Below are positions 1 to 34,253 of a DNA stretch of 34,253 bases, piece by piece. This DNA is from a virus. Each line of letters starts with the position of its first letter. Within the stretch, counting starts at the first letter, position 1. The notes under the pieces are model-generated. The model saw only the letters and a list, made by a program, of their open reading frames with translations. It did no database searches and was not told the DNA's origin. Location: the IMG/VR virus record IMGVR_UViG_3300008267_000487, positions 1-34,253 of that record; one strand, given 5' to 3'. Both the position numbers and the translations under genes were made by a program.

Positions 1-40
1 CGGGAATTTTTGTTTATTTTGTTGATAGTACCTACCCCTA

Positions 41-754
41 TTATAATACACTAAAGTGGTGCATGAGTGGATATTGAAACTTTGAACTAGAATATCTTTT
101 ACCATGTCTCTTAATAAAATTCTTATCTTCCATAACCTTCAATAATCTTCCATACATTACATGCTTTTCTCTTTGAGCAGTTTCATCAATTCCACCAGCA
201 CCAGCAACAAAATCTCTACCCTCGTTAGGATTGTTTTCTACATGATGCCATAATATGTTCACCATATGGTTCAACCATCTTGGAGTGGACAAAGATCCTA
301 CCTTTTTTGTTTCCAGTCCTTTAAATTGATTTGATGTATTCATTACATAATCATTATAACTTGTAGTATCACGAGGATGTCTCTTATTGGTATTAGGATT
401 ATTTTCTATGAATGCTTTATAATAAACATCATTTATACTTTCACTTGGAAGTTGTTGTGTTCTCGCTTTCCAAATCATTGCTGGAGTTACATGACTCACA
501 TCAAAATGAATTTCAGAATGTGGAAATTTTACATCACCACTAGCACCTTGTGGGTGATGTATCACAGAAACCCATAAATTTTGTTGCTTACCTTCTCTGT
601 CTTTAATTGGAGCATGATATGATGTATGAATTACCGAGTGACCATCTACCATTCCATAAGCAGTAAATACTTTTGATGCTCCCTGTGGTAATTCATTATT
701 ACCTTTTGATGGAAGTTTAAAAAATTCAAGAAGTAAATTGTTTAACTTTTTCAT
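41..754 (-). CDS. Putative internal head protein with capsid-targeting-like leader
   Basis: 237 residues with no fold I recognise. The N-terminus, MKKLNNLLLE followed by FFK, has the length and the L-x-E end of T4 internal-protein leaders, which the gp21 prohead protease removes. The remainder is soluble-looking and rich in His and Asn, with no membrane segment. The ATG at 754 lies six bases after a T4-type late promoter element and has no Shine-Dalgarno site, so the transcript should be nearly leaderless. Its only link to the gene block at 4072-8632 is the leader type; no strong sequence similarity to those proteins was noticed. Virion location is inference; the open frame and leader are direct observations. 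Confidence 0.75.
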   Translation of the reverse strand: MKKLNNLLLEFFKLPSKGNNELPQGASKVFTAYGMVDGHSVIHTSYHAPIKDREGKQQNLWVSVIHHPQGASGDVKFPHSEIHFDVSHVTPAMIWKARTQQLPSESINDVYYKAFIENNPNTNKRHPRDTTSYNDYVMNTSNQFKGLETKKVGSLSTPRWLNHMVNILWHHVENNPNEGRDFVAGAGGIDETAQREKHVMYGRLLKVMEDKNFIKRHGKRYSSSKFQYPLMHHFSVL

Positions 755-760
755 ATAACT

Positions 761-768
761 TATTTATA
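761..768 (-). promoter_or_regulatory. T4-type late promoter element
   Basis: A perfect TATAAATA on the minus strand, with six bases between its last A and the ATG at 754. In T4 this octamer occupies about -13 to -6, recognised by gp55-bound RNA polymerase. Transcription would therefore begin at or one base before the start codon. Confidence 0.65.
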
Positions 769-795
769 AAAGAAAGGGGAGTCTTTCGACTCCCC
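768..795 (-). terminator. Rho-independent terminator
   Basis: Eight-base-pair stem GGGGAGTC/GACTCCCC (776-783 with 788-795) and a four-base loop. On the minus strand it is followed by a T-rich run at 768-775. It ends transcription of the small gene at 839-964 just before the late promoter of the next gene. Confidence 0.8.
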
Positions 796-827
796 AATCT
801 TCTTTCCTACTCCCATTGTAGTTATTG

Positions 828-835
828 TATTTATA
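828..835 (-). promoter_or_regulatory. Orphan late promoter-like octamer
   Basis: A perfect minus-strand TATAAATA just beyond the stop codon of the 839-964 gene. The only thing between it and the terminator at 776-795 is about 30-50 bases without a convincing gene. It may be fortuitous in AT-rich DNA or may drive a very short RNA. Confidence 0.3.
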
Positions 836-838
836 AAA

Positions 839-964
839 TTATTTATTCCATGGGAGTTTGCTGTCTACCCATTTCCATAGTGGACCACCGATGAGTGCTC
901 CTGCTACAAATACGACTACTGTGTAAAATACTGTTCCTAATGTACTTGACAAAATTAGTTCCAT
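839..964 (-). CDS. 41-residue single-pass membrane peptide
   Basis: The short frame begins MELILSSTLG and ends LPWNK. A strong Shine-Dalgarno site (AGGAGG) lies about seven bases before the ATG at 964. Residues about 3-30 are hydrophobic (VFYTVVVFVAGALIGG), followed by a charged tail, so it should be a single-pass inner-membrane peptide. A dedicated terminator follows at 776-795. It lies downstream of two fibre-like genes on the same strand. A role in lysis or membrane modification is possible but nothing in the sequence decides it. Confidence 0.7.
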   Translation of the reverse strand: MELILSSTLGTVFYTVVVFVAGALIGGPLWKWVDSKLPWNK

Positions 965-985
965 AATGAAACCTCCTGTTTTTAT

Positions 986-2203
986 TTATTCTGTTCCGAA
1001 ACTGTAACCTGGATCGGTTGGGAACATTCTTACATTATAATTTAAAGGACTGTATATGTTTGTAGAATTATCAGCACTCAGACCCTTTAATACAAATCCC
1101 GAACTAAATGAAGCACTGTCTTGTATTTGAAGACTAGCATCTATATCGGTTATTTTTGAATATTTTGGATTTATATAACCGCCACGCACGTAAAATGCTT
1201 GATCTGCCTTTGTTTCAATATCCACTCTTCCTTTTTCTAATCTAAAATTTTTAATAAAACACCCATGATAAGCAGTTAAAAATGGATAATCAGGATTAAG
1301 TTGAAGAGAATTAGAATTTAACTTTATTGTTTTAAACGTGGATGGTGTAAAACAAGTTTCTGGACCATCATTACACGTTTGATCGTTACCATTTGTCAAA
1401 AGATTTAATCTAGAAGTATTAGCAGCAGATCCAAGTGGTTCCATTATTATGGAAACTTCTCCCCACTGAGCACCAGCTTCAATATTAACTATATTATTTT
1501 GTCCATTAAAATCTAAATATGCTCCCTCTGTAAATGTAACTTCATTTGAAAAATTAAATATTTCGTGAGAGTTTGTGTTCCAAATGTTAATTAACGTAGA
1601 ATCTAATGGACCATCAAAAACAACGGCACTCATTGTACCACCAGATCCGTTTGATGTTGCCCCATTGAAATAAATTGTACTTCTTAATGGAAGAACACCT
1701 CCCTGATTAGTAATATTATTAATATGTCCATTTAAATATATTTCATTAATTCCATTTGCTGCCATATAAATTACAGCATTACTTGTAGCACCTAACAAAC
1801 CAGCACCATCATACAAATCTAAAAATCTTCTTGGATATTCAGATGAATTCTCATTATTTGATTTTATTGTTATATTTTTTGCAAAAAAACCAAAATAACA
1901 ATTTCCGGTTGCTGGATTCTCCACCGTTGGTGATCCTGTTCCGATATCTAAATTATATCCCGGATTTATAGTGAGACTTTTTAATCTCATTGCTGTTGCG
2001 CCAGCAGTGTTTCCAAAGTGTAAAAACCCTTTTGGAATATTCACCGGATATGTTGCTGCCCATTTGTCAAAAATTATATCAGCATCAAGATTTGGTTTTG
2101 TTGGTGCTGCTGGTGGATTTACAGTGCTCGGTCCAAACAAAGACCAATTGTGTCTGATATTGACGTTACTACCCGATGCTCCTGTCCAATAATATGTTGC
2201 CAT
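986..2203 (-). CDS. Fibre/adhesin-like virion protein (YYWxG family), copy 2
   Basis: 405 residues. The N-terminus MATYYW-TG, then NWS, a Pro-rich strip and D-x-D-x-x-F, is a pattern I associate with repetitive beta-rich fibre or adhesin proteins in marine phages. The body is rich in Asn, Gly, Ser and Thr with many short beta-like repeats, suggesting a beta-helix or beta-solenoid. The C-terminus (GGYINP, then DPGYSFG) parallels the gene immediately upstream (GGYLNP, then DSGYTFG), so the two are tandem paralogues. The Shine-Dalgarno site AAGGAG lies about six bases before the ATG. Likely exposed on the virion and contacting host polysaccharide; that role is inferred. Confidence 0.7.
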   Translation of the reverse strand: MATYYWTGASGSNVNIRHNWSLFGPSTVNPPAAPTKPNLDADIIFDKWAATYPVNIPKGFLHFGNTAGATAMRLKSLTINPGYNLDIGTGSPTVENPATGNCYFGFFAKNITIKSNNENSSEYPRRFLDLYDGAGLLGATSNAVIYMAANGINEIYLNGHINNITNQGGVLPLRSTIYFNGATSNGSGGTMSAVVFDGPLDSTLINIWNTNSHEIFNFSNEVTFTEGAYLDFNGQNNIVNIEAGAQWGEVSIIMEPLGSAANTSRLNLLTNGNDQTCNDGPETCFTPSTFKTIKLNSNSLQLNPDYPFLTAYHGCFIKNFRLEKGRVDIETKADQAFYVRGGYINPKYSKITDIDASLQIQDSASFSSGFVLKGLSADNSTNIYSPLNYNVRMFPTDPGYSFGTE

Positions 2204-2215
2204 TTATATCTCCTT

Positions 2216-3766
2216 TTAATACATCTCAGATAATACGCCAAAAGTATATCCAGAATCTGTTCTATTTATTCTCAGATTTTCATTACCTTTTACATAAATT
2301 GGAAGTTGATAAGTATTGGTTTCAAGACCAGAAGTTCTAATTACAAATCCATCATTTACCGTTGGATCATCGTTGATGTAGAGACAAGGAGAATCTGCTT
2401 TAATTTCTGCATTTGCTGGATTTAGATATCCACCATTTATTGTAACGGTTTCAACATTTTGATTTCCAGTAATATTTAATGAACCTTTTTCTACTTTAAA
2501 CTTGTTAACACTACAAGAAACACGATCAACTCCAAGTGCAGGAGAAATATAACCATAAGTAGAGGGAGAATAACTATTGTCTGCAAATTCTATTTCTCCA
2601 AACGTAACTCCAGGACATTCACCAAGTTGTCCCATGCAACCCCAAACCCATCCACCTATTCCATAATCTGGATGTTCTCTAAAAAATGCAGTTGTAGTCT
2701 CATTATATTTTTCTAATAAATAAGGACCACCACGTGCTCCAATACCATTTGCGACAAGATAACCTCCAGGGGGATTTGTATGTAGTTGTATTTTGACATT
2801 TGATATATCACAACCAGTGATACAGCTGACTCCATCATTTCTTCCTGACATTCTAAATCTTGGTTTAGAATGTGTGAAAGTGGCACCTGGAAGCACCACT
2901 ATAGAAACACCACCAGCACCAGAATATCTAGTGTCTACAGCAAATTGATCATGTACATGTGCTCTCGTTAATCCATATTCCATATCTGGACCCATTAAAT
3001 ATATTACAGCATTAGGCTGTAGAAATGTACCAGAGGTTATTTTTTTAACATGACCATTTATTTTAAGGTTAGCAGTACCATAACCCTGCAATATACCATT
3101 GGAATTATTAGTAATGTTGATTGTACAATGTTGTGTAGCACCAGGAACAGCATTATATGGTATTACATTTATAGACGCTCTGCGACCTCCGGTGCTTGTT
3201 AGATACACATCATTAGCATAAAATGAAAAGGCACAACATCCCGCACCAGATGCCCATTGTCCTGGACCCCAAAGTTCAGTTTGGTCGCTGTCTATACCGG
3301 AACACCATTGACCGGGTATCTGTGCGTAGTAACTAAGACCTTGCCGCCACACTCCAAAGTCATGACAAGATCTATTGTGATCAAAATGAACTGATTTTAA
3401 CCTAGCAGCAGTGGTTCCGTTTGGTGTCAGAATTGTACCAACAGGAATAGAATCTCCTGAAGGAAAAACATGCAGGGGATTGTTAGGACTACCAAAAAAT
3501 AAAACTTGAAAATATACCTCATCTCCTGCTTTTGGTGTACTTGGTGCTGCTGGATAACCACTATATGTATTGCCACCACCGCTTCCTTGTCCGGGTGGAA
3601 CTAAAGTCCAGTTATCTTTATTGTTAACATCAAGACCATAAAACTCTGAATATGTTGCTCCGCTTTGTTCATATTCTTCACAATTAAATATCTTATGGGG
3701 TGGCCAAGGTCTGGGTTTACCATTCCATGTTCCTGTTGCTCCTCCTCGCCAATAATATTTTGCCAT
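2216..3766 (-). CDS. Fibre/adhesin-like virion protein (YYWxG family), copy 1
   Basis: 516 residues, starting MAKYYWRGG and continuing with an NWTL block and P-x-x-P-x-x-GDEVYF, the same N-terminal plan as its downstream neighbour. The middle is longer and unusually rich in Cys for a phage fibre (several C-x-C and CC pairs around residues 130-180 and 310-320). The C-terminal section shares the GGYLNP and DSGYTFG blocks with the paralogue. The Shine-Dalgarno site AAGGAG precedes the ATG at 3766. Twelve bases separate the two copies, so they are probably co-transcribed. Predicted tail fibre or host-recognition protein; no enzyme motif seen. Confidence 0.7.
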   Translation of the reverse strand: MAKYYWRGGATGTWNGKPRPWPPHKIFNCEEYEQSGATYSEFYGLDVNNKDNWTLVPPGQGSGGGNTYSGYPAAPSTPKAGDEVYFQVLFFGSPNNPLHVFPSGDSIPVGTILTPNGTTAARLKSVHFDHNRSCHDFGVWRQGLSYYAQIPGQWCSGIDSDQTELWGPGQWASGAGCCAFSFYANDVYLTSTGGRRASINVIPYNAVPGATQHCTINITNNSNGILQGYGTANLKINGHVKKITSGTFLQPNAVIYLMGPDMEYGLTRAHVHDQFAVDTRYSGAGGVSIVVLPGATFTHSKPRFRMSGRNDGVSCITGCDISNVKIQLHTNPPGGYLVANGIGARGGPYLLEKYNETTTAFFREHPDYGIGGWVWGCMGQLGECPGVTFGEIEFADNSYSPSTYGYISPALGVDRVSCSVNKFKVEKGSLNITGNQNVETVTINGGYLNPANAEIKADSPCLYINDDPTVNDGFVIRTSGLETNTYQLPIYVKGNENLRINRTDSGYTFGVLSEMY

Positions 3767-3796
3767 ATGAATCTCCTTATTTTATATATAAAATTG

Positions 3797-3991
3797 ATGG
3801 AACAAAAAAAGGATAAGGCATTTGCCGAAAACCTCCGTAGGGTGATGATTGCGGAAGATTCTTCCGAACTAATTCGCACCCCCGCATTTCTCGACTACCT
3901 AAAATTTGAATCACGAAAGAGGAAATTAGATCCTTCTTTATTTTTCACACATCCAGAAAAATTCATAAAAGCAATAAGAAAAAAACACTAG
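3797..3991 (+). CDS. Small hypothetical protein, charged
   Basis: 64 residues from the ATG at 3797 (MEQKKDKAFAENLRR). The frame is open further upstream, but that part overlaps the divergent fibre gene and reads as non-natural sequence, so the internal ATG is preferred. The protein is highly charged and probably helical, ending in KAIRKKH. No clear Shine-Dalgarno site; an AT-rich TATATATAAAA stretch lies directly upstream. A strong terminator follows at 4025-4058, making it a single-gene transcript divergent from the fibre genes. Function unknown. Confidence 0.6.
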   Translation: MEQKKDKAFAENLRRVMIAEDSSELIRTPAFLDYLKFESRKRKLDPSLFFTHPEKFIKAIRKKH

Positions 3992-4024
3992 TGCCGCAGG
4001 GCTTTCGCTACCTTATGGGACTAG

Positions 4025-4058
4025 GGGGGGATCAACGGGTATGATCCCCCCAACTTTT
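4025..4058 (+). terminator. Rho-independent terminator
   Basis: Ten-base-pair stem GGGGGGATCA/TGATCCCCCC (4025-4034 with 4042-4051), a seven-base loop, then a T run. It insulates the next late transcript, whose promoter octamer begins at 4059 within the T run. Confidence 0.85.
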
Positions 4059-4066
4059 TATAAATA
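4059..4066 (+). promoter_or_regulatory. T4-type late promoter element
   Basis: Perfect TATAAATA, then exactly five bases, then the ATG at 4072. With T4 spacing the first transcribed base would be the A of the start codon. It heads the long plus-strand block of leader-tagged proteins. Confidence 0.75.
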
Positions 4067-4071
4067 TAGTT

Positions 4072-4797
4072 ATGAGAAGATTTAAAGATATTTTATCGTT
4101 AATTCGGGAATCTGAAGAAATTCCAAGAGAACCTTCATATAGTGAAAGAGAGCCTTTAGTTCCTGATTATGGTCATCCACGCCCACGACTTTATTCTTTG
4201 CCCAAAAATAAAAATTTAGGATTAGAACTTAGAAGATTATACAGAGAAACAGGAACAAGTCTTGACACAAAAGATGTGGATGTTCGTGCAACTCTTGCTC
4301 ATAAAGTGTTAGATGATCATTTTACTGATTTAATGGGAAGACTTCCAAAAGGACTAGTATTACCATCACCAGCAAGCAGAAAATTAGTGGTAAAAAGAGT
4401 ATTTGAACACGAATATCTTCTACACGATCCAGAAAAAGAAAGTAAAAAATTACCTTGGAAAAGAAAAGATGTTAGCGACAAATCTGTATTCAGAGGTCGC
4501 AGATTAACTATTGAATTCGAACCATTTGCAAAACCAGTACCAGGAGATGCACTTCACACTGTTAGAGAATTAAAACCAGGACTGAAAGAATTAACCAATA
4601 TTACTGGTCATGACTGGACATCAACACCACCATGGCACGAAATTCAAAGAATTCGGAGAAGACAAAGATCCGAATATTCTCCACTCCCCTATGGTACTAG
4701 TAGAAATCCACTTCGGTTAACCATTCATATACCACATCCAGATATTGATAAGCAATGGCATAGGTACTTAGATTCGGAGGATGAAGAAGGATTATAA
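4072..4797 (+). CDS. Putative internal head protein with leader
   Basis: 241 residues. It begins MRRFKDILSLIRE followed by SEE, a capsid-targeting-like leader ending in I-R-E, which fits the [LI]-x-E rule of T4-type prohead proteases. The rest is basic, Pro-rich and soluble, with no motif I recognise. There is no Shine-Dalgarno site; the gene follows a late promoter by five bases. It is first in a run of head-to-tail genes (4072-8632), several with the same kind of leader. Likely packed in the head; the molecular role is unknown. Confidence 0.75.
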   Translation: MRRFKDILSLIRESEEIPREPSYSEREPLVPDYGHPRPRLYSLPKNKNLGLELRRLYRETGTSLDTKDVDVRATLAHKVLDDHFTDLMGRLPKGLVLPSPASRKLVVKRVFEHEYLLHDPEKESKKLPWKRKDVSDKSVFRGRRLTIEFEPFAKPVPGDALHTVRELKPGLKELTNITGHDWTSTPPWHEIQRIRRRQRSEYSPLPYGTSRNPLRLTIHIPHPDIDKQWHRYLDSEDEEGL

Positions 4798-4798
4798 T

Positions 4799-4957
4799 AT
4801 GAAAGACTTTAAAGAAATCTTATCTGAAACTATTCGTAAATCTGGAGATGAGTATACAATACTCAGTAAAAAAGGTAAGAAACTTGGAAAGTATAAAAGC
4901 AAAGAAGCAGCATTAAAGAGATTAAGACAAATAGAATGGTTTAAGAGGCACAAATGA
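4799..4957 (+). CDS. 52-residue basic protein with leader
   Basis: A short frame reading MKDFKEILSE then TIRKSGDEYT. The first ten residues are an almost ideal capsid-targeting leader (L-S-E). The remaining 42 residues are very basic: a kGKkLGkYkSkeaAlkRLrqIe pattern that I have seen as a small module in marine phage virion proteins. After leader removal this would be a DNA-binding-sized basic peptide, comparable in idea to the T4 internal proteins. It overlaps the next gene by four bases (ATGA) and sits one base after the previous stop codon, so all three are translationally coupled. Confidence 0.8.
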   Translation: MKDFKEILSETIRKSGDEYTILSKKGKKLGKYKSKEAALKRLRQIEWFKRHK

Positions 4958-5526
4958 AAAACTTTAAACAGATCATAAATGAAATTTCTTTAGGTCCGAA
5001 AGCAGGAAAAGAATGGGATTCGTATACTCATGCTATGTTTGGTGGTGAACCAATAAAAAGACCAAAAGAATTTACACAACAACCAGAACACATTGGTTGG
5101 TTGAGAAGAAGTCTTGGAAATCTTTCATGGCAATATGGTGTTCCTCATGAGAATGGTCATAGACTACAAGATTTACCAATTACTCATGTAAAAGAGAATC
5201 AAGGAGATATAAGTAGGGGTCTTCCTCCCAAAATTGAAATTCATACAGATGCTTCGAAGTATGAGAGAGATCTAAAAGGATTTAGAATAAATCACGATCA
5301 AGCAATGAATATACCAAGTTTTGTTGACCCAATAGAAGATGCTGATATTGGTGATTCACATAAAGAATTACAAGCACGTCTTACATATCAGTTAGGATCA
5401 CCAGTGAGAGTTCATAAAATAGAGTATAGTCCATCATCAGAAGGTCAACGTTCAAAATTAGTTGTTCATCTAAATTTAAATGATGTAAAAACAGCACACG
5501 AAAACAGTAAAAGAGAAAAAAAATAA
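4954..5526 (+). CDS. Putative internal head protein with leader
   Basis: 190 residues starting MKNFKQIINE then ISLGPKAG, with a leader ending in I-N-E. The mature part is soluble and charged, rich in His, with a Lys/Glu tail (SKREKK); no family recognised. It is translationally coupled to the upstream 52-residue gene by ATGA. The leader matches its neighbours in length and sequence while the mature portion does not, which is what a shared targeting signal on unrelated cargo would look like. Confidence 0.75.
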   Translation: MKNFKQIINEISLGPKAGKEWDSYTHAMFGGEPIKRPKEFTQQPEHIGWLRRSLGNLSWQYGVPHENGHRLQDLPITHVKENQGDISRGLPPKIEIHTDASKYERDLKGFRINHDQAMNIPSFVDPIEDADIGDSHKELQARLTYQLGSPVRVHKIEYSPSSEGQRSKLVVHLNLNDVKTAHENSKREKK

Positions 5527-5574
5527 TAAAAATGATCGATGAGATCATCTAAGTGGACAAGAGGATTGGACTCT

Positions 5575-6423
5575 ATGAAAACATTTAAAGTATATCTTGA
5601 AGAAAGTCGTAAAGCAGCAATCGCAGCATTAGCACTTACTGGAGCGGCGATGGCAGCACCACCAAAACCAGAAGCAACAGAATATATTGTTGACTATATG
5701 AAACAAAAAGAAGGTTTCAGACCTGTTGCCGAACCCGATAAAGACGCAAAGGGAAACCCAGTTGTTGTTGGTTATGGAACAACTCATGTTTATCCAGATA
5801 CAAAGAAACCAATCAAAGTTGGCGAAAAAATAACTCCAGAAAAAGGTGAAGAGTTAATCAAGGCATCCATCGAAAAAGATATCACTCCAAAAATGGAAAA
5901 AATTCCGAATTGGGATGAAATGGATCCAGGTAAACAAGCAGCATTATTAAGTTTTGGATATAACGTAGGTCATAATTTTTATGGAGCCAAGGGATATGAA
6001 ACAATCACTCAAAATTTAAAAAATAAAGAGTGGGATAAAGTACCAGAAACTTTAAAGATGTATAATAAAGGTGGTGGTAAAGTTCTTCGTGGTCTTACAA
6101 CTCGTAGAGAACAAGAAGGAAAAATGTGGTCTGAGGGATTACCAACACAAACATCAAAACCAGCATCAACACCAAAAGTAGAAGCACCAAAACCGATAAC
6201 AACACCAAAAGTGGAAACGCCAAAGCAACAAGCAACAACACAAAAACCAATTACTCAACCACAAAAAACAGAAACAACAGATTCATATGAAGTAAAGTCT
6301 GGTGATAATTTAAGTAAAATTGCCAAGCAATATGGAAAAACAGTACAAGACATTGTTAAATTAAACCCAGAAATCAAAGACCCAAATAAGATACAACCAG
6401 GTCAAAAGATAAAGACTAAATAA
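5575..6423 (+). CDS. GH24-type lysozyme with LysM domain and head leader
   Basis: 282 residues from the ATG at 5575; the frame extends upstream but only from here does the leader MKTFKVYLEE appear. Residues 14-28 form a hydrophobic Ala-rich stretch ending AMAA, like a signal peptide. Residues about 35-200 resemble T4-type lysozyme (GH24): catalytic Glu in KEGF (E46), a V-x-Y-G-T strand near residue 66, and the conserved AALLSFGYNVG helix. A Pro/Thr/Lys-rich linker follows, then a LysM peptidoglycan-binding domain (SYEVKSGDNLSKIA to the end). It cleaves the glycan strand between MurNAc and GlcNAc. It could be the lytic endolysin or a virion-carried enzyme used at entry; the leader favours the latter, the signal-like stretch the former. 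Confidence 0.85.
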   Translation: MKTFKVYLEESRKAAIAALALTGAAMAAPPKPEATEYIVDYMKQKEGFRPVAEPDKDAKGNPVVVGYGTTHVYPDTKKPIKVGEKITPEKGEELIKASIEKDITPKMEKIPNWDEMDPGKQAALLSFGYNVGHNFYGAKGYETITQNLKNKEWDKVPETLKMYNKGGGKVLRGLTTRREQEGKMWSEGLPTQTSKPASTPKVEAPKPITTPKVETPKQQATTQKPITQPQKTETTDSYEVKSGDNLSKIAKQYGKTVQDIVKLNPEIKDPNKIQPGQKIKTK

Positions 6424-6427
6424 TAGT

Positions 6428-6988
6428 ATGTACCGTGAAGTATTTCAATCATTAAACGAATCAATAAAGAAAAGAAACACTCCAGACAGTTTCATTCTTG
6501 GTGTTGGTAATAATTCTAAAGAAGTAATTCATCGTGGATATATCAAAGATGCTTCATTCCCATTAAAGTATGATTTCATGCCAGATGGTAAAGGACATTC
6601 CAATTCAGGAACTCATGTTTATTCTTTTAAAGATGGTAATAGAAGTGGTGTTGTGGAAATATCTCATCGTTATAGACCAAATCTATCTGGTCATGAAACA
6701 TTAAGTACAGTTTCATTTGAGATGAATCAAGGTAATTCGCCAGAAGATATAGAAGTACATAGAATGATAATGCCAGCACTTCGCCATCACTTAAAGTCTC
6801 ATGGACCTGACATCATTAATTTTGGAGATGGAGTTCCATATGTGGACAGTTTGATTCGTAGAATGGGTTCTGATTTTGAGACATTTGAAACCAAAGGTAA
6901 AAAAATAATAAAAAGAAAAATTGATCCGAAGGTTAAAAGAATCGTATCTCACATTAAGAAAAAAATAAATAATAAAAAGGAGATGTAA
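6428..6988 (+). CDS. Putative internal head protein with leader
   Basis: 186 residues starting MYREVFQSLNE then SIKKR, a slightly longer leader ending in L-N-E. The body is soluble; the last 30 residues are strongly basic (KRKIDPKVKRIVSHIKKK). No recognisable family; a weak resemblance to acetyltransferase-like folds is not strong enough to call. The gene lies four bases after the lysozyme stop codon. Upstream, TAAATA followed by five bases and the ATG echoes the late-promoter/start spacing seen elsewhere, though only six of eight octamer bases match. Confidence 0.7.
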   Translation: MYREVFQSLNESIKKRNTPDSFILGVGNNSKEVIHRGYIKDASFPLKYDFMPDGKGHSNSGTHVYSFKDGNRSGVVEISHRYRPNLSGHETLSTVSFEMNQGNSPEDIEVHRMIMPALRHHLKSHGPDIINFGDGVPYVDSLIRRMGSDFETFETKGKKIIKRKIDPKVKRIVSHIKKKINNKKEM

Positions 6989-6989
6989 T

Positions 6990-7280
6990 ATGCCATATGT
7001 AACATACGGTGGTTCAAACGCATCTAAAAATGCGATTGAATTGGCGCAAAGAGAAATGGAAGTAAATAGATCTGGAAGAAAAACATTTGTAGATCCAGGA
7101 ACGAGAATCAGTGCATCTGGAAATAACAGAAGAGCAACAGAAAGAAGTGTTCGTGGATTTGTAGAAGGAACTTCCGCCATCTCTAAGGGAATGGCAAGTG
7201 CCTCAAATAGATCAAGAGATCTTAGAAGACAAAGTGCAGTGTCCAGTATGGAAAGATATAATAGAATTAGCAGAATGTGA
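6990..7280 (+). CDS. Small basic hypothetical protein
   Basis: 96 residues starting MPYVTYGGSNASKN. Rich in Arg, Ser and Asn (RSRDLRRQS, ERYNRISRM), soluble and probably helical, without the head leader. A Shine-Dalgarno site (AAAGGAG) lies seven bases before the ATG. It sits between leader-tagged genes and an FmdB-like zinc-ribbon gene in the same transcript. The composition suits a nucleic-acid or virion-binding protein, but no family was recognised. Confidence 0.65.
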   Translation: MPYVTYGGSNASKNAIELAQREMEVNRSGRKTFVDPGTRISASGNNRRATERSVRGFVEGTSAISKGMASASNRSRDLRRQSAVSSMERYNRISRM

Positions 7281-7288
7281 GACAAATA

Positions 7289-7588
7289 ATGCCAGTATAT
7301 CAATTTGCTTGTACAAAATGTAATCATGTGTTTGACCAATATCTAAAAATTGAGGAGAGAGAACTCCCAACAAAAGATAAGTGTCCAAATTGTAAGAAAA
7401 AAGGTGTTCAAAGAGATTATAATAATTTTTCTCAAACAATTGGTTCAGATGCAACTTTAACTCCGGATCGTGCAACCGGAGGAAGATGGAATGAACTAAT
7501 GGGAAGAATGAAGAAAGGACTCTCCAAAAGACATCACAAGAATTTAGATGAAGCAACAGCAAGAACAGGTAAATATTGGAGAGGTTAA
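7289..7588 (+). CDS. FmdB-type zinc-ribbon protein
   Basis: 99 residues from the ATG at 7289 (MPVYQFACTKC). Four cysteines at residues 8, 11, 32 and 35 in C-x2-C pairs, with the MPxYxFxCxxC opening, are typical of the FmdB regulatory-protein zinc ribbon (known family). The remaining 60 residues are basic and end in RTGKYWRG. The family is common in phages but its role is not settled. It overlaps the next start codon by one base (TAATG). Confidence 0.8.
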   Translation: MPVYQFACTKCNHVFDQYLKIEERELPTKDKCPNCKKKGVQRDYNNFSQTIGSDATLTPDRATGGRWNELMGRMKKGLSKRHHKNLDEATARTGKYWRG

Positions 7589-8610
7589 TGAACAAGAGTA
7601 AACTTTATTTGGAACAACTTAATAAATTGAAGAATAAAATTCATCAATCAAAAATTGATGAACAAGTTGTTCCAAAAGAAGTCGAAGCAGCAGATCGAAA
7701 AAGAAGAAAAGAAGAAGAGCAAAAACAATTGCCTTCGGATTATATTGATGTAACTAAAACATTAACACCATCATTTACAAAACCCGAAAAATATAAACCA
7801 TGGCCTGGTGAAATTGGTCCCGTTGATCCATTGGAAGCAGCTGCAGCTGCAAGAATGCAAGCTGGTATTGAACACGCACGGTCCACAGAAGCAATGGTTC
7901 ATAGTAGACTCGGTTGGCCTGTTTTTAGTGGAGCAAAACCAGTTGGAGAAACTAGTAAAAGATATTATGAATCTGAAAAACGATTAAAAAGTGAAATTGA
8001 AAATGCAAAAGCAGAGGGAAGAGTTGATCCAAACGATCCTAGACTTAAAGATTATTTAAAATCTGTGCGTGTAAATCCAGATTATCTTGGACATATGTCT
8101 GATGCTGCTTTTAATCTAGCAATACTTGGGGGAGTTATGTCTCAAGGAGCAGGAATTAAAATTCCAGGATCTCAAAGAGCAACAGATCTCGCAAAACAAA
8201 CAAAAGAAATAGTTGGACAAAGAATTAGTTCTGCAAAACCAGATCTAAGACCACCAGCACAAAGAGTTGCAACAGCAATTGAGACTGACATAAAAAGTGG
8301 TACGCTACCAGGAATGTATGATCCTGAACTTGGTCGTTACACAACTCAGGTTGGAGTAAATCCACCACAACCAGTAGACGCTTCGAAACCAAATCTTCCA
8401 GCAAAAAAAGGTGGAAGAGATGTTGGTTATCCATCAATGCCACCCGAACATGTTGCTACACCTCCAAAACCAGAGGGTCCAATGACTGTTCAATCAACAA
8501 TTAAACGTGCAATGACTGATCCAGATTTGGCGAGAATTAGTACAAGAGGTTCAACCTGGAATCTCAAAAAGAAAATATCAACACCGGAAGACAAACCAAA
8601 ATTTAAATAA
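7588..8610 (+). CDS. Hypothetical virion-associated protein
   Basis: 340 residues from the ATG at 7588, which has a Shine-Dalgarno site (GGAGAGG) inside the previous gene. It begins MNKSKLYLEQLNKLKNK, helical and charged; a head-leader cut is less clear here (Y-L-E, or I-D-E at about residue 25). Residues about 30-110 are charged and then Ala-rich, a mildly hydrophobic segment near residues 175-195 contains NLAILGGVMSQGAG, and the C-terminal half is rich in Pro and Lys. No catalytic motif. Its position among leader-tagged genes suggests a structural or internal role. Confidence 0.65.
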   Translation: MNKSKLYLEQLNKLKNKIHQSKIDEQVVPKEVEAADRKRRKEEEQKQLPSDYIDVTKTLTPSFTKPEKYKPWPGEIGPVDPLEAAAAARMQAGIEHARSTEAMVHSRLGWPVFSGAKPVGETSKRYYESEKRLKSEIENAKAEGRVDPNDPRLKDYLKSVRVNPDYLGHMSDAAFNLAILGGVMSQGAGIKIPGSQRATDLAKQTKEIVGQRISSAKPDLRPPAQRVATAIETDIKSGTLPGMYDPELGRYTTQVGVNPPQPVDASKPNLPAKKGGRDVGYPSMPPEHVATPPKPEGPMTVQSTIKRAMTDPDLARISTRGSTWNLKKKISTPEDKPKFK

Positions 8611-8631
8611 ATAAGATAAGAGGAAAGAAAA

Positions 8632-9678
8632 ATGAACTTCAAAGAAACACTAAATCAGTTGCTCAACGAAAACGCTCCACCAATGAGAGGAAGACCAATG
8701 GGTGTAAGACCAGCACAAAGACCAGGTGCTGGTTATAGACAACCAATGTCACAACCAGGAATACGATCCGGATCGTTTGCTGGAGCACCTGAAGGAATGT
8801 TCAGAAGACAAAACACCGAAATGCCAAAACAACCGGGAATGGGTCAACCACAACAAACAGGGCCAGTTCCGTATGCAGATCCCAGAACACAAGCAGCACC
8901 AAGACAACAACAGCAAACTGGTTCTAGAGTGGGCCCAATGACATCGCAACCGCAAATGCAACCGCAAATGCAACCGCAAATGCAACCGCAAATGCAACCG
9001 CAAATGCAACCCAGTTCTAGATCTCAAACGATAACGTCACCAATGGCTACACCAACAACTCCGGGTCAAATGCCTTTTGGTATGCCACAAGACCAACCAT
9101 TGGAGTTTGGTGGACAACCATCTCTTCCTGAAGTCCCAATGACTCCAGAAGTTCAAATGCAACCACCACAATCTGAGAGAATGTCTGCTCCTCGTATGCC
9201 AACTTCTGGACAAATGATGGGTGGACCTTCTGCTCAACCAGTATCAACTCCAGATATGTTAGGAGCACTCGAACCATCGATGTTTGCTAATTTTATGACA
9301 AACAGGATGAAATCTCCTGCTCCCACACAACAACCACAAGGTCAACCACAAGGTCAACCACAACCTCAACCCCAAAGTCAGGGAACCGGAATGGGAATGG
9401 GTATGGGTACACCAAAAATTGGTATGCCAAGAATGAGTATGCCTCCACAAGTACCAACTATGCCAACTCCTGAAATATCACAAGGTCAAGTCATGGAACC
9501 AGAATATGTTCCATCTGAACTCAGAATGGGTGACTCTGGTGAATTTGGATATGATGTTCCATCGCAATATGCCATGTCAAGAAATCGTTTTATGTCTCCA
9601 GAAGAACATATGAGAAGAAGAAAAGCATATTTTAGAGAATCAATTCAATCTCCCCTTATAAAAAAAAAAAATAAATGA
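8632..9678 (+). CDS. Low-complexity Q/P/M-rich protein with head leader
   Basis: 348 residues. The leader MNFKETLNQLLNE ends in L-N-E, with a Shine-Dalgarno site (AGAGGAAAG) upstream. Nearly all the rest is Pro, Gln, Met and Gly of low complexity, including a tandem QMQP array from a 12-base repeat at 8947-9006. Such a chain is probably disordered. The last 60 residues are more ordered and basic. The frame ends in a run of 12 A residues at 9660-9671, beyond which the +1 frame stays open for 102 codons, so the true product may be about 450 residues. Likely a packaged or scaffold-like protein; function unknown. Confidence 0.7.
   Translation: MNFKETLNQLLNENAPPMRGRPMGVRPAQRPGAGYRQPMSQPGIRSGSFAGAPEGMFRRQNTEMPKQPGMGQPQQTGPVPYADPRTQAAPRQQQQTGSRVGPMTSQPQMQPQMQPQMQPQMQPQMQPSSRSQTITSPMATPTTPGQMPFGMPQDQPLEFGGQPSLPEVPMTPEVQMQPPQSERMSAPRMPTSGQMMGGPSAQPVSTPDMLGALEPSMFANFMTNRMKSPAPTQQPQGQPQGQPQPQPQSQGTGMGMGMGTPKIGMPRMSMPPQVPTMPTPEISQGQVMEPEYVPSELRMGDSGEFGYDVPSQYAMSRNRFMSPEEHMRRRKAYFRESIQSPLIKKKNK
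8947..9006 (+). repeat. 12-base tandem repeat, five units
   Basis: Five exact copies of CAACCGCAAATG in frame with the Q/P/M-rich gene, giving repeated QPQM. A looser CAACCACAAGGT pair occurs at 9331-9354. Copy number probably varies by slippage. Confidence 0.95.
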
Positions 9679-9979
9679 GCAGACTGTTGGGTTTTCTGTC
9701 GATGATATTATAAGAGAATTAGAAAAAAGAGAAAAAGCAAAATTACCTGATTTTGCTAAATCGGGAGATTTGCTTCTTAGAAAAGAACTAGAATTTAAAG
9801 TTGATGATCCCTCTAAATACGCAAAAACTTCTTTTAAACCAGCACACGAATATGGTGAAAGAATGAGAGAAGTTGGTAGAAAGTTTAGAGCAAATCAGTT
9901 TTTCTTAGTTCCACCAGAAATTGCAACAGATTTTCCAAATGTTACAAAAGGTAGATTCCCATATAGAACAGAAAGATAA
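9677..9979 (+). CDS. Frame-shifted continuation of the Q/P/M-rich protein
   Basis: The frame encodes about 100 natural-looking residues (from EQTVGFSVDDIIRELEKRE to PYRTER) but has no early ATG or GTG; the first usual start is a TTG at 9770. It is in the +1 frame relative to the 8632-9678 gene and joins it without a stop codon through the A12 run. Either one A is surplus in the assembly, or the ribosome slips, or the gene has decayed. The predicted helix DDIIRELEKREKAKLP and the basic tail do not match a family I know. Treat as the C-terminal part of the upstream protein until checked. Confidence 0.55.
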   Translation, partial: EQTVGFSVDDIIRELEKREKAKLPDFAKSGDLLLRKELEFKVDDPSKYAKTSFKPAHEYGERMREVGRKFRANQFFLVPPEIATDFPNVTKGRFPYRTER

Positions 9980-9982
9980 TAC

Positions 9983-10010
9983 TTGACAAAAATTTAAAAC
10001 ATGATATAAT
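9983..10010 (+). promoter_or_regulatory. Sigma70-like promoter, leaderless geometry
   Basis: TTGACA (9983-9988), 16 bases, TATAAT (10005-10010). Normal -10 spacing puts the first transcribed base near 10017, at the G of an in-frame GTG. It drives the nuclease pair at 10011-11058 and is unlike the TATAAATA late promoters around it. Confidence 0.8.
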
Positions 10011-10676
10011 ATGTTCGTGATTGGAAATTTTACACATAATCTTTTTGACCTTCCTAAAAATTCTATCGAAATGAAGGAAGTAAATGGTCTTCGTGCTTAT
10101 TCTACACCAGATGGAATTTTTCCATCAGTGACTACGGTTGTTGGTTGGGAGAAGCAGAAGAAATACGCTGATTGGAGAGATAAAAATAAGAAAGAGTCCC
10201 AACGAGTTTGTGATCGTGGGACTCTTTTACATTCAAAGGTTGAATCCTACCTATTAAATGAAGATGTACAATTAAATGATGAAGACAATTTATTTAATCT
10301 GCTCAAAAAGGAAGTAGATCATATTAATAATATTAATGCAATCGAACAACCTTTGTGGGGGAAAATAACGGGTCTTGCCGGAAGAGTCGATTGTGTTGCT
10401 GAATATAAAAAGGAACCATCAATTATTGATTTTAAAGCAAGCACATACCCTAAAAAGAAATCAGATATTGAAAATTACTTTTGTCAGGCAGCGGCATATT
10501 CATTACTTTGGCAAGAAAGAACTGGAGAACAAATTCCCAATATTGTAATTTTAATTGCAAATGAGCAGGGGTTTTGTCAGGTTTATAAAGAAAAAGTGAT
10601 CAATTTCATTGAACCCTTAAAGAAATACATTGATACATATAAAAAAGAGGTAAATTTTGATGGCATTATCTTTTAA
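10011..10676 (+). CDS. RecB/Cas4-like PD-(D/E)xK nuclease
   Basis: 221 residues from the ATG at 10011. The promoter makes the GTG at 10017 (M-I-G-N-F-T-H-N) at least as likely a start, since the ATG itself abuts the -10 box. Motifs of the RecB-like nuclease superfamily are in order: a helix with LLHSKVE near 75, GRVD (D127), IIDFKAS (D140, K142) and QAAAY (Q159). These metal-dependent enzymes degrade or resect DNA. In T4-like marine phages, proteins with the FTHNLFDLP opening are annotated as exonucleases, as far as I recall. It has its own early-type promoter, overlaps the next gene by 17 bases and shares its terminator. Confidence 0.8.
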   Translation: MFVIGNFTHNLFDLPKNSIEMKEVNGLRAYSTPDGIFPSVTTVVGWEKQKKYADWRDKNKKESQRVCDRGTLLHSKVESYLLNEDVQLNDEDNLFNLLKKEVDHINNINAIEQPLWGKITGLAGRVDCVAEYKKEPSIIDFKASTYPKKKSDIENYFCQAAAYSLLWQERTGEQIPNIVILIANEQGFCQVYKEKVINFIEPLKKYIDTYKKEVNFDGIIF

Positions 10677-11058
10677 TGATGTAAACAGAAGAGGTTCTTT
10701 CACTTGGGTAAAATGCAACGATGATGCAAAGTCTGCTTATTTTAGAAGTTCATTCGTTGCAAAACATGGTGGAGAATTTATCAAACTTGGAAGATACTGG
10801 GAATGGAATCCGTCAAAGGAACAAATTATATTTCTAGAACCAGTTATTTCTAAACCAGCAAATAAAGAAGTTAAGGTTAATGAAGACGAAAGACTTTGGA
10901 TATTTTTATCCCCGGATGGAAAAGAAATAAAGACGAATAATATTCATGAATTTTGCAAAGAATATAATTTGACTAGATCAAGTTTATATGAGGTAATGTC
11001 TGGTAAAAGAAAATCACATAAAGGGTTTTCGTTTATAGAAACAAAAAATAAAAACTGA
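10660..11058 (+). CDS. Small protein with NUMOD/HTH-like C-terminal module
   Basis: 132 residues from the ATG at 10660, with a Shine-Dalgarno site (AGAGG) in the end of the nuclease gene. The C-terminal half (about residues 75-128: an FLSPDGKEI start, then EFCKEYNLTRSSLYEVMSGK and KGFSF) resembles the helix-turn-helix module attached to phage homing endonucleases, which reads specific DNA. The catalytic part of such an endonuclease is absent. The N-terminal half is basic and aromatic-rich and unrecognised. Possibly a repurposed DNA-binding domain acting with the adjacent nuclease; that partnership is inferred from the shared transcript. Confidence 0.65.
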   Translation: MALSFNDVNRRGSFTWVKCNDDAKSAYFRSSFVAKHGGEFIKLGRYWEWNPSKEQIIFLEPVISKPANKEVKVNEDERLWIFLSPDGKEIKTNNIHEFCKEYNLTRSSLYEVMSGKRKSHKGFSFIETKNKN

Positions 11059-11080
11059 ACCCCCTAACGGGGGTTTTTTA
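11058..11080 (+). terminator. Rho-independent terminator
   Basis: AACCCCC/GGGGGTT stem (11058-11064 with 11069-11075), a four-base loop and T6. It closes the nuclease transcript four bases before a late promoter octamer. Confidence 0.85.
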
Positions 11081-11083
11081 TTA

Positions 11084-11091
11084 TATAAATA
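11084..11091 (+). promoter_or_regulatory. T4-type late promoter element
   Basis: Perfect TATAAATA followed by exactly five bases and the ATG at 11097, the same geometry as at 4059. No Shine-Dalgarno site lies between them. Confidence 0.75.
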
Positions 11092-11096
11092 AAAGT

Positions 11097-14084
11097 ATGC
11101 CAAATAATGAAATTGCTATTACGTTCGGTAAATTTAACCCACCACACTTAGGACACCATGCTTTAGTCAAAGAGGGTGTGGTTGATTACGCAAATAATTT
11201 AGGAATTGATCATACAATCTATACTAGCTCAAAGCATCTAAAACCAACTAAAGCAGTGATAGCACACAAAGACGCTCCGCTTAGTCCTGAGAGAAAAATA
11301 ACACATCTGAAGAGATTCTTTCAATCCGATAACGTTAAAATAGGATCAGATCCATATTCAACTATAGAAGATTTAATTTCAAAGGGATATTCAAAAATTC
11401 ACGTTGTTCTTGGATCGGATAGAGTAGATGATACTGGTCCATCACTAACAGAGAGATATGGAGATAAAATTAAAATAGTCCCATATGGTCAAAAAAGATC
11501 ATCAGATGCCGAAGGTGTCGTTGGAGCATCAAGCACAAAGATGAGAACTCATGCTTCAAATAATGATTTTGAATCATTTAGAAAACTAGTACCAGCACAC
11601 GTTTCAGATGAACACACAAGAGAACTATTTGATGACGTTCGTTCTGGACTCAAACTCGCAAAGATAGATCTACACGAGCTAGTTTCACCAATTACTCGTC
11701 AAAAACTAGCAAGAGCAGCAAGAAGAACTTCAAAAAGAAGAGCAATACTACGCAAGGCAAGACAACGAAAAAGAAGAAATTTAAAACAATTAAGAAGAAG
11801 AGCAAAGGGTGAAGTAAAAGACACACTTCGCAGAAAACTCACAGGAAGAAAACCTTGGAAAAAAATATCATATTCACAAAGAGCACAATATGATAAAGCG
11901 ATTGCCAGAAAGAAAAAGATATCAGATGTAATGGTTAAGAGAATAATGCCTGATGTTATTCGCGGTGAAGGAGAAAGATTGAGAAAATTAAACAATTCAT
12001 TTGATCCAATTATCGATAATTTTATCACAAACTTCTTATTAGAAGCAAAAAGAAAACCAGGAAAAGATAGAACACCAACCCGTGAACCAAAAATTGGAAC
12101 AGAAAAATTAAAGAGAAAAGATCAAAACAGAAACAATCAAAGAAACACAAGAGCAAGAACTGAAGATGAAATTAAATCTGGTAATGTCAAAGGTAATGTT
12201 TTTGTTGTTCGTAACGCAGACGGTGATCTTGAAATTGTAGATAAAAAATCACTCACCAAAGGTCATACAATAGTTGTTGATGCCGAACAAGCATCAACAG
12301 CAAGACTTCAAGCATTTCTAAATGATAAAGATTTTGTAAATACAAAAACATCTGAAAAACTTTTTGGATTCATTGGTGGATCTGGTGGTTCCAAGAAATC
12401 AAAGAAAGCACCAAAAGAAGAAAAACCAAAAGCGAAGAAAGAAAAGAAAAGCGAAGACAAAGGAACTGTACCTGGTTTTCAAGCACCAGTTCAAATGGTT
12501 CCTGCTGTAAAGAAAGCATCAAAAAAGGATACCTTTGCTACATCCCATGGTGCTACTGAGATGGAATCTGGAATTGTGTTTTCAGTAAACGCTGCTTTAG
12601 GATTAACACCAGAACAAATGGTTGCCAAGGGTTTGATTGATAAGAAAGAACTTGATAATGTAATGGCAAATAGAAATGAATCCTTTATGCCATCATGTCA
12701 ACGAGCAGCACAACAAATTATCAAACAATATGGTGGTCTATATCTACAACACACTGGTAGAATGAAAAAATCTACACAGTTATCGAAGGAAGCAATTGAA
12801 GGTGGAGTAAAAGATACAACTCCAAAATCAGACTTGGTTCTTGTTGATAAAGATGGAAAGGTAGTTGCTGGACTTTCTGTAAAAATCGGTGAATCACAAT
12901 TGTCGTCTGGTGGACCATCAGAAACTGCTACAAATTTAAAATGGGCAATGTCTACGGTTGGCGATCAATTAGACACAAATACAAAGAAAGAACTTGATAA
13001 GTTTATTAAATTCTTCGAACAAGATCTTGGTGGAAATCCAAGAACAAAACAAGGACCAGTTTCACTTTACCAAAAAGGTGGAGCAAGAGAAGGCAAAGAT
13101 GTGGAAGTTGCTCGTAGAGAAGCACTCCACGACAAAGCAACAGAAATGTTAAATACACTTCTCAATGGTGATAAAAAATTAGCAGCATCATTTATATACG
13201 CTCTTGTCACTGGTGCTGGTAAATTTAAAGAAGGTGATCCAGCAATCGCTTCACATATATTCAGCGCAAACAGAGATGGTACAGATGCCAAAATTACTCA
13301 AGTGGATATGAAGTATGCGGAAAAACTAATTGATAAAGTTAAGTTTCAAATGAAATTTAAATCTTCCGCTGTTGAAACATCTGATGTTAAGAAAAAATGG
13401 GAAGAATTTGAAGCACACAAAAAGAAACTTGGTGAAAAGGTAAGCATAGAAGAAGACTTTAGACAATATGCTTTCCGAACTGTAATGAGAGCATATCTCA
13501 TGGAGGATACGCTTGATGCCTATAAACTATTAAAAGTTTTAGTTGAAAATGTCGATTCAAAATTAAAAGAAGTACAACCAAAAGAACCAACAAATCCACA
13601 AGAAGCGATTGATTATTTAAAAGATGCTGCTGATTATATCGGAGATGATGGATTTAAACTCATGCAGTTTTTCGAGGATGATGTAGACTTTGACGCATCT
13701 GAGCCTGTTATTAATTGGACAGACTATGCTGATTCTGGTGGAACTGTAGTAAACACTGTCTATATCAACGGTAAAAAATATGAGATACCAGTTGAGAATC
13801 CATACAACTTTGATGAAAGTGGAATGTTACAATCGCCTTTATCAGAAGAACATTTAGAAGAAAAAAGAAATTATCGTAAAGAATATGATAATTATCACTC
13901 TCGTCCAGAACAGAGAAAGAATCGAAGTAAACGAGTTCTTGCTCGTAGACTCATGATGAAACTTGGTAGAGTCAAGAAGGGTGATGGTAAGGATGTTGAC
14001 CACAAGGATGGCAATCCACAAAACAATGGAAAACATAATCTTAGAGTCAGAAATAAATCCGAAAATAGAGCGGACAATGAGTAA
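11097..14084 (+). CDS. Multi-module virion protein: nucleotidylyltransferase, nuclease-like and HNH
   Basis: 995 residues. Residues 5-165 carry the HxGH motif (H17-L-G-H20, within GKFNPPHLGHHALV) and a terminal SSTKMR motif (145-150). These are hallmarks of the NMNAT/cytidylyltransferase fold, which transfers a nucleotide to a phosphorylated substrate. Residues 200-300 are extremely basic. Residues about 470-800 include KSDLVLVDKDG and LSVKIGESQLSSGG, resembling a PD-(D/E)xK nuclease core (D579, K596) with the middle acid replaced by Ser. The end is an HNH domain (VDHKDGNPQNNGKHNLRVR, 967-985). Head-protease-like sites occur at LLE 314-316, IEE 784-786 and LEE 920-922, which would release the parts. 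Unlike its neighbours it lacks the N-terminal leader. Translation overlaps the next gene by eight bases. Confidence 0.8.
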   Translation: MPNNEIAITFGKFNPPHLGHHALVKEGVVDYANNLGIDHTIYTSSKHLKPTKAVIAHKDAPLSPERKITHLKRFFQSDNVKIGSDPYSTIEDLISKGYSKIHVVLGSDRVDDTGPSLTERYGDKIKIVPYGQKRSSDAEGVVGASSTKMRTHASNNDFESFRKLVPAHVSDEHTRELFDDVRSGLKLAKIDLHELVSPITRQKLARAARRTSKRRAILRKARQRKRRNLKQLRRRAKGEVKDTLRRKLTGRKPWKKISYSQRAQYDKAIARKKKISDVMVKRIMPDVIRGEGERLRKLNNSFDPIIDNFITNFLLEAKRKPGKDRTPTREPKIGTEKLKRKDQNRNNQRNTRARTEDEIKSGNVKGNVFVVRNADGDLEIVDKKSLTKGHTIVVDAEQASTARLQAFLNDKDFVNTKTSEKLFGFIGGSGGSKKSKKAPKEEKPKAKKEKKSEDKGTVPGFQAPVQMVPAVKKASKKDTFATSHGATEMESGIVFSVNAALGLTPEQMVAKGLIDKKELDNVMANRNESFMPSCQRAAQQIIKQYGGLYLQHTGRMKKSTQLSKEAIEGGVKDTTPKSDLVLVDKDGKVVAGLSVKIGESQLSSGGPSETATNLKWAMSTVGDQLDTNTKKELDKFIKFFEQDLGGNPRTKQGPVSLYQKGGAREGKDVEVARREALHDKATEMLNTLLNGDKKLAASFIYALVTGAGKFKEGDPAIASHIFSANRDGTDAKITQVDMKYAEKLIDKVKFQMKFKSSAVETSDVKKKWEEFEAHKKKLGEKVSIEEDFRQYAFRTVMRAYLMEDTLDAYKLLKVLVENVDSKLKEVQPKEPTNPQEAIDYLKDAADYIGDDGFKLMQFFEDDVDFDASEPVINWTDYADSGGTVVNTVYINGKKYEIPVENPYNFDESGMLQSPLSEEHLEEKRNYRKEYDNYHSRPEQRKNRSKRVLARRLMMKLGRVKKGDGKDVDHKDGNPQNNGKHNLRVRNKSENRADNE

Positions 14085-16215
14085 ATCAATTGGAAAGCAT
14101 CAAGCACGAATTGGTGGAGATTCTTCATATGTTGGAAGCAGTAATCATTCTGCTTCCTGGCAACCACATGGTCTTGAAGAAACAGTTTATTCAGATAATA
14201 TTCATGTAAGTACTAATCATAATTCAAGGGATAAAACAATTAGATTTTATCTAGGAACTGATGTTGGAAAAACAAGATATCATCTCACACATGGAACAAT
14301 ATATCAAGATGGAACGATAGATATTCAACCAAAACCAAAATGGACACACACAGCAGATGGCAGCATTGATGAAAGAGCAGTTAAATTTATTTTAGCAGAT
14401 CATTTAAATTCCAAAGTAAAAAATCCAAAAACAGGAGAGATCATAACTGTGGCAGATCATCACGGATTGAAGTCTCAAATACGAGAAAGTAAGTTATTTG
14501 AAAAATGGACTCAAAAATATAAGAAGTCAATTGATTGTTCAAATCCAAAAGGATTCAGTCAAAAAGCACATTGCCAGGGTCGCAAAAAGAAATTAAATGA
14601 AGATCTTCGTAGATGGTTCAAAGAAAAATGGACAGCACAGGATGGTTCCAAGTGTGGTGAATATAAAGGTCGTGGTCGAGTAAAGTGTCGCCCATCTCGT
14701 AGAGTTTCAAAGAAAAGTCCACAAACTTGGAGTGAGATGTCTCCAGAACAAAAGAAAAAAGCAGTGAGATTGAAACAAAAAGCACATCGTGAAGGTAAAC
14801 AATTTAGTTCACATAGATCCGGTAAAACTTGGGATGGTAAAAATAATAAGTATAGACCAAAAAAAGATATTACAGAAGATGTTATTAGAACAGGAGAATC
14901 ACCACAAGAATATCGTGGAAGATTATTAAGAACTATTCAATCCGGTAATATATCATCCATGGACAATCACGATAGAGTTCATGGTGCTCTAGCATATATT
15001 GATTCTATTAAAGATCATTATCAGGGTCGTGATAAAAATATCAACTTAGTTGTTGCTGGAACAGGAACGGATGGTGGTGCTAAAATTGGTTTTGTTGTTC
15101 AAGGAATTCACTCAAAAGGAAATCATCTATTAGCACAACCAGCAGCAAAAGGAGCAGCACGACATCCAAGATTAGAAGAAATTCCAATTAAAAATATTTA
15201 CGGATTACAATTATCAACATATCCAAATATGAAATCGGAACATAGAGAAACATTACGAAGACTTATGGACTTCAGAGGATTAAGAGAAATGAAAGAATAC
15301 ATAAAACAACTATTTTTAGAACGTAGACAAAACAAAGATTGTGGATGTAATCAACTTGATGAAGCGAAGAAAGAAAAGAAACCATATAAAGGTTTCAAGA
15401 AAGGAAAGAATCATCCAGAGGGTGGTCTTTCTCGCGCTGAAGCAAGAAGACACGGAATTCATGCTGGCATTGAAACCAAGGATGAAGCGAAGCGCAAAGG
15501 TGGTTTCAATAAACTTTCTAAGAAAACACAGTCAAGACGTAAATCATTTTGCGCTCGTATGTGTGGAATGAAGCGTCGTAGAACTAGTTCCAAGACCGCA
15601 AGAGATCCAAAGAGCAAGATCAACGCAGCACTTCGCGTTTGGGGTTGTCGTTGTGGAACAAACGAGTCATATGAACCAAATCTAGTTCAAACAATTCTTG
15701 AGAAAAGAGGTTCTTGTTGGGAAGGATATAAACAAAAGGGAATGAAATCTAAGAATGGAAGAATGGTTCCAAATTGTGTTCCTGTCAACGAATCAATTGA
15801 GTTGACCGAAGAAAATAAACCAACAAACGCAAAACTCTGGTCGAGAGCAAAAGCACTTGCTCGTTCAAAATTTGATGTTTATCCATCAGCATACGCTAAC
15901 GCATGGGCTGCTAAATGGTACAAGAAGCATGGTGGTGGTTGGCGAAAGAGTAAAAAGAGTGTTAAAGAATCATTCATACAAAAAATAAAAGGATTAAGAG
16001 AAGAAGTCGTAAATCGCGATAATAAGGGATCCATGTCAAAGAAAGAGATTCGATCTAGAGACAAGGAAGAGAAAAAAGGTAATTTCCGTGGTTTTAGACC
16101 AATCAAAGGTGATACGCCAAAAGAAATGAGATTCAGAATAGCTACATGGCGACAATTACAAAAACGTGGTAAAAAGGGCAAAAAGAAATCTAGAGTAGAA
16201 AAACAAGAAGATTGA
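14077..16215 (+). CDS. Polyprotein-like chain of Lys/Arg-rich modules
   Basis: 712 residues from the ATG at 14077; the longer frame upstream overlaps the HNH coding end and is rejected. Modules in order: an unknown N-terminal part (1-145); a Cys motif IDCSNPKGFSQKAHC (152-166); a W-rich basic module (177-252); an unknown globular part (about 270-405); a Cys/Arg-rich block with GLSRAEARRHGIHAG and FCARMCGMKRRR (434-527, DUF6321-like from memory); a SCWEGYKQKGMKSKNG hook (546-561); and a KLWSRAKALARSKFDVYPSAYANAWA module (586-611, DUF5872-like from memory). Candidate prohead protease sites fall in the linkers: LNE 173-175, LDE 427-429, ILE 540-542, LTE 576-578. Probably cut into small basic DNA-associated head proteins. 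Confidence 0.7.
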   Translation: MSKSIGKHQARIGGDSSYVGSSNHSASWQPHGLEETVYSDNIHVSTNHNSRDKTIRFYLGTDVGKTRYHLTHGTIYQDGTIDIQPKPKWTHTADGSIDERAVKFILADHLNSKVKNPKTGEIITVADHHGLKSQIRESKLFEKWTQKYKKSIDCSNPKGFSQKAHCQGRKKKLNEDLRRWFKEKWTAQDGSKCGEYKGRGRVKCRPSRRVSKKSPQTWSEMSPEQKKKAVRLKQKAHREGKQFSSHRSGKTWDGKNNKYRPKKDITEDVIRTGESPQEYRGRLLRTIQSGNISSMDNHDRVHGALAYIDSIKDHYQGRDKNINLVVAGTGTDGGAKIGFVVQGIHSKGNHLLAQPAAKGAARHPRLEEIPIKNIYGLQLSTYPNMKSEHRETLRRLMDFRGLREMKEYIKQLFLERRQNKDCGCNQLDEAKKEKKPYKGFKKGKNHPEGGLSRAEARRHGIHAGIETKDEAKRKGGFNKLSKKTQSRRKSFCARMCGMKRRRTSSKTARDPKSKINAALRVWGCRCGTNESYEPNLVQTILEKRGSCWEGYKQKGMKSKNGRMVPNCVPVNESIELTEENKPTNAKLWSRAKALARSKFDVYPSAYANAWAAKWYKKHGGGWRKSKKSVKESFIQKIKGLREEVVNRDNKGSMSKKEIRSRDKEEKKGNFRGFRPIKGDTPKEMRFRIATWRQLQKRGKKGKKKSRVEKQED

Positions 16216-16235
16216 TAAATAATAAAGAGGTAAAC

Positions 16236-16880
16236 ATGAAAAACTTAAACGAATATAGCACAGGTTACAATACAACGATAGGAAACAGTCAATCCCAAGA
16301 ATATAGAGGTGTTTTTGGTCCAATGGACGCAGAAACAGTCCAGGGAAAAGACCGTTTCAATCTTACAACAAGTGAAGGTCTTCACCGACTCAACTCATTT
16401 TTATCTCATTTCTTCAGAAGAGCAACTTTAAATCCACATAGCGAACTCGCTCAACTTAAAGTTCGTCTGAATCATATGAATTTAGACTTCCCACTTGATA
16501 ATACAAAAGCACTTGATCCTGGTCAAACAACATATACCGTGACAACTGGTTCTAACGTCTTTGGAACAACTCCTACCACAGATCTTTCTAAAGGATTTGA
16601 TACAGGAGAGGATCTTCCAAAATATACACTCACAATATCAGTTTCAAAAGAAGACGAAGGATTTAGAATGGAAGGTAAATTATCACCACACAACAAAATC
16701 ACAGAAGAGATGATTCGTAAGAACAATAGAAACAAAAGGATTAATCTCATTAAGAAATTAAAAGAGCAAAGAGAAATATCAAATGCCAAGAGAGCAACTG
16801 ATGTTTCCCACACAAAAGAAAAAGAAACACAAAAAGAAACAAAAAGAACAGATAGACAGTTAAAGAGTGTAAAAAGATAA
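16236..16880 (+). CDS. Hypothetical virion-associated protein
   Basis: 214 residues from the ATG at 16236, with an AAAGAGG Shine-Dalgarno site. The longer frame overlaps the previous gene's end and lacks this signal. It starts MKNLNEYSTG, where L-N-E could be a very short head-protease site. The middle (residues 40-155) looks globular with Thr/Gly-rich strands; the last 60 residues are a Lys/Glu/Thr-rich charged tail, probably helical. GATAAATA upstream is one base off the late promoter octamer. No family recognised. Confidence 0.65.
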   Translation: MKNLNEYSTGYNTTIGNSQSQEYRGVFGPMDAETVQGKDRFNLTTSEGLHRLNSFLSHFFRRATLNPHSELAQLKVRLNHMNLDFPLDNTKALDPGQTTYTVTTGSNVFGTTPTTDLSKGFDTGEDLPKYTLTISVSKEDEGFRMEGKLSPHNKITEEMIRKNNRNKRINLIKKLKEQREISNAKRATDVSHTKEKETQKETKRTDRQLKSVKR

Positions 16881-16898
16881 TTTAAGAACTTTTATATT

Positions 16899-17276
16899 AT
16901 GAAAGATAAGTTGTCTCCAAATAATTTTGTTCTTTATGCTATGAAAATGTATAGCAATCCTCTGTGTACTGGAATTGATGAATTCAAAGAGGATATAATG
17001 AGAGTAAAATACATCAAAAGACTTCTCTTAAAGTATAAGAATAATGGTGAGTTACGAGAAAGATTAATACTAAATCATTTGATAATATTACAAAATGTGT
17101 TCGGTGCTGAAGCGTGTACAAGAATCCTTTTTTATAAGTTACCAAAAGAATTACATTCCTATCTTAAAACTTTTTTAGAGTATCTTCAGTATCTTCCAAT
17201 GGAAATACCAGAATTGGATCTTTCCAGAGTAAACACAGATCATAGAATACTAAAAGCACTACAGAGAATAAAATGA
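16899..17276 (+). CDS. Conserved phage protein of unknown function (DUF7207-like)
   Basis: 125 residues, all-helical in appearance. The pattern CTGIDEFKEDIMRVKYIKRLL, then LRERLILNHLIILQNVFGAEA, RILFYKLP and LKTFLEYLQYLP recalls a small family widespread in marine T4-like phages that I remember as DUF7207. That assignment is from memory and should be searched. No catalytic residues stand out. It overlaps the following ligase-like gene by four bases (ATGA), so the two are coupled. Confidence 0.75.
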   Translation: MKDKLSPNNFVLYAMKMYSNPLCTGIDEFKEDIMRVKYIKRLLLKYKNNGELRERLILNHLIILQNVFGAEACTRILFYKLPKELHSYLKTFLEYLQYLPMEIPELDLSRVNTDHRILKALQRIK

Positions 17277-18745
17277 TACTAATAAATGAACTGCTCTCTA
17301 AAATAAGTTTACTAGAAGCAAAAGAAACTGCTCCAAAGAAAACAATTCAAACAACGGGGCATATGACACATGCTGCTGACTGGTCAATTTATGGAAATCC
17401 AGAACATGGTTTAGAGCACGTTGAAGCACTTCGTGATTGGTTTGATGGAAAAGAAACTTCAAATCATAGTGTATCATTAAAAGCAGACGGTGGTGTAAGT
17501 GTTGTATTTGGTAGAAAAAAAGATGGTCGTCATTTCATATCATACAAATCAGGAAAAAAATTATTTCATAGTCCTGAAGAGATAGATGCTGCTGGTGTTC
17601 CGTGGGCAGAAGATGGAAAGAAGATTTTCTCTAAGATTGCCGAAATGAATATAAAACCAGGAACGGCATTCCAGGGAGATATGCTTTGGGTTGATCGTGA
17701 TCAACTTGAAAACGGAGTAGCAAGACCAAACACAATAAGATATAAATCAACAAAACATCCAATGGCAATTGCCGTTCATAGTCAATATAATATTTCAGAT
17801 ACTGAAGATCTACACAAAACTTCTAGTGTTCCAGATATTAAACAATTGAAACACAAAGATGTATTCGTTCCAGATCTTCAACTTAAAGCGGGAAGTGTTA
17901 AGTTAAGTAAATCTGAAAAAAATAAAATTGATAAATCTGTAAAAGCAGCAAGAGAAGCATTAACACCAGAAGCTATGACTTATGTTAAAGGTGTTCCAGC
18001 AAACAAAGAAATTCACAAGTTCTTACAAGAATATTTTAATGAAGCAGTAGCAACAACTGGAAGAAGATCGATAGCAGATTTGAGAAAATATATCGATACT
18101 GCTTTGACTGACAAAGTAACATCAAAAGCATACATGAATAAATCTTCGCAGAAGAAGTTGTCTGCTTCGAAAGATCCATCTGTAAATGAAAGACTTCGTA
18201 AAGAATTAAGAGAAAGACTACATCAACACATTACAGATAATGAGAGCAATCTTTCTCAATTATTTAAACATCACGATCATATTGCCGATGCTAAACATAC
18301 TATGTTAGATGCTCTTAAGCGTCATCAAAATAAACACCCAATAAATCCACTTGGTGGTGAAGAACATGAGGGAATTGTTTCAGCACTCGGTGTTCCTGGT
18401 GAAACCGAAACACTTGCCAAGTTTACAAGAGAAGGCGAATCTGGATTTAGTTCTAAAAATAGAGAACGTGGAGTTGAAAGATTTCCAGAACAATACATGA
18501 AAGAAGAAATGGGAGCGGCAGCAGTTGGTGGTGCCGCAATGACCGCAAGTTCTGGAAATATTTCTGGAATGGGATATAATCTTGGTGGTCCACCACCAGA
18601 TGATGTAAAAGTTTCACCCGAAGCAAGATACGCATATACCCGCGCTAACATGGCACAAACACCTGTTGATAAATCTCAACCAGTAAGAAGAAGAATAGTA
18701 AGAAAAGTACTAGGAAATCTCAACGTTGGAAGAGAGGCATACTAA
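17273..18745 (+). CDS. Ligase-like nucleotidyltransferase with head leader
   Basis: 490 residues. The N-terminus MILINELLSKISLLE then AKE is a head leader ending in L-L-E. Residues 66-100 read VSLKADGGVSVVFGRK, then FISYKSGKKLF. The K-x-D-G core (K70, D72, G73) is motif I of covalent nucleotidyltransferases (DNA and RNA ligases, capping enzymes), and GTAFQGDMLW (130-139) fits a later active-site strand. Related phage proteins are grouped, as I recall, under DUF6267. The C-terminal 250 residues are helical and charged, then Gly/Pro-rich. Predicted packaged enzyme that seals or caps nucleic acid; activity not proven. Confidence 0.7.
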   Translation: MILINELLSKISLLEAKETAPKKTIQTTGHMTHAADWSIYGNPEHGLEHVEALRDWFDGKETSNHSVSLKADGGVSVVFGRKKDGRHFISYKSGKKLFHSPEEIDAAGVPWAEDGKKIFSKIAEMNIKPGTAFQGDMLWVDRDQLENGVARPNTIRYKSTKHPMAIAVHSQYNISDTEDLHKTSSVPDIKQLKHKDVFVPDLQLKAGSVKLSKSEKNKIDKSVKAAREALTPEAMTYVKGVPANKEIHKFLQEYFNEAVATTGRRSIADLRKYIDTALTDKVTSKAYMNKSSQKKLSASKDPSVNERLRKELRERLHQHITDNESNLSQLFKHHDHIADAKHTMLDALKRHQNKHPINPLGGEEHEGIVSALGVPGETETLAKFTREGESGFSSKNRERGVERFPEQYMKEEMGAAAVGGAAMTASSGNISGMGYNLGGPPPDDVKVSPEARYAYTRANMAQTPVDKSQPVRRRIVRKVLGNLNVGREAY

Positions 18746-18942
18746 TGTCAAAAAACAAAATCAAAAAAGGGAATGAAGCAGAGGAATATTATTTCTGTAC
18801 CCATGTAAATTCTGATGGATATCAATTCGAATTATTGTTAACCAAAAGAGAATTTGATGCTGCTGTAAAACGAGCAGAAATGAATCCAGAAGACATCCCA
18901 GAAAATTATATTGTACTACAAGGAGTTAAAAAATGCCGTTAG
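18745..18942 (+). CDS. Small acidic hypothetical protein
   Basis: 65 residues starting MSKNKIKKGNEAEEYYFC. The start overlaps the previous stop codon (TAATG), and the end overlaps the holin-like start by ten bases and contains its Shine-Dalgarno site (AAGGAG). Soluble, mixed alpha/beta in appearance, without known motifs. Its translation probably helps set expression of the holin-like gene. Confidence 0.65.
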   Translation: MSKNKIKKGNEAEEYYFCTHVNSDGYQFELLLTKREFDAAVKRAEMNPEDIPENYIVLQGVKKCR

Positions 18943-19367
18943 AACTCTTAACACTTATTGGTGGATCTGCTACTGGATTTCTCTTTCGTTACATGGCGGA
19001 AAAACGTGCCGCAGAACAAGAGAATTTTAAAAGACTTCTTGATTTAAATAATTTTAATGAAGCAAGTAAAGAAAAAGCAGCAAAACGAGTACCATTAGAT
19101 GCTGGCAAAGCAGTAAGACAAATTATTGTATTGGCGGTATTATTTGGAACAATTGCCGCACCATTTGTTCTTCCTTTCTTTGGTATTCCCACCATAGTCG
19201 AAGTCAATCAAACACATCCAGAAATTCTTTTTGGATTAATACCTTCAACAACAGAAACAATATTTCAAACAGTGAACGGATATCTATTTACCACTGAGAA
19301 TCGACAAATTCTTTTAGCAATAGTTGGATTCTATTTTGGCAGCGCGACAGCAGGAAATAAATCATGA
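18933..19367 (+). CDS. Putative holin-like membrane protein
   Basis: 144 residues. Hydrophobic segments lie at about 3-20 (LLTLIGGSATGFLFRY), 63-83 (IIVLAVLFGTIAAPFVLPFF) and 124-140 (QILLAIVGFYFGSATA), with a charged amphipathic stretch at 22-62. A small three-segment membrane protein immediately before a spanin-type gene is the usual position of a holin, which opens the inner membrane at lysis. The Shine-Dalgarno site AAGGAG lies six bases before the ATG. It overlaps the next gene by four bases. The holin call rests on topology and position rather than on a recognised family. Confidence 0.6.
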   Translation: MPLELLTLIGGSATGFLFRYMAEKRAAEQENFKRLLDLNNFNEASKEKAAKRVPLDAGKAVRQIIVLAVLFGTIAAPFVLPFFGIPTIVEVNQTHPEILFGLIPSTTETIFQTVNGYLFTTENRQILLAIVGFYFGSATAGNKS

Positions 19368-19906
19368 AAAAAATATTAGTATTAGTTTTATTCTTAGCAT
19401 CATGTAAATCAGTTTGTAAAACCGAAGGATTTAAACCAACTCCAGATGTTTTAAACAAAACAACAGAAACCGTATTGGTAAAAGACACTATTATAGAATT
19501 AGAAAAAGATACTACTCTAAAAACCGATTCAATAAAAACAGAAGCAGTGCTTTTGGATGATACTGTGGTTGTAGTTAAAAAAGAACTCGAAAATATGGAA
19601 GCAGAGGTTGCTGTCCAAAAAACAGAAACAACTGTTCTCCCAAAAAATACAATAGTATCTCTACCTGTAGACTCTAATCTTAAATTATTAAATAATTCAA
19701 ACGCAAAAATAGAATCAGAAACCGAATTAATTCTTCCTCAAGGAACCGAGATTAAAATTAATAAAATTAACTGGTACGCAATATTGTTTTATGCTCTTCT
19801 GATATTTGGTCTTGCTTGGTACTACATGCAGGGTAAAAATGAAGATAAAAATAATGATGGTTTTGTAGATGAAATAACCACCAAAAAATCAAAGAATAGA
19901 AAGTAA
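19364..19906 (+). CDS. Unimolecular spanin-like lipoprotein
   Basis: 180 residues with the layout of a u-spanin such as T1 gp11. There is a signal peptide with lipobox (FLASC, Cys14), a periplasmic section of about 120 residues rich in Thr, Val, Glu and Lys (20-134), one transmembrane helix near the C-terminus (WYAILFYALLIFGLAWYYM, about 137-155) and a charged cytoplasmic tail with an EF-hand-like DKNNDGFVDE. Such proteins link outer and inner membranes and fuse them in the last step of lysis, which implies a Gram-negative-type envelope. It is coupled to the holin-like gene by ATGA. The gene ends converge with, and overlap by 18 bases, the RuvC-like gene. Confidence 0.7.
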   Translation: MKKILVLVLFLASCKSVCKTEGFKPTPDVLNKTTETVLVKDTIIELEKDTTLKTDSIKTEAVLLDDTVVVVKKELENMEAEVAVQKTETTVLPKNTIVSLPVDSNLKLLNNSNAKIESETELILPQGTEIKINKINWYAILFYALLIFGLAWYYMQGKNEDKNNDGFVDEITTKKSKNRK

Positions 19907-20434
19907 AGTTTTACAAATATAAAAACAATCTACAATATCTGTAACAGGACTTCCAAGTAGAGTCTTAGCAGGGGTGATGATCTGTTGAAGATCCACCCCT
20001 GTTTCGTGTAGAAAACTCTTGTACATTCCCTCTTTGTCGGAGTTGCCCTTTCCAGTTGCCAGTTTCTTTACCCTAGTTGGTTCAAGTATTTCTACTGGGG
20101 TTCCTAGTTGATATAATTTATATTTTAAAATACCAGTATTTTCTGCTATATGAAATACTCGCCCTGTAGCATTATATGCGTAACCCTCTAGAGCGACCTG
20201 ATCTGACCCCACGGTGACTCTCAGAACCCAATCAGAGATCGACCCATATCTCTCACAGTCTTCGTCATATGGTTGAAACAACTCACCGTAGACGTTATTT
20301 AAGAACGTATTGGCATATTTCTTTGTGTCTGTCAAATAATAAAAATTACAGTTGTAAAAATTAAAATCCTTACTTGTATCAAAAACACAAATTGCTGGTC
20401 CGTTTAACGAGTAATCAATCGCAGAAATAATCAT
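19889..20434 (-). CDS. RuvC-like Holliday-junction nuclease
   Basis: 181 residues. The opening SAIDYSLNGPAICVFD places a catalytic Asp (D7) on the first strand of an RNase H/RuvC fold. VALEGYAYNATG gives the second acid (E in LEGY), and the end, SPVTDIVDCFYI, supplies paired Asp residues, the order seen in phage RuvC-like resolvases. It would cut branched DNA formed by recombination-dependent replication before packaging. Alone on the minus strand, it is divergent from the 20461 gene across an AT-rich palindrome that holds CATAAATA in its own direction. No Shine-Dalgarno site is obvious. Confidence 0.75.
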   Translation of the reverse strand: MIISAIDYSLNGPAICVFDTSKDFNFYNCNFYYLTDTKKYANTFLNNVYGELFQPYDEDCERYGSISDWVLRVTVGSDQVALEGYAYNATGRVFHIAENTGILKYKLYQLGTPVEILEPTRVKKLATGKGNSDKEGMYKSFLHETGVDLQQIITPAKTLLGSPVTDIVDCFYICKTLLSIL

Positions 20435-20437
20435 GGT

Positions 20438-20450
20438 TATAAATATTTAT
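20438..20450 (+). promoter_or_regulatory. Late promoter on a bidirectional palindrome
   Basis: TATAAATA on the plus strand (20438-20445) lies in the perfect palindrome ATAAATATTTAT (20439-20450). The opposite strand reads CATAAATA, one base off. The plus transcript would begin near GGGAGATACC, a ten-base leader carrying a Shine-Dalgarno-like GGGAG before the ATG at 20461. Confidence 0.6.
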
Positions 20451-20460
20451 GGGAGATACC

Positions 20461-21135
20461 ATGAACGGATATAATTCAAATTATTTTAATAGATCTTCAA
20501 TGAAAAATTTACGCACCAGCATTCAAAATATGGTGTTGGAAGATTTTCAAGAGAGACAAGCAGAAAGAAGACAAAGAAATCTTGAGAAAAGAGAAAGAGA
20601 AGCAAAAATAGACGCACTGGAAACTCAAGTACAACAAACAATGCGTAATATTTCCAACCAACCGCCTATAGGCGGTACCAGCCCCGGTCCGATTGAAGAT
20701 CAAATTCGTTTAAGAGCAATGGCAATCGATCAATTACAGCAAGACACAGATTTTGTTAAAAAGGCAAATGAAATGGGGCAAGCGGTTGGTCAATATTCCG
20801 GTGGTGGATCTGCTGGTAGATTTGGATATCGTTATGGTACTTCAGCAGAGTCGGAGGCAGCAAGAAAAGCATCCGAAGCTCGTATTCCACAACTAACCCC
20901 ACAACAAAAAGCACAAGCAGAAGCAAATAGAAAAGCAATAGAAGATGCTAGAAATGAACCAGAACAATCAAGACCAAGACCCGGAGTTGGAATTGGATCA
21001 TATGGTCAACCAACAATTACAGGTGGTTCGTATGTTAATCCAAACAGTCCAGAAGGCAGATTAAGAGATCAAGGTTGGACTCCTGGTTCAGATGGTAAAC
21101 TCACTCCACCAGATCCAGAAAGATCAACAATTTGA
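20461..21135 (+). CDS. Putative head-associated coiled protein with leader-like start
   Basis: 224 residues from the ATG at 20461 (MNGYNSNYFNRSS), preferred over the ATG twelve bases earlier because GGGAG then sits at usable spacing. Residues 14-27, MKNLRTSIQNMVLE then DFQERQ, look like the head leader placed internally. Residues 30-60 form a charged helix (ERQAERRQRNLEKRERE) suited to a coiled coil. The second half is Gly/Pro/Gln-rich and probably disordered. The following frame (21140-21478) may be its continuation. Function unknown. Confidence 0.65.
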   Translation: MNGYNSNYFNRSSMKNLRTSIQNMVLEDFQERQAERRQRNLEKREREAKIDALETQVQQTMRNISNQPPIGGTSPGPIEDQIRLRAMAIDQLQQDTDFVKKANEMGQAVGQYSGGGSAGRFGYRYGTSAESEAARKASEARIPQLTPQQKAQAEANRKAIEDARNEPEQSRPRPGVGIGSYGQPTITGGSYVNPNSPEGRLRDQGWTPGSDGKLTPPDPERSTI

Positions 21136-21139
21136 TTCA

Positions 21140-21478
21140 ATGGTATCTGGTTATCAAAAAACTGGAAAAATTGCTGTCCCACCACCAAGACTACCAAGAA
21201 CAGCACCAGCACTTGATTTAGCACGTGAATCAACACCACCAATTACAGCACCATACGGAACAAGATTTCAACCATCAGCAGTAAAAGAAATACCAGATTT
21301 ACTAAAAAGACCAGAAGAAGATAGTTCAGGTGCTTTACCAGGACCACCAGGACTTGGAGCGGCAGTAAGAGCAACAACATCTATATTGGCACCGAGTGGA
21401 GTGGCAAGAGGAAGACCAGTAACGAATAGAAGACCAACACCAAAACCAACAACAAATCCGAGAATGTTTGAAAGATAA
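21140..21478 (+). CDS. Pro-rich hypothetical protein, or frame-shifted tail of the upstream gene
   Basis: About 112 residues from the ATG at 21140 (MVSGYQKTGKIAVPPPRLPR). The frame is open from before 21092, overlapping the previous gene's last 15 codons. No Shine-Dalgarno site supports either start. Composition (Pro, Arg, Thr, Ala; ends NPRMFER) resembles the C-terminal half of the upstream protein, so a +1 frameshift or a one-base assembly error joining them is plausible. A strong terminator follows within three bases of the stop codon. Confidence 0.55.
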   Translation: MVSGYQKTGKIAVPPPRLPRTAPALDLARESTPPITAPYGTRFQPSAVKEIPDLLKRPEEDSSGALPGPPGLGAAVRATTSILAPSGVARGRPVTNRRPTPKPTTNPRMFER

Positions 21479-21480
21479 AA

Positions 21481-21508
21481 AAACAACCCCCATTTCTGGG
21501 GGTTGTTT
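21481..21508 (+). terminator. Bidirectional terminator between convergent genes
   Basis: Stem AAACAACCCCC/GGGGGTTGTTT (21481-21491 with 21498-21508), a six-base loop, T-rich on both sides. It serves the 21478 gene end on plus and the tailspike gene end at 21520 on minus. The same stem-loop recurs at 23054-23078. Confidence 0.85.
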
Positions 21509-21519
21509 TTAATGGTTAA

Positions 21520-22998
21520 TTAAGATTTTTCAACACTATTATAACATCCATACGCCTTCACGCCATCATTTTCATATCCACCTTCGATTGGTTTCCATTT
21601 TGATTTTGGACCTGTTTGCTTCATTGCTTCAATAGTTGACCAATGAAGATCACAATCGCGTAGAATTACATCTTCCATGTTTCTTTGCTCCCAACCTGGT
21701 TCTGTTTCGCCACCAAAGAAAAACTTCTGATATGGAAGTTTGTGATTTATAAGAAGAACATGTAGACATTTATTCTTTATTTGTGAATATGGAGGTCCAC
21801 CAGTGTTAGTTGAACTTGTTGATGATTTTGGTTCGTGTAGAATAGTATTGTTTATGAATGCTGTATTAGCAAGATAGCATTGTCTATCTGTTTCTGGATT
21901 AAATTCTGGTGTTGGTTTCGCTACAACTGGTCGGCAGAAAATACCCTGAACAGACTTAACATTAGTAGCAAACACTCCATACATGATAACATTTTCTTTT
22001 ACTTCCCACATTTGATAAATGTCTGAGTGTTTAGTGGTAAGATATCCAGCAAAATTATCAATAGAGCAGTTGAAGATACCATTTGCCATTACAAAAGCAT
22101 CACCCCAAATATTTTTAAGGGTTGAGTTTCGTGCCATAGGCGTTCCATTAAATCCAGTAGTATTATTGCTTAGATGACAATCTGTGAAGAAATGTTCTCC
22201 ACCTATCTTTCTAAACACAGCAGAGTCTTTACCGCTTTCGCATATTGGAATACTTGGATCTGGTGGACCTTGCTTTACCACACCATCATTGAACCATGCT
22301 TCGTTTGATGGATTTAGGAACTTACAATTATCCCACCAATGATCTGTTCCGGCAATATAACCTATTCTTCCCATATCAAGAGTAATATTCACCCATCTTA
22401 TTGGAAACTTTGAAGAGAATGTTTGGTAGCCAGGAGTTACAAAAATTGTATTTCCATTACCCTTTACAGTTATCCACTTGCTAGTTCCAGTTGCTGGTTT
22501 CTTTGTTCTTGGATAAACAAGTTCAAACTCACCGTTTCCAAACTGAATAGTGTCACCAGGAATAGCGGTAAGTATTGCCTTTTCAAAGGTTCTGAATGGT
22601 GTTGTGATGCCATCATTGGAATCACTACCATCTAGAGATACTTTATATACTCTTGAAACAGATTCCTTTTCTAATGTAAGGCAGTGTATTCCTGTTTCTG
22701 AAACAGAAATATCCTCAGCATATGAAGCGGGATTTGGATATGATATATCCTTAACAGAATAAGGACGATCAAATGACAATTCTGATCCATCATTTGCAAT
22801 GACCTTAGCAGTCACCGTAATAGATTCACCATCTTGTAAGGTATTGAAATCAAAATCAAAAGAATATTCTTCGATCTTTGTTTTCTGATTAAATCTACTT
22901 TCAGTCACAGTTATCGCAGCAGTTCCACTCCAATTTGGATTTGAAAGAAGAAGTGATAAATCAGCGGAATCTACGATTCCATCTTTATTCTCGCCCAT
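21520..22998 (-). CDS. Beta-helix tailspike-like protein with dockerin-like loop (5' end disrupted)
   Basis: 492 residues from the ATG at 22998. Near the start, ENKDGIVDSADLSLLL is a calcium-loop/dockerin-like motif. Residues about 20-110 look like an Ig-like beta domain. From about 118, YKVSLDGSDSNDG with TPFRTFEKAI and GDTIQFGNGEF is the usual entry into a right-handed parallel beta-helix (pectate-lyase-like), the fold of many tailspikes that bind or cut polysaccharide. This ATG has no Shine-Dalgarno site. A perfect AAGGAG sits at 23031-23036 before another ATG (23024; MPEIKPIARW) in a different frame that stops soon after. One added base at about 22993/22994 would join them and complete the loop as D-E-N-K-D-G. 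Likely a frameshift or sequence error. Confidence 0.7.
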   Translation of the reverse strand: MGENKDGIVDSADLSLLLSNPNWSGTAAITVTESRFNQKTKIEEYSFDFDFNTLQDGESITVTAKVIANDGSELSFDRPYSVKDISYPNPASYAEDISVSETGIHCLTLEKESVSRVYKVSLDGSDSNDGITTPFRTFEKAILTAIPGDTIQFGNGEFELVYPRTKKPATGTSKWITVKGNGNTIFVTPGYQTFSSKFPIRWVNITLDMGRIGYIAGTDHWWDNCKFLNPSNEAWFNDGVVKQGPPDPSIPICESGKDSAVFRKIGGEHFFTDCHLSNNTTGFNGTPMARNSTLKNIWGDAFVMANGIFNCSIDNFAGYLTTKHSDIYQMWEVKENVIMYGVFATNVKSVQGIFCRPVVAKPTPEFNPETDRQCYLANTAFINNTILHEPKSSTSSTNTGGPPYSQIKNKCLHVLLINHKLPYQKFFFGGETEPGWEQRNMEDVILRDCDLHWSTIEAMKQTGPKSKWKPIEGGYENDGVKAYGCYNSVEKS

Positions 22999-23021
22999 CT
23001 CGCAATTGGTTTAATTTCTGG

Positions 23022-23036
23022 CATAATATTCTCCTT
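23022..23036 (-). promoter_or_regulatory. Ribosome binding site and likely true start of the tailspike gene
   Basis: AAGGAG (23036-23031), six bases, ATG (23024-23022), encoding MPEIKPIARW before the frame breaks. It is stronger than anything near the ATG at 22998 and marks the original start. Confidence 0.65.
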
Positions 23037-23053
23037 TACAGTATCTATAAAGA

Positions 23054-23078
23054 AACAACCCCCATTTCTGGGGGTTGT
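23054..23078 (-). terminator. Rho-independent terminator of the replication operon
   Basis: Stem ACAACCCCC/GGGGGTTGT around a six-base loop; on the minus strand it runs into TTTCTTTAT. Its 25-base core is identical to the terminator at 21482-21506. Confidence 0.8.
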
Positions 23079-23112
23079 CGGACCTGAGATGCTATCTCAA
23101 GTGGGGTTATTA

Positions 23113-25038
23113 TTATGTAGTAAGATCCACTAATTCGCATTTATCACCAGAGCAAGCAAATGTTTGTGCACCTACAGTCTTATCTTCCTTTTCATAGTTT
23201 TTGAGAAGTGACCAGTCTACATTCTTAGGCATTGCCTCAAGTGCTTTTTCATACTCTTCTTTAGAGCAGTCCTGATAAGGTGCTTGTCTGTAAGAGTGAT
23301 CAGAGTGTGGTAAGAAAGAAATACCACTAATCTCATCAAAGTGATTATAGACCCACGCACCGACTTCCATCCATTCATGCTCACGAACAGTGATCGTAAT
23401 AGATGGTTTATGTTCACACCAATGACGTTGATAAGTCAACCATAATTCAAGATGTTCAATTGCTGTCATATCATTTCTTGTGACAGAACCCTCTGCCTTC
23501 TGCGGAAACGAGAAAACCATTGTGTGGTCTGGTTTCATTACACATGGTTCAGCAGGGAATCCCATATCAATCATCATTTGACATAGAGGATCTTTACGGT
23601 CAGCACGAACAGTACGAATATAATATTCATTGTGTCGAGCATGAATACCAGATGCTGTATCAGTTAATTGTGAGACTGTGCCTGATGGTTTGACGCAAGT
23701 GATCGCGGCAGCAGGGTTGATTCCAATCTTTGCTGCCCAATTTTGATTAGTCTTAATTGCTTCTTGTTTTAGTTCATTTAAAAACGCACCAAGAATTTCA
23801 AGATTATCACAACGCATATCAGCATTGTCTAGAATACCAGTCAATGATACACCAAGCAATGCTTCTTCGGTACAATTCTTTTTCCATTCTGATGAAAGAT
23901 ATGGAAAATGAGTAAGGGATGCTTGCCATGTTCCTAGAATAGAAGCAAGACGAACCTTACGTGCTAATGTTTCATGTGTATCTTCTGGACGAACTATAAC
24001 TTCAGTGAGATTACAGAATTGCCTATCACGAAGAATAATCTCAGAGCATGGATTTGTACCAAACTCATAAGAAGCATCGCGTCTTTCTCCAAGTTTAGAT
24101 ACAGTCTTGCGACAAGCATCTCTGTTGAAAATACCACGCTCTCCACTCTTGCTTTTATATAGTGAAACCCATTCATCCATGAACACTCCTATTTCTGGTT
24201 TCTCTTTATACGCGACCGAGTTGTTTGCGAGTGCTCTTTGGGGGTTTTCGTTCCACCAAGCACCAGACTTGGCATCTCGCATTCTTTCATCCGTGAGATT
24301 GGATAGGCTAATAAGAGCAGATCTACGGACTCCTCCCACCACGACAATTTCCGCAATTTTACAGACAATATCATGGCATTCGATTGAGGTGAGTTTTCTC
24401 CCCGCCGCTCTCTTAAAAGTGTCAACTGTGAACTTGAAGAGATCTTCAAGAGGTCTTGGTCCTGAAGCTCTCCCTCCAAAGGTTTTAAGTCTCGCGCCAG
24501 CAACACGAACTTTTGATACATCCCACTTCGGTACTTGACCTCCAATGAGTAAGGAGATAAGTTCTTTGTAAGCCTTAGCCCAACCAGCTTTGCTATCTTC
24601 CACGATGATCGTGGTATCGCTAGGACTAAAGTGTTCAGCGATTGTAGGAAGTTTTTCAACATATTGTCTCTCCACTGAAAATCCTACACCCGTTCCACAC
24701 ATTAGAATGTATAGGATTTCATCAAATGCTCGTACACGATTTACCGCAACATACGAGCAGTTATATCCTGCTGTATTATCTCGTCGCAGTGCTTCTCCTG
24801 CGGTCATGAGTGCTCGCATGGATGGCATGATCTCAAGATTCAGAACTGCGTTTTCCAACTCGGATCGTAATTCTGGAGAAACAACGTAATTATTATGTTC
24901 CTTGAGATGTTCTTCAAAAAAATCGAAATATCTCTTGACAGTCTCACCCCAAGTCTCTCGTCGCTTTTCTTTTTCGATCCAACGAGCATATCTTGAAGTG
25001 TGAATAAATTTTTGATAATCTGACGGCAATTCTTTCAT
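23113..25038 (-). CDS. nrdJ: Adenosylcobalamin-dependent (class II) ribonucleotide reductase
   Basis: 641 residues. It reduces ribonucleotides to deoxyribonucleotides using vitamin B12 radical chemistry. The redox Cys pair is C94 (YNCSYVAV) and C342 (RQFCNLTEV); the thiyl-radical Cys and partner Glu are in GTNPCSEI (C331, E333). MCGTGVGFSVE (113-123) and KPSGTVSQLTDTASGIH are family signatures, and the C-terminal FACSGDKCE (C629, C634) is the shuttle that re-reduces the active site. It is about 100 residues shorter than the Lactobacillus monomeric enzyme, as is usual for phage versions. AAGGAG precedes the ATG. Last gene of the replication operon; a host or environmental supply of cobalamin is implied. 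Confidence 0.93.
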   Translation of the reverse strand: MKELPSDYQKFIHTSRYARWIEKEKRRETWGETVKRYFDFFEEHLKEHNNYVVSPELRSELENAVLNLEIMPSMRALMTAGEALRRDNTAGYNCSYVAVNRVRAFDEILYILMCGTGVGFSVERQYVEKLPTIAEHFSPSDTTIIVEDSKAGWAKAYKELISLLIGGQVPKWDVSKVRVAGARLKTFGGRASGPRPLEDLFKFTVDTFKRAAGRKLTSIECHDIVCKIAEIVVVGGVRRSALISLSNLTDERMRDAKSGAWWNENPQRALANNSVAYKEKPEIGVFMDEWVSLYKSKSGERGIFNRDACRKTVSKLGERRDASYEFGTNPCSEIILRDRQFCNLTEVIVRPEDTHETLARKVRLASILGTWQASLTHFPYLSSEWKKNCTEEALLGVSLTGILDNADMRCDNLEILGAFLNELKQEAIKTNQNWAAKIGINPAAAITCVKPSGTVSQLTDTASGIHARHNEYYIRTVRADRKDPLCQMMIDMGFPAEPCVMKPDHTMVFSFPQKAEGSVTRNDMTAIEHLELWLTYQRHWCEHKPSITITVREHEWMEVGAWVYNHFDEISGISFLPHSDHSYRQAPYQDCSKEEYEKALEAMPKNVDWSLLKNYEKEDKTVGAQTFACSGDKCELVDLTT

Positions 25039-25064
25039 TATAACTCCTTATGTAAACTGGCATC

Positions 25065-25772
25065 TTATGTATTCGTAGTCAACACACTCCAAGATTCAGG
25101 AAAGAGTGGTTCAATTATTTGTCCAATTGCTTTTGCGTATTGTTGAACTTCCCATTGTGCGTGTGGGTCTGTTCTTTGAGTGTATACTCTAGCGTATGCT
25201 GAAAGAGAACCAGTCCAAATCCACTCAGTATATACACCTTGAGGTAAAACAAATCTCGCTTGTTCTGGTGCTACTCCTGCTTCAATAAGTTCATCATAAA
25301 CATCAAGTGCTTTTTCAGCATTGTCACGATATAACTTATCAATTGTTAATTTTAACTTTGAGTCTTCAATAAATGTTTCAGATCCTTGTTTTGCTCCATT
25401 TGTTGGTTTGCTTCGAAAGAATGGATAATAAAGATCTGGTTCATACGAAACATATCTTCGCGATACTTCATTTTCAACAAATCCAACTTTATGTTTGAAA
25501 AGTTGTGTGCGTATTGATATTGGTGCTTTGATACGAAGACTAATCATCGAATGAGCAAACGGAGTCCAGTGATCATGTTCAGCAAGATAACGAACAAGAT
25601 TTGAATCCTTTGCTGAAAGTTTATTATCACTCTCTGGATGAATCTTGTCCCATATACTTTGTTTATTAAAAGAAACTCTAGCAACATTTACTGTTGTTAG
25701 ATCATTTCCCATATGATCAAAATACTCAACAAAACCAGCGTCTAAAACATTTACTCTTTCAATTTTATTCAT
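25065..25772 (-). CDS. thyX: Flavin-dependent thymidylate synthase
   Basis: 235 residues. Makes dTMP from dUMP with FAD and methylene-tetrahydrofolate. Family features: an early VNVARVSF strand, a DHWTPFAH block (67-74), the signature region LFKHKVGFVENEVSRRY (91-107), and YTEWIWTGSLSAYARVYTQRTDPHAQWE with conserved Arg and His residues. The usual RHR-x7-S signature is here K-H-K with eight residues before Ser104, a divergent form. It overlaps the upstream gene by four bases (ATGA) and precedes nrdJ, giving a coherent deoxynucleotide-supply pair. Confidence 0.9.
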   Translation of the reverse strand: MNKIERVNVLDAGFVEYFDHMGNDLTTVNVARVSFNKQSIWDKIHPESDNKLSAKDSNLVRYLAEHDHWTPFAHSMISLRIKAPISIRTQLFKHKVGFVENEVSRRYVSYEPDLYYPFFRSKPTNGAKQGSETFIEDSKLKLTIDKLYRDNAEKALDVYDELIEAGVAPEQARFVLPQGVYTEWIWTGSLSAYARVYTQRTDPHAQWEVQQYAKAIGQIIEPLFPESWSVLTTNT

Positions 25773-26284
25773 GATTCAAATTCCTTCAATATATCACTTG
25801 ATTGACCTAGTACTCTAATTACTTGTGCTTTGGCAAATTCAATAAATTTAGGATTATCTTTTACATATTTACAAATGTTTACAAAATTTACCCAGTCAGT
25901 CATATCAAAAGAATCATAATCAAGTTCTTTGGCATGATGAATAAAATTATTTAAATAACTATTGAATCCAAGAAAATCATCTTTTGATGTTTTCTTTTTC
26001 TCAATCCAGATATTTTTTGCTTTTTCTTCGTCACCAACAGATGAAACTAATTTATTAAAGGATGCTTCCTTCTTTATAAGAGTTCTATACAGTTCGTCCA
26101 AAAACGTTTTGTTGTCTTCGTGCCAGTAATCAAACGAAACACCTTCAGCATCGGTGAATGTCTTGGCATAATCAATTGCCCGATAGAACATATCCTTATC
26201 GTTTTCGCGAATATATTCAGCAAATTTAAAATGAAACTCAACAAGTCCTGTGAGTAGTAGAAAGTCTTTCTTGGGAATATTCAT
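25769..26284 (-). CDS. Hypothetical replication-operon protein
   Basis: 171 residues, predicted mostly helical, acidic and Lys/Phe/Tyr-rich (KKDFLLLTGLVEFHFKFAEYI at the start). It overlaps both primase upstream and thyX downstream by four bases, so it is tightly co-expressed with replication genes. Position would suit a helicase loader or accessory factor, but I see no gp59-like motif and do not assign it. Confidence 0.7.
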   Translation of the reverse strand: MNIPKKDFLLLTGLVEFHFKFAEYIRENDKDMFYRAIDYAKTFTDAEGVSFDYWHEDNKTFLDELYRTLIKKEASFNKLVSSVGDEEKAKNIWIEKKKTSKDDFLGFNSYLNNFIHHAKELDYDSFDMTDWVNFVNICKYVKDNPKFIEFAKAQVIRVLGQSSDILKEFES

Positions 26285-27273
26285 TTACATTTTCTCCATG
26301 AATTATATGCTAGCATCGCCGCAGCACCACTGAATGTGTTTTGCTCTATTATAGACACAACATCTAGATTCTTCAAGACCATATCATTTATATCTTTTTC
26401 TTTTATATGATTTGGAAATATACAAACTTTTTCATTTGTTTGTATAAGTTTATACATTATATCGCATATATTTTTATTTCTTGGTTCATTATCCAAGACA
26501 TAAACAAGATCTTGGTTTTGAAATTTTTCCCTGACCTCTAGAAAATTTCCTGAACCAAGGCAAGCAATCGCGTTGGGTAGGAACAGACTGTCAATCGGAC
26601 CCTCCACAACAAAGATACGCTTGCTTAGATTTAATGTGTTCAATCCATAGGTAAGTTTAATTTTATCATTCTTTTTTAATGTTATGTACTTTGGTTTAAT
26701 GTTTGCCAATGATCTTCCCTGAACTCCAATAAAAATATTATGTTCATCATAAATTGGAATCAAGAGTCTTTCATCTTCAATTAAAGAATAATCTTTATTT
26801 ACACTTCTAGCATATGATCCAAATAGACTTGTGTATCCAAAGCGATTCCACATATCTTTTGGTATTTTTCGTGATTCGAGAAAACAAATTGCCTTATGGT
26901 TTTCTGAAAGTTCTTGAATTTGTTCACACGGTGGTGCTAAACTTATATCTGGTTTCTTTACTTCTTCTTTTATAAACACATGTTCAATTTTAATATTTTT
27001 CTCCATGAACTTCTCTAGAGAATATTCTTTGAAAAGAGCAGGAGAGATAATTTCAAGAAACTTATAAATGTTGAAAGAAGCACCACAGTTGTGACATTTG
27101 TAAAAATAAGTGTCGTCACTCTTAAAGAAATAACCTCTCGCCTTGTTTTTATTTAATTCAGAATCCCCACATATTGGACATCTACAATTAGCAAGACCAT
27201 CCTTCTTCCATTTAAATTTTTCAAGAGAAGAAGAAACTAGATTGATATATTTCTTGTCAAGATAAAGACTCAT
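26281..27273 (-). CDS. DNA primase (T4 gp61-type)
   Basis: 330 residues from the ATG at 27273, which overlaps the helicase stop codon (TAATG). An N-terminal zinc ribbon has C32, C35, C60 and C63 (CPICGDS, CHNCG). The RNA-polymerase core has LLIPIYDEHNIFIGVQGRS, then a TOPRIM domain with the VVEGPIDS Glu (E224), D228, and VYVLDNEPRN (D261). It lays RNA primers on the lagging strand in partnership with the helicase encoded next to it. Coupled to the following gene by ATGA. Length and layout match T4 gp61 and DnaG-like phage primases. Confidence 0.88.
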   Translation of the reverse strand: MSLYLDKKYINLVSSSLEKFKWKKDGLANCRCPICGDSELNKNKARGYFFKSDDTYFYKCHNCGASFNIYKFLEIISPALFKEYSLEKFMEKNIKIEHVFIKEEVKKPDISLAPPCEQIQELSENHKAICFLESRKIPKDMWNRFGYTSLFGSYARSVNKDYSLIEDERLLIPIYDEHNIFIGVQGRSLANIKPKYITLKKNDKIKLTYGLNTLNLSKRIFVVEGPIDSLFLPNAIACLGSGNFLEVREKFQNQDLVYVLDNEPRNKNICDIMYKLIQTNEKVCIFPNHIKEKDINDMVLKNLDVVSIIEQNTFSGAAAMLAYNSWRKCK

Positions 27274-28634
27274 TAAAATTTCCAATCATCCGTTTTTGGT
27301 TTCTTTTCACTACTTGGTTTAGGTGTAAGTGATATTGCGTTTACTTCTTCCTTCTTAATATCAAACACCTTCATCTTGGCACGATTGATTCCAAGAATAA
27401 ACTTTCGATTTACCGCAGTATCATTATAACGATTCTTCAATTGCTTGACCATGATCTGATTCATCTCAGCAAGTTCTTCGGTTGAGATAAGAGCAAACAT
27501 AAAGTCAGCAGTTGCGGGAAGACCGAAAGATTCAGAAGTATCTTCAAGACCAACATCTGAATTTGAATAACCAGAACGAGTTGTTTGTGTAGCACTGAAG
27601 ATCGGCACATTATATTCTACTGCCAAACCTCGTAGTTCTTCTGCGATAGATTTGATGTATGTGTATGAATTGATATTGTTACCATTCTTCAATCTTGCCG
27701 AAGCGCAAATGTTCAGATAATCAATAAAGATAACATCTGGTTTAAATTTACGCTTTAACCAAAGTTCATCTAACAAGAATCTAAAGTGATTCACATTTGC
27801 TGTAGCAGTTGGATATTCTTTGATGATAAGTTTACCAGTTACACCAGCACTTAGATTTTGAATTTTCTTTTCATAAATTGTCTTTGGTAAATCTTTTAGA
27901 CTGTCAAGTGTTACATCAAGAAGATTTGCGTCAATTCTTTCGGCAATTCTTTCTTCTGCCATCTCACATGTAATATACAATACATTCTGATTTTGCTTCA
28001 AACAATTCGCAGCATGATGACATAGAAATAGCGATTTACCAACACCTGTTCCTGCCATGACAATATTCAAAGTCTTAGCAGGAGTTCCACCATTAGTAAT
28101 CTGGTTAAACATTTCAAGATCGAACGGTATCTTCTTTTCTATGGTATGATAAAAATCATATCGTGATTCATAATCTTCAATATAATCGTGACCGATATGA
28201 GCATCAAAAGAGACTGCTAATGCCTTTGAAAGTATATCAGGTATCGAACCTTGAGATTGCTGAGACTTACCATCAATAATCTGAATCGATTCCATGATGG
28301 CGTTGTAAACTGCTTTCTCTTTACAAAATGTTTCTGTCTCGTTGAACAACCATTCAATGTCACATGATTCTTTATTATGTGATATTTCTTCAATGATGTG
28401 TGAGACACGCTTTAGTTCCTCTTGAGTGATTGATTTATTTTTATCAAGAATAATATACAACGCTTCCTTTGTTGGAAGATTGTTATACTTTTGAATAAAC
28501 TCATGAATTGTTTCAAAAACAAATCTGATAGAACGATCATGAAAATACTCCCTCTTGAGGAAGGGAGTAACTTTTCGTGAATATGTTTCGTTTCTTAAAA
28601 GATTGTGTAGTATAAGTTTTTCAACATCGGTCAT
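27273..28634 (-). CDS. Replicative DNA helicase (T4 gp41/DnaB-type)
   Basis: 453 residues. An N-terminal helical domain (1-110) is followed by a RecA-like motor: Walker A AGTGVGKS (194-201), a conserved [14 protein letters not shown] helix, Walker B DVIFIDY (300-306), then [10 protein letters not shown] and the [23 protein letters not shown] section typical of DnaB motif 4. It forms a hexamer that unwinds DNA ahead of the polymerase. Start ATGA overlaps uvsX. The C-terminal tail is Lys/Pro-rich. Order uvsX-helicase-primase agrees with a compact T4-like replication cluster. Confidence 0.92.
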
Positions 28635-29674
28635 TCTTCATCCTTAGTTGATGTTTCTCCACCATAACTGAACTTATTATACACTGCCTTGTCGATCTGG
28701 TCAAGAATATCCTTAGTAAAATACTTTTCAGGATTATCGTAGATTGTCTTCTCAAATACTTTTGATCCATCAGGAAGTTCAATACGAGTTGAATTTTTCT
28801 TGAAGATTCCTGCTTCTACAGCAATATCAACAAGACCATAATATGGATCAATACCTGTATCATAATTCAAACGAATATCTACCATGCTATTTTCTTTGGT
28901 AAATCTACCTTTATAAAGTTTAGCATGAATAATATTACCCACTACTTGACCATCTGAATTCTTATCCTTTTTCTTTGAAAGATAGACAATCGTTGATGCT
29001 GCGTATTTCAAACCAGTACCACCACCCATCTCAGACATTGGAACATATGCTCCAACAACTTGATAAGTGTGGTTTGTCATAATCATTGGAATCTTTGCGA
29101 CACCCAACTTAACGGTAAGAACACGGAAGGTTGACTTCACGATCTGTGCGCGAGTCATATCGCGTGTTTCTTTACCTTCAGCAGTATCATTCATCTCCTT
29201 GGAGGTTGACAACATACCAAGAGAATCAAGAACAATCATTGTTGGTTTACGACTATCTTGTGGAAGTTCAAGAACCTTATCAACAATTGTAATTGCCTGA
29301 TGACGAAACTCTTCAATTGTAGAAACAGGAAAGACAGCAATTCTCTTTGGGTCGATACCACGACTCTTGAACATCTCGGAAGTCACTGCTTGTTCTGAAT
29401 CAAAATAAAGAACTACTGCTTCTGGATTGTCGTTCAAGAACTTAGAAACAATTCCTAAAGTAAAGTATGTCTTACCAGTTGATGACTCACCAGCAAGTGC
29501 GAGAATTTTGTTGTTCGGAAGACCAGAATAAATACTGGCACTCAGAAGTCCATTGAAAAGGTAACAACCCGTATCAACAAACCCCGCAACATCGGAACCA
29601 TCTAAACCATCAGATACAAGGGAAGCATACTTATTTCCCGAAGATTTAACCATTGACGATAAAAAGTCACTCAT
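28631..29674 (-). CDS. uvsX: RecA-like recombinase (UvsX)
   Basis: 347 residues from the ATG at 29674, chosen because GAAAGGA precedes it and MSDFLSSM follows. The frame continues upstream only into the polymerase 3' end. Walker A is GESSTGKT (62-69), Walker B-like [13 protein letters not shown], with a [10 protein letters not shown] loop and an acidic tail. It coats single-stranded DNA and drives strand exchange for recombination-dependent replication. Ten bases separate it from the polymerase stop codon. Length is close to that of T4 UvsX. Confidence 0.92.
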
Positions 29675-29684
29675 AATATTCCTT

Positions 29685-30800
29685 TCATCCAAATAAACTT
29701 TCAAGTGTATTTTTCTTTTCCGTTGACCATCCTATAGTATCTAGAATTGTAGTCAATGGATCAATAAATGATTTCTCAAATTGAGTTTTATAATCAATAA
29801 ATTCATGTAAACCAAACTCTTTTGGTAAAATGTTTACAAATGAAACAATCTGATCTTCTCCACGCATACCGCCAAGCGGATTTGGTTTCTTCAAATGAAG
29901 ATACTTAATCTTATCACCTTCTATAATCTTTTTGTATTTCTTTGAAATTTTAAAGATGTCAAGGTAGTGATTATAAATCAAAGCACCCTTTACAGCAATG
30001 GGTGTTGACTTTTTGTATATTGTACCACGATCACCATACTTTTCCATTCCATGAACACTACGAGGAAATGCGATTTCTTCTGGAGATAAGGTATAGAATT
30101 CTTTTCTACATTTCTCAACATATTCAATCATTTCCTCTTCAGTTCCGTTCAATGTAATGTTTACTGCGTTCTTGAGATGCTTACGAACATATTCAGGAGT
30201 CGAACTACGAGTTGTTTCGATGCCCATGATCTTGAGTTTTGGTTCGGAGTACCTAACACCTTCCGAATCTAAAACATTCAACATGTATCGTTTTTTGGCA
30301 GTCCATATACCTTTATCAGCAATAACTTCTCTACCCATCTGCATTTTATTTTCATACGCATTCATAATCTCAGCAAGTTCCTTGAACTTCTTCTCTATAA
30401 ATGGAATAATAATTTTTTCAGATGCGTTGTCGAGATAATTTGCTTTCTTTGTCGTTGATTCGTTTGGAACAAACTTATCAACGAGTTCATTGAGATTCAA
30501 ATAAACAGAGTCGGTATCCGATGCGATTACATAATCGACATCAGATGTTCCGACAGTCTTGTTTATAAACTCATTAAGTTTTTTACCAATCCATTGAATA
30601 GCAAGTTGACCAGACAATGTAATTGCTTCTGCTAGTTCAGTAGAATAATACCTGAAGTATTGGTTCCCCACTGCTCCATAAGCAGAATTCAATTGAATTT
30701 TTCTTACAAGTTGAAAGTTATGATATTTTGATATATCATTTTCAAGTTGAGATTTCAACACCAAAAGTTGATCATTTGTTAGTTTAGAAAAATCACTCAT
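29685..30800 (-). CDS. C-terminal (polymerase) half of a split family B DNA polymerase
   Basis: 371 residues from the ATG at 30800; a TTG one codon earlier is less likely. It begins just before motif B ([10 protein letters not shown], 33-42), contains motif C with the two metal-binding Asp residues (ASDTDS, D95 and D97) and runs through the thumb to a C-terminal KNTLESLFG resembling the clamp-binding end of T4 gp43. The 3'-5' exonuclease, the N-terminal domain and motif A (DxxSLYPS) are missing. The adjacent upstream gene is unrelated. A sigma70-like promoter immediately precedes this start codon, so the half is independently expressed. The other half must lie outside the window and pair with this one for activity, as in the split gene 43 of some Aeromonas phages. 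Confidence 0.9.
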
Positions 30801-30807
30801 CAAATAT

Positions 30808-30836
30808 ATTGTACAACAGATTTAATGTAAAGTCAA
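30808..30836 (-). promoter_or_regulatory. Sigma70-like promoter for the polymerase half, leaderless geometry
   Basis: TTGACT (30836-30831), 17 bases, TACAAT (30813-30808), then seven bases to the ATG at 30800. The expected first base is 30801, so the mRNA would have at most a one-base leader. It overlaps the end of the upstream gene. Confidence 0.7.
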
Positions 30837-31181
30837 GAGATATTTGGTTGTATTAACAACTGCTAACATTTCATCACGAATATTTAAAAGTTCAGTATCT
30901 TCCTCTGACAATTCATCCGACAATTCGTTTTTTAAATAATTTTCAAAATAGTTCAGAACTGGCATTGGATGAGAAGTCTCATATCCATGAAGTTCAATTG
31001 TTCTATGTTGCTCAGTATCTTTACCATACTTACCCATGTGGGTTTCGACAAATGAATCAATCAAAGCATCAAGATCTTCATATGCCTTTCCAAGTGCCTT
31101 GTGTTCTGCATATGATGGGGTTTGCCAATGATGAATTCTCAATTGATTCTGAAGTGTCAAAAACTTTTCAATGTGTGCCAT
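30822..31181 (-). CDS. Conserved phage protein (DUF5856-like helical bundle)
   Basis: 119 residues. The sequence FLTLQNQLRIHHWQT, YAEHKALGKAYEDLDALIDSFVETHMGKYG recalls a small phage family (DUF5856, from memory). His and Glu residues are arranged along helices as in ferritin/Dps-like bundles; whether metal is bound is unknown. It has AGGAGA before the ATG and a late promoter octamer at 31200-31207. Its stop region contains the -35 box of the next gene's promoter. Confidence 0.75.
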   Translation of the reverse strand: MAHIEKFLTLQNQLRIHHWQTPSYAEHKALGKAYEDLDALIDSFVETHMGKYGKDTEQHRTIELHGYETSHPMPVLNYFENYLKNELSDELSEEDTELLNIRDEMLAVVNTTKYLLTLH

Positions 31182-31199
31182 AGATCTCTCCTATAGCAT

Positions 31200-31207
31200 T
31201 ATTTATA
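31200..31207 (-). promoter_or_regulatory. T4-type late promoter element
   Basis: Perfect minus-strand TATAAATA, 18 bases before the ATG at 31181, leaving room for the AGGAGA ribosome binding site. It shows that not all late promoters here are fused to start codons. Confidence 0.65.
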
Positions 31208-31448
31208 ATTTATCTTTCCATACTCCATCAGCAATTACACCACAATCTGGGATATTATCAGAATTAAACTTTTCTACAGAATAACACTGTGTTAATTTCA
31301 TACCAGATCTAATTTTATTTAGATTGTCACACTCATCCACTGCATTTGTTTTCTTCTTAAAAACAAGAACACCCTTGCGGGGTTCTCCCGAAGGGTCTTT
31401 GATATTATCCATTACAAAGTTGTCTTTATCGGTTACTATTCCGTACAT
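31203..31448 (-). CDS. Small hypothetical protein
   Basis: 81 residues starting MYGIVTDKDNFVMDN. Soluble, with four Cys and a KKKTNAVDECDNLNK helix; no family recognised. The start codon overlaps the stop codon of the 41-residue membrane peptide upstream (TAATG), so translation is coupled. It is the last gene of the overlapping 3'-window cluster and the first with typical low-G+C codons. Confidence 0.65.
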   Translation of the reverse strand: MYGIVTDKDNFVMDNIKDPSGEPRKGVLVFKKKTNAVDECDNLNKIRSGMKLTQCYSVEKFNSDNIPDCGVIADGVWKDKL

Positions 31449-31573
31449 TATTTTTTACCATTCGTTTCTTCAAGAATCTTGAGTATATTTTCAAGCATGT
31501 CTACTATGTACCAAATACTACAAAAAACATAGAACATGAAAAAGATAAGAAACCATTCCATGGAATCGCTCAT
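31448..31573 (-). CDS. 41-residue membrane peptide
   Basis: A short frame MSDSMEWFLIFFMFYVF continuing to LEETNGKK. Residues 6-24 form one hydrophobic aromatic-rich transmembrane helix, followed by an amphipathic charged helix (MLENILKILEE). The ATG overlaps the upstream stop codon (ATGA) and its own stop overlaps the next start (TAATG), which strongly supports it as real despite its size. Possible roles include an antiholin, superinfection exclusion or membrane anchoring; none can be chosen. Confidence 0.75.
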   Translation of the reverse strand: MSDSMEWFLIFFMFYVFCSIWYIVDMLENILKILEETNGKK

Positions 31574-31869
31574 CCGATCTTCACACATCCTTTCTCTCTG
31601 ACAAGGTAGTTGAACATCTCTCTTCCTACTGCGCGAGTCATTGTTCGAAATTCACCTCTGCTCAAGGCGATCTGTGGAAACTTCACAATATAGTCATCAT
31701 CTCCATATCCTGGAATGATTGTGATTCCAACCATATTATCATCAACAACATCAGACCAACAGAAATGGACTTCATCAAGGGATGGCAGATGTCTCAGGAC
31801 GCATGACTTCTCCCAATTCAATTCCAACGGAGATGTATCTGGAACGTATGGATCGCCGTAGCGTTTCAT
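31570..31869 (-). CDS. Hypothetical protein
   Basis: 99 residues starting MKRYGDPYVPDTSPLELNW. Mixed alpha/beta in appearance, acidic in the middle (SDVVDDNMVG), ending VREKGCVKIG. Overlaps the PEP-CTERM gene upstream and the membrane peptide gene downstream by four bases each. Unrecognised. Base composition is visibly richer in G+C than the replication block. Confidence 0.65.
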   Translation of the reverse strand: MKRYGDPYVPDTSPLELNWEKSCVLRHLPSLDEVHFCWSDVVDDNMVGITIIPGYGDDDYIVKFPQIALSRGEFRTMTRAVGREMFNYLVREKGCVKIG

Positions 31870-32513
31870 CGCTTCCTCCGAACTCCAATCATACCAGCAA
31901 TTCCAATCAGCGCAAGTGCCGATGGTGCAGGAACGACAACATAATCAATATTGTCGATTGCGATCTGATTTGAAATACCCGTTCCATAGATCTTGATCTC
32001 TGTGATGTTGTTCAGAGGACCAGGGTAGACGCTAGAGATGCTGAGTTTCACTCGCTGTGCCGCAGCGAGTTGTGCTGTATAGGTAAACACTCCCTCTCCA
32101 TATCGGTATCCTTCAATCACCATCGTCATGGGATTCCATACTGCCGTGACCTCCAGGCTATTCAGTCTCCACAACTCGTTTCGGTTGATCCGATAGTTGT
32201 AGAATGAATTCGAACCCCATGTAGTGAAAATGGCACGATCACCAATGATCGCTTCGTCATATCCACCCAATCCTGCTCCACCGACAAGATCGTAATATGC
32301 CCACTTGTTATTAAAGATCGCATATGGACTACTTGATTGCACTGTATGTGAACTAGTGAAATTGAATCCTTCATATGTTCCTAGAGGTTCAGAAACGAAT
32401 CCAGTCGAGGGAGATGAATCTATAAATGTCGGAGCAGGAAGGTTCTCAAAGGTGCAGATCGCACCCTGTGCCGAAGTTGCGAGTAGAGTTGTTGCGATAA
32501 GTGTCTTAGTCAT
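31866..32513 (-). CDS. Secreted protein with PEP-CTERM sorting tail
   Basis: 215 residues with three parts. A signal peptide (MTKTLIATTLLATSAQGA) comes first. Next is a beta-rich extracellular domain (about 18-190; FENLPAP, GTYEGFNFTSS and IDNIDY near its end), like the jelly-roll-type domains of exported surface proteins. The C-terminal signal is VVPAPSALALIGIAGMIGVRRKR: a P-A-P variant of the PEP motif, a hydrophobic helix and an Arg/Lys-rich end, the known PEP-CTERM arrangement read by exosortase. I know of no reason for a phage to encode this except to place a protein on the host surface during infection. It overlaps its neighbours by 8 and 4 bases, so it is embedded in a phage operon. 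Confidence 0.8.
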   Translation of the reverse strand: MTKTLIATTLLATSAQGAICTFENLPAPTFIDSSPSTGFVSEPLGTYEGFNFTSSHTVQSSSPYAIFNNKWAYYDLVGGAGLGGYDEAIIGDRAIFTTWGSNSFYNYRINRNELWRLNSLEVTAVWNPMTMVIEGYRYGEGVFTYTAQLAAAQRVKLSISSVYPGPLNNITEIKIYGTGISNQIAIDNIDYVVVPAPSALALIGIAGMIGVRRKR

Positions 32514-32994
32514 TTCTGTTCTCCCTTAGTTGCCTATTCTCTTCCCGAAGTCGCTCAATGGTTTTAAGATTCTCATCTGAGTGTGCCTTCAGGAACTCAT
32601 TGAAGTCCGTTACCGATGGCGGAAACTTTGCCCACTTTCTTTCATCATTGAAATAGTTCCAACCACGGGAGATGGCATAGTCACCCGCTAGGAATCCTGT
32701 CAGGTGATGAAAGCCACAGACTTCCCATCTTGCTTCATCACGCTCTCTGCGTAGTGCATCAAAAGAACTTGTGAGTGTGGCATTGATATTTTCCTTTGCC
32801 TCGACTTCGTGTTTGATTGCGTCGATTCTTTCCTCAAGTTCACGGCACTTCTGCACCAACAGGTTGTTCTGATACCGTGCATTCTCAAGTAACTCTGTCA
32901 GTCGAAACCTTTCCGACATGGGAGAGTATGGATTCCTGCCACGGAGTCCGTCTAGGTTGTCTCCTGCGAGTAGATCGGGGTCTTCTTCAGGCAT
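32506..32994 (-). CDS. Coiled-coil protein
   Basis: 162 residues. Residues about 28-90 are a long charged heptad region (ELLENARYQNNLLVQKCREL, then ERIDAIKHEVEAKE) ending in FDALRRERDEARWEVC, and the C-terminus is a second coil (TIERLREENRQLRENRND). The middle (GFHHLTGFLAGDYAISRGW) is a short globular part. LxRERDEARxE is shared with the small gene directly upstream, suggesting related proteins. GGAGAA precedes the ATG. Overlaps both neighbours by eight bases. Function unknown. Confidence 0.65.
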   Translation of the reverse strand: MPEEDPDLLAGDNLDGLRGRNPYSPMSERFRLTELLENARYQNNLLVQKCRELEERIDAIKHEVEAKENINATLTSSFDALRRERDEARWEVCGFHHLTGFLAGDYAISRGWNYFNDERKWAKFPPSVTDFNEFLKAHSDENLKTIERLREENRQLRENRND

Positions 32995-33190
32995 CGGTGT
33001 TCTCCTTCAGGTACTCCCATCCACGCTTCTTGTATTCCTCGTCCACATCTTCAGAACGACAGGCTTGATCGATGATCCACGACATTGCCTCTCGCCGTGC
33101 CTCGTCGCGCTCACGGGTCAGTTCCGCACACTTTGCTACGAGAGATTCAACATGGTCGATGAGTTCTTGCTTTGTGGGTTTCTTACTCAT
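32987..33190 (-). CDS. Small coiled-coil protein
   Basis: 67 residues starting MSKKPTKQELIDHVESLVAK. One long charged helix holds ELTRERDEARREAMSW, matching the RERDEAR block of the following gene; a KKRGWEYLKE end parallels SRGWNYFNDE there. Thus it looks like a shortened paralogue of the 162-residue protein. Overlapping starts and stops of eight bases on both sides. Confidence 0.65.
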   Translation of the reverse strand: MSKKPTKQELIDHVESLVAKCAELTRERDEARREAMSWIIDQACRSEDVDEEYKKRGWEYLKENTDA

Positions 33191-33686
33191 ATTGATTTCC
33201 TACGTAAATGGGATTCACATCAACGATGTGTCGCCTGTAGTAATCATTCTCTCCCATCACAGGTTCGCCTTTCCAATCTTCTGCGACCATTGCAATCCCG
33301 TATTCCTTGAAGGTGATGTATTCAATGACGGTTTCGTAGTCAGGTGCGTATATCACTCTACCCACCCAATCGTATCCTACTGGAATTGCTCTTTCAACTC
33401 GTCTTTGGTGTCTCTTACTCCATTGCCGTGCCACCGTCTTTGGAGTGTAGCGAACGATCTTCGGATAAGTCATCATCGTATCATTCGGAGTGGAATAATA
33501 CAGGTCAGACATCGGTTCCATGGGTTCCATGACAAGCATCTCGCGCTTCTGAGGATCATACGGTTCTCGCTTGCCATTCCAAGGACCGCCGTGGTAGACC
33601 ACCATGTGTGGTTCTTCGGAAGAGTTCTTGTTGAGAATATCATTGATGACTTTATCATCTTTGTATGTGGCGGAATAGATGCTCAT
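33183..33686 (-). CDS. Hypothetical protein
   Basis: 167 residues starting MSIYSATYKDDK. Tyr- and Pro-rich with an HMVVYHGGPWNGKRE motif near residue 30 that resembles a small module I have seen in phage and actinobacterial hypothetical proteins (YxGGPxDG), plus a GYDWVGRVIY strand. No enzyme family assigned. Coupled to neighbours by overlaps of four and eight bases. Confidence 0.6.
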   Translation of the reverse strand: MSIYSATYKDDKVINDILNKNSSEEPHMVVYHGGPWNGKREPYDPQKREMLVMEPMEPMSDLYYSTPNDTMMTYPKIVRYTPKTVARQWSKRHQRRVERAIPVGYDWVGRVIYAPDYETVIEYITFKEYGIAMVAEDWKGEPVMGENDYYRRHIVDVNPIYVGNQYE

Positions 33687-33913
33687 TCCTTCTTCACCAT
33701 GTCGAAGAGTCTACGGGCAATGTACACCATGTCCGCAAAGTCATCGCCGTAGTTTGGATACTCATCTGTTCCCTCAACTCGTTTGTCCTCCGCTGCAAGT
33801 TCCTCTTCATGGAACTTGATCGTCTTCTCCATGTCTTGCAGAGACATGATGTGATCGGAGGAACCGCATGTGAGGTTTTTGAAGTAGTCTAGTGGATTTT
33901 CTTCGTTTGTCAT
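33683..33913 (-). CDS. Hypothetical acidic helical protein directly after tRNA-Leu
   Basis: 76 residues from the ATG at 33913 (MTNEENPLDYFKNL). The frame extends upstream but only through the tRNA-Leu gene, so the longer version is rejected. Acidic, helical (MEKTIKFHEEELAAEDKRVEG) with no known motif. There is no Shine-Dalgarno site: the ATG lies two bases beyond the tRNA discriminator base, so 3' processing of the tRNA would leave an almost leaderless message. Confidence 0.6.
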   Translation of the reverse strand: MTNEENPLDYFKNLTCGSSDHIMSLQDMEKTIKFHEEELAAEDKRVEGTDEYPNYGDDFADMVYIARRLFDMVKKE

Positions 33914-33915
33914 AA

Positions 33916-33998
33916 TGGGATTGGTGGGACTTGAACCCACAAGGTCTACTGACCGACAGATTTTAAGTCTGTTGCGTATGCCATTCCGCCACAATCCC
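33916..33998 (-). tRNA. tRNA-Leu(UAA)
   Basis: Acceptor stem GGGATTG/CAATCCC with discriminator A, a T arm containing GGTTCAAGTCC, an anticodon loop CTTAAAA between ACAGA and TCTGT giving anticodon TAA, and a long variable arm as expected for leucine. CCA is not encoded. It reads UUA, a codon favoured by the AT-rich genes in this window. Confidence 0.95.
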
Positions 33999-34001
33999 GA
34001 A

Positions 34002-34072
34002 CTACCCCGCCTAGATTTGAACTAGGAAAAAGAGATCCAAAGTCTCCTGTGATACCGTTTCACCACGGGGTA
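34002..34072 (-). tRNA. tRNA-Gln(UUG)
   Basis: Acceptor TACCCCG/CGGGGTA with discriminator G, D arm TGGTGAAACGGTATCA, anticodon loop CTTTGGA (anticodon TTG), and T arm CTAGTTCAAATCTAG. It reads CAA, which dominates Gln codons in the Gln-rich virion genes. It starts on the base after the methyltransferase stop codon; CCA is not encoded. Confidence 0.95.
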
Positions 34073-34253
34073 TTAAAACACATTACTTGCGAGTGCGTAC
34101 ATTGCGATACCACTCGCCGTTCCTACATTCAGACTCCTGACAGTTCCATATTGCTTAATATACAATCTGTGGTCACAGATGTCAAGGATTTCTGTTGGAA
34201 GACCGACTTGTTCTTGACCAAATGCTAGAACATAATGTGTATTTGTATTCCAT
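34073..34253 (-). CDS. SpoU/TrmH-family RNA 2'-O-methyltransferase, C-terminal part
   Basis: Partial, cut by the window edge; about 59 residues visible. VLAFGQEQVGLP is motif 1 (FGxExxGL), LDICDHRLYIKQYGTVRSLNVGTASGIAMY contains motifs 2 and 3 of the SPOUT/SpoU knot (IPxxGxxxSLNV). These bind S-adenosylmethionine and methylate a ribose 2'-OH in tRNA or rRNA. The gene ends exactly where tRNA-Gln begins and is followed by tRNA-Leu(UAA). Known family members modify tRNA (TrmH at G18, TrmL at the wobble base of tRNA-Leu), so modification of the adjacent phage tRNAs is an attractive inference. Ala/Val-ending C-terminus is short, without an extension. Confidence 0.85.
   Translation of the reverse strand, partial: WNTNTHYVLAFGQEQVGLPTEILDICDHRLYIKQYGTVRSLNVGTASGIAMYALASNVF

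Follow-up and report, generated by a model that had tools for sequence, protein, structure and literature searches.

Dozens of related phage contigs encode predicted exported proteins with a C-terminal tail resembling a bacterial surface-sorting tail, that of PEP-CTERM proteins. The one examined here is encoded by a 34,253-nucleotide virus contig from IMG/VR, analysed over its whole length (the window). Judging from these sequence features, the phages probably place their proteins on the infected cell by way of the sorting machinery of the host. For the protein of the window, we consider it about an even chance that it is a phage-made surface protein, sorted by a host exosortase-type enzyme, which alters the surface of the infected cell and excludes other phages. 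The known exosortase substrates are surface proteins of bacteria; should phages encode such substrates themselves and exchange them, surface sorting is a step that phages exploit.

A preliminary description of the window had placed a complete export and sorting layout (signal peptide, tail, RRKR) in an operon of overlapping phage genes at 31866-32513. Both the layout and the coordinates hold, with the gene on the minus strand and overlaps of 4 bp (31866-31869) downstream and 8 bp (32506-32513) upstream. The features of the locus are as follows.

31866..32513, minus strand: PEP-CTERM-like exported protein, 215 aa (open reading frame, relatives, GGGAG ribosome-binding site just upstream)
32463..32513, minus strand: predicted signal peptide, residues 1-17, MTKTLIATTLLATSAQG (by eye; relatives of full length keep it)
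31935..32462, minus strand: mature beta-rich core, residues 18-193 (structure model and composition)
31869..31934, minus strand: PEP-CTERM-like tail, residues 194-215, made of VPAP, 14 hydrophobic residues and RRKR (profiles, relatives, shuffling)
31570..31869, minus strand: small gene in a GC-rich island, 4-bp overlap with the tail gene (open reading frame, base composition)
32506..32994, minus strand: coiled-coil small protein directly upstream, 8-bp overlap, with relatives near the gene in other loci (search, comparison of loci)
32987..33913, minus strand: three more overlapping small genes, also in the GC-rich island, with a GC3 of 0.51-0.58 where most of the rest has about 0.2 (open reading frames, composition)
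33916..34072, minus strand: tRNA-Leu(TAA) and tRNA-Gln(TTG), beside the GC-rich island
34073..34252, minus strand: 3' end of a SpoU-type RNA methyltransferase gene, cut by the window end and found at the same place in relatives
29685..30803, minus strand: C-terminal half of a split gp43-like DNA polymerase, flanking the cassette (phrog_262)
28631..29704, minus strand: UvsX-like recombinase, the phage anchor of synteny (named by sequence and position)

The protein begins with MTKTLIATTLLATSAQG followed by AIC and ends in IAIDNIDYVVVPAPSALALIGIAGMIGVRRKR. By eye, the signal peptide is predicted to be cleaved between MTKTLIATTLLATSAQG and the A; in relatives the predicted cleavage falls between AHA and E or between AHG and TG, and the small-x-small character of the site appears conserved. 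The C-terminal tail, VPAPSALALIGIAGMIGVRRKR, consists of P195-A-P197, a hydrophobic stretch of 14 residues (S198-V211; 13-15 residues in the tails of relatives) and RRKR directly before the stop. This layout was found in none of 20,000 residue shuffles of the protein, in only one of the 155 stop-to-stop frames of the window (that of the protein itself) and in none of 1,736 frames of shuffled DNA, and hence it is not due to chance. A lipoprotein was also considered and rejected: by eye, I or L stands before the conserved Cys that follows the signal peptide, and there is no lipobox.

The preliminary description had identified the protein as PEP-CTERM and suggested an HMM search as a check. In that search both models match the window protein just below their cut-offs, Pfam PF07589 at 16.0 bits (cut-off 20.7) and TIGR02595 at 15.9 bits (cut-off 16). 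Two relatives exceed them: L013 reaches 17.7 bits against the TIGR02595 cut-off of 16, and L012/G012 reaches 22.1 bits with PF07589 in the genome search, but 19.2 bits, below the cut-off of 20.7, as a whole protein. The best C-terminal match among PEP-CTERM families is NF038120 (E 2.4e-5; 24 bits, cut-off 80), which aligns with the last 41 residues, including the IDN motif before VPxP, and leaves the remainder of the protein unmatched. With the proteins described by PF07589 and TIGR02595 the window protein has in common an N-terminal signal peptide (by eye), no other membrane segment, a short PxP, a hydrophobic stretch of about 14 residues, a basic cluster at the extreme C-terminus, and a core low in basic residues and high in Ser, Thr and Asn. 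It differs in the near-invariant Pro-Glu-Pro, which is PAP in the window protein. Among 54 distinct phage tails the tripeptide is PAP in 26, PTP in 18, PSP in nine and PNP in one, and glutamate never stands between the prolines. Since no tail has this glutamate and the scores lie just under the cut-offs, the protein is named PEP-CTERM-like. Strict membership of the window protein fails on the tripeptide and is borderline on the profiles; the sequence suggests that the protein works like a PEP-CTERM protein.

It is rather unlikely that the exported protein instead remains uncut, held by its tail in the inner membrane, and acts on the periplasmic side, for example against the entry of DNA from a second phage or on the timing of lysis. 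In favour of this, the tail also has the make-up of a simple membrane anchor with a positive-inside cluster, none of the 54 tails has the glutamate of PEP, and no sorting enzyme was found in the 16 phage contigs tested (see below). However, the hydrophobic stretch is short (13-15 residues) and its PxP keeps a fixed place across unrelated families, which a simple anchor would not require, and the C-terminal HMM matches are to sorting domains.

Relatives of the gene were found in 15 other IMG/VR contigs, most of them at the same T4-like locus. Those holding most of the gene show 62-74% identity, and wherever a relative is full length its signal peptide and tail are intact. The conserved order is dUTPase, MazG-like, gp43 N-half, SpoU, small coiled-coil genes, tail gene, small genes, gp43 C-half, UvsX, gp41 and primase. 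In L003, L005, L006 and L008-L013 the tail gene is followed by the gp43 C-half or by genes next to that half; other genes lie behind the tail gene in L002, L004 and L015, and the contigs of L001 and L014 end just behind it. Because the same gene occupies the same locus in independent contigs, the tail gene is a phage gene, and misassembly or joined host DNA, which the preliminary description had named as a finding that would overturn its reading, is ruled out. The tail gene is under purifying selection (mean dN 0.19, mean dS 0.91, ratio about 0.21 over 36 pairs).

These data also bear on whether the gene is a recent pickup from a host, or part of a misassembled host contig, with no function for the phage. 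Its base composition speaks for such an origin: the gene has a GC of 0.46 and a GC3 of 0.42, whereas the genome has about 0.34 and about 0.2, respectively. Against it stand the shared locus, a dS near 1 with a dN/dS of 0.21, and the absence of cellular relatives in two pattern scans of 84,980 genomes, at the sensitivity of the patterns. Long-term purifying selection rules out neutral capture of a host gene, and a recent host origin as a whole is highly improbable.

The GC-rich island around the gene spans 31570 to about 33913, and relatives of the tail gene are likewise GC-richer than their flanks in AT-rich contigs. Tail-gene identities do not rise and fall with UvsX identities (Spearman -0.23); for the gp43 C-half the two go together (0.69). 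For example, L005 and L009 are 96% identical over the last 68 residues of the tail protein and 65% over UvsX; between the window and L009 the corresponding values are 72% and 90%. With a GC content above that of its flanks and a history uncoupled from the core genes, the tail gene behaves as a cassette exchanged among phages. Its setting in an overlapping phage operon differs from that of most cellular PEP-CTERM genes, which form single-gene operons behind large intergenic regions.

The window contig carries T4-type replication genes in the conserved order: the split gp43 matches phrog_262, the order of UvsX, gp41 and primase is kept, and the best gp43 matches are Synechococcus T4-like phages (53-56%). 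In L013 the two gp43 genes lie at 5757-7238 and 9862-11013; the window holds the C-half, at 29685-30803. In the relatives the halves stand one to several kb apart, with SpoU, tRNAs and the tail-gene cassette among the genes between them. The SpoU-family RNA methyltransferase of this phage group (L013:7261-7800, PF00588, 85 bits) adjoins the polymerase N-half where this is visible. The T4-type late motif TATAAATA, searched as an exact match and covering one promoter type only, occurs six times in the window (761, 828, 4059, 11084, 20438 and 31200; 2.3 expected), mostly just before genes. No exact match was found close upstream of the tail gene in the window or of its relatives in nine loci, which agrees with expression alongside the replication genes.

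The mature core (residues 18-193) has a surface-like composition, with 5.1% K+R and 25.0% S+T+N against 15.3% and 17.9% in other phage proteins. A beta domain had been proposed for it, and the AlphaFold2 model is indeed mostly beta, although weak (mean pLDDT 56.9). The best structural matches of this weak model are carbohydrate-binding modules with Z of about 7-8.5 (pectate lyase CBM 8x8h, CBM4, CBM22, CBM29) and DUF4465, at about 5-17% identity to the window protein; the best Z of 8.5 is near the value for models without a clear match, and at a Z near 8 a match may reflect no more than an arrangement that many folds share. No Pfam CBM matched the window protein. On the basis of the model, the core looks like a beta-sandwich.

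The structural matches also include parts of tail fibres and tailspikes, and these would fit a protein of carbohydrate-binding fold that decorates the virion or resembles a fibre. Such a role is very unlikely, as a signal peptide and a membrane tail make no sense for virion assembly in the cytoplasm, the gene lies among replication genes with no late motif closely upstream, and the window protein has no PHROG match.

In the reading that we prefer, a surface protein sorted by a host enzyme, the processing steps are drawn from established PEP-CTERM knowledge. Sec would export the protein by its signal peptide, and the tail, short, hydrophobic and closed by a basic cluster, would anchor the protein in the inner membrane so that PAP lies on the periplasmic side. 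A host exosortase-type enzyme would then cut at or near PxP, and the beta-sandwich domain would be passed to the outer surface or the exopolysaccharide. Expression probably coincides with that of the replication genes and not with that of the late structural genes, and the altered surface, for example with glycan receptors masked or occupied, would exclude other phages. Processing, enzyme, timing, glycan binding, superinfection exclusion and host group are the parts of this model that we infer. The roles proposed in the preliminary description, a remodelled host surface, blocked superinfection or an effect on release, are plausible. Surface modification or superinfection exclusion appears to be the best functional reading, and an exported, variable, exchanged protein of replication-gene timing fits surface masking or superinfection exclusion. 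In T4, imm and sp are superinfection proteins of the envelope made with the replication genes, and imm adjoins gene 43. The proposed location and timing of the window protein resemble theirs, while imm and sp are not known to have a sorting tail.

No exosortase (EpsH) was found in the 16 phage contigs tested, unlike in the known exosortase system, and sorting would therefore fall to the host. The best-guess host, from the PxP tails and the dockerins, belongs to Planctomycetota (Phycisphaerae). Among Phycisphaerae, tails with PAP and RRRR appear to be frequent. PEP-CTERM proteins are known in Planctomycetes (PMC1569441), and in the freshwater Phycisphaerae family Nemodlikiaceae (CL500-3) cohesin and dockerin modules have been reported and a surface complex, the "planctosome", proposed (PMC6461901). 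The idea in the preliminary description that the protein points to the host type is thus borne out indirectly, short of demonstrating the host. There was no PEP-CTERM match on the Phycisphaera mikurensis plasmid pPSMK1. A psbA-type gene was absent from 33 contigs, most of them fragments, which makes a cyanobacterial host less likely.

The window protein is not the only one of its kind in this phage group. A second exported PxP-tail protein, unrelated to it outside the tail, is encoded directly behind the ribonucleotide reductase gene. Protein search located this second family in 19 contigs and a tail pattern in 43; the family has almost no match to PEP-CTERM models, and its structure model was too poor for a fold comparison (pLDDT 50.3). 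When IMG/VR was searched with a DNA pattern of the tail that left the residue between the two prolines free, 55 stretches were obtained, 52 of them in an open frame of at least 40 residues; 50 of these 52 stand at protein C-termini, 7-9 residues before a stop that follows a basic cluster. The pattern also yielded two further families: the third (L080, L093) is short, and the fourth (L081, L106) is the only one for which distant matches turned up, in bacterial surface proteins. Contig G033 (GC 0.59), which gp23 and gp20 mark as a T4-like phage, contains a distant but full-length relative of the window gene (E 4e-34) beside a gene for a protein of the fourth family. The two PxP-tail proteins lie side by side there (L073:4904-5584, minus strand, and 4189-4845, plus strand), with a third ORF that has a similar end. 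By tblastn of phage and plasmid records, no relatives of the window family in named phages or plasmids and none of the second family were found.

Type I dockerins over the Pfam cut-off occur in 5 of 17 contigs of the group. They bear on a surface change with another end than exclusion, such as holding exopolysaccharide or aggregates, or a surface-polymer toolkit together with the dockerin proteins. The cohesin-dockerin surface complex proposed for Phycisphaerae (PMC6461901) and the link of PEP-CTERM proteins to exopolysaccharide and aggregation (PMC1569441; PMC12642866) favour it. In the window, however, dockerin genes are unlinked to the tail gene, and the host is unproven; we regard this end as rather unlikely. 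A wider proposal, which we hold tentatively and at less than even probability, is that a T4-like lineage on Planctomycetota (Phycisphaerae) carries a toolkit of at least four exported PxP-CTERM families and dockerin proteins (one with GDSGSP), passed between phages as cassettes. These would address the host exosortase-type enzyme and a cohesin-dockerin complex, and so remodel or defend the cell surface.

The exosortase system and PEP-CTERM proteins were described by Haft et al. 2006 (PMC1569441). In the literature searched, phage-encoded PEP-CTERM-type proteins are almost undescribed, apart from one passing remark on hot-spring viral contigs with TIGR03118-family proteins that have a putative exosortase-interaction C-terminus (PMC11003980). 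Those proteins share such an end with the window protein and belong to another family, and the remark comes with no analysis of phage locus, conservation or role. If phages do encode and exchange exosortase substrates, these proteins would offer a way to assay the function of PEP-CTERM-type proteins and would mark phages that infect uncultured Planctomycetota; they would also be candidates for superinfection exclusion beyond the usual model phages.

Some further proteins of the group were observed. Exported dockerin-repeat proteins are encoded at L032:16292-17149, with a signal peptide, and at L057:2320-3072 (minus strand), one of them directly behind the second PxP-CTERM gene. A GDSGSP serine-protease-like motif is combined with a C-terminal type I dockerin over the Pfam cut-off at L131:13129-14196 (minus strand, contig G037; motif by eye) and at L034:5692-6849. 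The window itself encodes a beta-helix-like protein with a weak DUF1565 match at 21520-22998; its relative at L035:1827-3476 has a dockerin-like repeat, of which the window copy keeps a remnant at its start.
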